Shown piece by piece: positions 1-64,000 of a DNA stretch of 64,000 nt. The stretch is from the NCBI RefSeq assembly GCF_004785685.1, contig NZ_SRPF01000001.1, positions 992,001-1,056,000 of the forward strand, given 5' to 3'. This DNA comes from Marinobacter confluentis. Its GTDB lineage: Bacteria; Pseudomonadota; Gammaproteobacteria; Pseudomonadales; Oleiphilaceae. Numbering within the stretch: position 1 is the first letter of the stretch; the number at the start of each line of letters is the position of its first letter. The notes under the pieces are model-generated. The model was not told the DNA's origin. It saw nothing but the letters and a program-made list of their open reading frames with translations, and made no database searches. A program made the translations under genes and the position numbers.

Positions 1-455
1 GTGACGGTAATATTGCCATTCAGGCTGTTGCTCTGGTCTGCTTCAGCGGAACCCTCAAAGTCACGCTCGGCCTCCACTTCCGTGGCCAGATTACTCACGG
101 CCCGGTTCAGCACGGTCGGATTTGGCAATGAGATTTCGTTATCCTTGGTGATGCTGCTCTCGGCGTTCTTGCTGGCCTGGGTAGACTCCTGTAATTCCAC
201 GGTCAGCACGTCACCTACGTTCAGGGCAACGGTGTCGCCATAGAGGCTGTAATTTCTCGACGGCTGGAAAATGGCACCGGAATGAGGATCACTCTGCATC
301 ATGGTTTCAGCACGAACCGGCGCGTAGTAGGGGTCGTCAGGTACCGGGCGCTCGCGGCTCAGCGCCGTGCAACCCTGCAGCAACGCCAGGACCGCAACCA
401 GCAACCAGGTGCTTATTGGCGGCAGGCTGTTTCTGTTATCAATCGGATGCATCAT
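1..455 (-). CDS. flgH: Flagellar L-ring protein FlgH (partial, C-terminus beyond the window)
   Basis: FlgH is the outer-membrane lipoprotein that forms the L-ring, the bushing around the flagellar rod. About 151 residues are visible, starting with two consecutive ATG codons at 455. The N-terminus has a hydrophobic stretch ending in LLQGC, a typical lipobox. It is followed by family-typical sequence such as NYSLYGDTVALNVGDVLTV. The gene lies 27 bp downstream of flgG on the same strand, in the order F-G-H, so it is probably cotranscribed from the promoter before flgF. The 3' end lies outside the window. Confidence 0.93.
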   Translation of the reverse strand, partial: MMHPIDNRNSLPPISTWLLVAVLALLQGCTALSRERPVPDDPYYAPVRAETMMQSDPHSGAIFQPSRNYSLYGDTVALNVGDVLTVELQESTQASKNAESSITKDNEISLPNPTVLNRAVSNLATEVEAERDFEGSAEADQSNSLNGNITV

Positions 456-482
456 GACGATCCCCCCGGTGGCCGTTCAGGC

Positions 483-1271
483 CTAACCGATGTTATTGGT
501 AATGAACTGCAGCATCTGGTCGGTGGCTGACACCACCTTGGAGTTCATCTCGTAGGCGCGTTGGGTGGTAATCATGTTGACCAGCTCTTCTACTACTTCC
601 ACGTTGGATGACTCCACCATGCCCTGCTCCAGCGAGCCGAGACCTGCCAGACCGGGTTCACCCTCGGTGGGGTCGCCGCTGGCGTTGGTGGCCTTGAACA
701 GGTTGTTACCAATCGCCTGCAATCCCTGGGGGTTGATGAAATCCACCAGGGTGATCTGTCCCAGGTTCTGCGGCGCCGCCTGGTCATCGGTAATGGCGGA
801 CACAGTGCCGTCCTTACCAATGGTGATGTTGGTGGCGTTTTCCGGCACGTTGATGTTCGGCTCCAGAGTGTAGCCATCCGGGTTGACGATATCGCCATCG
901 GAATTGAGCTGGAACTGGCCGTCGCGGGTGTAGGCGATCTGGCCATCGGGCATCAGTATCTGCATGAAGCCGCGACCATTCACGGCCATATCCAGGGGCT
1001 GCTCGGTCACTTCCAGGTTACCCTGGGAAAACTGCTTGGCAGTACCGACGATGCGAACACCGGTACCCAGTTGCAGTCCCGACGGCAGCTCGGAATTCTG
1101 GGTGTTCAGGCCGCCCGGCTGGCGATCAATCTGATACAGCAGATCCTGAAACACGGCCCGGTCGCGCTTGAAGCCAGTGGTGTTGACGTTGGCCAGGTTG
1201 TTGGAAATGGTGGCCATATTGGTGTCTTGCGCGCTTAACCCGGTCTTGCTGACCCACAGTGCTGGATGCAT
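483..1271 (-). CDS. flgG: Flagellar distal rod protein FlgG
   Basis: FlgG builds the distal rod of the flagellar basal body. The 262-residue length is normal for the family. The N-terminus carries the rod/hook signature (residues about 15-32, NMATISNNLANVNTTGFKRD). The C-terminus has the matching helix ending in SATDQMLQFITNNIG, with VESSNVEVVEELVNMITTQR before it. A good Shine-Dalgarno (AAGGAG) precedes the ATG. It sits between flgF and flgH, the conserved order. Confidence 0.97.
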   Translation of the reverse strand: MHPALWVSKTGLSAQDTNMATISNNLANVNTTGFKRDRAVFQDLLYQIDRQPGGLNTQNSELPSGLQLGTGVRIVGTAKQFSQGNLEVTEQPLDMAVNGRGFMQILMPDGQIAYTRDGQFQLNSDGDIVNPDGYTLEPNINVPENATNITIGKDGTVSAITDDQAAPQNLGQITLVDFINPQGLQAIGNNLFKATNASGDPTEGEPGLAGLGSLEQGMVESSNVEVVEELVNMITTQRAYEMNSKVVSATDQMLQFITNNIG

Positions 1272-1355
1272 GTCTCTATCTCCTTGCCGGCGCCGGGTCC
1301 AGGCGGCCAGATTTTGCCGCTTTGGCCCCCGCGAGGCCGATAATCATTCGGTGTA

Positions 1356-2108
1356 TTACAGGTTCTGCAACAGTCGTGCCGAAGCCTCGGAATTCTCATT
1401 GGCGGTGGTCATCACCTTGACCTGCATTTCGTACTGGCGTGACAGCTGAAGGTTAGAAATCATCTCCTCCACTGCGTTCACGTTAGAGCTTTCCAGAAAG
1501 CCGGAGGCGATACGCTGGTTGGCATCCGGCTCCTCAGGACCATCAATCGCCTGATCCGCCTTGCGCCGGATAAATCCGTCCAGCCCCTTTTCCAGGGCTT
1601 CCCTGGGTGGGTTCACCAGTTTCAGGCGATCCACCTCTACAAGCTGATCCGGCGGCCCGCCCACAGGCACCACTGAGATGGTGCCGTCATTACCGATCTG
1701 GACATTGTCAAAAGGAGGGAGCGCCACCGGGCCGCCGTTGCCCATCACCATTTCGCCGCTGGAAAGGCGCATCAGCCCGTTCACATCGATCTGCAGGCTA
1801 CCGGAGCGGGTAAAGACTTCCTCGCCGCGCTGGTTCTGTACCACCAGCCAGCCATCGCCATCAACGGCAACGTCCAGCTTTCGGCCAGTGTCCATCAGGG
1901 CGCCGGAAGACAGATCAGTGCCGGGCCGCTCAGCCATGGCGTAAGCGCGGGTAGGATGATGTTCGCCAAACACCGGCATGCTGCGGGCCTGCGCAAAATC
2001 GCGCTTGAAACCGGTGGTGCTGACGTTCGCCAGGTTGTTGGCGTGGGCGCGCTGGGACAGCATATTCTGCTTGGCGCCGGACATGCCGATAAAAAGGGCT
2101 TTATCCAT
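1356..2108 (-). CDS. flgF: Flagellar proximal rod protein FlgF
   Basis: FlgF is a proximal rod subunit of the basal body. The protein has 250 residues, with the N-terminal rod signature SQRAHANNLANVSTTGFKRD and the C-terminal SSNVNAVEEMISNLQLSRQY block. GGCAGGAG lies just before the ATG. It is the first gene of the F-G-H group and is separated from flgE by 84 bp that contain a sigma-54-type promoter. Confidence 0.96.
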   Translation of the reverse strand: MDKALFIGMSGAKQNMLSQRAHANNLANVSTTGFKRDFAQARSMPVFGEHHPTRAYAMAERPGTDLSSGALMDTGRKLDVAVDGDGWLVVQNQRGEEVFTRSGSLQIDVNGLMRLSSGEMVMGNGGPVALPPFDNVQIGNDGTISVVPVGGPPDQLVEVDRLKLVNPPREALEKGLDGFIRRKADQAIDGPEEPDANQRIASGFLESSNVNAVEEMISNLQLSRQYEMQVKVMTTANENSEASARLLQNL

Positions 2109-2160
2109 GGGAAAACTCCTGCCGGATTATTGACTGTTTCCAGCCTTCTAAACCTGATCC

Positions 2161-2176
2161 TGCAGGAGTTATGCCA
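2161..2176 (-). promoter_or_regulatory. Sigma-54 (-24/-12) promoter of flgFGH
   Basis: Read on the minus strand the sequence is TGGCATAACTCCTGCA, against the consensus TGGCAC-N5-TTGCA. The invariant GG and GC are at the correct spacing. It lies about 53 bp upstream of the flgF ATG, inside the only sizeable gap between flgE and flgF. In Pseudomonas aeruginosa the flgF operon is RpoN/FleR dependent, which fits this position. Confidence 0.72.
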
Positions 2177-2192
2177 TGTTCCGTTTTATCGG

Positions 2193-4085
2193 TTATCTGA
2201 GGTTGATAATGGTCTGGGTGACCGCATCGGAGGTTTCGATGGTCTTGGCGTTGGCCTGGTAGTTGCGCTGGGCAACAATCAGGTTCACCAATTCCGCTGA
2301 AAGGTCCACGTTGGATTCCTCAATCGAGCTGGACTTGATCGAACCCAGGGTACCGGTGTCCGGCGCGCCAATAATCGGCTGGCCGGATTCAAAGGTCTCA
2401 ACCCAGGAGGTCTCGCCCACCGGCGACAGGCCGTTGGTATTACTGAAAGACGCCAGCGCTACCTGCCCCAGAGACTTGGACTGGCCATTGGTGTAGCGGG
2501 CAAACAGCACGCCCTCACCGGAGACGTCCAGGCCAGACAGGCGGCCAGTGGTGTAGCCATTCTGCTGCTGGTCGGTTACCCCGAACTCGCTGCCGTACTG
2601 GGTGGTTTCCGACAGGTTCAACACAAAAGCTGACGTTGTTGGGGGTTCCGGAATCGGTGTAGTGATAGTGGTGCCCGGAGCGGGCGGGCCATCAGCGCCA
2701 TTGGGTGTGCCATCGGCGTTCTTTGGCGTCCAGTCATCAATCAGGATTTCACCGTTAGGGTCGCCATTGATGGACTGCAGGTTGCCATCCTGGTCGAACC
2801 GCGCCTGGTAAGGATTGGTGTCAGTACCGCCGACAAACTCACCGTCGATCTGCAGGTAAATAGACCATTCGCTGACGCCAACACCATTGCCGGGGGAAGG
2901 CTGCTTAACGTAGAACTGACTGACTTCATGGGAGTTACCCAGGCTGTCAAAAATCGTCGTGGTCGTGGCGTGATTGAAGGTGCGCTGGTCGCTGGGATTG
3001 AACTGGTTGGTGATGTTGATCGACCGCGTATCCCATGAATCAGCCAGGTTGGTCGTACCGGCAGTTGATTCAATGTCCACAATTTCACGATCGGCCTGCG
3101 GCCTTACTGTGCCGACCGTGGTCACCGGCGCCTGGTTCGGGCCATCGCTGGTGTAACCGGCGGTCAGATTGTTGCCACGGTTGTCGATCAGGCGCAGATT
3201 GCCTCCCACCAGAGACGCAGAGATCGTCGGGGCCTGGGCGTCATTGATCGCATTCACCAGAGAGGCCGCATCCGTTACCCCGACCGTATCCACCGGCACA
3301 GAGACATTGCCAACACTCAGGTCGAACTGGAAGTTGCCGGCAGCAATGGCCGTATTCAGATCAGCTTCACTGATGCCCTCATACTGGGTTGTCGCCGAAG
3401 CAGACAGCCCGTCAGGGCCATTCAGCACATCGACGACATCCGCCGCAGAGTAGTCGGCAACGTTGCCCGGATTGATCGTGGCCGTCACAACCGAACCATC
3501 GTCATAGGTGATTTCCAGCGTTTCCTGGGGAAATCCCGGCGCAGCGGCGGTGAAGTCACCCATATCGGCAACCCTGCGCTCAAGCACCGATTCCCGGGAA
3601 TCCAGGTTCAGGTCGGACTGCAGTTCCGTGGTCCGTCTTGGCGCCAGGTTGCCGGATTCAATCTGAAGATCCCCGCGCACACCAGACAGGTTACCGTCTT
3701 CATCGGCCGTAAAGCCCTGAAGCCGCATGTCCTCGCTGTTGGTGATGAAACCCTCTTTATCCAACCCGAACTGGCCGGCCCGTGAATAACGGATTTCGCC
3801 GCCGTTGCTCAGCGTAAAGAAGCCGTCGCCGTTGATGGCAAGGTCCAGACCGTTATCGGTAAAGCTGATATTGCCCTGGCTGAACGACTGTTTAACGTCC
3901 TGAACCCGGACACCATCCCCCACCGGGTTATTGCCGGAGCTGAGAAAACCACTGGCATAAAGGTCGCCGAATTGCGCCTTGCTGCCCTTGAAGCCGACGG
4001 TGCTGGCGTTCGCGATGTTGTTGCCGGTAACGTCCAGGTCAACCGATGCTGCCCTTAACCCACTAAGACCCGTGTTGAAAGCCAT
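2193..4085 (-). CDS. flgE: Flagellar hook protein FlgE
   Basis: FlgE polymerises into the flagellar hook. N-terminus MAFNTGLSGLRAASVDLDVT followed by GNNIANASTVGFKGS, and C-terminus ELVNLIVAQRNYQANAKTIE, are diagnostic. At 630 residues it is clearly longer than the enterobacterial protein (about 400). The extra length lies in the middle, surface-exposed part (roughly residues 130-480), which varies between species. It is followed by flgF behind a separate promoter. Confidence 0.97.
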   Translation of the reverse strand: MAFNTGLSGLRAASVDLDVTGNNIANASTVGFKGSKAQFGDLYASGFLSSGNNPVGDGVRVQDVKQSFSQGNISFTDNGLDLAINGDGFFTLSNGGEIRYSRAGQFGLDKEGFITNSEDMRLQGFTADEDGNLSGVRGDLQIESGNLAPRRTTELQSDLNLDSRESVLERRVADMGDFTAAAPGFPQETLEITYDDGSVVTATINPGNVADYSAADVVDVLNGPDGLSASATTQYEGISEADLNTAIAAGNFQFDLSVGNVSVPVDTVGVTDAASLVNAINDAQAPTISASLVGGNLRLIDNRGNNLTAGYTSDGPNQAPVTTVGTVRPQADREIVDIESTAGTTNLADSWDTRSINITNQFNPSDQRTFNHATTTTIFDSLGNSHEVSQFYVKQPSPGNGVGVSEWSIYLQIDGEFVGGTDTNPYQARFDQDGNLQSINGDPNGEILIDDWTPKNADGTPNGADGPPAPGTTITTPIPEPPTTSAFVLNLSETTQYGSEFGVTDQQQNGYTTGRLSGLDVSGEGVLFARYTNGQSKSLGQVALASFSNTNGLSPVGETSWVETFESGQPIIGAPDTGTLGSIKSSSIEESNVDLSAELVNLIVAQRNYQANAKTIETSDAVTQTIINLR

Positions 4086-4110
4086 ACTTCACCCCTTCCG
4101 TCTTCCGGAA

Positions 4111-4785
4111 TCAATTAATCTGCTGTACATCAGACAATGCAATCGAGCCCATGCCCGCCAGATTCAGCGTGACGCTGCCGCCCTTACCCAGGGAAACGCT
4201 GTCCACATTGGCGCTAACCATGGTGCCAAGCTGTTGCTGGCCGTCCGGGTAGGAGGCTTCAGCGACAATGCGGTAAGGTCCGGGTGGCAAACTGTTGCCG
4301 TTGCCGTCCTTACCATCCCAGCTGAATCCAGCGACACCGGCCTGCCGGGAACCCAGGTCAATCTGTCTTACCCGCTCGCCCGCGCCATTCTCAATGGAAA
4401 CCCGAAGGCCAGACGTCGTTGCGGGCACTTCAACATTGCCGGAAATCTTGCCAGACGCGCCCAGCACCCCCATATCAGACGGCGCCAGAACGGTTCGCCC
4501 CACCATGGCCGACGCCTGAAGCGCCTGGGTTGAGCGGAACTGGCTGACCACGTCATCCACGCTGCCGGAAAGACTCTGCATTTCCTCAAGGGAACTGAAC
4601 TGGGCAAGCTGCGAGATGAATTCCCCGTTGTTCTGGGGCTCAAGCGGGTTCTGGTTCTTGAGCTGTGCAATCATCAGCTCCATGAACTCGTTCTTGCCAA
4701 GCTCATTCTTGTTGCCGGTCTGTTCTTGATCGAGCCGGTATTTGCTCAGCACATCCGAGGCGTTAGCCGGGTTGACGACACTCAT
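4111..4785 (-). CDS. flgD: Hook assembly scaffold FlgD
   Basis: FlgD caps the growing hook and is absent from the finished organelle. The conserved N-terminal region (residues about 28-70) reads GKNEFMELMIAQLKNQNPLE and continues with ISQLAQFSSLEEM. The second half has the FlgD Ig/Tudor-like region, including FSWDGKDGNGNSLPPGPYRI. The 224-residue length is normal. It is tightly packed between flgC and flgE. Confidence 0.96.
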   Translation of the reverse strand: MSVVNPANASDVLSKYRLDQEQTGNKNELGKNEFMELMIAQLKNQNPLEPQNNGEFISQLAQFSSLEEMQSLSGSVDDVVSQFRSTQALQASAMVGRTVLAPSDMGVLGASGKISGNVEVPATTSGLRVSIENGAGERVRQIDLGSRQAGVAGFSWDGKDGNGNSLPPGPYRIVAEASYPDGQQQLGTMVSANVDSVSLGKGGSVTLNLAGMGSIALSDVQQIN

Positions 4786-4803
4786 AATGAAATCCTCGCT
4801 CGA

Positions 4804-5253
4804 TTACTGCTGACCCAGAGTCAGGATGCGCTGCATCATGGACTTGGCGCTGTTCATGATGTCCACATTCATCTGAAAGCTGCGGGAAGACGACATCATG
4901 TCTGCCATCTCTTCCACCACATTCACATTGGGGTAGAACACATAGCCGTCTTCGTTAGCGGCCGGGTGGTCTGGCTCGTAGCGCATCTGCAGCTCGGCAT
5001 TACTCTCCACGATACCTTCCACCTGAACGCCAGCCCCGGGGCCATCGTCGCTGGGCAACCCGAGCCCCTGTTGCGAGGGATTCAGCATGGACTGCTGAAT
5101 GGCCGCAAATACCGGCTTTCGGGCGCGGTAGGTCTGGTCAATACTGGAACTGGCAGTTTCAGCGTTGGCGATGTTGGATGCGGTGGTGTTCAGCCGCAGT
5201 GACTGGGCTGTCATGCCCGAACCCGCGATGTCAAAAATGCTACCCAGAGACAT
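4804..5253 (-). CDS. flgC: Flagellar proximal rod protein FlgC
   Basis: FlgC is a proximal rod subunit. It has 149 residues with the rod motif TTASNIANAETASSSIDQTY near the N-terminus and a C-terminal helix with SRSFQMNVDIMNSAKSMMQR. An AGGAG Shine-Dalgarno precedes the ATG. It is the second gene after the sigma-54 promoter upstream of flgB. Confidence 0.97.
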   Translation of the reverse strand: MSLGSIFDIAGSGMTAQSLRLNTTASNIANAETASSSIDQTYRARKPVFAAIQQSMLNPSQQGLGLPSDDGPGAGVQVEGIVESNAELQMRYEPDHPAANEDGYVFYPNVNVVEEMADMMSSSRSFQMNVDIMNSAKSMMQRILTLGQQ

Positions 5254-5287
5254 GATGGTGCTCCTTATTCAATGAATCGCAGCCCGC

Positions 5288-5689
5288 TTACTGGCCGGAA
5301 ATGGCCTTTTTAAGCCCGGTAACCTTGCCGTTCAGAAACTGGAAACTGGCCTGGTATTCCATGGCATTACGCATGAACCGGCTCTGCTCCTGCTGGGCAT
5401 CCACCGTGTTGCCATCGACCGACGGCTGGTGCGGAATGCGGTAAAGCAGTTCGCCGTCCGGTGCCATCGAGGAATCGATGTCCATATGACGCTCATGGGT
5501 TTTATCCATACCCAGGCCGCCCAGGTCCTGCTGCGCTTTCTGCATCATCGCGGCGAAGTCGATGTCCCGCGCCTTGAAGCCCGGTGTATCGGCGTTCGCC
5601 AGATTGTTTGCCAACACTTCTGCACGCTTGATGCGGGCCTCGAGTGCGGGTTGATGAATCCCCAGGGCGCTGTCGAGGGAAATAGCCAT
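5288..5689 (-). CDS. flgB: Flagellar proximal rod protein FlgB
   Basis: FlgB is a proximal rod subunit of the basal body. The start chosen is the ATG at 5689 (MAISLDSALGIHQPAL), because GGAGG lies at ideal spacing and the family starts here. An ATG 30 bp further upstream would only add a non-conserved leader. Rod motif: EVLANNLANADTPGFKARDI. First gene of the flgBCDE group. Confidence 0.96.
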   Translation of the reverse strand: MAISLDSALGIHQPALEARIKRAEVLANNLANADTPGFKARDIDFAAMMQKAQQDLGGLGMDKTHERHMDIDSSMAPDGELLYRIPHQPSVDGNTVDAQQEQSRFMRNAMEYQASFQFLNGKVTGLKKAISGQ

Positions 5690-5756
5690 AATGCCTCCAG
5701 AATCTGAGCCTACCGGCACAACAGTTATTGCCGGTTATCTGCTTTGAGAGGGTTAA

Positions 5757-5772
5757 AGCAATCGCAATGCCA
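5757..5772 (-). promoter_or_regulatory. Sigma-54 (-24/-12) promoter of flgBCDE
   Basis: On the minus strand the sequence is TGGCATTGCGATTGCT, matching TGGCAC-N5-TTGCW with only the sixth base changed. It predicts a transcript start near 5745 and a 5' leader of about 55 nt before flgB. RpoN control of flgB is established in P. aeruginosa. The enhancer-binding protein (FleQ/FleR type) is not in the window. Confidence 0.82.
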
Positions 5773-5899
5773 GTTTGGAGGAGTCAGCAGGAAAATGGCC
5801 CGGGGCGGGCTCTGGATGGCAAAAGGCGGGAAAAACGGGGCAGCTTCGGCCTGCCGGGAGAGCGGCAAGCGGCAAAAGCTTTCCCCAGCGAGCGAGTGG

Positions 5900-6454
5900 T
5901 CAGCCCGGCCAGCGGCTGACAAACTCGGACGGGTCCGGGCGAGGCACTGCCGGTTTGGAGCTGGCAATGGTCCCGGCATAAAGGAAGCCGGTAATCTGCT
6001 CGTGGCTTTGCAGTCCCAGGCCTTTGGCCACCGCTGGGTGATGGGTAATGGAACCTGTTCGCCACATGGCCCCGTAGCCAGCAGATTGAAGCGCAAGCAA
6101 CAGGTAACCCATGCCCACCGCCGCAGACATCGTCTGCTCCTGCTCCGGCACTTTCGGGTGAACCTGATGACTGGCAATACCGATGATGACCATGGGCGCG
6201 CGCAGTGGCGAGTTCAGTAATTTCGTCCGTTGCTGCTCAGTGGCATCCGGGCCCAGGGTTTCTGCAAACAGCTCGCCCAGTCGGCTCAGGCCATCGCCCT
6301 CAACCACCAGGTAGCGCCAGGGGCGAAGCAAGGCATGGTCCGGCGCCCGCGCGGCACAGGCAAACGCTTTTTCAAGGGTCTGCGGGTCCGGTGCAGGCCC
6401 TTCGAGCCTTGGTTCCGAAGACCGGTTGAGTAACGCTTCTATGACTGCGGTCAT
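5900..6454 (-). CDS. Nitroreductase family protein (YdjA-like)
   Basis: Small FMN-dependent nitroreductase-fold oxidoreductase of 184 residues, close to the length of E. coli YdjA. Visible family features are ALLNRSSEPRLEGPAPDPQT near the N-terminus, the FMN-binding block APDHALLRPWRYLVVEGDG (residues about 38-56), and the glycine-containing helix VGMGYLLLALQSAGYGAMWR. The physiological substrate is unknown for this subfamily. GAGGTG precedes the ATG. It is upstream of flgB but separated by 210 bp and the sigma-54 promoter, so probably not part of the flagellar operon. Confidence 0.88.
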   Translation of the reverse strand: MTAVIEALLNRSSEPRLEGPAPDPQTLEKAFACAARAPDHALLRPWRYLVVEGDGLSRLGELFAETLGPDATEQQRTKLLNSPLRAPMVIIGIASHQVHPKVPEQEQTMSAAVGMGYLLLALQSAGYGAMWRTGSITHHPAVAKGLGLQSHEQITGFLYAGTIASSKPAVPRPDPSEFVSRWPG

Positions 6455-6569
6455 AACACCTCGCTTTTCGTCAATTGTGACACAGTGGGTTTGCTGTTAG
6501 GCTTTGGTCGTAGTTTTCTAACAAAAATAAGGCCTATCGGCCACATCAGACCCCGACATCAGACGCTGA

Positions 6570-8003
6570 ATGATGAATGCACCCGTAGACCTCCGGAGTA
6601 CCGGTTCGACTGCCAGCAAGAGCGCCCTTCTGGATGCTCAGAACAATCCGGTGGCCATCCCTCCCATGCCGGATTACAACGGCAGGATTCTGGCCTACAC
6701 GGCAACCGGCAGCGTTATCGCGGCCGGGCTATCCCAGAATCTGTTCCCGGCCTGGATGATCTGGACGCTCGCTGCTGCCCTGATCTGGCCCCACGTGGCT
6801 CATCAACTTACCCGCCGGACCTTTCTACGCCATTCTGCCCGCATCCGGCAGAAAATGCTGCTAGTCGATTGTGCCATTGGTGGTGGCTTTATCGGCACCA
6901 TCGGGCTTGTGGTCATTCCGTCAATTTCGGTATTGCTGATGCTGATGTTCAGCTGCCTGATCATCGGCGGGGTCCGCCAGTGGGTGTTTGGCAGCCTGCT
7001 GACCATCGCCGCTGCGGCCGTCGCTGTCTGGATTGTTGGCCTGGCGCCCTCACCTCATTCGCCACTGCTGACCAGCCTTGTCTCGATACTGGCAACCGGC
7101 AGCTATATCTGTGTCACCGCATTCTATTCCCATCAGCAGGCCAGAGCCCTGATGATGGCGAAAACGCAGATCCAGAACCAGCGGGAGCAGTCCATTGCGC
7201 TCTCGCACAAGCTGTCGAAATATCTCTCGCCCCAGGTCTGGCAATCCATTTTCACCGGCGAGCGGGACGTCCGCCTGGAAACCCAGCGCAAAAAGCTCGC
7301 CGTGTTTTTCTCCGACATCAAAGGCTTCACTGAATTGTCTGAAGAAATGGAACCGGAAGCCCTGACCGAACTGCTGAACCACTACTTCAATGAAATGTCC
7401 GAGGTTGCCCTCAAGTACGGCGGCACCATCGACAAATTCGTGGGCGACTCCATCATGATCTTCTTTGGCGACCCTACCAGCCAGGGCCAGAAACAGGACG
7501 CCCTGTCCTGCGTGTCCATGGCCATCGATATGCGAAAGCATATGAAGATCATGCGCCAGAAATGGCGAAGCCAGGGCATCAAGACACCCCTGGAAATCCG
7601 TATGGGCATAAGTACCGGCTATACCACTGTGGGTAACTTCGGTGCCGAGAACCGGATGGATTACACCATCATCGGAAAAGAGGTCAACCTGGCCAGCCGC
7701 CTTGAATCCCTGGCGGAACCCGGTGAAATCCTGATTTCCTATGAAACCTTTTCACTGATCAAGGATCGGATCATGTGCCGGGACAAGGGCGAGATCACCG
7801 TGAAAGGCTTTGGCCGCCCGGTACCGATTTACGAAGTCGTGGATTTCCGCCGTGACATGGGGCCGAACCGGAGCTTTCTGGAACACGAACACAGTGGCTT
7901 TGCCATGTACCTGGATTCCGACAAGATCACCGAACGGGAACGGGAAACCATCCTATCGGCCCTGGAAGACGCCGCCGACCGGCTTCGGCGAGAAGAGGAA
8001 TAA
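6570..8003 (+). CDS. Membrane-bound class III adenylate/guanylate cyclase
   Basis: The 477-residue protein has an N-terminal hydrophobic region (residues about 45-180, several membrane segments) and a C-terminal class III nucleotide cyclase domain (about 230-430). The metal-binding aspartates are seen in AVFFSDIKGFTELSEE and DKFVGDSIMIFFGDP, and the transition-state Asn/Arg in GKEVNLASRLES. The linker before the domain (SHKLSKYLSPQVWQSIF) is typical of membrane cyclases. It probably makes cAMP in response to a membrane signal. The acidic C-terminal tail (RLRREEE) is unremarkable. It stands alone between convergent or divergent neighbours. Confidence 0.9.
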   Translation: MMNAPVDLRSTGSTASKSALLDAQNNPVAIPPMPDYNGRILAYTATGSVIAAGLSQNLFPAWMIWTLAAALIWPHVAHQLTRRTFLRHSARIRQKMLLVDCAIGGGFIGTIGLVVIPSISVLLMLMFSCLIIGGVRQWVFGSLLTIAAAAVAVWIVGLAPSPHSPLLTSLVSILATGSYICVTAFYSHQQARALMMAKTQIQNQREQSIALSHKLSKYLSPQVWQSIFTGERDVRLETQRKKLAVFFSDIKGFTELSEEMEPEALTELLNHYFNEMSEVALKYGGTIDKFVGDSIMIFFGDPTSQGQKQDALSCVSMAIDMRKHMKIMRQKWRSQGIKTPLEIRMGISTGYTTVGNFGAENRMDYTIIGKEVNLASRLESLAEPGEILISYETFSLIKDRIMCRDKGEITVKGFGRPVPIYEVVDFRRDMGPNRSFLEHEHSGFAMYLDSDKITERERETILSALEDAADRLRREEE

Positions 8004-8014
8004 TCAAGACACAG

Positions 8015-8836
8015 TTATTGCCTGATCAGCCTTGGCCCGAAAGGCGCGTCCGGCGCCGTACTTCTCAGCGGGTTGATGTCCAGCCCCCCACGCCTGGTGT
8101 AGCGGGCACAGACGGTCAGGTGCTCCGGCTGGCACCTTGCCATCAGGTCGGTAAAGATGGTTTCCACACAGTGCTCATGAAAATCCTGGGTCTGACGAAA
8201 ACCCACTACGTAGCTCAGCAGCGCCGCCCGGTCCATCGCCGGGCCAGTGTATTCCACCAGCAGTGTTGCCCAGTCCGGCTGGCCGGTGACCGGGCAGTTG
8301 CTTTTCAGCAGGTGCGAGCAAAGCCTTTCGGTAACCCTCTGATCTGACGCTGCCGACAGCAATTCAGGGTTGTACTCATAGGCAACGCTGGCGGGGCTCT
8401 CGTCATCGATCAATACAAACCCCTCCGGCCGGCCCGACAACCTGACGCCTTCATCCACACTGTGCAGCTTTACGGATACCGCCGCCCCGCTGACGCTCGA
8501 TAAATCCTGCGCGACCACTTCTTCAACTCTTTCAAAGGATGAGAACACCGCCTGGTTCAGGGAGTTCAGGTAAAGCTTCATGGATTTGGATTCAATAATG
8601 CACGGCGACGCGGCGGGGACGAAGATCTCTGCCCAGGCGACGGCGGGAACGCCATCCGGCCGCAACCACGAAATTTCCCAGCCCTGCCAGAGATCGTCAC
8701 CGAACCAGGGCCAGCGGCCATCGTCCAGGCCAATCCTGCGCCGGTTAACGTCGCGGGATACCGGAAACAGCAGAGCCGGGTCATAGCTGTCCGGGTATTC
8801 GCTGGCTTTTCCCAGTGGTGCATCAATCAAAGACAT
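8015..8836 (-). CDS. queF: NADPH-dependent 7-cyano-7-deazaguanine reductase QueF (two-domain type)
   Basis: QueF reduces preQ0 to preQ1 in queuosine biosynthesis. The start is taken at 8836 (MSLIDAPLGKASEYPDSY), giving 273 residues, close to the E. coli enzyme. The catalytic Cys lies in LLKSNCPVTGQPDWATLLVE. Other signatures are ESKSMKLYLNSLNQAVF, the Glu/His block FHEHCVETIFTDL, and the C-terminal ARYTRRGGLDINPLRS. It is convergent with the cyclase gene, separated by 11 bp. Confidence 0.96.
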   Translation of the reverse strand: MSLIDAPLGKASEYPDSYDPALLFPVSRDVNRRRIGLDDGRWPWFGDDLWQGWEISWLRPDGVPAVAWAEIFVPAASPCIIESKSMKLYLNSLNQAVFSSFERVEEVVAQDLSSVSGAAVSVKLHSVDEGVRLSGRPEGFVLIDDESPASVAYEYNPELLSAASDQRVTERLCSHLLKSNCPVTGQPDWATLLVEYTGPAMDRAALLSYVVGFRQTQDFHEHCVETIFTDLMARCQPEHLTVCARYTRRGGLDINPLRSTAPDAPFGPRLIRQ

Positions 8837-8885
8837 AAAACGGCCCCCGAGCCAGCCAGCAAAGATTCTTTCTGCATAGGTTCTA

Positions 8886-9659
8886 TCAGCTGCGGATGCC
8901 TTTACCGCGCTCAAGCATGCGCAGCGCTATCGCAGACAGGATGGTAATAAACACCAGAATCATACCCAGCGCAATAAACGGGTTGACGTCCGATACCCCG
9001 AGAATGCCATAACGGAAGCCATTCACCATGTACAGAATCGGATTGATCATCGACACCCCCTGCCAGAATGCAGGCAGCAGGTCGATGGAGTAGAACACAC
9101 CCCCCAGGTAGGTCAGCGGGGTCAGCACGAAGGTAGGCACGATTGATATGTCGTCAAATTTCGTCGCCAGCATCGCATTGATGAAACCGCCGACCGCAAA
9201 CAGCGCGGACGTCAGGAATACCGTTGCCACCACCATCAACAGGTTATGTATGGACAGCTGGGTGAACGCCAGGGACAGCAGGGTTACTATCAGCCCGATG
9301 CCCAGCCCCCTGGCCATGCCGCCGGCCACATAGCCCGCCAGGATGATCCAGTTCGGCACCGGCGAAACCAGCAGCTCTTCAATGCTGCGCTGGAACTTCA
9401 TGGAATAGAACGAAGACACCACATTGGCATAGGAACTGGTGATCACCGCCATCATGATCAGGCCCGGGACGATGAAAGCCATATAGTCAAAGCCCCCCAT
9501 GTCGCCAATGCGGGGGCCGATCAGGTTGCCGAAAATGATGAAATACAGGGTCATGGTGACGGCCGGCGGCAACAGGGTCTGCGGCCAGATTCGCGTAAAC
9601 CGGCGCACTTCGCGCAATACGATCGTGCTAAACGCGGTCATCATTGCATCGGTTTTCAT
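8886..9659 (-). CDS. yadH: ABC-2 type exporter permease (YadH-like)
   Basis: Membrane permease of 257 residues with about six hydrophobic segments, including the ABC-2 region GGFINAMLATKFDDISIVPT followed by FVLTPLTYLGGVFYSIDLLP. It partners the ATPase encoded immediately upstream, with a 4-bp overlap (ATGA). Length and sequence match the E. coli YadH/NodJ-like group, whose substrate is not established. Confidence 0.88.
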   Translation of the reverse strand: MKTDAMMTAFSTIVLREVRRFTRIWPQTLLPPAVTMTLYFIIFGNLIGPRIGDMGGFDYMAFIVPGLIMMAVITSSYANVVSSFYSMKFQRSIEELLVSPVPNWIILAGYVAGGMARGLGIGLIVTLLSLAFTQLSIHNLLMVVATVFLTSALFAVGGFINAMLATKFDDISIVPTFVLTPLTYLGGVFYSIDLLPAFWQGVSMINPILYMVNGFRYGILGVSDVNPFIALGMILVFITILSAIALRMLERGKGIRS

Positions 9660-10615
9660 GCCGCGCTCCCCCTGACCGTTTTTGCGGATTCAGACGGGCG
9701 GGCGTTGTCCTCCACCATGCGGATGAACAGCTCTTCCAGCCGGTTGGCTTTGGTACGCATACTCACTACCCGGATGTTCTGCCGTTCCAGTTCGATGAAC
9801 ATGCCATTCAGGCTGTGGCCCTTCTGAACCTCAACCAGCAGCGCACCCTCGTCGTCCAGGCGGCAGTCGAAATTTTCCAGCTTCGGCGCGGTCTTCAGGG
9901 GTACGTCGGTATCCAGAACGAAGGTTTCAACGCTGAGTTGCTGCAGCAGGTCGCGTTTGCTGGTGTGCTTCAGAATCTCGCCGTGATCGATAATGGCGAT
10001 ATTCCTGCACAGGGCCTCGGCTTCTTCCAGGTAATGGGTGGTCAGGATGATCGTGGTGCCTCGGCGATTCATTTCCTCAAGGAAGGTCCACATGGACCGG
10101 CGAAGTTCTATATCCACGCCGGCGGTGGGTTCGTCCAGAATCAGCAGTTTGGGTTCGTGAACCAGTGCCCGGGCAATCATCAGCCTGCGCTTCATGCCGC
10201 CAGACAGCATCCTTGCCGGGCTGTCCCGCTTGTCCCAGAGCCCCAGCTGCCGCAGGTATTTTTCCGCCGACACCGCCGCTTTCTTGAGCGGAATGCCGTA
10301 GTAGCCTGCCTGTGTGGTGACAATATCAAACACTTTTTCGAACTGGTTGAAATTGAACTCCTGGGGCACCACGCCAAGGTTCAGTTTGGCATCAGACAGG
10401 TGGGTATCAATATCCGAACCAAACACCCGGACCTTGCCGGACGTTTTGTTCACCAGTGAGCACACAATGCCCAGGGTTGTGGACTTGCCCGCACCGTTGG
10501 GGCCCAGCAAGGCAAAAAAATCACCCTGGGCGACATTCAGGTTGATCCCCTTCAGGGCCTCAAAGCCATCGCCGTAGGTCTTAACAAGATTCTCGATTTC
10601 AAGTGCGTTGGTCAT
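9656..10615 (-). CDS. yadG: ABC-2 type exporter ATP-binding protein (YadG-like)
   Basis: ATPase with Walker A LGPNGAGKSTTLGI (residues about 36-50), signature LSGGMKRRLMIARAL, Walker B LLILDEPTAGVD and H-loop TTHYLEEAEAL. The start at 10615 (MTNALEIENLVKTYGDG) is preferred over the in-frame ATG six bases upstream because it has a correctly spaced GGA. The last 80 residues form the accessory domain seen in YadG/DrrA proteins. It pairs with the overlapping permease gene. Confidence 0.9.
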   Translation of the reverse strand: MTNALEIENLVKTYGDGFEALKGINLNVAQGDFFALLGPNGAGKSTTLGIVCSLVNKTSGKVRVFGSDIDTHLSDAKLNLGVVPQEFNFNQFEKVFDIVTTQAGYYGIPLKKAAVSAEKYLRQLGLWDKRDSPARMLSGGMKRRLMIARALVHEPKLLILDEPTAGVDIELRRSMWTFLEEMNRRGTTIILTTHYLEEAEALCRNIAIIDHGEILKHTSKRDLLQQLSVETFVLDTDVPLKTAPKLENFDCRLDDEGALLVEVQKGHSLNGMFIELERQNIRVVSMRTKANRLEELFIRMVEDNARPSESAKTVRGSAA

Positions 10616-10828
10616 AACCATTCCAAGTTCGAACCGGACAGGAGCACCTTTATGTGGCGACCAGGTGCCGGGAATTCAAGGTCAGTGAAAAGCCCAAACT
10701 GCGACAGGTTTCCCGATATAGCCCTGCGCGCATCTCTATAATGCCGGTTACAACAAATTACAATCGGTGCTGCGGCCACTCTACCAAAGGCCTGCGGCAC
10801 AATTCTGAGCAGGGATGTACGCGCAACC

Positions 10829-11959
10829 ATGAAATCCGTTCACCTTAAAACCGCTTCCTCCATTCTGATATCTGCATGGCTTACAGCGGGCTGCCTGGGC
10901 GGAGACGACAGCAGTGGCGGTGGCGACGGATCAAAAGCGGGCAGCATCACCCCCACCGGCATTTCCGGCCTGTCTTACCAGACTGCCAGCCGAACCGGCA
11001 AAACCGGTGATCAGGGCCAGTACCGTTATTTCCCCGGGGAGACCCTCACCCTTTCGGTTGGCAATCTGGAACTGGCAACCGGAGTACCGGTCGAGCCGGT
11101 AATAACGCCACTTGAATTCTTCACCTTCGAACGCGAGGCGCTGAAAATTGCCGGCACCACGGATGAAGGGCTGCAGAGCCACCGCATAACCGAACAGCAG
11201 CTGATTCAGAATTCTGACGCGGTGATGAACCTGACCCGATTCCTGATGGCGCTAAACTGGCGCCAGCGCACCAGCAGTGGTGACGGCATTGAAATCCGTG
11301 ACCGGGTAATCCAGCAGTTGAATGCAGCCCTTCCACTGATCTCTGAACCCATAGATTTCAACGTTCCCCGAGGCGAATTCGCCCTGGAAGAAGAAGAGGC
11401 TCTGTCTCCGGCTAATCAGTTACTGGCTGAAATCTGTTTCTATCCGCCCGACGACGAGCTGTGTGAGGAACCACCAACACTGGAAGCCATTGAGAATGCA
11501 CCACCACAGCCGGAAGAGGCTGAGGACCGGGACCCGGACATCGAGTACAGCGAAGACCTTCGCTCAAAACGCGAACGCATCCTCAAGGCCATTCGCACCG
11601 TGGGCGACGTTGCTGTGGACACTGCCGAAGCCTACCTGACGCGGGAGCTGGATATTCTGACCACCCGGCTTGGCATCCGCTATTACCTGAATGAGTTTGT
11701 CGCGGATTTACCGGCATCAGACACCGGCATCAAAACCGTCAACGTCAAGAAAATTGCGGGCAAACCGGACCTGGCAGACATAGAAGCGATCAGCACCCGT
11801 GATCAGGACGTCGTGGTCCACTCCTTTGGCTGGCAATCGGCATCGGTGGATTACTTTCTGGCGGGCGAGTCCGGCGGGGAATCGGAAATTCTGGTGAACT
11901 TCAAACCCAGCGATACCTACCGCTGGGTCAAGAAATCCTTACGGGTGGTGATCAACTAG
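10829..11959 (+). CDS. Predicted lipoprotein with a GEYxY module
   Basis: Exported lipoprotein of unknown function: the signal peptide ends in AWLTAGCLGG, with the lipobox Cys at about residue 22. A Gly/Ser/Asp-rich linker follows. Residues about 40-110 (TGISGLSYQTASRTGKTGD, QYRYFPGETLTLSVGNLEL) are clearly similar to the start of the larger lipoprotein at 46061, so both belong to one paralogous family. The middle is acidic (EEPPTLEAIENAPPQPEEAE). No enzymatic motif was seen. Confidence 0.8.
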   Translation: MKSVHLKTASSILISAWLTAGCLGGDDSSGGGDGSKAGSITPTGISGLSYQTASRTGKTGDQGQYRYFPGETLTLSVGNLELATGVPVEPVITPLEFFTFEREALKIAGTTDEGLQSHRITEQQLIQNSDAVMNLTRFLMALNWRQRTSSGDGIEIRDRVIQQLNAALPLISEPIDFNVPRGEFALEEEEALSPANQLLAEICFYPPDDELCEEPPTLEAIENAPPQPEEAEDRDPDIEYSEDLRSKRERILKAIRTVGDVAVDTAEAYLTRELDILTTRLGIRYYLNEFVADLPASDTGIKTVNVKKIAGKPDLADIEAISTRDQDVVVHSFGWQSASVDYFLAGESGGESEILVNFKPSDTYRWVKKSLRVVIN

Positions 11960-11982
11960 GGCCTGTTTGAGCGATCAGGCCC
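11959..11982. terminator. Hairpin between convergent genes
   Basis: GGGCCTG and CAGGCCC are separated by 10 bp and lie exactly where the lipoprotein gene and the convergent HD-GYP-like gene end; the hairpin overlaps both stop regions. There is no strong T-tract, so termination on either strand is only probable. Confidence 0.4.
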
Positions 11983-13282
11983 CAATCATTCGGGACAGCG
12001 CCCAGCGGGTTTCTGCCCCGGTCACGTCGTAATTTTCAGGGTGCAGGCCATCAGTGCCGGTTGGCAGGCATTCCAGAATCGACATGGCCTCTTCCGCACT
12101 CCTGCCTTCATTGTATTTCGCAATATCGATAATGCGGGCCGTCTTCAGCGGTTTATGGGCGCGGTCCGTCATCACCATGACCTTCGGCCATAAGCGGCGT
12201 TCCGGTGAATGTGAGACAACCACGCCACGCTGCCCGTCGTTCAGTTCGACCAGGCTGCCGGTGGGGTAAACCCCGATGGCCGAAATGAACTTCTCAACCA
12301 GGTCTTCCTGGAATTCGATATTACGCAGATCATAAAGCAGACTGACCGCCCGGGCCGGTGTCATGGCTTCTGTCAGTTTGCGCGGGCCGATCAACGATTC
12401 AAAACACTCGGAAAGCCCGGCAACCTTGGCCAAAAGCGGAATTCGGTCACCGCGAATGCCCGCAGGGAAGCCGGAACCGTTGTGCCGCTCGCGATGGTGC
12501 TCGACAACGCTCAACACCGCGCGGGACACACCGCTGTCTTCAAGGCTCTGAACGCCCTTCTCTACGTAGGTCCGGTAAAGAACATAGTCTTCCGAATCCA
12601 GTCGCCCCTCATTTTCCAGAATCGAGGCAGGCAGCTTCAGTTTGCCAACCTGCGACAGCAGGCAGCCCATAGCCAGGTGATTCAGCAGGCCTTCATTAAG
12701 CCCGAGTTCACGCCCGCAGATCAAAGCCCACACCGCCGTGTTCATGGCGTGCCGGTAGGTGTAATCATCGTAATGACGGGTACGGCTGAGCCACAGAACC
12801 GCATTGGGGTTGCGAACAACGCTCGACACGATACCGCGGGTGACCCTGGCTACGTCGGTCAGTTCCGGCAGCCGGTTCTGGTGAACGCTCTGGAAGACCC
12901 GGTGAAGTGCCGTTTCGGCGTCAACCATCAGCTTGCGGGACACTTTCAGCTCTTTGCGCAGGGTTGTTACCGTCTCATGGTGGACCGGCTCGCGGATATT
13001 CAGCGGGGGCAACTTGATTTCCTGACGGCGGGAAGCGTCTGAAGACCGGGAGCGCCCAAAGACCGTCTTGCCGTCCTTGCTGGCGTTCTCTTTGTCGCGG
13101 CTTTCAGCAACGTCTACCGATACCCACTTGCAATGTGAGGTAATGGCGCGGATGTCGTCCTGCGTGCGAATGTAAAAACCCTGGATGGGAAACGGCGTCT
13201 GGTGCCACGGACGATCCAGATCAGACACAAACATGCCCAACTCCAGGTCGTGCACAAACACTTTTTTCTGTTGAACACCCAT
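11975..13282 (-). CDS. Degenerate HD-GYP domain protein with DUF3391 N-terminus
   Basis: The 435-residue protein has the N-terminal region typical of DUF3391 (QKKVFVHDLELGMFVSDLDR) and a C-terminal HD-GYP fold (residues about 160-340). Active HD-GYP enzymes, which hydrolyse c-di-GMP, need the HD pair in a HDIGK motif. Here the same position reads GCLLSQVGKLKLP, with Ser-Gln instead of His-Asp, and the GYP motif reads HHERHNGSGFP. Metal binding and catalysis are therefore probably lost and a receptor or scaffold role is more likely. Both flanks are non-coding gaps, so it is probably monocistronic. Confidence 0.85.
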   Translation of the reverse strand: MGVQQKKVFVHDLELGMFVSDLDRPWHQTPFPIQGFYIRTQDDIRAITSHCKWVSVDVAESRDKENASKDGKTVFGRSRSSDASRRQEIKLPPLNIREPVHHETVTTLRKELKVSRKLMVDAETALHRVFQSVHQNRLPELTDVARVTRGIVSSVVRNPNAVLWLSRTRHYDDYTYRHAMNTAVWALICGRELGLNEGLLNHLAMGCLLSQVGKLKLPASILENEGRLDSEDYVLYRTYVEKGVQSLEDSGVSRAVLSVVEHHRERHNGSGFPAGIRGDRIPLLAKVAGLSECFESLIGPRKLTEAMTPARAVSLLYDLRNIEFQEDLVEKFISAIGVYPTGSLVELNDGQRGVVVSHSPERRLWPKVMVMTDRAHKPLKTARIIDIAKYNEGRSAEEAMSILECLPTGTDGLHPENYDVTGAETRWALSRMIGA

Positions 13283-13479
13283 AACCCACCTCTATACATT
13301 CACTACTCGATGTTTCCATTCTGACTAAGCGAACGCCAGATTCCATTACATTTTTGTAGTAGCAGGTAACCTAAAGGCCACAAACAGTAACCATTACTAT
13401 CAATAGGCAACAAATTGTAGTGTTGTGACACCTCGCACACTTCGAACAAGTTTACAAAATAGTAAGGGAACGCAGAGGG

Positions 13480-14070
13480 TTATTCGTCGTCGCAGACGGC
13501 ATCGTCCAGTTCTGGCGGCTTGCTATCCAGCCGTCCCCGCGGGCCCTTGCGGCTGTAGACGGTATACGGAACCGAGGATGCACGCAGGTAATCGGTATTT
13601 ACCGATTCGTCCCCTGCGAGCCGGCTGGTCCGGGTCGGGCGGCAGCTCATCAGGAGCTCAAATGATGATGAAATATCGGCAACAAGGGCCTCCGCATTCC
13701 CGGGATTGACCCTTACGCAGGCCCGTTCAGCAAAATCCTGACTGCCTTCGGTGGCGAACTGGTCCTCACCTGCCGCGCCACAAGCGCGTATGCCGGGCGC
13801 GCAGTCAGCGTCGCTGGCGCCGGAATGAGTACGGTCAACAATCCGCCAGGTGCGAGTGCTGCACTGGGTTTCCAGGCTAATGGGCGTGGATTTGTCGTCT
13901 GCAAACCACCATCCGGGATAATCGGCGGTCTGCCAGGTCAGTTTGATCTGGCGGTCTTCCCCCTCCGAGTTCTGTGCAGGGAAAACGGCGTAGTGAGTGT
14001 AATAGGACGCACAGCCGGAGAGCAGAACCGGAAGAATGGCAGTCAGTCCCTTGGCAAAACCTGAAGTCAT
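13480..14070 (-). CDS. Predicted lipoprotein of unknown function
   Basis: The 196-residue protein begins with a short signal peptide ending in LPVLLSGCASYY, a clear lipobox. The mature part has several cysteines (QCSTRTW, DCAPGIRACGAAG, RACVRVN, MSCRPTR), suggesting disulphides in the periplasm. I do not recognise a family. It starts 18 bp after the PilZ-domain gene and is probably cotranscribed with it. Confidence 0.75.
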   Translation of the reverse strand: MTSGFAKGLTAILPVLLSGCASYYTHYAVFPAQNSEGEDRQIKLTWQTADYPGWWFADDKSTPISLETQCSTRTWRIVDRTHSGASDADCAPGIRACGAAGEDQFATEGSQDFAERACVRVNPGNAEALVADISSSFELLMSCRPTRTSRLAGDESVNTDYLRASSVPYTVYSRKGPRGRLDSKPPELDDAVCDDE

Positions 14071-14087
14071 GGTCAGAACAATCCCTG

Positions 14088-14360
14088 TTATTCGTCAGCA
14101 AACTGGAGGCCGAAACCATCGATGGTTTTTCGAACAACCACCATGTCCAGAACCGGCGCAGGCACTGGCAGGCCCTGAACCTGTACCTGAACTTTATCAC
14201 CGATGGCAGGCCCGAATGGCTCGGTATCCACCACAATAAATACGCCGCCGTCCGAAATATCCCGAGTCGAGAACACGAACTCCCCCAGGGATTCGTGGGT
14301 CACCTTTACCTTTGCACTCATGGCGGTGCGTGAGTGTATACGTCGATCGTTCTCTGCCAT
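14088..14360 (-). CDS. PilZ domain protein
   Basis: Small c-di-GMP-receptor-type protein. The RxxxR element is present as NDRRIHSRTAMSAKVKV, followed by the D/NxSxxG element as TRDISDGGVFIVV. Start 14360 (MAENDRRIHS) is chosen because the domain begins there; upstream in-frame ATGs would add a non-conserved leader of up to 24 residues. Together with the degenerate HD-GYP gene nearby it suggests local c-di-GMP signalling. Confidence 0.85.
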   Translation of the reverse strand: MAENDRRIHSRTAMSAKVKVTHESLGEFVFSTRDISDGGVFIVVDTEPFGPAIGDKVQVQVQGLPVPAPVLDMVVVRKTIDGFGLQFADE

Positions 14361-14516
14361 AGTTCCGGCGCTCACCACTTTTTGCATAGTTTTTATAGTC
14401 TTCCGAAGCATAGCACTATTTGGGGGTACCATAGTGCCCAGGTCCGGTTTTGCGTGCGCGGAGCGGTTTCTGGCGGGGTATGTTTCGTTTATTCTGATGA
14501 GCCGGTCAATTGCCTA

Positions 14517-15005
14517 TCAGCCAACGCCCATCCGGGAGCGTATTTCCTGCACCACAAACCGGCCCTGGAATACCGCGGCCGGTTCTGCACTGGGGGTCAG
14601 CGACGGCTCACCGCAGTAGACTTCGGCAATCAGTGACAGTCGCGCGCGGCCGTGGCGGGCCAAGCTCTTACGGAAACGGTCAGGCACTTCACCACCGGGT
14701 AGACGGCACAGAGCGTAGAAGTCGGACGTAACGGGCTCCAGGTGTTCAATCTCACCCACCTGAATCACCACATTGCCCTGCAGACCCATGTCGCCCAGTA
14801 CAAGTTCAACCAGACCCCAGGCAGAGACAACCGCGACGGAATAGACGCTGCCGCCGAAGCCAGTGCCCTGATGGTTATGGTTGGGTTGAAGCGGAGCGCT
14901 GACCAAAAGCGCATGGCCATCGTACGACTCCAGGCGGATGCCCAGGGCCTCAGACAGCGGAATCATTTCGTTGATGCGTTTCTGAAAACGACCTAACTGG
15001 GGCAT
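14517..15005 (-). CDS. YiiD C-terminal-type thioesterase (hotdog fold)
   Basis: The 162-residue protein resembles the YiiD_C putative thioesterase family: LQPNHNHQGTGFGGSVYSVA contains the Asn/His/Gly hotdog motif and VVSAWGLVELVL the following helix. Start 15005 is chosen because AGGAGG lies seven bases upstream. It probably hydrolyses acyl-thioesters. It is downstream of the acyl-CoA synthetase gene, separated by 76 bp, so a functional link is possible. Confidence 0.82.
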   Translation of the reverse strand: MPQLGRFQKRINEMIPLSEALGIRLESYDGHALLVSAPLQPNHNHQGTGFGGSVYSVAVVSAWGLVELVLGDMGLQGNVVIQVGEIEHLEPVTSDFYALCRLPGGEVPDRFRKSLARHGRARLSLIAEVYCGEPSLTPSAEPAAVFQGRFVVQEIRSRMGVG

Positions 15006-15081
15006 ATTTCCTCCTGAAATCTGCCCCAGTTTAGGCACTACATACGCAATTCCCTATGCGACTTATGTCGATTATTTCTGC

Positions 15082-16749
15082 TTACTGCCAGATCACCGGC
15101 TGACGCTTGGCGTACCAGGCATCCACCTTGTCCAGGTAAGCATCTTCAACCACATTACGCTTCAGCTTCAGGGTGGGCGTCAGGAAGTTGTTCTCGATGG
15201 ACCACTCATCACTGACCACCGTAATAAACGCCAACTGCTCGTGGGGATCAACGGTCTTGTTCACGTCCTTGATCAACTGCTTGAAGCTTTCCTCGATCTC
15301 GCGGCGGAAAGACTCATCCGCCATTTTCGGGCGGAGTTCTTCGCTCAGCATCACCAGGGCAAACGGCTGGGTCTGATTCGCACCGGACACACACACCATT
15401 TCAATGGAATCGTGAGACATCAGGCGGTTTTCAATCGGCGCCGGGGCAATGTATTTGCCTTTGCTGGTCTTGAAAATTTCCTTGATACGGCCGGTCAGCT
15501 TCAGGCGGCCCATCTCATCGATTTCACCCTTGTCGCCGGTTTTCAGGAAACCGTCTTCGGTGAATGTCTCTTTGGTTTTCTCTTCGTCTTTATAATAGCC
15601 GACCATGGTCGCCGGGCTTTTCACCAGCACTTCACCTTCGTCGCTGATTTTCACTTCAACGCCCGGCGCGGCCTCGCCCACATAACCGGTGCGTGAACGG
15701 CCCGGCTTGTTCATATGCGAATAGGCGAAGTTTTCTGACATGCCGTAGCCTTCAAGCAGCTCCAGGCCCAGGGCGCGGTACCAGTCCAGCACATCATGGG
15801 ACAGCGGCGCCGAACCGCTGCCGGCCAGCTTGACGTTGCTCAGGCCCAGACCCTTGAGGACCTTCTTCTTGATCAGCTTGTTGACCACCGGAATCTTCAG
15901 CAGCTTTTCCAGCTTCTCTTTCGGCAGCTTCTGCAGCACACCGTGCTGGAACTTCACCCACAGGCGCGGAACAGACAGGAACAGCGTGGGCTGGGCGCGC
16001 TGCAGATCCTGAACAAACGTATCCAGAGACTCTGCAAAATACAGCGTAAAGCCGTTGTAGATGGAGGCCAGCTCAACAAAGGTACGCTCGAACACGTGGG
16101 CCAGTGGCAGGTAAGACAGCATGCGGTCTTTCGGGCCGACACCCAGAACTTCAGCACCACCGATGGCGGCAAACGCCATGTTGTTGAAGCTCAGCATCAC
16201 ACCTTTTGGCCGGCCGGTACTGCCGGAGGTGTAAACAATCGTGGCCAGCTCGTCGGGGTCACGCTTTACGTTCTCTTCAAGCGGCGGGTACTTGGCAACA
16301 ATGTCGTCCCAGCTGTCAAAATCTGTGGGCGGGCTCAGCGGGAAAGACACGCAACGCAGGGATTCTGGAACTCCGGGTTTCATCATGTCCCAGTCGTCCA
16401 GCTTGCCAACGAACAGCAGCTTGGCCTCGCTGTGGTCCAGTATATAACTCACGGTATCCGCGTTCAGTGTGGGATACAGCGGCACGGAAATGTGGCCGGC
16501 CATCCAGATTGCCCAGTCCGCCATGATCCACTGGGCGCAGTTCTTGGAGATAAGGCCGATCTTGCTTTTCTCCGGCAGATTCAGGGATTTCAGGTAAGAA
16601 GCAACGCGGCGGGCTTCATCCACAGCGCGCTTCCAGGTGTATTCCACCACCTGGCCATTGCCGATGGGCTGGGTCATATACACGGAATCGGGAATGGTTT
16701 TTTCCCAGTGGTAGACCATATCGAGCGGGAGTTTGTTCGTTGTGTCCAT
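15082..16749 (-). CDS. Long-chain acyl-CoA synthetase (AMP-forming)
   Basis: Activates fatty acids to acyl-CoA via an acyl-AMP. The AMP-binding motif is TIVYTSGSTGRPKGVML, with the adenylate motif LLEGYGMSENFAYSHMN and the hinge TGDKGEIDEMGRLKLTGRIK. The start at 16749 (MDTTNKLPLDMVYHWEK) follows AAGGAAGG and gives 555 residues; upstream extension is not supported. Type resembles the FadD15/long-chain group in marine gammaproteobacteria. It diverges from nrdJa. Confidence 0.92.
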   Translation of the reverse strand: MDTTNKLPLDMVYHWEKTIPDSVYMTQPIGNGQVVEYTWKRAVDEARRVASYLKSLNLPEKSKIGLISKNCAQWIMADWAIWMAGHISVPLYPTLNADTVSYILDHSEAKLLFVGKLDDWDMMKPGVPESLRCVSFPLSPPTDFDSWDDIVAKYPPLEENVKRDPDELATIVYTSGSTGRPKGVMLSFNNMAFAAIGGAEVLGVGPKDRMLSYLPLAHVFERTFVELASIYNGFTLYFAESLDTFVQDLQRAQPTLFLSVPRLWVKFQHGVLQKLPKEKLEKLLKIPVVNKLIKKKVLKGLGLSNVKLAGSGSAPLSHDVLDWYRALGLELLEGYGMSENFAYSHMNKPGRSRTGYVGEAAPGVEVKISDEGEVLVKSPATMVGYYKDEEKTKETFTEDGFLKTGDKGEIDEMGRLKLTGRIKEIFKTSKGKYIAPAPIENRLMSHDSIEMVCVSGANQTQPFALVMLSEELRPKMADESFRREIEESFKQLIKDVNKTVDPHEQLAFITVVSDEWSIENNFLTPTLKLKRNVVEDAYLDKVDAWYAKRQPVIWQ

Positions 16750-16990
16750 GGACCTTCCTTGCTTGCGGTTTCTGTCTTTTAGTTTTTGGTGTTTTCTTAT
16801 AATTGCGCCACAGAATAGGCATTCGACTTTAGTCGAACATTCGAGCACATTCTAAACCATCAAAACGTGATGAATCTAAAACTATTACAGTTATGACATT
16901 AAAACGGCACTCTAACAGACTGATTCATCAATCGTCGTGCAGGCGTCACTTTTATGGCATCAATCCGGTGATAAACTGATCAGATTCCGA

Positions 16991-17006
16991 CCACTACATC
17001 TTGTGG
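16991..17006. promoter_or_regulatory. NrdR-box-like palindrome 1
   Basis: CCACTACATCTTGTGG is an imperfect palindrome matching 11 of 16 positions of the NrdR consensus ACACTATATATAGTGT. It is isolated from the central pair by about 120 bp. Confidence 0.5.
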
Positions 17007-17124
17007 TTTCGACATAAATGCCTTAACAGCGGGATTCTGCAGGCATTCCGGGATTTTCAAGCGCCCGGCGATTGATTTTCTATGTAGTCAGCCGCCTATC
17101 CATAGTTCTCTTCTTGTTCACAAA

Positions 17125-17171
17125 CCACTACATACTGTTGTACTCTTCGTATATCCGCCCATATATAGGGT
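17125..17171. promoter_or_regulatory. NrdR-box pair upstream of nrdJa
   Basis: Two 16-bp palindrome-like sites, CCACTACATACTGTTG (17125-17140) and CGCCCATATATAGGGT (17156-17171), lie 31 bp apart start to start. This is the three-turn spacing typical of tandem NrdR boxes in gammaproteobacterial nrd promoters. They match about 10 and 11 of 16 consensus positions. A candidate -35/-10 overlaps both, which fits repression by NrdR bound to (d)ATP. Confidence 0.65.
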
Positions 17172-17277
17172 TTTTGGGAAAGCAGCTGACCACAAGGCAG
17201 CGCTCAAAAACCGGCAATAGCATGGGCGAGAAGCTTTCCCGGCATGTCGGCACCCGCCGGCGAGCCAAGCAGATCAA

Positions 17278-17293
17278 ACACCAGATGTAGTGG
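17278..17293. promoter_or_regulatory. NrdR-box-like palindrome 4
   Basis: ACACCAGATGTAGTGG matches 12 of 16 positions of the NrdR consensus, the best single match in the region. It lies about 110 bp before the nrdJa start and has no obvious tandem partner at 31 bp. Confidence 0.5.
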
Positions 17294-17401
17294 TTGAATA
17301 AAAGTACGTCAGAAACACTTTCAAACGGGGCATGGCCAGCCGCTGAAACGCGCTGGCCATTCAGAACAGAACGAACGTAATCAGTGAAACAGAGGGTGGC
17401 A

Positions 17402-19540
17402 ATGAACGCTAAAGCACAGGCCGTGGTAACAACAATTCCAATGCAGGAAGCTTCGCTGGACATCTGGAACAGCAAGTACCAACTCAAAACAAAAACCGGT
17501 GAACCGGTCGACAAGGACATCGAAGCAACCTATACCCGCGTTGCCACTGCCCTGGCCGAAGTCGAGAACAAGGCTGACCGCGCCAAGCACATGAAAGACT
17601 TCGCCTGGGCCCTGCGCCACGGTGCTATTCCGGCGGGCCGTATTACCTCCAACGCCGGTGCCGAAGCCCACAAGCCGGCAACCTCTACTATTAACTGTAC
17701 CGTGTCCGGCTCTGTTCAGGACTCCATGAACGACATCCTGGAGAAAAACCACGAAGCCGGCCTTACCCTGAAAGCAGGCTGCGGTATCGGGTATGAGTTC
17801 TCTACCCTGCGCCCCAAAGGCGCCTATGTTGCTGGCGCCGGTGCGACCACATCCGGCCCGCTGTCCTTCATGGATATCTTCGACCGCATGTGTTTCACCG
17901 TGTCTTCTGCCGGTGGCCGCCGCGGTGCCCAGATGGCCACCTTCGACGTTCACCATCCGGACGTGATCGACTTCATCCAGGCCAAGCGTGAAGACGGCCG
18001 CCTGCGCCAGTTCAACCTGTCGCTGCTGATCACCGAAGACTTCATCGAAGCCGTTCGCAACAACGACGACTGGCACCTGTCTTTCCCGATCACCGAGAAA
18101 GAAGCCGCCGACGAAGGCCTGGACCTGAACGACGCCAGCCAGTTCGTGTACCGCGACTTCCCGGTGCAGAAAAACTACGTGGTGAATGAAGAAGGCAAGG
18201 TAGCCTGCAAGATCTACCGCACCCTGAAAGCCCAGTTCATCTGGGACACCATCATGACCAGCACCTACGACTATGCCGAGCCGGGGTTCATCCTGATCGA
18301 CAAGGTCAACCAGATGAACAACAACTGGTTCTGCGAAGACATCCGCGCCACCAACCCCTGTGGCGAGCAGCCCCTGCCCCCTTACGGCAGTTGCCTGCTG
18401 GGCTCTGTGAACCTGACCATGTTCGTGGACTACCCGTTCACCGAAAAGGCCAGCTTCAACTACGAGAAGTACCGCAAAGTGGTCGGCATCTTCACCCGCA
18501 TGCTGGACAACGTGGTTGAAATCAACGGCCTGCCGCTGGAAGAACAGCGCCACGAAATCACCTACAAGCGCCGCCACGGCATGGGCATTCTGGGCCTGGG
18601 CTCTACCCTCGCCATGCTGCGTATGCCCTACGGTTCTGCCGAATCCGTACAGTTCACTGAAGACGTTGTGCGGGAAATGGCCGTTGAAGGCTGGCGCCAG
18701 TCCCTGGCCCTGGCCGAAGAGAAAGGCCCGGCGCCGATCATGGACGACGAATTTGAAGTTACCCCCAAGATGTTGAGCAAGTGCCCGCAGCTGTCTAAAG
18801 ACGGCTACAAACTGGGCGACAAACTGAAAGGCAAGGTGCTGCACGCCAAATACAGCCGCTACATGCAGCAGATTGCCGGCGTCGAGCCGGAGCTGATTGA
18901 GAAACTGGCAGAGAATGGTGGCCGCTTCACCCACCACACCTCCATCGCGCCGACCGGCACCATCAGCCTGTCGCTGGCCAACAACGCCAGTAACGGCATC
19001 GAGCCAAGCTTCTCGCACCACTACGCGCGCAACATCATCCGCGAAGGCCGCAAGACCAAGGAAAAAGTCGACGTATTCTCCTTCGAGCTGCTGGCCTACC
19101 GCCACCTGGTCAACCCCGGTGCCATGCCCTTCTCCGAAGAAGAAGACAAGCGCCTGCCGCTGTACTTCACCACCTCTGAAGACGTAACACCGGCACAGCA
19201 CGTCGACATCCAGGCCGCGGCGCAGCGTTGGGTGGACTCGTCCATCTCCAAAACCGCCAACGTGCCCCAGGACTTCGCCTACACGGACTTCAAAGACATC
19301 TACATGTACGCCTACGACAAGGGCCTGAAGGGTTGCACCACTTTCCGCTTTAACCCGGAAGCCTTCCAGGGCGTACTCGTGCAGGAAAAAGATCTGGAAA
19401 ACACCCTGTACGAATTCACCCTGGACGACGGCAGCAAAGTGACCCTCAAAGGCAACGAACAGGTGGAGTACGACGGCGAAATCCACAACGCCGCCAACCT
19501 CTTCGATGCGCTTAAAGAAGGCACCTACGGCAAGTACTGA
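17402..19540 (+). CDS. nrdJa: Adenosylcobalamin-dependent ribonucleotide reductase, large part (class II, NrdJa)
   Basis: Reduces ribonucleotides to deoxyribonucleotides using vitamin B12, without oxygen dependence. The 712-residue protein contains the core barrel motifs ATSTINCTVSGSVQDSMNDI, GCGIGYEFSTLRP, ATNPCGEQPLPPYGSCLLGS (catalytic-site NPCGE) and HHTSIAPTGTISLSL. The ATG at 17402 follows GAGGGTG; a GTG six codons upstream is an alternative. The C-terminal zinc/thiol domain is absent and encoded by the next gene, as in Pseudomonas nrdJa/nrdJb. Confidence 0.95.
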   Translation: MNAKAQAVVTTIPMQEASLDIWNSKYQLKTKTGEPVDKDIEATYTRVATALAEVENKADRAKHMKDFAWALRHGAIPAGRITSNAGAEAHKPATSTINCTVSGSVQDSMNDILEKNHEAGLTLKAGCGIGYEFSTLRPKGAYVAGAGATTSGPLSFMDIFDRMCFTVSSAGGRRGAQMATFDVHHPDVIDFIQAKREDGRLRQFNLSLLITEDFIEAVRNNDDWHLSFPITEKEAADEGLDLNDASQFVYRDFPVQKNYVVNEEGKVACKIYRTLKAQFIWDTIMTSTYDYAEPGFILIDKVNQMNNNWFCEDIRATNPCGEQPLPPYGSCLLGSVNLTMFVDYPFTEKASFNYEKYRKVVGIFTRMLDNVVEINGLPLEEQRHEITYKRRHGMGILGLGSTLAMLRMPYGSAESVQFTEDVVREMAVEGWRQSLALAEEKGPAPIMDDEFEVTPKMLSKCPQLSKDGYKLGDKLKGKVLHAKYSRYMQQIAGVEPELIEKLAENGGRFTHHTSIAPTGTISLSLANNASNGIEPSFSHHYARNIIREGRKTKEKVDVFSFELLAYRHLVNPGAMPFSEEEDKRLPLYFTTSEDVTPAQHVDIQAAAQRWVDSSISKTANVPQDFAYTDFKDIYMYAYDKGLKGCTTFRFNPEAFQGVLVQEKDLENTLYEFTLDDGSKVTLKGNEQVEYDGEIHNAANLFDALKEGTYGKY

Positions 19541-19569
19541 TCTGCGAAACCGACACAGGACAAGACATC

Positions 19570-20265
19570 ATGACAGTTAAAATCAGCAACAAAATCGTCG
19601 GCTACCGCGTCAAGAAAGCCGACCCCGAAGCCGCGGCGGCAGCTGCCCCGGCGCCAACGGAAATCAAACCCGTTCAGATGAACGAATACATCGAACGGCC
19701 GGACTTCCTGCTGGGCACCACCTACAAGATCAAGCCGCCAGTGGCGGAGCACGCGATGTACATTACGATTAATGACATCCTGCTGAACGAAGACACCGAC
19801 CACGAAAGCCGGCAGCCGTATGAAGTGTTCATCAACTCCAAGTCGATGGAACACTTCCAGTGGGTTATCGCCCTCACCCGCGTTATCTCTGCCGTATTCC
19901 GCAAAGGTGGCGACGTGACCTTCCTGGTGGAAGAGCTGCGCAGCGTATACGACCCAAACGGCGGCTACTTCAAGAAAGGCGGCGTATTCATGCCATCCCT
20001 GGTGGCTGAGATCGGCGGCGTAATCGAGAAACACCTGAAGGCCATCGGCCTGATGGAAAGCGAGGAAATGAGCGAAACCACCAAGCGCATCCTCGCCGAA
20101 AAACGCGCCGAATTCGAAGCCAGCCACACCACCGCCACCAACGACGACAAGGCCGGCGAATTCCCGCCCAACGCCACCATGTGCGGCAAATGCAGCACCA
20201 AGGCGGTGATTGTGATGGACGGGTGTGCGACCTGCCTTTCCTGCGGCGACAGCAAGTGCGGCTGA
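19570..20265 (+). CDS. nrdJb: Class II ribonucleotide reductase, C-terminal part (NrdJb)
   Basis: Second polypeptide of the split class II reductase, 231 residues. Residues about 35-170 continue the family sequence (IERPDFLLGTTYKIKPPVAE, ALTRVISAVFRKGGDVTFLV). The C-terminus holds the cysteine cluster CGKCSTKAVIVMDGCATC and the final SCGDSKCG, which in this family binds zinc and delivers reducing equivalents to the active site. It starts 29 bp after nrdJa and is followed by a terminator. Confidence 0.93.
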   Translation: MTVKISNKIVGYRVKKADPEAAAAAAPAPTEIKPVQMNEYIERPDFLLGTTYKIKPPVAEHAMYITINDILLNEDTDHESRQPYEVFINSKSMEHFQWVIALTRVISAVFRKGGDVTFLVEELRSVYDPNGGYFKKGGVFMPSLVAEIGGVIEKHLKAIGLMESEEMSETTKRILAEKRAEFEASHTTATNDDKAGEFPPNATMCGKCSTKAVIVMDGCATCLSCGDSKCG

Positions 20266-20290
20266 GGTGAAAACAGAAAGGTGAGAAAAC

Positions 20291-20321
20291 CGGCCCGGGG
20301 TGCGAACTTCGGGCCTTTTTT
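20291..20321 (+). terminator. Rho-independent terminator of nrdJab
   Basis: GGCCCG and CGGGCC form a stem with a 12-nt loop and are followed at once by TTTTTT. It lies 26 bp after the nrdJb stop and isolates nrdJab from the cassette array that follows. Confidence 0.85.
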
Positions 20322-20445
20322 GTTTTGGGCGATGGAATCATTTGAGCGCCACATGATTAGCGGGGGTTTGACAGCTTCGTTATTACATTTGGCCTAGAAG
20401 AATGACCGGCGGGACGGAGATCCAAATGGTTGGTTTGAGTGGTTT

Positions 20446-20539
20446 TTCAGCCTCAGCGCCACTTGTAGGTGTGCAGTTTTCACCGGGACAACGTTGCGGT
20501 CACATTTGGCGCGGCGCTGCGACCGACGCCTAATCACTG
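20446..20539. other. Left junction of the cassette array: imperfect inverted repeat
   Basis: CAGCGCC (20454-20460) pairs with GGCGCTG (20513-20519), and inside it GCGCCA/TGGCGC and TGTG/CACA also pair, giving a long attC-like foldback. It ends 19 bp before the first cassette join G|TTAGGAG. No standard attC ends or attI are clear, so it may be a degenerate attC or the original insertion site. A perfect TTGACA at 20368 has no good -10 partner. Nothing else is seen between the nrdJb terminator and the first cassette. Confidence 0.4.
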
Positions 20540-20554
20540 TTAGGAGGAATATAG

Positions 20555-21010
20555 ATGCTGACTGAGACCATATTCTCTCCCATCTGGTGGATCAGCGTAG
20601 TTTTCGTTGGTCTGTTGGTAAGTTTATCTGCATCGTATCTCAAGGAGTCACTGGACAACGCGCTAGCTAAAGTTAGTGCTCACCGCCGAGAGAAGAATGC
20701 GCAACGAAAGCAAGAATTTGATCAGACGGTCGAGCGTTTAAAAAGCGATCGATCTGAGTTTGCGGAGTATGTGTTACTTACCAATGATCTATCGCACCGT
20801 TTCCTCACGGCATCTTTTGCAGCAATATTTATTGTTGGCGGAGTAAATCTGCTACTCCTTTCTTTCGGCGAAGAGACCTTGGATGGAATAGCCAAGGCTG
20901 CCTTTCTTTCTGGGATGGCGCTGCTAAGCGTTTGCATGGTATCCGCTTACTCGGATATCGAAAAAATCGGAGAAAGACGCAAGGTCATTGATCATGTTTC
21001 GCGCTCCTAA
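20555..21010 (+). CDS. Cassette 1: small membrane protein of unknown function
   Basis: The 151-residue protein has a hydrophobic segment at residues about 10-30 (IWWISVVFVGLLVSLSASYL), a charged helical stretch (about 35-70, probably a coiled coil), and two more hydrophobic segments (FLTASFAAIFIVGGVNLLLL and FLSGMALLSVCMVSAYS). TTAGGAGG directly after the cassette join supplies the ribosome site. The stop codon is inside attC1, as is common in cassettes. I do not recognise the family. Confidence 0.8.
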   Translation: MLTETIFSPIWWISVVFVGLLVSLSASYLKESLDNALAKVSAHRREKNAQRKQEFDQTVERLKSDRSEFAEYVLLTNDLSHRFLTASFAAIFIVGGVNLLLLSFGEETLDGIAKAAFLSGMALLSVCMVSAYSDIEKIGERRKVIDHVSRS

Positions 21011-21090
21011 CAATCACAGGCACGGCGACGGTTACTGCATTGCGGCTACGCCTCCATTCCGTAACCGCGCGTGCTGAGCGGCGTTATAAC
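21004..21090 (+). other. attC1 recombination site
   Basis: Inverse core CTCCTAAC (21004-21011) and core GTTATAAC (21083-21090) flank a foldback in which GGTTAC pairs with GTAACC and GCAC with GTGC. The join is between G 21083 and TT 21084. The inverse core is complementary to the start of cassette 1 (GTTAGGAG at 20539). Confidence 0.85.
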
Positions 21091-21103
21091 TAAAGGAGGG
21101 GCC

Positions 21104-22072
21104 GTGAGTAGGTGCGCATTTATATTCGGGAATGGTCTGGGGCGGTCTCTTGACAATGACTATTTCCAGCTTTCCTCCGGGCTTTCGCATGTATGGAATG
21201 ATCGAGAGGGATTTACCCAGGCCCAGAAGGATTTGGTTATTTCAGCCATCGAGGGATTGAATGCTGAAGAATATCCACAGTCTGAGGAACAGCTTGATAA
21301 ATTGCAGGTTGCCATCGTTGCGGCGGGGTTCTTACGTTCATTCGAGACCGATAAAGTTCAGTGGCTGAATGACCATTCGAGAGATTTGCCGGTAGCTTTT
21401 CGAAAATTCATTCACGAAGTTGCATGTTATTTCCATGATTCTGGAAAACAGCTACCGAGAGAATTTATAGATCCTCTGGCGCAATTTGTAAGGGAAACTG
21501 CATCGCATATTGGCGTTTTGAACTATGACAACCTTCTTTATGACGGGTTTGTTAAAGAGGGCATCCTAAACGGTTATCGGGATGTCTTGAATGATGGGTT
21601 TAGAGCCGCTGGGTTCAATCCTGACTTCATGAATCGACATAGAATTAGCCGTCAAGCATGGTACATGCATCTCCATGGTTCACCATTGTACATCGGAAAT
21701 AAAAAGTTAATGGGAGGAGCTCGAGCAGACCTTTCGCCCTCTTCAAATTCGCACATCGTTCTCACTCACGTCAGACATAAGCCCCTGATCATCAGCTCGT
21801 CAAATGTCCTTTCAGAGTATTGGCAGCGCTTAGGAAAGGCTCTCGGAGAGTCAACGCGTGCAATTCTCGTGGGTTACTCAGGGTACGATGAGCATTTAAA
21901 CCAGCTCATACAATCAAGGCTTCGAGAAAAGAATATTCAAATCCTTGAAAGGAAGGATCAGGAAACACAGGAAAGCCGAGAGCGATTCTGGAGAGCACGG
22001 TTCACAAAATGTGATGTTCGTGTCACTCGTGTCGAGAATATATTGGAGTTCGCAGCATGGCGCGACCTTTAG
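21104..22072 (+). CDS. Cassette 2: SIR2-like domain protein, candidate anti-phage NADase
   Basis: The 322-residue protein shows SIR2-type features: an N-terminal nucleotide-binding motif FIFGNGLGRSL (residues about 6-16), an LNYDNLLYDG motif (about 138-147), the His-Gly of HLHGSPLY (about 188-195) and LVGYSGYDEHLNQLI (about 255). In defence systems such SIR2-like domains degrade NAD+ during infection. The GTG at 21104 is chosen because AAAGGAGGGG precedes it; an upstream in-frame start would lie across the cassette join. The sequence also recalls DUF4917-type SIR2 relatives. Partner proteins, if any, are not obvious. Confidence 0.75.
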   Translation: MSRCAFIFGNGLGRSLDNDYFQLSSGLSHVWNDREGFTQAQKDLVISAIEGLNAEEYPQSEEQLDKLQVAIVAAGFLRSFETDKVQWLNDHSRDLPVAFRKFIHEVACYFHDSGKQLPREFIDPLAQFVRETASHIGVLNYDNLLYDGFVKEGILNGYRDVLNDGFRAAGFNPDFMNRHRISRQAWYMHLHGSPLYIGNKKLMGGARADLSPSSNSHIVLTHVRHKPLIISSSNVLSEYWQRLGKALGESTRAILVGYSGYDEHLNQLIQSRLREKNIQILERKDQETQESRERFWRARFTKCDVRVTRVENILEFAAWRDL

Positions 22073-22073
22073 T

Positions 22074-22147
22074 TTATAACCATGTGGTCAACGGGACGCC
22101 AACTGCGCTGCGCTCCGTTGTCGCCCATTACCACTGGCGTTAGCTAG
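22074..22147 (+). other. attC2 recombination site
   Basis: Inverse core TTATAAC (22074-22080), complementary to the start of cassette 2, then GTGGT pairing with ACCAC and CAACGGGACGC pairing imperfectly with GCGCTCCGTTG, and the core GCGTTAGCTA with the join after G 22139. Confidence 0.86.
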
Positions 22148-22179
22148 GAATGGATTGCATAACATAAATCGGAGTTTTT

Positions 22180-23325
22180 ATGGCGGACAAGTCTGAAGAA
22201 GAGCGTATTAATGATGCAAGAGCCAAAAAGGCGGGAAAGCAAAGGCCGTTCCCAGCTTGCCCTTTTTTGGAAGCGTTAGATTTGGCGAAGTCCCTGCTTG
22301 AGTATGGGAGTGGGCAGCCAGTTCGGAGGATAAGTCTTTTTGATCATATTGGTAAATCTCCGGAGAGTGGTACATCTAGACAGTGGATAACCAACGCTAG
22401 CAAATATGGTTTAACAAAGGGAAGTTATAAAGCAGAGCATCTGGAATTAACCCCAGAGGGAGCGAAAGCAGTTGACGAGGAGCTCTCAGAGCGAGAAAGA
22501 ACGAAGGCAAAAGTGGGCCTCGCAATTGAAAATATTGACACATTCAACCAGCTTTACGAGAAGTTCGTCGGGAACAAATTACCTGCACGTGCTGCTATGG
22601 TCGATTCAGCCAGAGATATCGGGGTGCCAGAAAAGTTTCTAGAGGAGGCTGTAGATACTTTCATTGTTAACCTCCGGGATTTGGGATTGTTGCAGACTTT
22701 ATCTGGGGCAGAGCGCATAGTAACAGTTGAACACTTGCTCGACACACTCCCAAGCGGGACACCTAGACAAGCTACACCAAAACCCCATCCTCATTCCCCT
22801 AGCAATTTGGTTACGCTTGAGCATGCTTCGTTCGAAAATACTTGTTTTTATATCACTCCGATTGGCGAAGATGGTAGCGAACAACGTAAACACTCCGATT
22901 TATTTTTAGGATCAATTATAGAGCCCGCCCTTGAGCAGTTTCAGCTAAAAGTTGTTCGAGCTGATAATATCGATAAGCCAGGATTTATAACACGTCAAAT
23001 TATTGATTACCTGCTACGCTCGAGGCTTGTTATAGCCGATTTGTCATTTCATAATCCAAATGTCTTTTATGAGCTGGCTATAAGGCACGCTGCTCGGTTA
23101 CCGGTCGTGCAAATAATTCGTGCAGCGGAAAGAATTCCTTTTGACCTTAATCAGGTTCGGACAATAAAGATTGATACTACCGACATATACTCACTCGTGC
23201 CGCGTATCGCTACCTATCAATCGGAAATTAGCAATCAAGTTCGGCGGGCACTGGAAGATCCTGATTCGGTCGACAACCCAGTTTCGTTTTTTTACCCAAA
23301 TTTTGTGGCACGTATCGACGGTTGA
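22180..23325 (+). CDS. Cassette 3: winged-helix-like and nucleoside 2-deoxyribosyltransferase-like fusion
   Basis: The 381-residue protein has two parts. Residues about 25-200 look like helix-turn-helix/winged-helix modules (LFDHIGKSPESGTSRQWITN, LTPEGAKAVDEELSERER). Residues about 222-350 form a Rossmann-like domain: FYITPIGEDGSEQRKHSDLF, then LVIADLSFHNPNVFYELAIR. The Asp-Leu and Asn-Pro-Asn-hydrophobic-Glu pattern is that of nucleoside 2-deoxyribosyltransferase-like proteins, where the Glu is the nucleophile. Such domains occur in defence loci and could act on a nucleotide, but no activity is demonstrated here. A regulator that senses nucleosides is an alternative. Confidence 0.72.
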   Translation: MADKSEEERINDARAKKAGKQRPFPACPFLEALDLAKSLLEYGSGQPVRRISLFDHIGKSPESGTSRQWITNASKYGLTKGSYKAEHLELTPEGAKAVDEELSERERTKAKVGLAIENIDTFNQLYEKFVGNKLPARAAMVDSARDIGVPEKFLEEAVDTFIVNLRDLGLLQTLSGAERIVTVEHLLDTLPSGTPRQATPKPHPHSPSNLVTLEHASFENTCFYITPIGEDGSEQRKHSDLFLGSIIEPALEQFQLKVVRADNIDKPGFITRQIIDYLLRSRLVIADLSFHNPNVFYELAIRHAARLPVVQIIRAAERIPFDLNQVRTIKIDTTDIYSLVPRIATYQSEISNQVRRALEDPDSVDNPVSFFYPNFVARIDG

Positions 23326-23388
23326 TAGCTAACAATTGCAGCCAAGGGACGCTCCTGGCGTCGCGCCCCTGCTGCTGGCGTTAAGCAT
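23326..23388 (+). other. attC3 recombination site
   Basis: A compact, near-ideal attC: inverse core TAGCTAAC (23326-23333), complementary to the start of cassette 3. Then GCAGC pairs with GCTGC, AGGGACGC pairs imperfectly with GCGTCGCGCCCCT, and GCGTTAAGC forms the core. The join is after G 23380. Confidence 0.9.
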
Positions 23389-23402
23389 AAAGGATTCACA
23401 AT

Positions 23403-23912
23403 ATGGCAGGACGATTTGATCCCTCAAGGATTATGCAAGGATTTCAAGGTCTGACGGATAATTTCGCGTCGGACTACGAGCTGCCATCAATACCTGTACC
23501 GGACAATCGCAGTAGGACAGAGGTACGGGAGGATTTCGAGAGGAAATTGGAGGAACTGGACTTTGAGTCCATTGAGTTGTTGAAGGAAAAAGCCGACAGC
23601 ATTATTGAGCCAGACGAGTTCTTTAAGCTCAAAGATGATCTTGAAAATTCCTTGGTCAAGTTTCTTCGTTTTTATAGAACATTCCAAGATCTGAACTCAG
23701 AAGAATCACGCAAAGTGGCTCTTAAAGAAAAAGAATTAAAGCTAGAGGCCAAGCACGACTGGAGAAGCAAGTTTCGGCTGTTCTTTTTCCGAATTTTAGC
23801 ATCGGTACTCTTGGTGGTTACTCTGTTTGCCATTGGTTATATTGAACACCAATACGATTGGGCAAGGTTACCAATGACGAAGTATTTCTCGCCGACCGTA
23901 ATCCAGCCATAG
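23403..23912 (+). CDS. Cassette 4: single-pass membrane protein with coiled coil
   Basis: The 169-residue protein has a long charged helical region (residues about 35-125, REDFERKLEELDFESIELLK and LKEKELKLEAKHDWRSKF) and one hydrophobic segment near the C-terminus (FFFRILASVLLVVTLFAIGY). The stop TAG directly precedes attC4. Family not recognised; a membrane-anchored sensor or accessory role would fit the shape but is a guess. Confidence 0.75.
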   Translation: MAGRFDPSRIMQGFQGLTDNFASDYELPSIPVPDNRSRTEVREDFERKLEELDFESIELLKEKADSIIEPDEFFKLKDDLENSLVKFLRFYRTFQDLNSEESRKVALKEKELKLEAKHDWRSKFRLFFFRILASVLLVVTLFAIGYIEHQYDWARLPMTKYFSPTVIQP

Positions 23913-23913
23913 A

Positions 23914-23990
23914 TGCTTAACAAATAGTTCCAGTTCGTTATGCACTTCCCGCTGAGCTCCAAACCAGCGGAAAATGGGCGCGCTGTGTGC
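23914..23990 (+). other. attC4, degenerate at its 3' end
   Basis: Inverse core TGCTTAAC (23914-23921) exactly complements the start of cassette 4 (GTTAAGCA). A foldback CACTTCCCGCTG/CAGCGGAAAATG follows. The expected GTTRRRY core is not found; the end reads CGCGCTGTGTGCAACAG. The site is probably decayed or truncated. Confidence 0.6.
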
Positions 23991-24004
23991 AACAGAGAAA
24001 ACAA

Positions 24005-24217
24005 ATGAAGATTGAAATCTTAGTCCCTTTCTTCAAATGTGAAGAAGATGAAAATATCTTCTTTTCACGAATATCCTCTTTACTTGGTTATGACCGCGTT
24101 GTAGTCAAAGGAAAATATTTATACCTAACGCTCAAAGACGATTCTGGGAATCTAGCCCTCGATCAGGTTCAGGAAATTTCTGATTTCTGGGGCATTACCT
24201 ATAAAGTTTTGGAGTAG
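24005..24217 (+). CDS. Cassette 5: small hypothetical protein
   Basis: The 70-residue protein from ATG 24005 (MKIEILVPFFKCEEDENIFF); an in-frame ATG six codons upstream is possible. Predicted soluble, alpha/beta, acidic, ends YKVLE. AT-rich like the preceding cassettes. It is followed after 14 bp by CTGCTAAC, the start of another attC. No family recognised. Confidence 0.55.
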   Translation: MKIEILVPFFKCEEDENIFFSRISSLLGYDRVVVKGKYLYLTLKDDSGNLALDQVQEISDFWGITYKVLE

Positions 24218-24231
24218 TGAACCCAGAATTC

Positions 24232-24260
24232 CTGCTAACGCAAGTATCTTTCTAATGCGG
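24232..24260 (+). other. Truncated attC5 and right end of the array
   Basis: CTGCTAACGC (24232-24241) is a good inverse core but no matching stem and core follow before the host-like sequence that starts near 24260. It marks a broken right boundary. No GTTAGCAG start is visible for the fifth cassette. Confidence 0.5.
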
Positions 24261-24295
24261 GCAAGCCAGACTCGACCGCCACTCCAGCACCACCA

Positions 24296-24565
24296 TCACG
24301 CCGATAAGAACTTGCGCTTTATAAAAACCGCAACCGCAATAGGCAGCAGATAAGTCACCAGGAAAATGGGCAATTCCTGCATAAACGTATAACCGGCCTG
24401 CGTCACCCCTACCCAGATGTTCCAACTGGTGATCACCAGCCAAACAGCCGCGAAAATGCCTGTAGGTGTCCAGCTACGTCCCGCCTGATTATTCAAAAGT
24501 TTGGTGACTCCTGTAATAACTGCCCAAAGCAGAATTCCCCCAACAATAATCACTAATGTTCTCAT
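24296..24565 (-). CDS. Small membrane protein
   Basis: The 89-residue protein has three hydrophobic segments (LVIIVGGILLWAVITGV, TGIFAAVWLVITSWNIWVGV, ELPIFLVTYLLPIAVAVFI) and a basic C-terminus (KRKFLSA). GAGGCAAG lies before the ATG. No family recognised. Base composition is host-like, so it lies outside the cassette array. Confidence 0.7.
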   Translation of the reverse strand: MRTLVIIVGGILLWAVITGVTKLLNNQAGRSWTPTGIFAAVWLVITSWNIWVGVTQAGYTFMQELPIFLVTYLLPIAVAVFIKRKFLSA

Positions 24566-24654
24566 GCTTGCCTCCAGCCATTCTGGGTATGGATCATTCG
24601 AACTCGATCATCGCCCCCGGCACACTCGGCCGGGGGCGTTATAGGCTCAATGCG

Positions 24655-25410
24655 CTATCGGGTGGTGTATCCGCCGTTCGCAAAGAGCGTCTGGCCGGTT
24701 ATCCACCTGCCCTCGGTTGCCAGGAATTTCACAATGGGAACGATGTCCTCAATCATTGTGAGCCGGTTACCCATGCCCTGCGACTTGTGGAATTCTACGC
24801 GCTCCGGAGTTTCCTGGCCGTAGAAAAACGGTGTGTCCATCGGGCCTGGTCCAATATTGTTGACCGATATACCCCGGCCAGACAGCTCCTTGGCCGCGGC
24901 GCGGGTAAAGTGTTCCACGGGCGCTTTGCCGCCGGCGTAGGTTGAGTAGCCATCGGTGAATGCGGCCAACAAGGCGGTCACGATGGTAATCAGCTTGCCG
25001 TTGTCGTTCAGGTGCAGGCCTGCCTCTTTGATAAAAAAATAGGCGGACTTGGCGTTGATGGCCATCATCTGGTCGAACTCTTCTTCCGTTGTTTCGATGA
25101 TGGGTTTGCGCAGCACTCTGCCAACGGTGTTGACCGCCACATCAATGCCACCGAAGTGGTCTTTTGCCTGTTGGAAAAGCGCCGCGACGTTATTGGCTTT
25201 GGTCAGGTCGCTCTGGATGGCAATGGCGTTGCGGCCCAGGCCTTTGATGGCGTCTACCGTTGCGTCTGCGTCTTTCTCAGTGGCGTCGCTGTTGTAGTGC
25301 ACCACAACATCCATGCCGCTTGCCGCAAATTCCCGGCTGATAAGGCCGCCGAGGTTCTTGGCGCCGCCAGATACAAGAGCGACTTTCCCGTTCAGATCAT
25401 TACTAGCCAT
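24655..25410 (-). CDS. Short-chain dehydrogenase/reductase
   Basis: Classical SDR of 251 residues. The NAD(P) motif reads LVSGGAKNLGGLISREFA (residues about 12-29), the stabilising motif is VNTVGR, and the catalytic Tyr-Lys lies in YSTYAGGKAPVEHF. The C-terminal region WITGQTLFANGGYTTR is typical. The substrate cannot be read from sequence. Divergent from a LysR gene 140 bp away, which probably regulates it. Confidence 0.9.
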   Translation of the reverse strand: MASNDLNGKVALVSGGAKNLGGLISREFAASGMDVVVHYNSDATEKDADATVDAIKGLGRNAIAIQSDLTKANNVAALFQQAKDHFGGIDVAVNTVGRVLRKPIIETTEEEFDQMMAINAKSAYFFIKEAGLHLNDNGKLITIVTALLAAFTDGYSTYAGGKAPVEHFTRAAAKELSGRGISVNNIGPGPMDTPFFYGQETPERVEFHKSQGMGNRLTMIEDIVPIVKFLATEGRWITGQTLFANGGYTTR

Positions 25411-25550
25411 GATTACTCTCCTGCAGTTTATGAAGGGGTGATCCCGGCCCTGTTTGCGAGCCCGATCACCGTAGATTCAGAGTATGCAATTGGGTTAGGC
25501 GCAGGAAGGGTGATAATCTGCAATCAATAATTGCATTTGGCGCAATAAGC

Positions 25551-26438
25551 ATGGGAAGTGTTGAACAGATTTTTGTGCGGGTGGTGGAATCAGGCAGTTT
25601 CAAAAAGGCCGCAGAATCCCTGAATCTCGAGCCCTCCTCCGTCAGCCGACAGATTGCGGCCCTGGAAGATCGCCTCCAGGTCAGGCTGCTGCGTCGGTCC
25701 ACGCAACGGACCACGCCAACGGAGCTTGGGCAGCGCTACTATGAGCGCCTTCGGGTGATTATCGATGATCTGACCGAACTGGAAGAGGAAATCAGGAGCG
25801 GCGTTTCCCTTCTTACCGGCAAATTACGCATTACTGCGCCGGTGGATTTTGGCACCCGGTTCGTAGTGCCAGTCACTTGCCGACTGCAGGAGCTGGCCCC
25901 GGATTTGTCGGTAGAGCTATTACTGGGCAGCCCTTTTGAGAGCCTGCTGGAGAGCGATATTGATGTCGCCGTGCGAATCGGCGCCCTGCCCGACTCTAGC
26001 CTCATCGCCAGGCATCTGGGCCACAACAGACGGGTTCTGGTGGCCAGCCCCGAGTATCTGGAGAAACACGGTACGCCAGCATCCCGGGAGCAACTGGAGC
26101 CGCACAATTTCATTCTGTACTCGTCCAGTCAGGCAAGAAGTGACATCGAGTTTTCCGATGGAAATCGCTTTCCGCACACGAAGATCCGGAGCAATATGAC
26201 TGTCAACAGCGTGTCTGCGGTGCGCAGGCTGGTGCTGGAAGGCAAAGGCATTCACCTTGGCCCCCTGTGGGTATTCGCGGAGGATATCGAGAGCGGCAGG
26301 CTGGTTCGTTTACTGCCAGACCAGCCTTTGCGGAGCTTTCCGGTGCACGCGGTTTATCCCGCGCGCTCCTACCTGCCTGTTAAGGTGAGGGAGTTTATCC
26401 GGCTGTTGTCGGAAGAGCTGGATTCTCAGATCAACTAG
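25551..26438 (+). CDS. LysR family transcriptional regulator
   Basis: The 295-residue protein has an N-terminal winged helix (MGSVEQIFVRVVESGSFKKA, then AESLNLEPSSVSRQIAALED) and a LysR substrate-binding domain of the CrgA/DsdC-like subgroup (ELAPDLSVELLLGSPFESLL). The divergent arrangement with the SDR gene suggests it controls that gene and itself from the shared 140-bp region. Confidence 0.92.
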   Translation: MGSVEQIFVRVVESGSFKKAAESLNLEPSSVSRQIAALEDRLQVRLLRRSTQRTTPTELGQRYYERLRVIIDDLTELEEEIRSGVSLLTGKLRITAPVDFGTRFVVPVTCRLQELAPDLSVELLLGSPFESLLESDIDVAVRIGALPDSSLIARHLGHNRRVLVASPEYLEKHGTPASREQLEPHNFILYSSSQARSDIEFSDGNRFPHTKIRSNMTVNSVSAVRRLVLEGKGIHLGPLWVFAEDIESGRLVRLLPDQPLRSFPVHAVYPARSYLPVKVREFIRLLSEELDSQIN

Positions 26439-26487
26439 GAAACCAGCCCAGATCTATTTTTCTGAGAATGCACTTTCGGAGATAGCC

Positions 26488-26701
26488 ATGCTTGAGAAAC
26501 GCATACCTCCCCTGATTCTGGTGCTGATTGTCGGCGCCGCCATGTGGGGTGTTTCTGGGGTCTGGCTGGGGGTTACTCGGAATTGTGTTTTTTGTGCTCT
26601 ATATGAATCGCTTCCAGATCATTCCTGAGGAACGTGCCCTGCAGCATCTGTTTGGAGACGAATTTCGGGCCTACGAGCAGCAAGTTCGGCGGTGGCTGTA
26701 A
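26488..26701 (+). pseudogene. Remnant of an isoprenylcysteine carboxyl methyltransferase-type (ICMT/PEMT) gene
   Basis: The first frame gives a normal N-terminus with one membrane segment (MLEKRIPPLILVLIVGAAMW). After about 30 codons the sequence continues only in another frame with the family's characteristic end: LYMNRFQIIPEERALQHLFG, then RAYEQQVRRWL. Intact members have about 150 residues, so roughly 80 middle residues, including the substrate and cofactor region, are deleted and the two ends are out of frame. A sequencing or assembly error cannot explain so large a loss. The rest of the 400-bp gap holds only the promoter side of the next gene. Confidence 0.75.
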
Positions 26702-26841
26702 GTCAGACTCGGCTGCTCAGGCGCTGGCTGCATTTTCGACAGAGAATTGGCTGAGATTCTGTAAAGTGGCGAGCTATGGTAGTGTCTCGCCACTTCAACG
26801 CTCCCCATTAACCCTATCCGATGACAACTTAGGAGAACCCC

Positions 26842-27285
26842 ATGATCTGGACTGTCTATCTTTCCGGCGAAATCCACACAGACTGGCGCGAACAGATTAA
26901 GGCCGGAGCAGAGGCCGCCGGCTTGCCAGTGGAATTCACCGCACCGGTCACCAATCATGAAGCCAGCGACGCAGCAGGCGATATGCTCGGCAAACCAGAC
27001 GTAGGCTTCTGGCGTGATCATCAATCGTCCAAAGTAAACGGCATTCGCACCAAGACGATGATTGAGCAGTGCGACCTGGCGGTCATTCGCTTCGGTGACA
27101 AATACAAACAGTGGAACGCAGCCTTTGATGCCGGTTACTGTGCGGCTCTGGGCACACCTTATGTCACCCTGCACAATGACGACATTGTGCATCCGCTGAA
27201 AGAAGTAGATGCATCCGCCATGGGTTGGGCGCAGACGCCTGAGCAAGTGGTTGAGATTCTGAAGTACGTTACGACAGCCCAGTAG
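26842..27285 (+). CDS. YtoQ family protein
   Basis: The 147-residue protein has the family start MIWTVYLSGEIHTDWREQI and motifs FTAPVTNHEASDAAGDMLG, FWRDHQSSKVNGIRTKTMIE and DKYKQWNAAFDAGYCAALG. The fold resembles nucleoside 2-deoxyribosyltransferase-like enzymes, but the function of YtoQ is not known. Good GGAG upstream of the ATG. Confidence 0.9.
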   Translation: MIWTVYLSGEIHTDWREQIKAGAEAAGLPVEFTAPVTNHEASDAAGDMLGKPDVGFWRDHQSSKVNGIRTKTMIEQCDLAVIRFGDKYKQWNAAFDAGYCAALGTPYVTLHNDDIVHPLKEVDASAMGWAQTPEQVVEILKYVTTAQ

Positions 27286-27332
27286 AATCTGAACGCTCTT
27301 TGATCAAACGCTGAGATGACAGCCGCTACCGC

Positions 27333-27746
27333 TCAGGCGTTGGCGGCATCTTCGACAGACGGATCAAACCGCTCTCTCAGCCACTGATTGATGGCTGAGG
27401 ATTCGTACAGCCACTCCTGCTTTCCATCGCTTTGGGTAACGCGCAGGCAAGGCACTTTGATTCGCCCGCCGCCCTCTTCCAGTTCGGCGCGATGGTATGG
27501 GTTGTTCCGGGCATCGCGGTATTCGATGTTCAGGCCCAGCCGGGCAATTTCTTTCCGCACTTTCACGCAGAAGGGGCAGGCCTGAAACTGGTACAGAGCC
27601 AGATCCTTGCAGGCGCTATCAATAGCAGCCTGGTCTTCAGCAGACCGGGCCATGGCCTTGGGGGTGGTGAACTTCTCCATCACCAGAATTACAGGGGTCA
27701 GTACCAGGCGCAAAAATCGAAAGAAATAACGCATAACGATGTTCAT
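27333..27746 (-). CDS. Glutaredoxin-like protein with N-terminal membrane anchor
   Basis: The 137-residue protein has a hydrophobic N-terminus (YFFRFLRLVLTPVILVMEKF) and then a glutaredoxin/GST-N domain with redox motif YQFQACPFCVKVRKEI and the glutathione-binding cis-Pro region IKVPCLRVTQ. It probably reduces disulphides at the membrane using glutathione. Confidence 0.88.
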   Translation of the reverse strand: MNIVMRYFFRFLRLVLTPVILVMEKFTTPKAMARSAEDQAAIDSACKDLALYQFQACPFCVKVRKEIARLGLNIEYRDARNNPYHRAELEEGGGRIKVPCLRVTQSDGKQEWLYESSAINQWLRERFDPSVEDAANA

Positions 27747-27864
27747 TTAATCAGCCTTGGGTCGGAATATGGTCTTTGGCGTGGGAAGATGGTAACAGTT
27801 TGCTGCCCGCAAGGTCAGTGCAGGAAACAGCGGCTCGATTAGACTTCACCCATCGGAGGGTATC

Positions 27865-28131
27865 ATGGCAGGTGGATGGTCACGTGATGGTGCGGTTCAG
27901 GATCAGATAGACGCAAGCGTAAAGGATGAGATTGAGCGGGCTCGCAGCCAGTTGAGCAAGGGCGAAAGTGCCGCGGAATGTGAGGAATGCGACCGCCCTA
28001 TTCCGGAAGCCCGGCGCAAGGCGATTCCCGGCGTGCAACTGTGTGTGGAATGCCAGGCGGCGCTTGAGAAAAAAGATACTCATTCCGGCGGCATCAATCG
28101 TCGGGGCAGTAAGGACAGTCAGCTCAGATAA
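27865..28131 (+). CDS. DksA/TraR-type C4 zinc finger protein
   Basis: The 88-residue protein resembles the short TraR/YbiI group. The four zinc cysteines are in CEECDRPIPEARR and LCVECQAALE (residues about 37-64). The N-terminal helix (VQDQIDASVKDEIERARSQL) is short. TraR-like proteins bind the secondary channel of RNA polymerase; whether this one does is unknown. The proximity to the Rho-like gene (95 bp downstream) is notable. Confidence 0.85.
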   Translation: MAGGWSRDGAVQDQIDASVKDEIERARSQLSKGESAAECEECDRPIPEARRKAIPGVQLCVECQAALEKKDTHSGGINRRGSKDSQLR

Positions 28132-28226
28132 TTAGATCGTTAAGGGATAAGCCAAAAGAAACCGGAAAAGATCTTATTCAGCTTAATTCGAAAACATATT
28201 CCTCAGATAAGAGCCATCAGACACCC

Positions 28227-29198
28227 ATGACGAGAAAGACATTAGGGTTAACCCGGAAACCAAGTAAAGCAGCTCAACCAGCGACGAACGAAGCCGGAGC
28301 TGCGGCCGAGGTTGAAACCGAGACTGATCCTCAAAAACGGTTTTTGAACGGTGTGGCGATCAATCCGGCGCCGGGGATTCGCCTGGAGTCAGGTTCAGAC
28401 AAACTCACGGTGCGCGCGATAGACTTGATCACGCCGATTGGTATGGGGCAACGAGGGTTGATCGTCGCACCACCGGGGTCTGGAAAATCGACAATCTTAA
28501 AGGACATCTGCCAGGCGGTGGGAAAAGCCTACCCCGATATCAAGCTTTACGCGTTACTGATAGATGAGCGACCCGAGGAGGTCACTGATTTCAGGCGCAG
28601 CGTTCCGGCTGAGGTACACGCGTCTTCTTCGGATGAAAGCTATGCCCATCACGCCCGCGTTGCCGATGAGCTTCTTGATACCGCACGCCAGCAGGCTGGT
28701 GAGGGTCACGATGTAATGATTGTGATTGATTCCCTCACCAGGCTCGCGCGGGTGCATAATGCACAGCAAAAGAGCGGCGGCCGAACCATGTCTGGCGGTG
28801 TTGATTCTCGCGCAATGGAGATCCCGCGGAAGCTGTTTGGCGCGGCAAGAAACCTTGAAAATGGCGGCTCGCTGACCATCCTGGCAACCGTTCTGGTTGA
28901 TACCGGCAGCCGAATGGATCAAGTCATCTTTGAGGAATTCAAGGGCACGGGCAACATGGAACTGGTGTTGTCGAGAGACGTTGCGAACCAGCGAATCTTC
29001 CCGGCGCTGGACATTTCCAAAAGCAGTACACGCCGTGAAGAGCTGCTACTGGACCCGAAAAACCTGGACAGCATCAGAGCGTTGCGTCGGGCGCTCAGCA
29101 GCCTCAAACCGCTAGAGGGCACAAAAAAGCTGGTTGAACTGCTTGAAAAATACCCTACAAATGCCGAGCTTCTCGAAAACATCCCCGGCCTGACATAG
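28227..29198 (+). CDS. Rho transcription-termination-factor paralogue lacking the N-terminal RNA-binding domain
   Basis: The 323-residue protein aligns with the ATPase half of Rho (normally about 419 residues). Walker A is APPGSGKSTIL (Rho: APPKAGKTT), the catalytic Glu region is LIDERPEEVTDFRRSV, Walker B VIVIDSLTRLAR, Q-loop SGGRTMSGGVDSRAM, and arginine finger region SKSSTRREELLL. The first 45 residues are low-complexity and replace the helix bundle and cold-shock-like primary RNA-binding domain. It thus keeps ATP- and secondary RNA-site residues only. It may act as a specialised helicase or modulate the true Rho, which is not in the window. No strong ribosome site is visible. Confidence 0.85.
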   Translation: MTRKTLGLTRKPSKAAQPATNEAGAAAEVETETDPQKRFLNGVAINPAPGIRLESGSDKLTVRAIDLITPIGMGQRGLIVAPPGSGKSTILKDICQAVGKAYPDIKLYALLIDERPEEVTDFRRSVPAEVHASSSDESYAHHARVADELLDTARQQAGEGHDVMIVIDSLTRLARVHNAQQKSGGRTMSGGVDSRAMEIPRKLFGAARNLENGGSLTILATVLVDTGSRMDQVIFEEFKGTGNMELVLSRDVANQRIFPALDISKSSTRREELLLDPKNLDSIRALRRALSSLKPLEGTKKLVELLEKYPTNAELLENIPGLT

Positions 29199-29220
29199 CA
29201 TCGCCGAGCAAGGTCCCTCA

Positions 29221-30360
29221 ATGCCCAATCTGACTTACCTACGCCCCTTCAACCCTGCCCGCTTCACCCGTCAGAGCGGGCAACCGACCATGAAAGCAGT
29301 AGTCACCACCGGCAACGGCGGCTATGACAAGCTCGAATACCGCGATGTGCCCATTCCGGTACCCGCACCCGGCGAGGTTCTATTGAAGGTGTTGGCCGCC
29401 GGGGTCAATAACACGGAAATCAATACCCGGCTGGGTTGGTATTCGTCGTCGGTTGAGGGTGGCACCGAACAATTATCGCAAGCCGGGGACGGACCAGCCT
29501 CTGAAGACGGCGGCTGGAACGAGTCGACACCCTTCCCTTTCATTCAGGGCACCGACTGTTGTGGGGAGGTAGTTGCCTGGGGTCCGGGTACGAATGGTCC
29601 GGCTATTGGCAAGCGGGTTCTGGTCCGGGCCTGTATGCGGCTGAACGGTTTTGATTCGCTGGACAATATCTGGATGGCGTCGGATTTTGATGGCGCTTTT
29701 GCCCAGTATGTGACGGTACCGGCCAGCGAAGTCTTTGAAATTCACTGTGACTGGAGCGACGTGGAGCTTGCGACTATCCCCTGCGCCTATGGAACGGCGG
29801 AGAACATGCTGCACCGGGCGGGCGTAACCAGCGCTGACCGGCTGCTGGTGACCGGGGCGTCGGGCGGGGTTGGTTCAGCCGTGGTTCAGCTCGCCAAGCG
29901 CCGGGGTGCCCATGTAATCGCTGTTGCGGGTGAACGCAAGCTGGATTCTGTAAGGAGCCTGGGCGCGGACCAGGTGGTTGCAAGGGGCCTGGACCTGGCT
30001 GTACAGATTGAGGATTCGTCAGTGGATGTGGTGATCGACAATGTCGCCGGTGAGCAGGTGGGCACACTGCTGAAGTTGATGTCCCGCGGTGGCCGGTATG
30101 CGTCGTCCGGCGCTATTGCCGGGCCGATCACCACCATCGATATGCGCGACTTTTACCTTAAGGACCTGAGAATGATTGGTTGCACCGCCTGGGACGAACC
30201 GGTCTTTCCGAACCTTATCGGTTACATTGAAAACGGTGAGCTTCGTCCGCTTGTTGCGAAAGCCTTTGAACTACAGGACATTGCCACGGCACAGCAGGAA
30301 TTCCTCAAGAAGACGCATTTTGGTAACTTTGTGCTGGTCCCGCCGCTTATAAGAGAGTAA
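29221..30360 (+). CDS. Zinc-type alcohol dehydrogenase-like (MDR) oxidoreductase
   Basis: Medium-chain dehydrogenase/reductase, 379 residues. GroES-like N-terminal domain starts at MKAVVTTGNGGYDKLEYRDV (residue 24; ATG 29290 is an alternative start) with FIQGTDCCGEVVAWGPG. The Rossmann motif is LLVTGASGGVGSAVVQLAKR, resembling quinone oxidoreductases. Substrate unknown. Followed after 6 bp by a small membrane protein gene, likely cotranscribed. Confidence 0.88.
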   Translation: MPNLTYLRPFNPARFTRQSGQPTMKAVVTTGNGGYDKLEYRDVPIPVPAPGEVLLKVLAAGVNNTEINTRLGWYSSSVEGGTEQLSQAGDGPASEDGGWNESTPFPFIQGTDCCGEVVAWGPGTNGPAIGKRVLVRACMRLNGFDSLDNIWMASDFDGAFAQYVTVPASEVFEIHCDWSDVELATIPCAYGTAENMLHRAGVTSADRLLVTGASGGVGSAVVQLAKRRGAHVIAVAGERKLDSVRSLGADQVVARGLDLAVQIEDSSVDVVIDNVAGEQVGTLLKLMSRGGRYASSGAIAGPITTIDMRDFYLKDLRMIGCTAWDEPVFPNLIGYIENGELRPLVAKAFELQDIATAQQEFLKKTHFGNFVLVPPLIRE

Positions 30361-30366
30361 CTCGCC

Positions 30367-30657
30367 ATGACAGATCAATCGCAACATCAGGCATCGAATA
30401 TCGAAAGAAAATGGTGGGTCGCCGGTATTGCGACCATTCCGGCCTATCTCGTTATTGCACTCATGATCGGTCAACTCGGCCCTTTTACCTGGGTTCTGGC
30501 GTTTATTGGCGCCATGCTTGGCACTGGGCTGCTCTACCGGCTGTTCGTATTTCGTCTGGTCGACCGAGGTTTCAGCCCGTGGTATGCGCTGGCCTGGTGG
30601 GTGGCGATCCAGTTTATTGCGATCAGCCTTATTATCTGGGCGCTTCAATCATTCTAA
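30367..30657 (+). CDS. Small membrane protein
   Basis: The 96-residue protein has three hydrophobic segments (AGIATIPAYLVIALMIGQLG, FTWVLAFIGAMLGTGLLYRL, ALAWWVAIQFIAISLIIWAL). It starts 6 bp after the dehydrogenase gene. No recognised domain. Confidence 0.75.
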   Translation: MTDQSQHQASNIERKWWVAGIATIPAYLVIALMIGQLGPFTWVLAFIGAMLGTGLLYRLFVFRLVDRGFSPWYALAWWVAIQFIAISLIIWALQSF

Positions 30658-30711
30658 GGCGGGCCTTGCGGTAACTGAGCCCAGTTTGAACGCCGGTTTT
30701 CTGGAGACTTC

Positions 30712-31068
30712 ATGAGCTTTGATACGAAATACACCGACGACGAACCCGGCATAGAAGAAGTGCGCCAGTCCCGCGGCCTGCTCGTTCTTGAATTCGGCAC
30801 CAACTGGTGTGGCCATTGCCAGGCCGCTCAGCCTCACATCAGGGAGGCCTTTGCCGCCCACGACGATCTGCAACACCGAAAGATCGAGGACGGCAAGGGT
30901 CGGCCCCTGGGCCGGGCCTTCAAGGTCAAGCTCTGGCCAACGCTGATTTTTCTGCGGGATGGTCAAGAGGTTAAGCGCCTGGTTCGCCCTACGGATACGG
31001 CCGCTATCGATACTTCACTTACTCACCTATACTCAGATGGGAATAACAAAAACGAGGAAGTGAAATGA
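30712..31068 (+). CDS. Thioredoxin family protein (CGHC)
   Basis: The 118-residue protein has the thioredoxin active site FGTNWCGHCQAAQP (residues about 30-43) and the cis-Pro region KLWPTLIFLRDGQEVKRLV. CGHC is the motif of disulphide isomerases and some cytosolic thioredoxin-like proteins. There is no signal peptide. It overlaps the next gene by 4 bp (ATGA). Confidence 0.9.
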   Translation: MSFDTKYTDDEPGIEEVRQSRGLLVLEFGTNWCGHCQAAQPHIREAFAAHDDLQHRKIEDGKGRPLGRAFKVKLWPTLIFLRDGQEVKRLVRPTDTAAIDTSLTHLYSDGNNKNEEVK

Positions 31069-31493
31069 ACAGGATCAAGATGACACTGTTGTCCGCGCTG
31101 CTGATCGCGCCTATCAGTGCGTTTGCACAGGATATGTCCTCAGCCGCACCCGATAACGCCGAGGTATATTTTATTGAGCCAGCCGACGGCGCCACGGTTG
31201 AAGGTACTTTCAGGGTTGCGTTTGGTTTACGCAATATGGGCGTAGCGCCTGCAGGTGTTGAGAGAGACAAGACCGGGCACCACCATCTGCTGATCAATAC
31301 GGATGTGCCTTCGGACATGAGCAAGCCGCTGCCAGCAACAGACCAGGTGAAGCACTTTGGTGGTGGACAAACAGAAACAGAAGTTACGCTACCACCCGGC
31401 AAGCATACACTGCAGTTGCTACTGGGCAACTACGCCCACGTGCCCCACAGCCCTGCTGTTGCTTCCAAGAAGATCACGATCACCGTCAAGTAA
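31065..31493 (+). CDS. DUF4399 periplasmic protein
   Basis: The 142-residue protein has a signal peptide ending APISAFAQ. The mature domain contains AEVYFIEPADGATVEGTFRV, TGHHHLLINTD and LPPGKHTLQLLLGNYAHVPH, which define DUF4399; its histidines suggest metal binding. Translationally coupled with the thioredoxin-like gene. Confidence 0.9.
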   Translation: MNRIKMTLLSALLIAPISAFAQDMSSAAPDNAEVYFIEPADGATVEGTFRVAFGLRNMGVAPAGVERDKTGHHHLLINTDVPSDMSKPLPATDQVKHFGGGQTETEVTLPPGKHTLQLLLGNYAHVPHSPAVASKKITITVK

Positions 31494-31515
31494 TTGAACA
31501 CATCATGGGCGGGGC

Positions 31516-31752
31516 TCAGGATTTCTGGGCCCTGTCTCTCGCCTTTTCATAAAGCTTGCGCAAGGCCCTGGGCTTTTTGCCTTTCCCTGTCCCGTGGGAT
31601 TCCAGAATCCGAGTCCAGATCGCCTGTTTTTCGTCTGCGGTAAGCTTTTTCCATTCTTTCTTTTCCTGCCGGGTTCGACCGCAAGCTTTGCAGATCTCTT
31701 TCTTGTTGAACTCGCAGATGTCGATGCAGGGCTTTTTGGTGACGGGTTCCAT
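31516..31752 (-). CDS. DUF1289 protein
   Basis: The 78-residue protein starts MEPVTKKPCIDICEFNKKEI and continues with CKACGRTRQEKKEWKKLT. The conserved cysteines (CIDIC, CKACGR) are characteristic of DUF1289, thought to bind an Fe-S cluster or zinc. Basic C-terminal tail. Convergent with the DUF4399 gene. Confidence 0.88.
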   Translation of the reverse strand: MEPVTKKPCIDICEFNKKEICKACGRTRQEKKEWKKLTADEKQAIWTRILESHGTGKGKKPRALRKLYEKARDRAQKS

Positions 31753-31905
31753 CGTAGGTCGGCTCTTTACCTCTCACTAATGTGTGATCAATATGGTGGT
31801 GTCCGATCACGCTGTATTCAAGCTATTGCTCTGATATCAAGGCTTGTCCGGTGGGCAGTTCGTATACGCTTTTACAGTAAATCTTTTCAATGACAGGAGC
31901 ACCCC

Positions 31906-33075
31906 ATGACTGGCCCGCTAGACGGCATCCGCATTATCGACCTTACCGCCATGATATCCGGCCCGCTGGCCACGATGATGCTGGCAGATCAGGGGGCGGA
32001 GGTGATCAAGGTGGAGAATCCGGTAGGCGGGGATTTCACCCGCTCGGCCGCGAACCGTCAGGGGGACATGTCTGCGCTGTTTCTGAATAACAACCGCAAT
32101 AAGAAGTCAGTAGCGCTAAATCTGAAGGAGCCGGCGGGTCGCGAGGCCCTGCTAAAACTGGTGGCCACAGCGGATGTATTTGTACAGAACTTCCGGCCGG
32201 GAGTGATTGAGCGTATGGGCCTGGGGGAAGACGAGTTACGGAAAGTAGCGCCAAACCTGATCATGGTGTCCATCAGCGGTTTCGGTGATACCGGCCCCTA
32301 TTCCCAGCGACCGGTCTATGACCCATTGATTCAGGGGCTGTCCGGCCTAGCGACGGTTCAGGCAGGCTCTGACGAGCGGCGCCCGCAGCTGGTGAGAACC
32401 ATTCTGCCGGACAAGCTCACCGGCGTAACGGCCGCCCAGGCCATAACCGCTGCCCTGTTTGCTCGCGAACGCACCGGCGAAGCCCAGCACGTAAAACTGT
32501 CGATGCTGGATGCGATCATCGCGTTTCTGTGGAGCTCGGACATGGGCAGCCAGACATTTGTGGCTGGTGATCTGCCACAACAGGAGGCTGCCAGCTTCCA
32601 GGATCTGATCTACGAAACCACAACCGGTTACATCACCATTGCGGTGCAGAATAATCGCGAATGGCAAGCGCTGATCCGCGCAGTCAATCGGCCGGAATGG
32701 GCCGAAGACCCTCGCTTCAAAACGGCCGAGCTAAGGCAGCAGAACATCGATGCACGATTGGAGCTAATCCAATCCGTAATCAGAACCGAATCCGCTGAGC
32801 ACTGGCTAGAGAGGCTTGAAGAAGAACAGGTGCCCTGCGCACCGGTGCTCACGCGCACCCAGATGCTTGATCACCCACAGGTGAAGGCCAACGACCTGCT
32901 GGTGAACTACGACCACCCGCAAGCTGGCGAAATTCGCCAGGCCCGAGGGCCTTCAAGATTTTCCGGGGCGCCGGATCAGCGCATGCAGAGTGCGCCCATG
33001 CTGGGCCAGCACACAAAGGCCCTGCTTCTGGAATGCGGTTACTCCGAAGATGAAATCGACAGTCTGATGGCCTGA
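31906..33075 (+). CDS. Class III CoA-transferase (CaiB/BaiF family)
   Basis: The 389-residue enzyme moves CoA between carboxylic acids. Motifs include GPLDGIRIIDLTAMISGPLA, LADQGAEVIKVENPVGGDFT, FRPGVIERMGLGEDEL and the region around the expected catalytic Asp, FGDTGPYSQRPVYDPLIQGL. It is convergent with a LysR gene whose cluster encodes a TRAP transporter, which suggests activation of an imported carboxylate. Confidence 0.93.
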   Translation: MTGPLDGIRIIDLTAMISGPLATMMLADQGAEVIKVENPVGGDFTRSAANRQGDMSALFLNNNRNKKSVALNLKEPAGREALLKLVATADVFVQNFRPGVIERMGLGEDELRKVAPNLIMVSISGFGDTGPYSQRPVYDPLIQGLSGLATVQAGSDERRPQLVRTILPDKLTGVTAAQAITAALFARERTGEAQHVKLSMLDAIIAFLWSSDMGSQTFVAGDLPQQEAASFQDLIYETTTGYITIAVQNNREWQALIRAVNRPEWAEDPRFKTAELRQQNIDARLELIQSVIRTESAEHWLERLEEEQVPCAPVLTRTQMLDHPQVKANDLLVNYDHPQAGEIRQARGPSRFSGAPDQRMQSAPMLGQHTKALLLECGYSEDEIDSLMA

Positions 33076-33087
33076 TCGATCAAGGCT

Positions 33088-34011
33088 TTACTTATCAACT
33101 TCCTGAGTCTGGGCGTTGAACACCTCAACGATGGTTTCGCATAGCCATTTATGGCCGGATTCCTTTTCTGAACTCTTGTCCCAGCAAAGGTCAAAGGAAA
33201 AAACGACCTCTTCAAGCGGAAGCGGCGCGGCCTTCAGCTTTTTCAGACGTTGATCAAGAGACAGAAGGTGGCTGGGCACGATGGCAATCATGTCGGTCTG
33301 CATCAGCAGGTCGGGGATGGTATCCCAGTTGGACACGATCAATGCAGAGTGGCGTTGAAGACCGCGCTCGGCCAGTGCGTCATCAATAACGGTGGTACCT
33401 GTTGAAGACTGGGACAGCTTAACGTGGGGCAGGCTGGCATAAAGCTCTGCCGTCATGGGCTCTGAGGCACTGGGGTGATCGGGCCGCATGATCACCACAA
33501 CATCATCCAGCATCAGCCTTTGGCTGCGCACGGCCTTTGGTTTCAACCGGCCGGGTGTCAGCCTGATCTGCACATCCACCCGGTCCCAGACACTGTCTGC
33601 GGAAATGGAGAACGGCACTATATCAATGGTGATGTTTGGCGCTTCCTGGCGGATTCTGCTGGAAAAACTTGGCAGGAAGAAACCGGAAACATAGTCTGCC
33701 ACCTGCATGCTGAACACTCTGGTTGAGGTGGCAGGCACAAACTGCTGCTGTGCGCTGATGGCATTGGACAGGAACGCCAGCCCGTCCTCAACCTGAACTA
33801 TGATCTCGTTCGCCCTATCCGTTGGCTCAAGCCCTTTCGCGGTTCGGTAGAACAGCTGATCATTCAGCATGTCGCGTAACCTGCCCAGGGCGTGGCTGAC
33901 CGCCGAGGGGGACAACCCCAGCTCGTTTGCGGACCTGGAGATTGACCGCTGTTCCATAATCGTTTTGAAGATAACCAGTAAATTTAGATCAAAATCCCTC
34001 AGATTCACCAT
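33088..34011 (-). CDS. LysR family regulator, NodD/LinR-like
   Basis: The 307-residue protein starts at MVNLRDFDLNLLVIFKTIME (ATG 34011), the start typical of this subgroup. The winged helix reads ELGLSPSAVSHALGRLRDML. It lies directly downstream of the TRAP genes on the same strand and probably controls the transport/catabolic cluster, possibly through the palindrome at 37130-37165. Confidence 0.92.
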   Translation of the reverse strand: MVNLRDFDLNLLVIFKTIMEQRSISRSANELGLSPSAVSHALGRLRDMLNDQLFYRTAKGLEPTDRANEIIVQVEDGLAFLSNAISAQQQFVPATSTRVFSMQVADYVSGFFLPSFSSRIRQEAPNITIDIVPFSISADSVWDRVDVQIRLTPGRLKPKAVRSQRLMLDDVVVIMRPDHPSASEPMTAELYASLPHVKLSQSSTGTTVIDDALAERGLQRHSALIVSNWDTIPDLLMQTDMIAIVPSHLLSLDQRLKKLKAAPLPLEEVVFSFDLCWDKSSEKESGHKWLCETIVEVFNAQTQEVDK

Positions 34012-34060
34012 TGTTGCGCGTTCTCTTGGCCTACGGATCTCCACGAAGTGTAGACTCAGC

Positions 34061-35341
34061 TCAGCCAAATTTCTCGGGCAACCAGAGGGTAACGGCCGGA
34101 ACATAGGCCACCAGGGCAACCACTGTCAGCAGTACCAGCATAAACGGCCATATGTGCCGTGCCACGGTTTCCACCCGCAGGCCACTGATGCTTGAGGCCA
34201 CAAAGATGGAATAACCGACCGGTGGTGTCACCATGCCTACGGCAAAGTTGATGACCACCATCGCGCCCAGTTGAACCGGGTCCAGACCGATCTGCTGGCC
34301 CAACCCGATCAATACGCCGCTGAGGATAACCATGGCAGAGATGTTGTCCATCACCGCGCCCAGCAACAGCAGCATCACGTTTACGATCAGCAGCAGAATG
34401 ATCGGGTTGTCCGTTAGCAGCAGCAGTGCCTGGGTCAGCCGAGCGGGAATCTGCTCGCTGGCCATCACCCAGGCAAAACCATAGGCCACTGCGATGATGA
34501 ACATGATCATGCCGGTGGTTTTCATGGAACTCATCAGAATGGCCGGTATCTGCCGCCAGCTCAGGTCCCGATAAACGAACAGGCCAATGATCACACTGTA
34601 CAAAGCGCCAACCATGGCCGCTTCTGTGGGTGTGAACATACCGCTGTAGATACCACCAAGAATGACAACCGGCGCCAACAATGCCCAGATCCCATCTTTC
34701 ATGGCGATCAGAACTTCTTTCACGGTTGCCCGGTTTTCCTTGGCAATACCGTGGTAGCGGGCATAGATAACGCTCACAAGGCAGAAGCCGGTGGCCGCAA
34801 TCAGGCCGGGGATGATCCCCGCCAGGAACAGCTTGGCGATGGATTCTTCCGCAAGCACACCCCAGATGACCATGGGAATTGAAGGTGGAATCATCTGCCC
34901 GAGGGGGCCTACTGCTGTTGCCAGTGCGGCAGCGTAGCCCCGTTGGTAACCGCGGTCCTCGAGTTCATCAATCATGATGGAGCCGACCGCAGCTGTCGTC
35001 GCCGGGGCGGAACCGGAGATGGCGCCGAAGAAGGTGCCCGCCGCCACCGTGGACATGGACAGGCCACCGGTCAGGTGCCCGAAAAACTTCTCGGCAACAC
35101 GAACCAGCCTTCGAGACAGGCCACCGGCGCTCATGATCTCCCCTGCCAGGATGAAGCCAGGAATAGCAAGCAGGCTGGTAACACTGCTTCCGGCAATGAA
35201 CTGCTGGGGAAGAATCATCGGGTTGATATCCGACATCCAGATACCCACCGCCGCCAACAGGCCAATGGTAAAAGCAATTGGTACGCCCAGTGCCAGCAAG
35301 ACCACCAGTCCAATCATCATGACTGCGCCAATGTCACCCAT
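34061..35341 (-). CDS. dctM: TRAP transporter large permease DctM
   Basis: The 426-residue membrane protein has the DctM signature features GAISGSAPATTAAVGSIMID and AVGPLGQMIPPSIPMVIWGV plus about 12 hydrophobic segments. The start ATG 35341 (MGDIGAVMMIGLVVLLALGV) gives an 8-bp overlap with dctQ. It uses the Na+ gradient to import a carboxylate delivered by DctP. Confidence 0.94.
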   Translation of the reverse strand: MGDIGAVMMIGLVVLLALGVPIAFTIGLLAAVGIWMSDINPMILPQQFIAGSSVTSLLAIPGFILAGEIMSAGGLSRRLVRVAEKFFGHLTGGLSMSTVAAGTFFGAISGSAPATTAAVGSIMIDELEDRGYQRGYAAALATAVGPLGQMIPPSIPMVIWGVLAEESIAKLFLAGIIPGLIAATGFCLVSVIYARYHGIAKENRATVKEVLIAMKDGIWALLAPVVILGGIYSGMFTPTEAAMVGALYSVIIGLFVYRDLSWRQIPAILMSSMKTTGMIMFIIAVAYGFAWVMASEQIPARLTQALLLLTDNPIILLLIVNVMLLLLGAVMDNISAMVILSGVLIGLGQQIGLDPVQLGAMVVINFAVGMVTPPVGYSIFVASSISGLRVETVARHIWPFMLVLLTVVALVAYVPAVTLWLPEKFG

Positions 35342-35834
35342 GATCAGTCTCCACCGGTTGCCGAATTCGCGTAGGGCGCACAATCAATACCAGCGCATGA
35401 AAGCAGATCAGAAAGCCGCTGAAGGGCACGGCCGCGTTCTTGATCCAGATAGGGTATCGCAAAGCTGCAGATTCCTGACCGCTGGTAAATTCAGCAAAGT
35501 TCCAGCCGGACCAGAGCATCAGCAAACCGAACGCGAATATAAGCACCAAAATCAGCCTTTCGGTTAGCTCGGCCAGTAAAGGCGGCAGCGCATCCACCAG
35601 CAGGGTGACACGCACATGCCCGCCCTCTCTGACCAGGGCACTGGCAAACAGAAAGATGGTCCAGGTGAAAGCCAGCGACGCCACTTCATCGTTCCAGATC
35701 AGGGAGTCTTCCAGCACATATCGGTAGAAGACGCCGAGCAAGAGGCTTGCAACCATGATCAGTGCCGTCACGGCGCCAGCCACCTGAGCCCCGAAAGCCA
35801 GGCCGCGTCCCACATTATCGAGATAGTGATACAT
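35334..35834 (-). CDS. dctQ: TRAP transporter small permease DctQ
   Basis: The 166-residue protein has four hydrophobic segments and the DctQ region FYRYVLEDSLIWNDEVASLA, then FTWTIFLFASALVREGGHVR. It overlaps dctM and follows dctP, the usual P-Q-M order. Confidence 0.92.
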   Translation of the reverse strand: MYHYLDNVGRGLAFGAQVAGAVTALIMVASLLLGVFYRYVLEDSLIWNDEVASLAFTWTIFLFASALVREGGHVRVTLLVDALPPLLAELTERLILVLIFAFGLLMLWSGWNFAEFTSGQESAALRYPIWIKNAAVPFSGFLICFHALVLIVRPTRIRQPVETDHG

Positions 35835-35920
35835 CTGAACGTTTCCTGGTTTCGGGGTTTCGGATTTAAGGTATCCGGATTTAAGGTTTCAGGATGGCCG
35901 GGGTTCACAGCCCGTGGCCG

Positions 35921-36928
35921 TTATTCAGCCACTTGCTCAAGGGCCTTGTTGACGATGTCTTCACCGATCACCTCGCTGTACGCATCATAGATGCCGGCGA
36001 CGCGCTCGCGGAATGCAGCCACGTTAGCCACTTCGTTAACAGCCATACCGGCTTCCCGGATCTGATCCAGAACCTTGTCGTTATTGGCAGCAACGGTCGC
36101 ACGCTGACGATCAATGGCGCGTCTTGCGGCCTTATGGACGGCTTCCTGATTTTCCGCAGACAGCTTGTTAAAGGTCTGCTTGGACATCAGCAGCGCCAAC
36201 GCGTTGTAGGTATGGCTGGTCAACGAAAGGTAGTCGGTCACCTCCGGGTATTTGTTGGCATAGATCACCGGTAGCGGGATTTCCAGGCCATCAACGGTTC
36301 CCTGCTGCACGGCGGTGAATACATCGCTCCAGGCCATCGGTACCGGGTTCGCGCCGATTGCACGGAAGCTGTCGAGGAACAGATCGCTGGGCTGAACCCG
36401 AAGCTTCACGCCTTTGAAGTCGGCAGGGCTATTGATGGGGCGTTCGTTATTGATGGTGTGACGGAAACCTGCTTCGGGAAAACCGAGCCCGACGATGCCC
36501 TTGGAATCGAGCAACGACAGCAGCTTCTGCCCCACTTCGCCGTCCAGAACCTTGTGAGCCTGCTTGTTATTCGCGTAGAGGAACGGAAGATCATTCAACT
36601 GGAATGCAGACTCAATTGTGCCGACCTGGGTTCCGGTAATAACACCCGCACCCATGGTTCCGAACTGCATGGCCTGAAGCATTGCGGTGTCGTCACCCAA
36701 CTGGTGGTTCGGGAAAAACTGAACATTGAACTCGCCGGGTGCTGCAGCTTCGAGTTCTTCCGCAAAGTAACGGGCAGCAATGGCGTAGGGGTCTACTTCG
36801 CTGTCGGCCGTTGTCCAGCCCAGCTTGATGGTTGTTTCAGCATGACTGATTGCCGCAGCTCCAAGAAAGACAGCAGCTGTTACACCGCCAAGAGCGGATG
36901 TCAGGTACTTGCGGTTAAGTATTTTCAT
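35921..36928 (-). CDS. dctP: TRAP transporter solute-binding protein DctP
   Basis: The 335-residue periplasmic binding protein has the signal peptide MKILNRKYLTSALGGVTAAV ending AISHA|ETT. Family motifs include FFPNHQLGDDTAMLQAMQFG and FKGVKLRVQPSDLFLDSFRA with the conserved Arg that binds a carboxylate, and FTAVQQGTVDGLEIPLPVIY. First gene of dctPQM, divergent from the deacetylase-family gene. Confidence 0.93.
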   Translation of the reverse strand: MKILNRKYLTSALGGVTAAVFLGAAAISHAETTIKLGWTTADSEVDPYAIAARYFAEELEAAAPGEFNVQFFPNHQLGDDTAMLQAMQFGTMGAGVITGTQVGTIESAFQLNDLPFLYANNKQAHKVLDGEVGQKLLSLLDSKGIVGLGFPEAGFRHTINNERPINSPADFKGVKLRVQPSDLFLDSFRAIGANPVPMAWSDVFTAVQQGTVDGLEIPLPVIYANKYPEVTDYLSLTSHTYNALALLMSKQTFNKLSAENQEAVHKAARRAIDRQRATVAANNDKVLDQIREAGMAVNEVANVAAFRERVAGIYDAYSEVIGEDIVNKALEQVAE

Positions 36929-37253
36929 TGTTGTTCTCCGGTGCAAAGCAGACTGAAAATCAAGCCCGGGCATACTGTTTTCATTATTTCAGTGAAACCT
37001 GTTTTGCCAGACTTAATCTCATTATTGTTTTCCCGATTTGTGTCGGTAGCAAAAATATAGAGTAAAGATTTTTAAAGCGCAAACTTAATATTATGCAGCT
37101 TAAAGTGCATGTGATTCAGGTTGATCAAATTCAATTTCATTCACGCTCAAGTGCATGAAATTGAACTAACAAAATACTTTTATTTTCTCAATATCAGGTA
37201 TATATTCAATGCACGGAATCCTTAAGCGGGCTTGACCCTGGCAGGAAATAATA
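36929..37253. other. AT-rich divergent control region (dctP / deacetylase)
   Basis: 325 bp without a gene, markedly AT-rich; the AT-richness continues into the first 70 bp of the deacetylase gene. It contains the inverted repeat listed separately and two copies of AGTGCATG (near 37104 and 37150) as direct repeats. It must hold the promoters for dctPQM and the deacetylase gene. Confidence 0.55.
37130..37165. promoter_or_regulatory. Perfect 11-bp inverted repeat, probable operator
   Basis: TTCAATTTCAT (37130-37140) and ATGAAATTGAA (37155-37165) are exact inverse copies with a 14-bp spacer. It lies between dctP and the deacetylase gene. A LysR-type or GntR-type regulator could bind here; the nearby LysR gene is the obvious candidate. 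Confidence 0.6.
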
Positions 37254-38117
37254 ATGAATAATATTATTAAATGTGAAAATAAATATTTAAATAAAGGATT
37301 TAAATGGCCAGATAATAAAAGACTGGCCATGGTCTTCAATGTGGCCTATGAAATGTGGACTCCGGGCAACTGCTCCAGCGTCAACCCGATGGGTAATGTG
37401 CTGTCAGGCAATGTCACTGACCCGAACGCCGACAGCTACGGCCGCTACAATGCGAACGCCGGCTGCCGCAGGCTGTTTGATATAGCCGAGCGCCATGGTG
37501 TCATCACCAGCGTGTTTACCTCAGGGCTGGTTGCAGAAAACCACGCGGGGGAACTCAGAACCGTGGCGGATTATGGCCATGAAATCATCGGCCACAGTTA
37601 CGGGCAGGATATGCTTTTCCCCTATCTGACCGACGAGGAACGGGAAGACAACATCGTAAGCTCCACCCGCTTTTTCGAGCAGGCCACCGGAAAGCAGCCC
37701 CAGGGCTGGATAAGCCCCCGCATCACCTCGGATCTGGATGTGCAGCGCAGGCTAGCCAGGCACGGCTACCAATGGCACGGAGACGCACTTGACCATGATC
37801 TGCCCTACCTGCAGTGCTTTGACGACAGTGAGATCCTGGCGATACCGGTGACCATTGATTTCAACGACCTGCCCCACGCCATGCGCTTTGGCCGGACCCC
37901 CGAACAGTTTGTTCAGATGTTCATAACGGCATTGGACAAATTGCTGGCATGCAACACGGAAACGCTGATTCTGGATGTCATCGTGCATGGGCACTGTTAC
38001 GGCAGGCCAGCCGCAGCCTGGGCCTTTGAAGAAATCGTGAAGCGGTGTGCCAGCGAAAAGGACCTGTGGCTGACAACCCGCGGTCAGATTTTCGATTACA
38101 CCCGGCCGTTTTTCTAA
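37254..38117 (+). CDS. Polysaccharide deacetylase (NodB/PuuE-like) family hydrolase
   Basis: The 287-residue protein of the carbohydrate-esterase-4 fold resembles PuuE-type allantoinases more than chitin deacetylases. Features are MVFNVAYEMWTPGNCSSVNP near the N-terminus, GVITSVFTSGLVAENH, the metal-site region YGHEIIGHSYGQDML, and WISPRITSDLDVQRRLARHG. The TRAP context suggests it opens an amide or cyclic ureide of an imported compound rather than acting on cell-wall sugar. The N-terminal 25 codons are unusually AT-rich. AGGAAATAAT precedes the ATG. Confidence 0.82.
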   Translation: MNNIIKCENKYLNKGFKWPDNKRLAMVFNVAYEMWTPGNCSSVNPMGNVLSGNVTDPNADSYGRYNANAGCRRLFDIAERHGVITSVFTSGLVAENHAGELRTVADYGHEIIGHSYGQDMLFPYLTDEEREDNIVSSTRFFEQATGKQPQGWISPRITSDLDVQRRLARHGYQWHGDALDHDLPYLQCFDDSEILAIPVTIDFNDLPHAMRFGRTPEQFVQMFITALDKLLACNTETLILDVIVHGHCYGRPAAAWAFEEIVKRCASEKDLWLTTRGQIFDYTRPFF

Positions 38118-40681
38118 CTGTCCCGCAACAACTCCGCCGGGTTCAGGCGCATGGCCTTCAGCGTGGGTAGCAGCCCACCCAGCAGTGCCAGAGCGCTGAC
38201 ACCCCCGGCCACCAGAGCACCGATCCACCAGAGATCCCCCGCCGGTAGCTTCAGGGCCAGATCCGCCACTGGCAATGCAATCAGCGAGCCCAGGCCGGTG
38301 GCAAAGACCGTCGCCAGTAACGTCAACAGGCCCGTTTCCAGCAGCATGGACTGGCGAATGGCCTGATGCCGGGCACCCAGACAGTGAAGCAGGTTGGCCT
38401 CGTAGAGCTGCCGCCTGCGGCTGACACTGACCACGCTGGACAGCACCAGCAGACTTGCCATCAGGCTGACTGCAGCAACGGCGGCCAACCCAGCCGCCGC
38501 TTTGCCCAACAGATCACCGGCGGTTTTCAGCCAGTCTGCGGTGCGCAGGGTGATAACATTGGGGATATTTCTGGCCAGCCACTGCTGGGATTGTTTCGCC
38601 GCCGCGTCACTCTGGTAAACCGCCCCCACGTACAGGTTGATCAGCTCGTCCAGCGCCCCCTCCTGAAGAATCCCTTCAAACCAGAATCGGGTCTGCAGGC
38701 CTTTCTGGCGGTAGATCGCGCGGATCTCGATGTCAATTGGCTGATCCTGGGCGGTAAAGGTGATTCGATCACCCACAGTCAGCCCAAGCTGGTAGGCCTC
38801 CCTGTCTTCCATGGCCATGTATGCCGGTTCACCTTCAGGGGCGGGCTCCTCCCACCAGCTGCCCTCAATTACTTCCAGGCCTTCCGGGTTGCTGGACAGG
38901 TAGCTGAGTTTGTATTCGTCCCCCATGGCCTCGCGCCGCGCTCGTGAGTCGTCTGCCAAGACTTCGGATAACGGCTCACCGTTGATGGTGGACATGCGCG
39001 AGCGCACCAGTGGCAGCAGCTCTACCCTGCTGGAATCATCCAGTTCGGCAAGGCCGGCTTCCAGGTCGGCCATCTGGTCCGGGAACACTTCATACAGAAT
39101 CAGCGCCGGTGCATCCGCCGGTATGGTGGTTTCCAGAGCGCGCAGCAGTGTGGTGACCACCAGGGTACAGGCAACCACCAGCGTCAGCGCTGTCCCCAGG
39201 GACAGAAGCGTTGCCCTTAGGGGTGAGTCGGGCCGGTGAAGGTTGGCCAGTGCCAGCCGCCGTGCGAAATTACGGTCCGCGAAGCCGCTGTCTTCCAGCC
39301 TTTTTGCGCCCTTTCGAAGCCCTTTGATAATGGCTTCGAGCAATCCCCAGAGCAGGACCACCGCCAGCAGGAACAGAAAGCCCAGTTGCGGTGACGGCAA
39401 CCAGAACAGGGTTGCGGAGATATACACCGCCAGCAGCAGGTAGCTGGCCATCCGCCAGCTGCGCGGTTCATTCTTGGCCGCCTGGACCTGACCCCGGAAC
39501 AGCCCGGCCGGCGAAGCCGCAAGGGCCCTGGCCAGTGCCGGCAAGGCGAATACGTAGGCCGTAAGCACCGCAAACAGCCAGCTTAGCAACAGCGGCACAA
39601 ACCACAGGGAGATCCAGTCACCGGCGCCGGCAGGGCCTGCCAGATCGTAGGCGTCACCTGCCATGCTGATGGCCACAGCAGCAAAGCCCAGCCCGACACC
39701 GCCGCCCACCAGGCCAGCAATTGTGCCCAGTATGCCAATCTGTAACAGGTAGATGCCCACCAGTGGTTTGCGCCGCAAGCCCAGCGTCTGCAGGGTGGCG
39801 ATGGTGCCCAGTTTTTCATCCAGATAGGCATGGATGCTGTTAGCAACGCCCAGGCCGCCAATAAACAGCGTGGTAAAGGCAATCAGAATCAGCGCCGTGG
39901 CGATCTGATCCAGCCGTTCGGAAATGCGTTCGCTGCGTTCGGCAAAGGTGGTGGTGTCCCAGTTGGTTGCCGGGAAGGCCCGTTCGAAGTCTTCCAGCCA
40001 GACCTCCAGGTTCTGGTCGGTCTGGACCCGGTATTCATAATCGACGCGGCTGCCGGGCCGGATCAGGTTGGTGGCATCCAGTGCCTCTTCAGAGATCATG
40101 ATGGGCAGGCCTCGCCAGTTGGCGTTCAGGCGCCGGTCCGGTTGCTGTTCAATAAGGCCACTGATGCGAAAGGTAGCAGCACCGATGTCTATCTCATCAC
40201 CAATGGACTGACCCAGACGCTCCGCAAGCATGGGGTCGATGATCGCACCCCAGCGCCCATCCTGTTTTGCGTTAAGCTCAGCTCGAGGCTGATCCGGCGT
40301 CAGTTGCAGGTCGCCGTACAGTGGGTAGGCCTGGTCCGGGATCAGTATTTCCGCCCGGAAAAAGCCGTCACCTTGGCTGCCACTGACAATGGTGTCGAAT
40401 TCCCGCACCAGGGAAATACGACCGGTATTGCTGATCCAGTTCCGCACGTCATCCGGCAGGGGTTCATTGGAATCCAGCTCCACATCCCCGCCCAGAAGCG
40501 CGCGGGTATCCGCCAGCAGGCTCTGCTCGATCACCCGGTAAAGGCTGGCCGTGGCCGCTACCAGGGTAACGCCCAGAATCAGGCAGGCGAGGAAGACTTT
40601 CAGGGCTGAAATGCGGGATCGCAGATCGGTCACCGCGAATTTGAGCATCCACAAGGGCTTCGCGGCAGTTTCAGATTTCAT
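38114..40681 (-). CDS. ABC transporter permease, FtsX-like repeats (YbbP type)
   Basis: The 855-residue membrane protein begins MKSETAAKPLWMLKFAVTDL (ATG 40681). One N-terminal hydrophobic segment, two FtsX domains (residues about 270-390 and 730-850) and an extra hydrophobic block between them match YbbP. A large periplasmic MacB-like region follows the first segment. It overlaps the ATPase gene by 11 bp. The likely role is export or extraction of a lipid or lipoprotein; YbbP substrates are unproven. Confidence 0.88.
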   Translation of the reverse strand: MKSETAAKPLWMLKFAVTDLRSRISALKVFLACLILGVTLVAATASLYRVIEQSLLADTRALLGGDVELDSNEPLPDDVRNWISNTGRISLVREFDTIVSGSQGDGFFRAEILIPDQAYPLYGDLQLTPDQPRAELNAKQDGRWGAIIDPMLAERLGQSIGDEIDIGAATFRISGLIEQQPDRRLNANWRGLPIMISEEALDATNLIRPGSRVDYEYRVQTDQNLEVWLEDFERAFPATNWDTTTFAERSERISERLDQIATALILIAFTTLFIGGLGVANSIHAYLDEKLGTIATLQTLGLRRKPLVGIYLLQIGILGTIAGLVGGGVGLGFAAVAISMAGDAYDLAGPAGAGDWISLWFVPLLLSWLFAVLTAYVFALPALARALAASPAGLFRGQVQAAKNEPRSWRMASYLLLAVYISATLFWLPSPQLGFLFLLAVVLLWGLLEAIIKGLRKGAKRLEDSGFADRNFARRLALANLHRPDSPLRATLLSLGTALTLVVACTLVVTTLLRALETTIPADAPALILYEVFPDQMADLEAGLAELDDSSRVELLPLVRSRMSTINGEPLSEVLADDSRARREAMGDEYKLSYLSSNPEGLEVIEGSWWEEPAPEGEPAYMAMEDREAYQLGLTVGDRITFTAQDQPIDIEIRAIYRQKGLQTRFWFEGILQEGALDELINLYVGAVYQSDAAAKQSQQWLARNIPNVITLRTADWLKTAGDLLGKAAAGLAAVAAVSLMASLLVLSSVVSVSRRRQLYEANLLHCLGARHQAIRQSMLLETGLLTLLATVFATGLGSLIALPVADLALKLPAGDLWWIGALVAGGVSALALLGGLLPTLKAMRLNPAELLRDS

Positions 40682-41342
40682 AAAGACGCCCGCCCTCCAT
40701 CCGTACCCGGTGGTTGCAGCGCTCGGCCACGCGTTCGTCGTGGGTGACCAGCACCAGGGTGGATTTGCTTTGCTTGTGCAGGTCAAAAAGCAGCGACAGC
40801 ACTTTTTCTCCGGTTTGCTGGTCCAGGTTGCCGGTTGGCTCATCGCCCAACAATAGGCTCGGCTGGTGAACCAGAGCCCGCGCAATGGCTACACGCTGCT
40901 GTTCGCCGCCGGACAGCTGCCCCGGATAATGCTGAACCCGGTGGCTGAGCCCCACCGCATCCAGCATGGCCAGCGCCTGTTCCCGGGCACTGGCCTGCCC
41001 CGCAATTTCCAGCGGCAGGCTGACGTTACCCAGCGCAGTCAGGCCCGGCAGCAGGTGGAAAGACTGGAAAATGATGCCAAGATGTTCGCTGCGCCAGTCT
41101 GCCAGGGTGTTGGCGTCCATATCCCCAAGGCGCTGGCTGCCAACCAGGATTTCACCGCTGTCAGGACGTTGCAGGCCGGATAGCAATAGCAGCAAAGAGG
41201 TTTTACCACTGCCAGAGGGGCCGGTTATGGCCAGTGTGTCACCAGGCGGGACCGTGAGTGAGGCTTGGTTAAGCACCGACACGGTGCCTGATTCAGTCGG
41301 GTAAGCGAGCTGGATGTCACTCATCTGGACGCTGGTGGACAC
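40671..41342 (-). CDS. ABC transporter ATP-binding protein (YbbA/LolD type)
   Basis: The 223-residue ATPase has Walker A ITGPSGSGKTSLLLLLSG, signature QLSGGEQQRVAIARALVHQP, Walker B SLLLGDEPTGNLD and H-loop LVTHDERVAERC. It overlaps the YbbP-type permease gene and diverges from a histone-deacetylase-family gene. Confidence 0.92.
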   Translation of the reverse strand: MSTSVQMSDIQLAYPTESGTVSVLNQASLTVPPGDTLAITGPSGSGKTSLLLLLSGLQRPDSGEILVGSQRLGDMDANTLADWRSEHLGIIFQSFHLLPGLTALGNVSLPLEIAGQASAREQALAMLDAVGLSHRVQHYPGQLSGGEQQRVAIARALVHQPSLLLGDEPTGNLDQQTGEKVLSLLFDLHKQSKSTLVLVTHDERVAERCNHRVRMEGGRLYEI

Positions 41343-41488
41343 TGAATATTCCTCTGTTTGCTGGCGTGTTTGGATAAGGTGTTGAGTGTACGAGCCAACC
41401 CGGGCACTGGCGCACTATGAATGACCGGCAATCCCACCTGCAACCGGGTCCGTAAGACCTTATCTGATTCATCGTTGCCGGAAACCCC

Positions 41489-42394
41489 ATGGCCGTCCCC
41501 ATTGTCTATCACCCGGATTACAGTTTTCCGTTTCCGGACAAGCACCGCTTCCCAATGGAAAAGTTCGGGCTGCTTGCCGACCACATGCGCGCGCTGGGAC
41601 TGCTCACGCCCCGGAATGGCTTCAGGCCAGGCCCTTGCCGTCAGGCCTGGCTGACCCAGACCCACTGCCCCGACTACCTTGCCCGCTTTGCCGCCAACCG
41701 GCTTTCAGCCACAGAGACCCGGCAGATGAACCTGCCCTGGAGTGAAGGGCTGGTACGGCGTACTTTTCTGGCGCCGTCCGGTACGGTTCTGACGGCGCAA
41801 CTGGCCCTGCAGCACGGCATTGCCTGCCACCTGGCCGGTGGCACCCATCACGCGCATTTCGATTACGCGGCCGGTTTCTGCATTCTCAATGACCTGGCCA
41901 TAACGGCGAAGGTGCTTCTGAAACAGCCGGGTATCAAGCGGGTCCTGATTTTCGATGTTGATGTCCATCAGGGCGATGGCACCGCCGCGCTTCTGGCGAA
42001 CGAACCGGGCGCTTTCACCTGCTCAGTTCACTGCGAGCGCAACTTCCCGTTCGAGAAACAGGTCAGCGATCTTGACGTAGCATTGCCGGATGGAATGGTT
42101 GACGAGGATTATCTGGCGGTTGTGCATGACACGCTGAACAAGGCGTTGATGTTAGCGAAGCCGGATATCGTTCTGTATGACGCCGGGGTAGATGTTTTTG
42201 AGGGGGACCCACTCGGCAGGCTGAATATTTCAGAAACGGGCATCCGGGAACGGGATTATCAGGTGCTCAGCGAACTCAGGCGTCGTGGCATTCCGGTGGC
42301 GACGGTGATTGGCGGCGGCTACGACGATGATCGGATGGCATTGGCCCGGCGCCATGGCATTGTAGTGGAACAGGCAAGCCGCGTTTTCCAATAA
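41489..42394 (+). CDS. Histone deacetylase superfamily protein
   Basis: The 301-residue zinc-hydrolase has GGTHHAHFDYAAGFCILND (His pair and Phe), the metal Asp/His in IFDVDVHQGDGTA, and VIGGGYDDD. In bacteria these remove acetyl or acyl groups from proteins, polyamines or small amides. No acetyltransferase is adjacent. The DUF1330 gene follows 10 bp later and is probably cotranscribed. Confidence 0.92.
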   Translation: MAVPIVYHPDYSFPFPDKHRFPMEKFGLLADHMRALGLLTPRNGFRPGPCRQAWLTQTHCPDYLARFAANRLSATETRQMNLPWSEGLVRRTFLAPSGTVLTAQLALQHGIACHLAGGTHHAHFDYAAGFCILNDLAITAKVLLKQPGIKRVLIFDVDVHQGDGTAALLANEPGAFTCSVHCERNFPFEKQVSDLDVALPDGMVDEDYLAVVHDTLNKALMLAKPDIVLYDAGVDVFEGDPLGRLNISETGIRERDYQVLSELRRRGIPVATVIGGGYDDDRMALARRHGIVVEQASRVFQ

Positions 42395-42404
42395 GAGAAT
42401 AAAA

Positions 42405-42695
42405 ATGACAGCCTATGCAATTGGTCAGATAACCATCAAAGACCCCGTGAAATGGCAAGAATACAGAAGCCGGGTTCCGGAAACGGTCGTACCCTGGGGC
42501 GGCGAACTTGTGCTTCGTGGCACCCGCGCGAAAGCCCTGAGCGGACAGCAGCGCCACACGGATACGGTTGTGATCCGGTTTCCCGATATTGAAGCAGTCA
42601 CCGGGTGGCATGACTCTCCTGCCTATCAGGAGCTGGTACCACTTCGAAAAGAAGCCGCCGATGTGGACCTGATCAGTTACGAAGCGGACCAGTAG
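42405..42695 (+). CDS. DUF1330 protein
   Basis: The 96-residue dimeric ferredoxin-like-fold protein has the family features AIGQITIKDPVKWQEYRSRV, GGELVLRGTRAKAL, and VIRFPDIEAVTGWHDSPAYQ. Function unknown. Confidence 0.9.
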   Translation: MTAYAIGQITIKDPVKWQEYRSRVPETVVPWGGELVLRGTRAKALSGQQRHTDTVVIRFPDIEAVTGWHDSPAYQELVPLRKEAADVDLISYEADQ

Positions 42696-42706
42696 ACGTC
42701 AGAGCG

Positions 42707-42734
42707 AAAAAGGCGGCCCTGTCAGGCCGCCCTC
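42707..42734 (-). terminator. Terminator of the lemA-TPM operon
   Basis: On the minus strand the stem GGCGGCC/GGCCGCC is followed by TTTTT, directly after the TPM gene stop. It lies between convergent genes and may also stop transcription from the plus strand. Confidence 0.75.
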
Positions 42735-42736
42735 TG

Positions 42737-43354
42737 CTAGTCCAGAATCACCAGGTGATTCGGTAACTCGTTTCGCTCATGGGTTGCCGGCAAGTTGCTC
42801 TTCAGCAGCGTTCCGCAGGCAGCTATGCACTCCAGAAACCCTTCACGCGTTTTGCCCTGACGGACCTTGGCCGTGAAATCCGCCACTATGCCTTCCCACA
42901 TTCTGTTGTCCAGAACGTCCGCGATGCCCTGATCCACCAGGATTTCAACGTAGCGCTCAGCTTCTGAAACAAAGATCAGCATGCCCGTGCCACCCCGGGT
43001 GTGATGCAGGTTCTGCTCCAGAAACTGACGGCGCGCCAGGTTTGAGGCGCGCCAGTGCCGAACCTGCCTGGGAATCAACCGGGTATTGATGCCTGGCAAC
43101 CGGAACACCAGGCTCAACATAACAAACATACCCCATTGCACCAGCATCAGAAGGTCGGCGCTGAACCAGCCGCCAAAATAATTGGCAATACCGGGCACCA
43201 GCAGTGCCAGTATGCCGGCCCAGACCAATGGGATGTAGCTGTAATTGTCAGACTGGGCCGTCAGCACGGTCACCAGCTCTGCGTCGGTTTCCCGCTCCAC
43301 GTCGTTGATGGCGGCGGTAACGGCTTCCTGGTCGCTCTTACTGAGTAATGTCAT
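42737..43354 (-). CDS. TPM domain membrane protein
   Basis: The 205-residue protein has an N-terminal TPM-type region (AVTAAINDVERETDAELVTV), two hydrophobic segments (PLVWAGILALLVPGIANYF, MLVQWGMFVMLSLVFRLPGI) and the second TPM half (GTGMLIFVSEAERYVEILVD). It is the third gene of a lemA-TPM-TPM operon. TPM proteins are often encoded with LemA; their activity is unresolved. Confidence 0.88.
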   Translation of the reverse strand: MTLLSKSDQEAVTAAINDVERETDAELVTVLTAQSDNYSYIPLVWAGILALLVPGIANYFGGWFSADLLMLVQWGMFVMLSLVFRLPGINTRLIPRQVRHWRASNLARRQFLEQNLHHTRGGTGMLIFVSEAERYVEILVDQGIADVLDNRMWEGIVADFTAKVRQGKTREGFLECIAACGTLLKSNLPATHERNELPNHLVILD

Positions 43355-43428
43355 GATTTTTGGCTCTCGCTTCTGTGGCTTTCCATGTCAAACGTGGGGA
43401 TTCAGCGGGTGTGTTGCCCGGTGCGGGC

Positions 43429-44190
43429 TTACCAGCCACCGGACGCACCACCACCGCCAAAGCCGCCTCCGCCGCCGCCAAAACCGCCACCGCCGAAGCC
43501 ACCGCCACCACGGCCGCCCATGGCACCGCCGAGCATGGCTGCACCCAACAGCGCTGCGCCGCCCCGGCCGCCGCGCCCACCGCGGCTGCCGATGAAGAAC
43601 ACCGTTGCCATCATGATGATAAAGAACAGCGCGACCATTCCTCCGTTTGGCTTCTCAGCAAGCGCAGTGCGTGGGCGACCTTGGGAGACCGCCAATGGGT
43701 CACCGCCAAGCACCTGAACCATGGCTGAGGCACCATTGAATATCCCCGCTTCAAACTGGCCCTTTTTAAATGCCGGCGTGATAATCCGGTTGATAATGAC
43801 TGAGGAATCAGCGTCAGTAAGCCTGCCTTCCAGGCCGTAACCCACTTCGATTCGCACTTTTCGCTCTTCCTCTGCAACGATCAGCAAGGCGCCATTATCT
43901 TCGTCCTTCTGACCGATGCCCCACTCACGGCCCAACTGATAACCATAATCCTCAATGGTATATCCCTGCAGGTCTGGCAGTGTCACCACCACAACCTGCT
44001 CCGTGCTGGCCTGTTCGTGGGCTTGAAGCATCTGGGTCAGGCGGGTTTCAACCTCCGGGGACAGCATTTCGGCACGGTCGACTACCCTGCCCGTCAGCTC
44101 TGGGAAATCCGGAGTCGACTGAGCCAGTGCCGTGCCCGGAAGTAACAGTAATAACGACAACAGCAGGCTTTCGCGCGGCAGAACAGACAT
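43429..44190 (-). CDS. TPM domain protein with Gly-rich C-terminus (YgcG-like)
   Basis: The 253-residue protein has a signal peptide ending LPGTALAQ, the TPM domain (VVDRAEMLSPEVETRLTQML, VEVGYGLEGRLTDADSSVII), a membrane segment (GGMVALFFIIMMATVFFIGS) and a C-terminal tail of almost only Gly and Phe. The glycine-rich tail is typical for YgcG. Its ATG overlaps the lemA stop (TGATG). Confidence 0.9.
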   Translation of the reverse strand: MSVLPRESLLLSLLLLLPGTALAQSTPDFPELTGRVVDRAEMLSPEVETRLTQMLQAHEQASTEQVVVVTLPDLQGYTIEDYGYQLGREWGIGQKDEDNGALLIVAEEERKVRIEVGYGLEGRLTDADSSVIINRIITPAFKKGQFEAGIFNGASAMVQVLGGDPLAVSQGRPRTALAEKPNGGMVALFFIIMMATVFFIGSRGGRGGRGGAALLGAAMLGGAMGGRGGGGFGGGGFGGGGGGFGGGGASGGW

Positions 44191-44810
44191 CAGAATTCCA
44201 CCGCAGGTGCTTCGTCTGCATTTTCCGTGGTCGCTTCAAAATTGGCGCGGCGCTCAAGATCGCTGTACAGAATGCTGTGCCAGATCTTGCCCGGGAAAGT
44301 ACGCAGCTCAGTGTTGTACTGCTCGACGGCCTGGATGAAATCACGGCGCGCGACTGCGATTCTGTTCTCCGTGCCTTCAAGCTGTGACTGCAAGGCCAGG
44401 AAGTTCTGGTTGGATTTCAGATCCGGGTATCGCTCAGACACCGCCATCAGCCTGCTCAAGGCACTGCTCAGCTCGCCCTGGGCCTGCTGGAACTGCTGCA
44501 GTTTTTCTGGGTTGTTGAGGATGCTTTCGTCCACCTGAATCGAGGTCGCTTTGGAACGCGCCTCAATAACGGCGGTCAGGGTTTCCTGCTCCTGGGCTGC
44601 AAAGCCTTTGACGGTCTCAACCAGGTTCGGAATCAGATCTGCACGGCGCTGATACTGGTTTTCTACCTGAGCCCAGGCGGCGGTCACCCGCTCATCGTAG
44701 GTGGGAATGTTGTTAATACCGCAGCCAGTGAGCAGAAGAACCAGCGCCATAAGCGAAGGTAGCCGCCAGAAGGACCGGCGGTAGAACGAAATTGAGGGGG
44801 TTTGCATCAT
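44190..44810 (-). CDS. lemA: LemA family lipoprotein
   Basis: The 206-residue protein has lipobox VLLLTGCGINN and the LemA core AWAQVENQYQRRADLIPNLV, then VKGFAAQEQETLTAVIEARS. Mainly helical, at the inner face of the outer membrane or the inner membrane. First gene of the TPM operon. Confidence 0.92.
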   Translation of the reverse strand: MMQTPSISFYRRSFWRLPSLMALVLLLTGCGINNIPTYDERVTAAWAQVENQYQRRADLIPNLVETVKGFAAQEQETLTAVIEARSKATSIQVDESILNNPEKLQQFQQAQGELSSALSRLMAVSERYPDLKSNQNFLALQSQLEGTENRIAVARRDFIQAVEQYNTELRTFPGKIWHSILYSDLERRANFEATTENADEAPAVEF

Positions 44811-44941
44811 GCTCTATCCCTGAGTTGGTTGCTTTGCAAGGGTGGATAGTCAGCCGCGGGGCCAACTTTTTCTGATGGTCCGTAATTTGGGCCAGATCCT
44901 GTGTTTTCAAGGATCTTACTTTCGCAATCATGGCGAGAAGA

Positions 44942-45844
44942 TTAATCCGTTATGACAGGCACTTCCGGAAGGTTCAACTGATAGCTCTGGAGAATGGAAT
45001 CAAAAGTGGCGTCCGCCTTGATAGTTTGCAGTGCCTCGTCAAATTCCCGGACATAGCCAGGTTCAACTCGCCGTTTTGAGAAAGCGACATAGGTTGGCGA
45101 TGTAGACACAACCAGGGGAAGGCCAGTTTCGCTTGCCCGCACGATCTGGATCTGGTTTTCCAGGCCCATTTCCTTGAGGTAGTACATGGTCGGCAACAGG
45201 TCCCCGATGAACACATCAGTGCGCCCTGCTTTGAGCAGCTGAAGATTCCGTGGGATGGTCTGGGACACCTCCAGCGCCCGGAAGGGCTGGTTTTTCAGCA
45301 TGCGATCAAAGCGCTCGCCATAGTAGTAACCCAGCTGGATTCCCACACTCAGGCCCGGGGCTTCACTCAGCTCACTGGACAGGGTCATAGGCCCATGGGA
45401 GAAAAACACGTAGGTTTCATCGATCAGAACAGAGTCGTGGTAATGGCCCCAGGCCGAGCGCTCTTCTGTGAGCCCTGCGTTGAATGCGGCATCGGCGTTA
45501 CCTACGGCGACCTCCTGCAGCACGCGCTTCCAGGGATCGATTCTGAACTCGACTTCATGCCCGGTCTGGCGAACCGCTTCCCGAATGACGTCCACCAGAA
45601 TTCCGGTGATGTTGCCGTTTTCATCGGTGTAGGCCAGCGGTGGGTTTTCCAGGGTACGCATCTGCAGAGGCTCACCCTCTAATGGGCGCGGGGGTTCATT
45701 CAGGGCGTACTCACCAGAAACGGGGAGGCAGAATATGAGCGCAGCCAGCCCAACCATCAAAGGCCTGGCCGTGACCCATTTGTGAAATTTATTACCCTTA
45801 CGGTAAACAACTAACAAACTATTCTCCCTTGCGCCCTGTGGCAT
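44942..45844 (-). CDS. Family 3 extracellular solute-binding protein
   Basis: Periplasmic amino-acid-type binding domain, about 300 residues: LENPPLAYTDENGNITGILV, VDVIREAVRQTGHEVEFRID, and GNADAAFNAGLTEERSAWGH. The start is uncertain; ATG 45844 (MPQGARENSLLVVYRKGNKF) includes a credible signal peptide (ARPLMVGLAALIFCLPVSG). No transporter genes are adjacent, so it may be an orphan or sensor-like protein. Confidence 0.8.
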   Translation of the reverse strand: MPQGARENSLLVVYRKGNKFHKWVTARPLMVGLAALIFCLPVSGEYALNEPPRPLEGEPLQMRTLENPPLAYTDENGNITGILVDVIREAVRQTGHEVEFRIDPWKRVLQEVAVGNADAAFNAGLTEERSAWGHYHDSVLIDETYVFFSHGPMTLSSELSEAPGLSVGIQLGYYYGERFDRMLKNQPFRALEVSQTIPRNLQLLKAGRTDVFIGDLLPTMYYLKEMGLENQIQIVRASETGLPLVVSTSPTYVAFSKRRVEPGYVREFDEALQTIKADATFDSILQSYQLNLPEVPVITD

Positions 45845-46060
45845 TTTCCCGCCTGTCCTTCCGGGAAATATAGCCCCTATTGCATAGAATTTCCCATTCT
45901 TATCAATGTTTATTGCCCGGGTAAAAGTAACGACGACCAGACCTGATGAAAACCCGTCCTCATACACCATATGGGGTATGACCGCTCACAAACGATCCTC
46001 TATTCTCGATCGGCGGGTAATCATGCCTGCAAAAGCTAGTAGATCACTGAGGATAAGTGC

Positions 46061-48202
46061 ATGAAAAAGCAGTTCACGACCTTATTAACAGCTGGGCTTT
46101 TAACGGCATGTGGCGGCGGCGGTTCGGGCAGCAGTTCGTCTGACGGAAATACCAATCCGGGTGGCAGCACTCCGGAGATTACTGCATCCAATGTGGGCGT
46201 GCTTTCTGACAGCCCGGTCGCCGGTGTCAGTTACCTCACATCACCCAGCGGAAGCTCTGGCGTAACCAACGCGCTGGGCGAATATGGTTACGAAGAAGGC
46301 GATATAGTTCAGTTCAGCATCGGCGGCATTCAGTTTCCGCCTGTACCTGCAAAAGGCAAAGTAACACCCCTGGACATGGGTGGTGACGGCGCGACCCTCG
46401 CAACACCAAGTGTCGTAAACGTGCTGCGCCTGCTTCAAAGCCTTGACGAGGATGGCGACCCGGACAACGGCATCACGGTCAGCCAGGCAACTTCGACTGC
46501 GCTCATTGATACAGTGCTCGATTTTGAGGCGGGCACCTTTGAGTCCGAAGCTAATACGGCTGTGGGCGTTGCTCTCAATAGAACTCTAATTACCGAAAAC
46601 GAGGCGATCTCGCATTTCGAGGGTTCCCTACGTAACGATCTTCTGGGCAGCTGGATCTACACGGAGCCCAATGGCGGCAACAATGTGCTGACGTTTTTCG
46701 GCGATGGCCTATACGTGATTGCCCATTCCATGGCTGATGATGGCGATCAGCAGGCAGGAAGCGCGGAGTACGGATCCTACACCTGGGACCCGGTGACCGG
46801 TGATTTTTCAGTCACCCTGATCCGCGAATCCGATGGCAGCGGTGGCCTTTATGACGCCAGCAACCCTGCAGCATCCCAGGGGATCCAGTTGACCGTCGGC
46901 GATGATGCCCTGAACTTCACCCTATCTGACGGTGAGGTACAGTTCACCGCCATTGAAGACACAGAGAATGATCTGGTGGGCAGCTGGTTCTTCCCCGAAA
47001 GCCCCGACGCCTCTGTGCTGCTGACATTCCTGGATGACCAGAATTACGTCCTGGTCCAGACGAACAACGTCGAAGCCTACGCCGGGGACACTCTCACTTC
47101 TGTTTCCTCAGAATGGAATACCTACACCCTTGCCGCCAGCGACAGCAGTTTCGCTGTGGGCATGCCGAGTGTTGAGACTGATGGCCCAGGCGGACTCTAC
47201 AACGCCGAAGGTAACGAGGGCGAGGTTGATCCTAAACTGTCGCTGAGAACCGGGGGCCAACTGATCTTCCAGCCCAACCCGCAGGAAAGTGTGGCCTTCG
47301 CCGATGTGCGCCCATTCGATGCGCAGCTGGTGAGAGTTGACGGCACCACAACGTCAGCACCGGTCAAGCGGATCTACGGCGTCTACACCAGCAGTATCGC
47401 TGCTGAATACAATTTTGAGATTCCCGTTTCCGGGCAATTTGAAAGATTTGCCGCATTGCTGTCAGATAACACCATCGAGTTTGACCTCGAAGCCAACGGC
47501 ACCGGACTTGTCTCATTCTCATCGACCAGCGCCAATGCGGCTGAATGGACGGTGGCCACCAATGGTGTTCTGAACGTGACTGAGACTACCGCGACTGCAG
47601 ATGTCTGGCTCTGGGAGATCATTCCGATCGAGGGCAATGTCGGCAGTGCCATCATCTCGACCGGTTCCCTGGGAAGTGCTGCCAGTGCCAGCTTTATCGG
47701 TATCGTGAATGATGGGCCTGCTACTTTTACGCCGGAATTCGTCTCTGGCCCTTACCTGCTGACTGACACCATTACCTCATCCGTTGGACCGAGTCAGGAC
47801 ACTGCCTTAGAAGGTGAAGGCGCAGACGGGACCTTCTATAGCGTGTTCTGTCGCGGACCGGAAGATGCCATTGGTATTGTAGAACAGGACCCGGGCCAGT
47901 TGACCTTTAACCCGGATGGCGGATCTTTTACGCTTACCATCGGCAGCGGGCCGGACAGTGACGTAATCAGTGGTAGCCTGACCTCAGATGGCCGGCTTTC
48001 CTATTCGGAGCCGGTTGAGGAGGAGATTCCAGTGGAAGACTTTATCAGCCGCAGTAGCGCCAGTTATGTTGGCCAGTACGACTTCGAAACCGGCGTGGTC
48101 AGTGGCACCTACACCAGCCAGCGGGAGACAATCTATACCCCCGAAGGCGTCTCGGCATCCTGCACCATCACCAGCTCATCGGTTTTTACCCCGACCCAAT
48201 AG
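46061..48202 (+). CDS. Large lipoprotein of unknown function
   Basis: The 713-residue protein has a signal peptide ending GLLTACGGGG (lipobox), a Gly/Ser linker, and then a module (residues about 45-130: GVSYLTSPSGSSGVTNALGE, YGYEEGDIVQFSIGGIQFPP) shared with the lipoprotein at 10829. Two or three repeats of a beta-rich unit follow, each starting like NDLVGSWFFPESPDASVLLT or NDLLGSWIYTEPNGGNNVLT with a GLYDA/GGLYNAE ending. Probably displayed at the outer membrane. No enzymatic motif. Confidence 0.82.
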   Translation: MKKQFTTLLTAGLLTACGGGGSGSSSSDGNTNPGGSTPEITASNVGVLSDSPVAGVSYLTSPSGSSGVTNALGEYGYEEGDIVQFSIGGIQFPPVPAKGKVTPLDMGGDGATLATPSVVNVLRLLQSLDEDGDPDNGITVSQATSTALIDTVLDFEAGTFESEANTAVGVALNRTLITENEAISHFEGSLRNDLLGSWIYTEPNGGNNVLTFFGDGLYVIAHSMADDGDQQAGSAEYGSYTWDPVTGDFSVTLIRESDGSGGLYDASNPAASQGIQLTVGDDALNFTLSDGEVQFTAIEDTENDLVGSWFFPESPDASVLLTFLDDQNYVLVQTNNVEAYAGDTLTSVSSEWNTYTLAASDSSFAVGMPSVETDGPGGLYNAEGNEGEVDPKLSLRTGGQLIFQPNPQESVAFADVRPFDAQLVRVDGTTTSAPVKRIYGVYTSSIAAEYNFEIPVSGQFERFAALLSDNTIEFDLEANGTGLVSFSSTSANAAEWTVATNGVLNVTETTATADVWLWEIIPIEGNVGSAIISTGSLGSAASASFIGIVNDGPATFTPEFVSGPYLLTDTITSSVGPSQDTALEGEGADGTFYSVFCRGPEDAIGIVEQDPGQLTFNPDGGSFTLTIGSGPDSDVISGSLTSDGRLSYSEPVEEEIPVEDFISRSSASYVGQYDFETGVVSGTYTSQRETIYTPEGVSASCTITSSSVFTPTQ

Positions 48203-48254
48203 GTTGAAGCACTCAACAAACCCCCGCCGCACTGGCGGGGATTGGTTGCCAACG

Positions 48255-48282
48255 AAAAAACCGCAGCTCAGGCTGCGGTTTT
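48255..48282 (+). terminator. Rho-independent terminator of the large lipoprotein gene
   Basis: CCGCAGC tcag GCTGCGG followed by TTTT and preceded by AAAAAA, so it can act on both strands. A further GC-rich hairpin, CCCCGCC/GGCGGGG (48222-48240), lies just before it. Confidence 0.75.
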
Positions 48283-48816
48283 CGATATAAAACCGGTTCC
48301 ACACGGTGGGTGTGACTACCAGTTGATGGAAGGAGCAACACGTACTCATTCTCGGAAGCCTTGTACAGGGACGAGTTATTCTTCGGATGCACAGAGGTTT
48401 ATCTGAATGCGCTTGGATTTGTGCTTTTGGAGAGACCACGGATTCCCGCCGCTGAGAACTGTTACACACGCTATTACTGCAGATAACCGTTTTATATTGT
48501 TGCGGTGACGCAAGGCGACACATGTCGGAAAAATACGGATTCAAACTTTACAAAGTGGCAATTTTCCACAAAGCTGAAACCGCTGGGAGCCCGCCTGTCA
48601 TGCGTCGCTAAAGCGCACGCATCGATAGCCGGGCTGTAAAGCCAAGGATGCATACCAGTCTTCGTACCCCCGCAAGGGGTTGCAACGAAGCACCAATGAC
48701 AAGGTTGTCTTGCCTAAAGTGACACTGTCACGTTCGGGCCCGGTTGTATTGTCTGACGAGTCTGCCCTTTGTGGTGACGTCGACAGGGATGCTGATACAA
48801 CAGGACAGGACCGACT
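48283..48816. other. 534-bp non-coding stretch before the 1633-residue protein
   Basis: No gene seen. The right half (48580-48690) is a series of strong hairpins, listed separately. AGTGACACTGTCACG (about 48719-48733) is a short palindrome. A weak minus-strand frame crossing 48176-48544 was rejected. Confidence 0.55.
48580..48690. ncRNA. Structured element, possible leader RNA or small RNA (unclassified)
   Basis: Nested pairings: CTGG/CCAG (near 48583 and 48655), AGCCCG/CGGGCT (about 48588 and 48630), inside it TGCGTCGCT/AGCG-ACGCA (48601-48621), then GGCT gtaa AGCC (48632-48643), and CTTCGT/ACGAAG enclosing ACCCC/GGGGT (48660-48690). It lies about 130 bp before the giant gene's ATG. No known riboswitch family was recognised and the strand is not certain. 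Confidence 0.45.
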
Positions 48817-51800
48817 ATGTCAGAACAACTGCGTTTATACATCACCCCTAAGGAAAACACAGATAACACGGACGCCGAATCGCTACAGGTTCGAATCACC
48901 TACCAGACACCTGAAAGGAAAGGCGATGAGGAAAGTAGCATTCGTCCCGCCAGTGAAACCTTTCGACTGGACCGGCACGCCCGTGCCGAAGCAACCATCG
49001 AGCCTATCGAGATCGAGCAACCCATTACTGCCATACTCGAGAACCGACAGGGGCTGGAGCTTGCCGACCTGGGCACGATATCCCCCGACACCGAATCCGA
49101 TTGGTACGCGGCCAGGCTGACGATACCGGCAGCCATCTTGAAGCAGGCCTTGACCCGTCTTGAGCCCTCAGAACAGCCAGTGCTGGACCGCGCCGGCCGG
49201 TTCGTCCGTATCGGGCAACCGGATCAGCGCTTTGATACCTACTCACTGAGCGTGGATATTATCGATACCCCGGCGAAACAGGAGGCCCTGAAAGGGCTGC
49301 TGGGTCAGTCTGACCACGACGGCCTTAGTCCCCTCTCCAGCAGGATTGCCATGAGTCCGGAGGCCGGCAACCAGCTGGGAGCATTGGCACTGACCGCCGC
49401 CGACCTGAAATTCGACGGCACCTTTCACATCAACCGGCCGTTTGACCCCGGCACAGAAGCCGCCGGCTGGGCGTGGATGCTGAACGGCCCGGAGCTGATC
49501 ATTGGCTACCGGGAGGACGGCTCGCTGCGTCGGCCGCAGCATGACCTGAGGCTGCTTCTGCCGTGGCATGAGGAAAACCAGAACGACGGAGAGACGCCCC
49601 AACCCGCTGCCGGTAAAGGCTCAAAGAACCCGCCACTGGACGTTGATGAAGACAGCGTTCTGAACAAACCCGACATGTTCAGTGATGACCCCGGCTCTTT
49701 CTGCAAACCCTTCAGCAACCCGGCGCGAATTCTGGGTGAGCGTCGGTTTCACACGGTCTTCCGGGTCGAACAGCCGGAAATAGAATCCACATCAAATACC
49801 CGGCCTGACTACAAGGGCTTGATGCACCCCAAAGACGCCGGTCGGCCCATGGTTTTGATGAACGCCATGGTTCGGGAGGGCGGAACCAACAACCCGGATT
49901 TTGCTGCAGACCTGCCCCGAATACGCAACATGAGCGCCAGCCTGACTCGCTTCCTGCCCCAGGACCCGGCGTCGCTGCTGACACCGGTCAAGGCCATTGA
50001 TTTTCTGCCTTTATTTCCGGTTGGGCGGGGGGCAGACCGCCGCCAGCCCGTAGGCGCCAGCAACCCGATTGACTGGGACGGCGACTCAACGCAATATCAG
50101 GCGCTTTCAGTGGCTGGCGGCCACATTATGGAATGGCGTGTGCAGTGGCGCTCCAATGGCTATTCACTGGGGGATGTCGCCCATACCCTGACTCTAGCTC
50201 CCAGACAGACGCGCCGGATCGTCAAAATGGACTGGCGTCGACGCGAAGAGAGCTCTCGCAGGGAACGCAGCGGCGTCTCGGAAGAAGTGGCCCAGAGCAC
50301 ATTCCGGGAGCGTGACTATAGCGATGCAGTGCGCTCTAACCTGAACGAATGGAGCAAGGGCGGCAGCGAATCACAGACCACTGGCGTGGCCGGAGGCATC
50401 GGTTTCGCCATGGGCCCCGTGGTTATTGGCGGTGGCGCCGCACACGGCCAGGCCAGTTCCAGCAGCTGGCAGAAAGGCGGCCGCAGCGTTGCCGCCGCCG
50501 AAGAACAAAGTCTGCGGGATGCCGTTCGCCAGTATGGGGATTCCCTACGGCAGTTTGAAAGCACGGTTGTCAACGAGGTCACCCAGGAAGAGACCGTCGA
50601 AGGCGTTTCCGAGGTAGTTCGCAACCCCAACTATTGCCATTCGCTGACCGTGATCTACCACGAAATCCTGCGCCATATCAGGGTCGATACGGTTCTGGCA
50701 GGCGTCCGTGAATGCCTGTTCGTGCCCTTCTCAATCCGGCCTTTTACCCTGCCCAGGCTGGCCCGATGGCGAGACGTGTTTGAGCGATACCTCAAGAAGC
50801 CGGAACTGCGCTGGGCCCTCAAATACGCGGAAGACATCGCCAACGGGTGGGAAGGCGTGGACGAGCCACCAGATGGCCAACGGATGAAGCAACGGCTGGA
50901 AAGCCTGACCGGTTCAATCTATATAAAACTGGGTATTGAGCGCCCCCGCGACGAAGTGGTCTCCGAAGACATCGATGACCAGCTAAAAGAGGAAGGCGCG
51001 GTTGGCGAACGGGTCACCACCAAGGTCTGGCAGGCCTATGCTGGCATTCTGCCCTTTCCCGTCGGCCAGATTGTCGCCCGTATACGTGACTACAGTGCCG
51101 CCCAGCGTGACGCCTATTTCCAGCGTGAAATTGCACCGGGTATGGCCCGCCGGTGGTGCGATCGCCTCAAACTTGAAAGCAACAATGGAACCCTGGAGGG
51201 CGCGGATTTCACTCTTGTCGGGGAATACCGGTTCAACCGTACCGTTCGGGTGGATTTCACCGTTCCCGCCGATGCCCTGGAAGACAACAAACGGGAGGAC
51301 ATCAGCACACTGGTGCTCTCGGCCATCGAAAGCCTGCCTAAGGGTTCTGTCGCCAACGTCACCAGTGCTTCCGTGGAATTTCACACCGCGCACTATCATC
51401 GTCGGGTCAGCGCACCACGAGGCACCCATGACCTGATTGCACCGCCCGCCTGGGACGACGATTCAGCGCGGCCGGCGTCTTCAGAAAGCGCCACCCTCTC
51501 ATTCCGGCCCACCAACTGGGAAACACAGAACCCGAGGAGGGACGCCGAAAAGGCCGTCGACAAGGTTCTGGGGCACATCAACGATAACCTTCACTACTAC
51601 CACAAGGTTCTGTGGTGGACGATGGACCGGGATGAGCTCTACATGCTACTGGACGGCTTTGCCATTTCCTCCAGCGACCGACGCTCGATTGCCTCGGTGG
51701 TTGAGCGGGAGCCCATTGCCATACTGGGCAACTCACTGGTGTTCAAGGTGGCCGCCGGCGCTTTTCTGGGCATCAACGGCCACGACAGTTACGAGGACGC

Positions 51801-53718
51801 ATTCAATTACTACAAGGGCGAAGGTGCGCCGTCTGCGCCCATGCGTGTCAGTCTGCCCACAGACGGGCTCTATGCCCAGGCTATCATGGACCAGTGTGAA
51901 GCCTGTGAAGAGCACGAGGGATCGACCGACTGGGTTTTGAATGATACCGACCCTGCACTGGCCGATTTCCCCAGCAACTTCTTCGATTCCCGCCGCAGTC
52001 AACCTCAGAACACGACACCGTCGCAGATGCCTGAATCCATCATCAACCTGCAGAATGCCCCGGCAGCGCCCTCTCCCCAGGGCTTCGGTGACATTCTGAG
52101 CACGCTGGGCAGTAACAGTGGGTTCCGGGACATGGCCGGCCTGGAAGGCACCCAGAACAATGCCCTGTCTGCCATGCAGTCCGCCTCTGACCTGGCGGGC
52201 AAGTTTGGTAATTTCGCACTGCAGGCGCGGCTGGCCGATATTCAGGCAGAACGGGACGCAGGCAAGAATTTTGACCGTAACCGCGCCGCTGTGGATCGAG
52301 CAGTCGCCAATGGCTCTATGTCAGAAGAAGACGGCCAGAGGGCGATGCGGGCACAGGCGGACAATCTCGGGCGCGACGCGGCAAGAGGCGTTTCCGACCG
52401 GGCCCGATCCATCGTCGAACAATTCGGCAATGACCGGGATGTCACCGTTTCCGAGCAGGACGCGGAAGGCTCAAGATCGGTTTCGGTGAGAAGACCGGCC
52501 GCCACGGACACAGTGTCTGATGACGTAGGCGATGAGTCGCTGACACCCGAAACCACCACCGCAGAGCTTGAGGAGCAGCGGCGGCTGGAATCCCAGGCGC
52601 CGGCCTATTTCCTGAAAGAAAAGCGGCCGGGGGTCTGGGAGTTGGTGTTGCTGAATTTTGGTGTTGAGTCCAGCACCCTGAAAACCGCGCACGATGAAGG
52701 CCTACGGGCAGCCAGCCACCTGATGACCGAAAACCCCGCGCTGGGCACCTATCGAACAGAGGCATACACCAGCGCAACCGGCTCTGACGCATACAATAGG
52801 GAGCTAGCCTGGCGACGTGCCCGATCCGTTCTGGATGGTCTCAGAGATAAAGGCATTCCAGATGTTCAGATTGATGGAACCGAATTCGGAGCGTTCAGCG
52901 TGCATGCGGTAGGCGAATCCAGGTCAATGGCCGACTATCTTCGGGAGCGGGGCTATTCCGTTCCCAACGACCTGCCCCGGGAAAACCCATACGACCGCGG
53001 CGTTGTTATTCAGCTATCCACCTACCCCGAACTGCGGGAGGTCGATGCAGCCGCACCCTACTGGAAACAGCCTACCGATCAGTGGCGCCTTCGCCTGCTT
53101 TTTCCGCAGGAGGATACCGGCCCCGACCTTGCAGTGCCCAAGGGCCTGAAAGACCTGTTCGAAATCGGCCAGTATGGAGAGGTTACCTTTGAAGCCTACG
53201 GCATCTATGACGTCAACGGAGAAAAAGCCAACGGCCCTCTGGTTACAGGGGTGATTCGTGGCCACCTGATTAAAGCCATTACCCTGGCCACATCCCAGCG
53301 CAAAAACTGGACCGAGTGGCTGGAGCTGGATCTTGATCACGCTCCCATGGCGACCGTTGAGGAAGACTGGCTTTCAGCGGAGGCCAGCTTTGTCGGTGGT
53401 CAGTTCGATGTGTTCATCGAAAAAATTCTGGGCATCAGCCCGGTGCTGCGCGCGCTAATCGATGCTGAAGAGCTGATGGACGATGTGAGAGACAGGTTTG
53501 ACCTCCCCGCAGGTGGTCAATTCGGGCTGCGACTCCTTCGACATATGAGCAGTATGGTCGGCCCGTTCACATTTGAGCGTATCGAACAAGAGCGCACGAT
53601 ATTTGGTGCGCTACACGCGCCGCTGCCGGAAGCAGTGGCAAAATGGACTGGCAGCCTGCCACCCGCCGAATTTGAGATATCGGAGATCGGGACAGAACCC
53701 TATTCACCCAATCCATGA
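48817..53718 (+). CDS. 1633-residue protein of unknown function with OmpA-like domain
   Basis: Very large protein without a signal peptide or membrane segments. Landmarks: a region of Arg-rich sequence HTLTLAPRQTRRIVKMDWRR with Ser/Arg-rich helix (residues about 450-490), a Gly-rich hydrophobic loop GGIGFAMGPVVIGGGAAHG (about 525-545), and a conserved-looking block NPNYCHSLTVIYHEILRHIR and VRECLFVPFSIRPF (about 603-650). A disordered Gln/Pro/Ala linker (about 1060-1095) precedes a coiled stretch. The OmpA/MotB-like domain (about 1280-1400) is seen in TEAYTSATGSDAYNRELAWR. Similar large proteins exist in other environmental bacteria by general recollection, function unknown. It sits 280 bp before the AraC gene of the Tad locus. 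Confidence 0.85.
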   Translation: MSEQLRLYITPKENTDNTDAESLQVRITYQTPERKGDEESSIRPASETFRLDRHARAEATIEPIEIEQPITAILENRQGLELADLGTISPDTESDWYAARLTIPAAILKQALTRLEPSEQPVLDRAGRFVRIGQPDQRFDTYSLSVDIIDTPAKQEALKGLLGQSDHDGLSPLSSRIAMSPEAGNQLGALALTAADLKFDGTFHINRPFDPGTEAAGWAWMLNGPELIIGYREDGSLRRPQHDLRLLLPWHEENQNDGETPQPAAGKGSKNPPLDVDEDSVLNKPDMFSDDPGSFCKPFSNPARILGERRFHTVFRVEQPEIESTSNTRPDYKGLMHPKDAGRPMVLMNAMVREGGTNNPDFAADLPRIRNMSASLTRFLPQDPASLLTPVKAIDFLPLFPVGRGADRRQPVGASNPIDWDGDSTQYQALSVAGGHIMEWRVQWRSNGYSLGDVAHTLTLAPRQTRRIVKMDWRRREESSRRERSGVSEEVAQSTFRERDYSDAVRSNLNEWSKGGSESQTTGVAGGIGFAMGPVVIGGGAAHGQASSSSWQKGGRSVAAAEEQSLRDAVRQYGDSLRQFESTVVNEVTQEETVEGVSEVVRNPNYCHSLTVIYHEILRHIRVDTVLAGVRECLFVPFSIRPFTLPRLARWRDVFERYLKKPELRWALKYAEDIANGWEGVDEPPDGQRMKQRLESLTGSIYIKLGIERPRDEVVSEDIDDQLKEEGAVGERVTTKVWQAYAGILPFPVGQIVARIRDYSAAQRDAYFQREIAPGMARRWCDRLKLESNNGTLEGADFTLVGEYRFNRTVRVDFTVPADALEDNKREDISTLVLSAIESLPKGSVANVTSASVEFHTAHYHRRVSAPRGTHDLIAPPAWDDDSARPASSESATLSFRPTNWETQNPRRDAEKAVDKVLGHINDNLHYYHKVLWWTMDRDELYMLLDGFAISSSDRRSIASVVEREPIAILGNSLVFKVAAGAFLGINGHDSYEDAFNYYKGEGAPSAPMRVSLPTDGLYAQAIMDQCEACEEHEGSTDWVLNDTDPALADFPSNFFDSRRSQPQNTTPSQMPESIINLQNAPAAPSPQGFGDILSTLGSNSGFRDMAGLEGTQNNALSAMQSASDLAGKFGNFALQARLADIQAERDAGKNFDRNRAAVDRAVANGSMSEEDGQRAMRAQADNLGRDAARGVSDRARSIVEQFGNDRDVTVSEQDAEGSRSVSVRRPAATDTVSDDVGDESLTPETTTAELEEQRRLESQAPAYFLKEKRPGVWELVLLNFGVESSTLKTAHDEGLRAASHLMTENPALGTYRTEAYTSATGSDAYNRELAWRRARSVLDGLRDKGIPDVQIDGTEFGAFSVHAVGESRSMADYLRERGYSVPNDLPRENPYDRGVVIQLSTYPELREVDAAAPYWKQPTDQWRLRLLFPQEDTGPDLAVPKGLKDLFEIGQYGEVTFEAYGIYDVNGEKANGPLVTGVIRGHLIKAITLATSQRKNWTEWLELDLDHAPMATVEEDWLSAEASFVGGQFDVFIEKILGISPVLRALIDAEELMDDVRDRFDLPAGGQFGLRLLRHMSSMVGPFTFERIEQERTIFGALHAPLPEAVAKWTGSLPPAEFEISEIGTEPYSPNP

Positions 53719-53774
53719 CATCTGCAATTCGTTAGAATCCACCACCAAGATCTGAATCATTATTCAGAGCATTC

Positions 53775-53805
53775 ACCTCCACTGGCCTGAAACACCAGTG
53801 GAGGT
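53775..53805. other. Strong hairpin after the giant gene
   Basis: ACCTCCACTGG (53775-53785) and CCAGTGGAGGT (53795-53805) form a perfect 11-bp stem with a 9-nt loop, 57 bp after the stop. No T-tract follows, so it could protect mRNA or terminate by Rho rather than intrinsically. The rest of the 290-bp gap is AT-rich and holds the promoter side of the AraC gene. Confidence 0.5.
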
Positions 53806-54010
53806 CAAATAAAAGCATAACCGTAGTTTTTTGCAAAAACACAGGAGCTTTCTGCAAAATTTCTTCGACTTGATGACTTATCTTATTTGTGAAAATAAAT
53901 TTAACAAAATATCTAACCACTGAAATAAGGAGCCAAACGCTACATGAAACGCCGTCGATAAAAGACGGGTATTAAATGCATCTTGGTGACATTGAGTGGT
54001 AGTAGACGAC

Positions 54011-54943
54011 ATGAAACCAAAAAAAGAAACTTTGAAACTAACAACGAAAACAATTATTCAATGTTTTCATACCGCCCACCAGTCTTTAAGTGATAGCTGG
54101 CATTATTATGAAGAGTATGAACTTCGTTACTGTCCCGATTTTAAAGGCGAAGTACATATCGGGGATTATTGCGGCCCGGTTCCATCATCATCTATTTTCC
54201 TGATCGCTCCCAATCTGGCGCGCAGCTGGGTAAGAACAACCGAAAACCCTCCGGGCGTTAAGAGTCACCACGACGGGTTGTCGTGCGCAGCCTTCTTTCC
54301 TGGCAGCGCCATCAGTAATGCTCAGCGCCTTTTCCCAGAGCTGAACAACCTGACCAGCATGATGGATGATGCCAGGTTTGGCTTACGGTTCGACCTCGGC
54401 CCGGAAACTACCGAAATAGGCACCGCTATTTCGCAGTTGAAGGAAGAGAACGGCTGCAAACGACTGTGCTCCTTTTTAACCATCCTTGATCGTCTAAGGC
54501 ACGTGAGCTATCAGACCCTGTCCTCAACAACCGACACTGGCGAGAGCCAGAGCCAGCGATGCGAAGCCCTGGACCGCGCCCTGGACTACATCAACAGAAA
54601 CTTTGACCAGGCAATAGACCTTGAAACTGTCGCCGGCGTGGCCTGCATGAGTCCAAGTCACTTTTGCCGCCTGTTCAAGGCAACGTTCAACACCGGCCTG
54701 ATTGACTACGTCAACAGCCTGCGAACCCAACGTATGTGCGTGCTGCTCGCCCGAACAAACCGGTCCGTGTCAGCCATTGCCATGGAGACAGGGTTTACCA
54801 ATCTTTCCAATTGTAACCGGGCATTCAAGGCCAGGATGAAAATGTCACCCTCCAAGTACCGGGATAAGTGCTGGGCGAAACAGGATGACCAGATTCCTGA
54901 CCTGAGAGACGCACTGGGAATGGCCCGCGTTCAACCGGTGTGA
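54011..54943 (+). CDS. AraC family transcriptional regulator
   Basis: About 310 residues. The C-terminal AraC domain (residues about 190-290) shows the two helix-turn-helices: LETVAGVACMSPSHFCRLFK and ISAIAMETGF-like AIAMETGFTNLSNCNRAFKA. The N-terminal part (HAQSLSDSW region, effector domain) is not assigned. Start uncertain: GTG 53996 is in frame; ATG 54011 (MKPKKETLKLTTKTI) was chosen. It lies between the giant gene and the Tad pilus genes, so it probably regulates one or both. Confidence 0.87.
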   Translation: MKPKKETLKLTTKTIIQCFHTAHQSLSDSWHYYEEYELRYCPDFKGEVHIGDYCGPVPSSSIFLIAPNLARSWVRTTENPPGVKSHHDGLSCAAFFPGSAISNAQRLFPELNNLTSMMDDARFGLRFDLGPETTEIGTAISQLKEENGCKRLCSFLTILDRLRHVSYQTLSSTTDTGESQSQRCEALDRALDYINRNFDQAIDLETVAGVACMSPSHFCRLFKATFNTGLIDYVNSLRTQRMCVLLARTNRSVSAIAMETGFTNLSNCNRAFKARMKMSPSKYRDKCWAKQDDQIPDLRDALGMARVQPV

Positions 54944-54954
54944 ACTGATCAAAA

Positions 54955-54995
54955 TCCTACAGGCCTCGCGCAATTTTTGCGCAGCGCCTGTAGGA
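54955..54995. terminator. 41-bp two-part palindrome after the AraC gene
   Basis: TCCTACAGGC pairs with GCCTGTAGGA, and inside it GCGCAA pairs with TTGCGC. It begins 12 bp after the stop codon. There is no T-tract, so besides a terminator it could be an operator. Confidence 0.45.
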
Positions 54996-55024
54996 ATCCC
55001 TGAGTAACCTCATTGTTAAAACCC

Positions 55025-55045
55025 GTAACAGCGGTTTAAGTTCTG
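55025..55045. promoter_or_regulatory. Motif shared with the flp upstream region, copy A
   Basis: GTAACAGCGGTTTAAGTTCTG lies 21 bp before the TadG-like ATG. It shares GTAAC-GC-GGTT-TTAAGTT-TG with 57590-57616 in front of flp. Two pilus transcription units carrying the same motif suggests one regulator, possibly the adjacent AraC protein. Confidence 0.4.
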
Positions 55046-55066
55046 TATCAGTGAGGAGAAACCGTC

Positions 55067-57418
55067 ATGAGACAAAATCAACGCGGCCAGGTAATGCCCG
55101 TTCTTATGTTGGTTGTCATGGCCGTTCTTATTGTCGCGGTTGTTTCATACAACATGTCTCGTGCCACTGTCTCCAAAATGGAACTGGTCAACGCGGCAGA
55201 TGGCGCGGCCTACAGTGGAGCACTACAGGCGGCCAGATCCATGAATTTCATGGCTTACACCACCCGCGGGATGGTCGCTAACACCATTGCCTCCGGATAC
55301 ATGGTTGCCTATGTGAGCCACCTGCGGCAGTTGGCGGATGGCATCGACACTATCTCCCGCCCAAGAATGCTGATGGCGGAGGTCATCAAGATTGCGGCAG
55401 CTTCCTATAAGGAGCAGGCAATGGCGTTGGTTGGCGCGGGCGACTCCGAATTCGCCGACGACGCAGATGAACCACTGCTTCCGGACGGCACCCCTCTAAG
55501 TGATGACGGCGAACCGCCAGATGACTGGACAGATGCTTACGAACCACCGGGCGATGGCAGCTTACAGGAGGAGGCGGATGACGCCAGAAAGAAAGCCGGC
55601 AAATCCGCAGGCGACAAGTTCCAGGCCGCCGGCCGTGCCGGTGGTGCCGCACTCGACATGCTGGCCACAACTCTGGGCTACGGCACAATCCCGCTGACCG
55701 ATCTGCTGAATACGGCCTACGCCGGCATTCAACTTGCCGAATATCTTGCCATGAGCACCGTTATCGACAACACCATGAGCCAGGTCGCCCTCGGTTATGG
55801 CGCTGACATCAGCGTCGCCGACACCACGTCCAAGGAAATGTATGCATGGATGTTGCCCATCAGGCCGGGCCTCGACGGATTCGGGCTGTCGGTACCGGGC
55901 AAGGTGGATTTCAATCTGGGCAATCATCTCAGAACCCGTATGGCCTCTGGGGGAAGCCCGATCGGCGCGATTGCGGGCACCATTTCGGGGCTGGCGTTCA
56001 ATGGACTGGATGCAGAGAACGACTTCAGCCATAAAGACAACACCTCTTTAAGCCCCATGGACCGGCTGATTGGCGATACCACCACGACCGAAGACGACCA
56101 TTATATTTCCAAGCAACGGGCATGGCGTCAGTGTTTTCAGATGGTACCGCCGGTTCCCCCGATTAATTACCCGGTACCGGTTCCCCTGCCACCAGTCGTT
56201 CCTCTCGGCACGGATGACAGCGGCAGAATCATTACCACCCCACCCTGCACACCCCCGTTTGTGCCCCCGGCCCTGCCGTCTATGTCACAGATTGCGATCG
56301 ACAAAACCGGCGGGTCGGATTTTTTCTTCGCCCAGGCAAACGGCTCTGAAAACGGCCGGGACATTCTTAAAAAACGCCGCGAAAAATGGGAGGGGGATCC
56401 AGAGCCAGACCCGAGCGGTACACCGGGCTATGATTTTGACCCTTTCGACGGTTATGCCGGTGACTCCGCGAACTCTGTTTCCATTTCAAGCGAGCCGCGT
56501 CCCAACGCCGACATTGCCGGTAGGGCCAATACGGACGCCAGCGGGCGCCGGCGCTCCGGCACCTCCAGCAACAATTCCTATTCAGACCTGACTGAAACAA
56601 GTCCCTATCGTCAGGCAGCCAGGAATGCCAAGCAGGCCGTGGTTGAAGCCTTCAAAACCCGGCTTTACAACAGCCCACTGGGGAAAAAATCCGGCGTGAA
56701 AGGACTGGCAACAACCCTGGCCCGCGGGGCCTCCTGGGGCGCTGACTGGCAATCCGAGGACTCGATCAAGATGGGTGCCTTTATCTGGCGACCACAGTGG
56801 TCAAAGAAGGTTCCGTTTATCGATATCAAAGACACCCTCTACAATTCCGGATTCGATTTCGAAGGTAATGAGCTTGCCTGGGGCGGCGCGACCGCCAAAG
56901 AATTCTGGCCAACCTATCAGGGCGTGCCGCTGTATATGGCGCTTATGGAAGTACCCTGGACGGACGGACTGTCGTTCGGCCTGGAAGCCCGGGAGGACCG
57001 GGCGATAGAGGTAACCGTCACAAGGCCAATCAGCAATTCATCCCTTGATCTGGGCTTTATGGCACCCCCGGATGACGGCGAATTCCAGGCAACCGCCAGT
57101 GCTGAAGTATTCTATTACCGCCAGCCTGCCGACGCCGACAACCCGTCCTATAAGTTTGGCGGCGACCAGGTTCCCGGATATTTCCCCAAGCCCGGCTCTG
57201 ACACTGCGGAAACCCTGTCGCCATTCGGCTGGCTTGCCGCAGACACCATCTCTGGAATGCCCTGGATGGACCTGATGAAGAACTGGTACGGGCAGAAATG
57301 GCCCCATGACCAGATAGCCACGCCCATTGTGGGTAAACTCCAGGAAAAAATAGGTATATCAGAGGAGCTTCCAAACCTGTTAACGCCTTTGTGGGATGCC
57401 AGGCTGGTTAAATACTAA
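55067..57418 (+). CDS. TadG-like putative Flp pilus assembly protein
   Basis: The 783-residue protein has an N-terminal signature QRGQVMPVLMLVVMAVLIVA (residues about 5-25) like the Flp-pilus TadE/G-like domain: a Gly followed by a hydrophobic segment, but without the Glu+5 of true prepilins. The remainder is a long secreted domain with Pro-rich (PPVPPINYPVPVPLPP) and Ser/Asn-rich segments. It might be a minor tip or surface component of the Tad pilus. GAGGAG precedes the ATG. First gene of the Tad locus and followed by a strong terminator. Confidence 0.78.
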   Translation: MRQNQRGQVMPVLMLVVMAVLIVAVVSYNMSRATVSKMELVNAADGAAYSGALQAARSMNFMAYTTRGMVANTIASGYMVAYVSHLRQLADGIDTISRPRMLMAEVIKIAAASYKEQAMALVGAGDSEFADDADEPLLPDGTPLSDDGEPPDDWTDAYEPPGDGSLQEEADDARKKAGKSAGDKFQAAGRAGGAALDMLATTLGYGTIPLTDLLNTAYAGIQLAEYLAMSTVIDNTMSQVALGYGADISVADTTSKEMYAWMLPIRPGLDGFGLSVPGKVDFNLGNHLRTRMASGGSPIGAIAGTISGLAFNGLDAENDFSHKDNTSLSPMDRLIGDTTTTEDDHYISKQRAWRQCFQMVPPVPPINYPVPVPLPPVVPLGTDDSGRIITTPPCTPPFVPPALPSMSQIAIDKTGGSDFFFAQANGSENGRDILKKRREKWEGDPEPDPSGTPGYDFDPFDGYAGDSANSVSISSEPRPNADIAGRANTDASGRRRSGTSSNNSYSDLTETSPYRQAARNAKQAVVEAFKTRLYNSPLGKKSGVKGLATTLARGASWGADWQSEDSIKMGAFIWRPQWSKKVPFIDIKDTLYNSGFDFEGNELAWGGATAKEFWPTYQGVPLYMALMEVPWTDGLSFGLEAREDRAIEVTVTRPISNSSLDLGFMAPPDDGEFQATASAEVFYYRQPADADNPSYKFGGDQVPGYFPKPGSDTAETLSPFGWLAADTISGMPWMDLMKNWYGQKWPHDQIATPIVGKLQEKIGISEELPNLLTPLWDARLVKY

Positions 57419-57476
57419 GAGGTATATCACATAAATAATAAATACATTTACGGTTAATAAAATACCCAATTAACTT

Positions 57477-57511
57477 GGTTCACTATTATTTTTTGGTAGT
57501 GAACCTTTTTT
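57477..57511 (+). terminator. Rho-independent terminator after the TadG-like gene
   Basis: GGTTCACTA (57477-57485) and TAGTGAACC (57497-57505) form a perfect 9-bp stem followed by TTTTTT. It separates the TadG-like gene from flp, so flp must have its own promoter. The rest of the 322-bp gap is AT-rich with the motif listed next. Confidence 0.85.
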
Positions 57512-57589
57512 ATGTGTTTCTTATTGTTCCCTATTCTGTTTTTTCTCAATTTTTCATCAGCATTGGGCAAAATCTGCATAGCCCGGAAT

Positions 57590-57671
57590 GTAACGGCCGG
57601 TTAACTTTAAGTTGTGCGCTGCGGGTATTTTTACACAAAACCGCAACAATCCGTAACCAAACGGCCGGGTT
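57590..57671. promoter_or_regulatory. Motif copies B and B2 upstream of flp
   Basis: Copy B (57590-57616) starts GTAACGGCCGGTT and ends TTTAAGTTGTG. A weaker copy, GTAACCAAACGGCCGGGTTG (57653-57672), follows about 60 bp later. GTTAACCGGCCGTTAC-type palindromy is visible in copy B. They probably bind the regulator that controls flp and the TadG-like gene. Confidence 0.4.
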
Positions 57672-57740
57672 GTCAGCAAGTGTAAACCGATGGCCGCGGA
57701 ACACTGTTTTACTCTTTGAAACAAAAACCAGGAGTGCCTT

Positions 57741-57998
57741 ATGAAAACTTCAAATCGGAAAATTTTTGGCCGCCAGGCCGGTCAGGGGATGTCGGAATAC
57801 ATCATCGTTGTCGCCCTGGTGGCACTTGCTGCCATCACCGTGGTGAGCATGTTTGGCGGCGTGGTCCAGAGCCAGTTCTCAAATATGGCCGCGTCCCTCG
57901 CAGGTGAAGACGGGGCGGATGCAACTGTCACCCGCGATGACACCGGCGAAAGCATGAACGACTTCTACAGCAGCGGCGGTGGTGGTGGCACACCGTAA
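57741..57998 (+). CDS. flp: Flp/Tad major pilin
   Basis: The 85-residue prepilin has the Flp processing motif G|QGMSEY: a Gly cleavage site followed by Glu-Tyr, then the hydrophobic helix IIVVALVALAAITVVSMFGG. The leader (MKTSNRKIFGRQAG) is basic. The mature C-terminus is acidic and ends with a Gly-rich run. It polymerises into the Tad pilus. CAGGAG lies upstream of the ATG. Confidence 0.93.
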   Translation: MKTSNRKIFGRQAGQGMSEYIIVVALVALAAITVVSMFGGVVQSQFSNMAASLAGEDGADATVTRDDTGESMNDFYSSGGGGGTP

Positions 57999-58083
57999 GC
58001 CCAAACCAACCTTTCCAGGAGACAGGCCCTTGCCAGGCAGGGGCCTGTCAGAGCATAACTCATGCCCATGAGTCGGAGTTGCC

Positions 58084-59067
58084 ATGGACAACCAGCATCA
58101 AAAAGGTCAGGCGCTTGTTGAAATGGTGGTGATCGGACCACTTATCATCGCGATTGCAGCTGGCATCATGGCGTTGGCTTTGTACTTTCAGGCGAAAACA
58201 CTGTCGGTGAACGCTGCCCGTTATGCGGTGTGGGAGCGCTCAGTGTGGGCTGATCCTGAACGGCCCTGGAATGGCGGCCACGATGAAGAACTGGGCGGAA
58301 ACGCCAGTTCGGTCCTCCGCTCCGACTATTCAACGCTCGACGCCGGCCTCGCCCTGTACTCTAACCCGAATCTCAGAATCCGCTCGGATCGCAGCATGAG
58401 TGAACTCGCTGACTACGGCGGAGACGACCATAACACTCAGGAAGTGCTTTCCTGGGGCGGCGAAACCCGTTCCGGCTTTGGTAGCTTTGGTGGCAACGTC
58501 GGCACGTTTATTCAGGGTGCGTCAGACACCGAAACCCGCAGTGCCTGGGAGCATCTGCACTCGCGGTATGCCGCCACGATGGATTACGAAGAACAGTCTG
58601 GCGCCAGACCCTCAAGCACGTTGCATGATTTCAACATTGACCCGATTGCCAACATGGGCCTGGAAATGCCGACGGAAGCCCTGGCCTCCGCAGACGCCAC
58701 CATCAATCTTCGTAATGTCTTTCAGGGCGCCTGGAGCCTTGGGTGGCTGGATTTTGACAGCACGGACGGGTCCGACGAATTCACCATGACCTCGACAGCG
58801 TCCTTGCTGACCAACCCATGGGCGCCGAAGAACGAGGCCGTTTATAAAAAGAAAGTTCATAGCCTCTCTGTCAAACAGCTAATGGACTACATCACCATCG
58901 CCACTGACAAGATAAACAGCGGTATCACCGGGCGTCTGGGTGATCAGAGCAAGCTGCTGGAGTACGTGCCAATACTGGGCCCGACCATGCAAGCCAAGAA
59001 TCCTGAGCTCGAGCCCACCAGTACCGCAATGCCGCTAACCCGTGTAATTCCGGGGAATGACGAATGA
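58084..59067 (+). CDS. TadE-like minor pseudopilin
   Basis: The 327-residue protein starts MDNQHQKGQALVEMVVIGPL, a TadE-type prepilin motif G|QALVEM with a following hydrophobic segment (IIAIAAGIMALALYFQAK). The rest is a large secreted domain, longer than typical TadE. It overlaps the next gene by 4 bp (ATGA). Confidence 0.85.
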   Translation: MDNQHQKGQALVEMVVIGPLIIAIAAGIMALALYFQAKTLSVNAARYAVWERSVWADPERPWNGGHDEELGGNASSVLRSDYSTLDAGLALYSNPNLRIRSDRSMSELADYGGDDHNTQEVLSWGGETRSGFGSFGGNVGTFIQGASDTETRSAWEHLHSRYAATMDYEEQSGARPSSTLHDFNIDPIANMGLEMPTEALASADATINLRNVFQGAWSLGWLDFDSTDGSDEFTMTSTASLLTNPWAPKNEAVYKKKVHSLSVKQLMDYITIATDKINSGITGRLGDQSKLLEYVPILGPTMQAKNPELEPTSTAMPLTRVIPGNDE

Positions 59068-59795
59068 AAATCCCAACTTCCCCCGTGGCGCAGTTGCAGG
59101 TGCTGCTGATTCTGTTGGCGCTCGTAGACATCGCCGGGGCCGGTGGCAAGCCCCTGCCCGGAGACCTGCCCGAACTGGAATTCCCCAGATCGGTCGAGGT
59201 GGTCAGTGTCGCCAGCGACATGATCCGAAACGGACTGCCCATGCGCATTTACAGTTTCAAATCCCACCAACGGATCGACCAGGTCATTCACGCAGTCAGC
59301 GACCGGCTATCCCGTAACGGCTTTACCGTCGGCCAGGTCCAGGAAATGGGCGAGATGAAAACGCTGGGCATTTCAGATAGCAGACACTTTATCAATGTTC
59401 AGGGCCAACGTGCCCGTCACGGCCATGGCAGCAAGGGTTTTGTGGTGCTGACACCACGGCCGGACATCTTCAAGCCCGAAATGACATCACCATCGGTTCC
59501 CGTCCCTGAGGGCGTGACCCTTCTCAGCCATGAAATCTATCGGGACGGGCCCCGAACCGGCGAAACCTATCTCGGTTTTTCCGAGCGAATGGCGTCCGAT
59601 GTCGGCGCATCACTGGTTGGTGCCTTCCAGAATGACGGCTGGCAGTCCGCCTCTGATCAGCATCAGCCTCAATCTACCGAAGTGGCGGTTTACCGCATCC
59701 TGAAAAAGGGGAACCGGGAATGTCGACTCATCTCTATGGATCAAACATTCAGAGGCCAGAACATGGCAACCGTAAACGTCACCTGTCACGACTGA
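59064..59795 (+). CDS. Secreted protein of unknown function in the Tad locus
   Basis: The 243-residue protein has a likely signal peptide (AQLQVLLILLALVDIAGAGG). The mature part has SVASDMIRNGLPMRIYSFKS and GQRARHGHGSKGFVVLTPRP, no known family. It is translationally coupled with the TadE-like gene, so probably exported and part of pilus assembly. Its last 76 bp are overlapped by the next gene in another frame. Confidence 0.75.
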   Translation: MKIPTSPVAQLQVLLILLALVDIAGAGGKPLPGDLPELEFPRSVEVVSVASDMIRNGLPMRIYSFKSHQRIDQVIHAVSDRLSRNGFTVGQVQEMGEMKTLGISDSRHFINVQGQRARHGHGSKGFVVLTPRPDIFKPEMTSPSVPVPEGVTLLSHEIYRDGPRTGETYLGFSERMASDVGASLVGAFQNDGWQSASDQHQPQSTEVAVYRILKKGNRECRLISMDQTFRGQNMATVNVTCHD

Positions 59796-59941
59796 AAAAA
59801 ACCAGGAACGGCGGCAATGTGCTGGTGGAATACGTGGTTGTGGCGTCTTTTCTGATGATGAGCTGGTTCATGGTGAATCTGTTCGTCCAGGGCGCGGAAA
59901 GCTACCAACGCGGCTACTTCCAGGTGCTTGGCGCCGGTTGA
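59720..59941 (+). CDS. Second Flp-like pseudopilin in an overlapping frame
   Basis: The 73-residue protein has a Flp-type processing motif G|NVLVEY (residues about 32-38) and the hydrophobic segment VVVASFLMMSWFMVNLFVQG. The start at 59720 overlaps the preceding gene by 76 bp, giving a long basic leader (RKRHLSRLKKTRNGG); no better downstream start exists. It is likely a minor pilin subunit. Confidence 0.72.
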   Translation: MSTHLYGSNIQRPEHGNRKRHLSRLKKTRNGGNVLVEYVVVASFLMMSWFMVNLFVQGAESYQRGYFQVLGAG

Positions 59942-59966
59942 TTTCTCGGAAGAGGTATAAAAACAG

Positions 59967-60821
59967 ATGCAGGTTAATGCAAAGCGCTCAATCATCATAA
60001 TTGCCATCGCCTCGCTTCTTGTGGGCGGCGTTGCGGTCTGGCTGTCTGCCCAGTATATCCAGGGGCGTGTATCCGGCATGCAGGAAGAACTGGAAAGCAA
60101 GTACGATCTGATGCCCGTGATTGCCGCTGGTCCAACCATGGAGCAAGGCGCCAAGATCACCCGCCAGAACCTGATCGTGAAGGAGCTACCCAGAAAGTTC
60201 ATTCCGTCGCAGGCGCTGCATCCCAGGCAACTGGAAAAGATCCAGGGTGCAAATCTGGTCGTGGATGTGGAAGCCGGTCAGCCCATTCTTTCCAACTATG
60301 TCAGCCGCGGCATCATCAGCCAGGGAACCTTCTCCGGTCAGATTACGGATGGCATGCGAGCGGTCACTTTTCCGGTTGACGTGGTGTCCTCGGTTGGCGG
60401 GCTGCTCAACCCGGGCGACAACATTGACCTGATGGCAACCATGAGAATGCAGAATCAGGAAGGCATCGTCACCCTGCCCCTGCTGGATAACCTTGACATT
60501 CTTGCTGTCGGTGAGGTTTACCAGGGCGCTAACGACCGCCGCTACCAGCACATTACCCTGGAAGTTTCCCCGAAAGACGCAGCGCGACTGCTGCAGGCAA
60601 GACAACAAGGGTCGCTCACGGCAGTGCTGCGCTCGCCCGAGGACAGCGATTCCGGCTTTGATAGCGCGATGACGGCAAGCGCACTTTTTGACGGGCCCTT
60701 CAGCAAGTATTTCAGCCAGCCCGAACCAACACCGGCCCCGATTCTTCCGCCACAACCGACGACTCCGCGCGTCGAGCCGCCCAGAAACATTGACCTGATC
60801 ATCGGGGGAACCGGCCAATGA
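59967..60821 (+). CDS. cpaB: Tad pilus assembly protein CpaB/RcpC
   Basis: The 284-residue protein has an N-terminal membrane segment (SIIIIAIASLLVGGVAVWLS) and a SAF-type domain (AAGPTMEQGAKITRQNLIVK, then RAVTFPVDVVSSVGGLLNPG). CpaB/RcpC is a periplasmic part of the Tad machine that works with the secretin. The proline-rich C-terminus is typical. It overlaps cpaC by 4 bp. Confidence 0.92.
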   Translation: MQVNAKRSIIIIAIASLLVGGVAVWLSAQYIQGRVSGMQEELESKYDLMPVIAAGPTMEQGAKITRQNLIVKELPRKFIPSQALHPRQLEKIQGANLVVDVEAGQPILSNYVSRGIISQGTFSGQITDGMRAVTFPVDVVSSVGGLLNPGDNIDLMATMRMQNQEGIVTLPLLDNLDILAVGEVYQGANDRRYQHITLEVSPKDAARLLQARQQGSLTAVLRSPEDSDSGFDSAMTASALFDGPFSKYFSQPEPTPAPILPPQPTTPRVEPPRNIDLIIGGTGQ

Positions 60822-62149
60822 AACTGCATACTCAACGGATAACGCCAGCCTGTCGCCGCCTGGCAGAAATCGCCTGCCTGGTTCTAGCCATGATGTTGAT
60901 GAGTTCGACACCAGCGACCGCCCATAACCTTTCCGTTCCGGTTGGCTTTACCCACCTGATGGACGTTCCCGGCGTCACCCGAGTCGCCATCGGTGATGGC
61001 GAGCTCGCTGAGGTTCACGCGCTTAACGAAACCGAAGAGGTGCTGGTCATTGGCCTGGTGCCCGGTTCCACCGACCTTCGGGTCTGGACCGATGACGGTG
61101 AGCAGCACCGTCACCGGCTAACGGTAGGATCCTCAGAAGCAAAGGTCTCCAGCGAAAAACTCCAGAGCCTGCTTGGTGAGCTTGAAGGCATCGAAATGCG
61201 GGAAATGGGCAACGGCGACATACTGCTCTACGGTCAGGCGCTTCGCCCCCAGGACGCCGCACTGATCGAAGCCCTGGCTGAGCGCTATGACGAAGTCATT
61301 AGCGAAGTGACGGTTTCCGAGGTTCTGGCCAAACCGACAATTAACCTGAATGCCCGCATTATCGAGGTTCGCCGCAACGGTCTGACCCAGCTGGGCATAG
61401 ACTGGGCGGACACCCTCGCGGGCCCGGAAGTGGCCACCGTCAATGACTGGAGCACCAATTCCCTGTTCAGGCCAGCCTTGCCCAGCGGCGTCCAGGCACC
61501 TTCATCGCTCACCGTTCCACTGGACGCTGGCAGCCAGAGCTATTTCGGCTGGTCCACCCGGGTAACCTCGGCGATTAACCTGCTTGCCAGCGATGGCGTT
61601 GCCCGCCTGCTGGCCGAGCCCCAGGTGTCGGTTGTCAGCGGCAAGGAAGCGCGCTTTGTGGTGGGCGGCGAGATTCCCATCAGTGCGGTGGACACCAACG
61701 GCCAGCTGCGGATTGAGTACAAGGATTACGGCATCATTCTGGAAATTGAACCCATCGCTGATGGCGCCGGCGGCCTGATCAATACCCGTATTGGCGTTGA
61801 GGTCAGCTCCATCGATGGTTCGGTCAGCATCAACGGCATCCCCGGGATCGTCTCCCGCAAAACAGACACCCATGTCAGTCTTCTGAGCGGCGAGAGCTTC
61901 ATTGTGTCCGGGCTTCTGAGCAGCGAAGAGTCCAAGGACGTGGATAAAGTGCCAGGCCTTGGCAACATTCCGATCCTGGGCGAACTGTTCAAATCACGTG
62001 CCTTCCAGAATAACGAGACGGAGCTGCTGGTCCTGGTCCGGCCGACCATTGTGTCTGCCATCGACGACGTCAACCAGCAACGTCTCGACCAATTTGACGA
62101 CCTGGTTAATGAATCAGGCGATTCCGTTCAGTTCAGCCTTTACGATTGA
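60818..62149 (+). CDS. cpaC: Tad pilus secretin CpaC/RcpA
   Basis: The 443-residue outer-membrane channel has a signal peptide ending STPATAHN, an N-terminal pilus-formation region (VTRVAIGDGELAEVHALNET), an N0/BON-like region, and the secretin core (VARLLAEPQVSVVSGKEARF, then VVGGEIPISAVDT; VPGLGNIPILGELFKSRAFQ). The final secretin motif ELLVLVRPTIVSAIDD is present. Confidence 0.94.
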   Translation: MKLHTQRITPACRRLAEIACLVLAMMLMSSTPATAHNLSVPVGFTHLMDVPGVTRVAIGDGELAEVHALNETEEVLVIGLVPGSTDLRVWTDDGEQHRHRLTVGSSEAKVSSEKLQSLLGELEGIEMREMGNGDILLYGQALRPQDAALIEALAERYDEVISEVTVSEVLAKPTINLNARIIEVRRNGLTQLGIDWADTLAGPEVATVNDWSTNSLFRPALPSGVQAPSSLTVPLDAGSQSYFGWSTRVTSAINLLASDGVARLLAEPQVSVVSGKEARFVVGGEIPISAVDTNGQLRIEYKDYGIILEIEPIADGAGGLINTRIGVEVSSIDGSVSINGIPGIVSRKTDTHVSLLSGESFIVSGLLSSEESKDVDKVPGLGNIPILGELFKSRAFQNNETELLVLVRPTIVSAIDDVNQQRLDQFDDLVNESGDSVQFSLYD

Positions 62150-62161
62150 GGAACCAGGCCT

Positions 62162-63798
<1,637 letters not shown>

Positions 63799-63802
<4 letters not shown>

Positions 63803-64000
63803 TTCTTGTACTCACTCTGATCGCTGTCGCCGCCATTACATTGTGCCTGACCCTGTTACTGATCGGACGGCAGTCTATCAACTGGTACAGCAAGCGGGTG
63901 GTTGATTCGGCCGTGTCCGACCTTGAGGGCGCGTTCATGTTCGTCAGCCCCAGCAAGCTGCTGCTTGTCAGTATTGCGGGCACCATCCTGCTTTCTGTGC
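63799..64000 (+). CDS. tadB: TadB-like Tad pilus inner-membrane protein (partial, continues past the window)
   Basis: About 67 residues are visible, starting with a hydrophobic segment (MILVLTLIAVAAITLCLTLL), then SINWYSKRVVDSAVSDLEGA and a second hydrophobic run. The ATG overlaps the tadA stop (ATGA). Position and topology fit TadB, the membrane platform of the Tad machine. Confidence 0.75.

Follow-up and report, generated by a model that had tools for sequence, protein, structure and literature searches.

A SIR2_2-family gene filling one integron cassette in Marinobacter confluentis: a candidate one-gene NAD+-consuming defence effector

To our knowledge, the SIR2 defence proteins known so far all have a sensor region or depend on a partner. 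A gene of Marinobacter confluentis that encodes little beyond a SIR2 unit raises the question of whether such a protein can act as a defence unit by itself. A first-pass annotation of the window (the whole stretch of 64,000 nucleotides analysed here) had described it as a SIR2-like gene that forms one mobile cassette and as a candidate stand-alone, NAD-depleting defence protein. Both integron-borne anti-phage genes and the SIR2 NADase defence class are already published, and a passage of PMC12409362 presents integrons as stores of anti-phage genes, with small defence genes slimmed to one cassette. The best reading of our results is a one-gene NAD+-consuming effector found in integrons and in prophages.

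Cassette anatomy and array site

The open reading frame was recovered where the first-pass annotation had placed it, from a GTG start at 21104 to the stop at 22072 (Table 1). A second in-frame GTG lies at 21071, ahead of the cassette boundary, and AAAGGAGG lies at 21092, 5' of the start at 21104. The gene had also been called one complete cassette, and this held: it is the sole gene between an R' core (GTTATAA, 21083), 21 bp upstream of its start, and an R'' core (TTATAAC, from 22074), one base off its stop, and the two cores pair exactly. The flanking cassettes are chained by exact R'/R'' pairs as well (GTTAGGA 20539 with TCCTAAC 21005, GTTAGCT 22139 with AGCTAAC 23327, and GTTAAGC 23380 with GCTTAAC 23915). 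Cassette ends were called by this chaining test, after earlier attC scans had given either no sites or unspecific lists. In the control, seven stretches of the window gave three chance matches, all unchained, and extra unchained matches were also present in the window and in L122, the locus of sister genome G025. The attC hairpin energies were not decisive by themselves: only the site at 22074-22145 clearly exceeded shuffled sequences, and a fourth site and the left edge gave z values of -0.64 and -0.96. The G+C content was 43.5-46.5% in the four cassette genes, 58% in the nrdJ and TSCPD genes beside them and 56% in the window.

Table 1. Coordinates of the SIR2 gene, of its cassette and array in the window, and of the partner genes at four related loci.
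Feature	Position	Strand	Details
Terminator-like hairpin	20292..20315	+	between TSCPD gene and array
Array left edge	20490..20545	+	first GTTAGGA core at 20539; 20490-20542 83% identical to same place in G102
Preceding cassette gene	20555..21010	+	151 aa; no family above cut-off
attC ending preceding cassette	21005..21089	+	R'' TCCTAAC to R' GTTATAA, 85 bp; bottom-strand hairpin -17.6 kcal/mol, z -1.56
SIR2-gene cassette	21084..22139	+	1056 bp, after G of one R' core to G of next; exact R'/R'' match
SIR2_2-family gene	21104..22072	+	322 aa; Asn140 (NYD), His191 (HGSP), GNGLG start, GYSGYDEHL motif
attC of SIR2 cassette	22074..22145	+	R'' TTATAAC to R' GTTAGCT, 72 bp; hairpin -16.4 kcal/mol, z -2.78
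Following cassette gene	22180..23325	+	381 aa; weakly TIR-effector-like C-terminal region (PADLOC PDLC00733, 5e-9)
attC of following cassette	23327..23386	+	R'' AGCTAAC to R' GTTAAGC; hairpin z -1.22
Partner genes at related loci	L033:5342-6001; L077:5374-5988; L078:5402-6004; L080, frame ending 6001		~200 aa; upstream, overlapping or abutting SIR2 gene

The array lies directly beyond nrdJ (our reading of the ORF beside it) and a TSCPD partner gene (assigned by Pfam), past the terminator-like hairpin, with the first core 224 bp beyond the latter. The left-flank sequence was found in 58 of 61 genomes of the genus; outside the own genome its main matches stop at or before 20387, short of the array; G102 alone has a further matching stretch, at 20490-20542, beside its main match. 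At the same site, G025 has other cassettes with exact cores and related attC sites: 94% identity over 68 bp with the attC of the SIR2 cassette (22074..22145) and 84% over 82 bp with that of the preceding cassette (21005..21089). G108 has one attC-bounded unit at the nrdJ-side site. At the G025 site (L122:3778-5132), a ThsB_TIR protein and a SLATT_3/SLATT_1 protein are encoded in tandem behind an attC, and an ankyrin protein is also found among the cassettes. The nrdJ-side array thus holds distinct defence-like cassettes in two species, making turnover of defence genes observable at one fixed site.

Neither an adjacent intI nor an attI was found at the window array. The genome has one full-length integron integrase above the integron-integrase cut-off, on contig C62, outside the window; it sits there with cassettes of its own. 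The window array is thus an integrase-less cassette cluster, in principle a possible substrate for the chromosomal integrase. On C62 (L020:11686-14765), the intact integrase and its attC-bounded cassettes reach the contig end, apart from the window array. A lost local attI was considered and is unsupported, since the left edge is no more like the attI region beside the C62 integrase than shuffled sequences are (score 11.5; mean of shuffles 11.6). No integrase above the curated cut-off was detected in G025, G102 or G108. In G102, which keeps the left array edge near nrdJ, an integron-integrase-like sequence in two pieces was present under the cut-off (contig C3:96815-97238).

No sigma-70-like promoter was detected 5' of the SIR2 gene within the array. 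Since such a promoter-like site is absent and the terminator-like hairpin shields the array, the gene may be silent there, and its expression from the window array is doubtful. The protein search of 72,556 plasmid records gave one match, annotated as 'SIR2 family protein', on pMAQU01 of Marinobacter nauticus VT8. The DNA of the two copies is 90.5% identical over 21083-22134, from the left core to 5 bp short of the right core, and no other part of 20300-24300 matches the pMAQU01 locus; the cassette cores of the VT8 copy are altered. The gene is therefore present on two replicons that, within this range, share only the SIR2 cassette, which shows past movement and agrees with the mobile cassette proposed earlier. 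The differences between the two copies are distributed 17/9/55 over the three codon positions, with dN of 0.035 and dS of 0.316 (dN/dS near 0.11), and the protein is thus under purifying selection.

Predicted fold and NAD-site residues

The assignment of the protein to the SIR2 type was borne out by Pfam (SIR2_2, PF13289; 34.8 bits against a cut-off of 24.5), and the four motifs named in the first-pass annotation were all present (FIFGNGLGRSL; LNYDN, with N140; HGSPL, with H191; GYSGYD). The structure prediction proposed there as a check was run, and the AlphaFold2 model (pLDDT 87, pTM 0.87) shows a SIR2 Rossmann fold. Foldseek gave eight matches under 1e-3, all of them SIR2 proteins of SIR2-HerA systems, and the highest VIA-align Z scores likewise belonged to SIR2-HerA structures (8yhx, 19.2 over 280 residues with rmsd 4.5; 8w9l, 18.5; 8suw, 17.4), followed by KomBC (14.7), ThsA (14.3), DSR2 (14.1), CobB (13.8) and SPARSA (13.4). 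No other Pfam family than SIR2_2 was above its cut-off and the whole 322 aa align to the SIR2 unit, so that neither Pfam nor the predicted structure reveals a sensor domain; a SLOG or macro ligand domain was not detected by Pfam either.

Sequence comparisons gave weaker signals. HMMER matched the NYD and HLHGSP motifs to TTNYD and KLHGS of PsSIR2, but at an E value of 0.017 only, and the PDB searched by sequence yielded weak matches in which designed proteins rank above or beside SIR2 ones. No NCBIfam model was above its cut-off (best 0.0079 for the window protein), PHROGs gave a single match (0.083), and the viral structure library gave none at E 1e-3. Among the PADLOC models, PDLC02414 matched 47 of 51 members at 1e-3, at similar length, and PDC-S21 matched 36 of 51 rows weakly (best 7e-10), with no match to the window protein at 1e-3.

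Alignment A2 comprised the window protein and 50 of 80 loci, after exclusion of truncated, broken and near-identical loci. In all 51 rows N10, G11, G13, N140, Y141, D142, H189, H191, G192 and P194 were invariant, and so were K226, W240, G257, G260, D262 and H264. The invariance of NYD and HLHGSP is partly by construction, because relatives were fetched with patterns containing both; the residues of the two motifs were also constant in the ten rows of alignment A1, found with the whole protein. Passages of two studies bear on the function of these residues in fold relatives: immunity by SIR2-HerA in V. cholerae requires the Asn and His of this site (PMC11559045), and NAD+ loss by bAgaS requires an Asn (PMC10620215). 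From the Asn/His site shared with these relatives, we infer that the window protein may have NADase chemistry.

Carriers, neighbours and possible partners

Counting its own genome each time, relatives of the gene were found in 3 of 124 genomes of the genus, in 8 of 390 of the order (one of these 8 matches, in G326, covers just 64 residues, and its frame is interrupted by stops) and in 1 of 369 of the class. First scans of genomes and viral sequences with the single protein found no relative, and phage records gave no match to the window protein or to an E. coli relative. The search with a ten-row alignment recovered 67 loci in a genome collection of 84,980 species and 13 in viral contigs. The set of 85 loci used below consists of 79 of the 80 loci from this alignment search (L091 was omitted), the window, L012, L021, L022, L025 and L028. 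L027 was excluded as a near-duplicate of L028, and L023, L024 and L026 are the same genes as L039, L040 and L057.

Exact cassette cores were found in six of the 85 loci, namely the window and loci of Aquabacterium (L031), Marinomonas (L043), Photobacterium (L054), Pseudoalteromonas (L056) and Saccharospirillum (L057); the chance expectation, obtained by pairing the upstream side of a locus with the downstream side of another, was 0.35 such loci, or 0.11 when those six were excluded. The six exact cassettes fall at three places on a midpoint-rooted tree in which 11 of 52 inner branches are open and some end branches are long. In E. coli, the lineage is present in 45 of 5426 complete genomes, at chromosomal places in all 45, and the two copies examined both lie among prophage genes (annotated as DicB or DicA/DicC, YdaT, RusA), preceded by a DUF977 gene and followed by hokD, in prophages that we take to be lambdoid. 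On the tree, this prophage lineage falls within a clade that also contains cassette-borne genes. In particular, an E. albertii row (L063) and a viral-contig row (L096) form a group (100/97) with the Saccharospirillum cassette, and the clade enclosing this group (100/99) holds two further exact cassettes. The upstream neighbours of L063 match those of the viral-contig copies L099-L103, and L096 adjoins a phage tail gene. Because prophage-type rows group with cassette rows on the tree, one gene lineage occurs both in integron cassettes and, as an accessory gene, in prophages. Other viral-contig members group with Pseudomonas loci, and the one checked has an MvaT-type gene upstream.

Other settings of the relatives were also recorded. 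In L022 (G049), the relative (6510-7478) seems by eye to be flanked by a direct repeat of the end of a metallopeptidase-like gene, which suggests a different insertion mechanism. Relatives lie directly behind enolase in L079, L086 and L088 and directly behind thyX in L042 and L065, a repeated insertion beside housekeeping genes.

We clustered the 621 neighbouring ORFs of the 85 loci, and each of the 22 largest clusters covered at most 8 loci. Most of these clusters corresponded to related Pseudomonas loci, near-identical E. coli-type prophages and shared insertion sites, the exception being a partner gene at four loci; apart from this coupled gene in 4 of 85, the 22 clusters contained no partner common to relatives. 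A same-strand ORF within 30 bp was found upstream in 12 of the 85 loci and downstream in 9, and these ORFs were unrelated, apart from the four-locus partner. Some members of the family may need a partner, given the coupled gene at four loci and these close same-strand ORFs. PADLOC was run on 89 of 112 immediate neighbours (set A3), and there was no strong defence-island signal, as each defence family matched at most 2 of the 89 among the 25 of 118 families listed.

The four partner genes belong to Alphaproteobacteria and their products share 27-74% mutual identity; on the tree, the SIR2 protein of L033 stands apart from those of L077, L078 and L080. No Pfam family was assigned to the two partners scanned, and no PADLOC family under 1e-2 to the three scanned. 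The best model of the partner, built from four sequences, reached a pLDDT of 86, with three of the five models near 41. It resembles nucleases of the Cas4/RecB type (Foldseek, ACE1 3e-5), and its Z scores of 8.5-9.6 for AdnAB, ACE1, Dna2, Cas4 and RecE are barely above the usual background. Across its central strands (residues 98-136), the four sequences have no acidic or lysine position in common, and on this ground the partner may be a dead nuclease fold, a suggestion drawn from four sequences only. A two-gene SIR2 system is thus possible in Alphaproteobacteria.

The stand-alone character claimed for the window gene was examined in its own assembly (99.99% complete), where it is the one SIR2_2 gene, and the claim gained support: the gene fills one cassette, and the families of HerA (DUF87), Piwi and ThsB_TIR were unmatched in the whole assembly. 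DUF87/HerA gave no match among 54 candidates scored in the genome (controls matched in 14 of 14 genomes), nor among the scanned neighbouring genes. Piwi (PF02171) gave 0 matches, with controls matched in 1 of 14 genomes. ThsB_TIR (PF08937), the sole TIR family searched genome-wide, also gave 0 matches; the gene of the next cassette is weakly TIR-like.

These searches weigh on the reading that the cassette is half a system, encoding a SIR2 effector in need of a partner or of a signal from another system of the cell, as for KomC, bAgaS and SIR2-HerA. The nearest folds (SIR2-HerA, KomBC) do act with partners, the ~200-aa partner gene adjoins the SIR2 gene on its upstream side, with or without overlap, in 4 of 85 loci, and, according to a passage of PMC10620215, bAgaS is a SIR2_2 protein that depletes NAD+, kills cells when alone and is restrained by its pAgo. 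Nevertheless, we consider this reading unlikely, as none of the 22 largest neighbour clusters covers more than 8 of 85 loci, and most of them consist of Pseudomonas or E. coli prophage sets, shared insertion sites or the four-locus partner; the alphaproteobacterial partner has no match in the window genome (in a search without positive control), and DUF87, Piwi and ThsB_TIR were unmatched there too.

Proposed action and known systems

The protein could instead be an enzyme of general stress or competition that processes NAD, or a protein-modifying SIR2 (by deacylation or ADP-ribosyl transfer), with no anti-phage role. The SIR2 fold is indeed common to deacylases such as CobB and to SIRT5, and in four Rhodobacterales loci (L044, L072, L073 and L083) a gene for nicotinate phosphoribosyltransferase (NAPRTase, NAD salvage) precedes the SIR2 gene by 43-54 bp, which may reflect either a shared insertion site or a functional link. 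This role appears improbable, however, since the best folds and the Pfam family are those of the defence-type SIR2_2 and not of the canonical SIR2, and the distribution is patchy, with prophages and cassettes as carriers. Finally, a decaying passenger, stranded without integrase or promoter and no longer expressed or selected, would fit the absence of a local intI and of a promoter-like site, the terminator-like hairpin upstream and the altered cores of the VT8 copy, but is very improbable given the intact frame, the strong ribosome-binding site, the low dN/dS against the plasmid copy and the intI elsewhere in the genome.

Considering fold, residues, distribution and carriers together, we favour the reading that the protein is probably a gated NADase acting in abortive infection. 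The compact, single-domain SIR2_2 protein would bind and consume NAD+, and would idle until triggered by a phage-made protein or ligand. As the protein shows no sensor domain, we expect it to become active when a phage component or small ligand binds it directly. The trigger would probably drive the formation of an oligomer or filament, as in ThsA and KomC. Activation linked to oligomerisation is known for DSR2, ThsA and KomC, and PDB titles describe DSR2 together with a phage tail tube protein, and ThsA and KomC in helical form. Depletion of NAD+ would then leave the infected cell unable to support phage growth. Such a gene would need no linked partner and would therefore suit a one-gene integron cassette, and prophages carrying the same lineage would use it against rival phages.

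More tentatively, the ~320-aa SIR2_2 NADase family might work as a complete immune unit of a single gene that moves between integron cassettes and prophages. The alphaproteobacterial partner, with its predicted Cas4/RecB-like fold and no conserved acidic site, may on this proposal be a DNA sensor, which the one-gene form would either do without or make up for by detecting the phage itself. If true, a compact SIR2 gene that fits one cassette and one prophage slot would show a minimal NADase defence unit, and integrons and prophages would share one pool of such units. The system would also make a simple test case, with one gene, two active-site residues and relatives from E. coli that are open to assay in K-12.

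Among known systems, the SIR2 subunit of SIR2-HerA (Nezha) is the best structural match, over 280 of the 322 residues, with the same Asn/His site and likewise no domain beyond the SIR2 unit, but identity is ~16%. HerA is needed in that system, according to a passage of PMC11559045, and membership was rejected as the window genome has no DUF87 match. The bAgaS/Aga_SIR2 proteins of long-B pAgo systems provide the closest PADLOC models (judging by their name, the Aga_SIR2 models presumably stand for bAgaS), but the scores are weak and the window genome has no Piwi match. Membership of SPARSA/BPAS (pAgo-SIR2) was rejected because the genome gave no match to a Piwi-domain Argonaute (PF02171).

DSR1 and DSR2 are, like the reading proposed here, one-gene SIR2 defences with a SIR2 fold (Z ~14), but DSR2 chains have 919-992 residues and their C-terminal part senses phage, whereas the window protein is the SIR2 unit alone; membership was rejected because 322 aa leave no residues for a large C-terminal sensor region. 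ThsA (Thoeris) and KomC (Kongming) are SIR2 effectors solved as helical assemblies (Z ~14), and KomC is also small (264-277 residues). KomC works with KomA/KomB, and ThsA works with ThsB, whose family (PF08937) is unmatched in the window genome. ThsA has a SLOG ligand domain (in a passage of PMC11204291), and Thoeris membership was not adopted, as Pfam gave no SLOG or macro domain on the window protein and PF08937, the one TIR family searched across the genome, gave no match. A Thoeris-like pair of the SIR2 gene and the neighbouring TIR-like gene was rejected as well: the two lie in separate cassettes, and the genomes matched by one and by the other (8 of 390 and 10 of 194, in differing samples) have only the own genome in common. 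The TIR-like protein has a relative of 56% identity in G217 and weaker, scattered ones, the 10 of 194 genomes of the order including its own.

Among the literature matches listed, there was no SIR2 integron cassette or compact SIR2_2 family; Darracq 2025, Kieffer 2025 and Getz 2025 reportedly describe anti-phage cassettes of Vibrio and mobile integrons. It is these integron-borne anti-phage cassettes that the M. confluentis gene would resemble in its organisation, as a defence gene compacted into one cassette.
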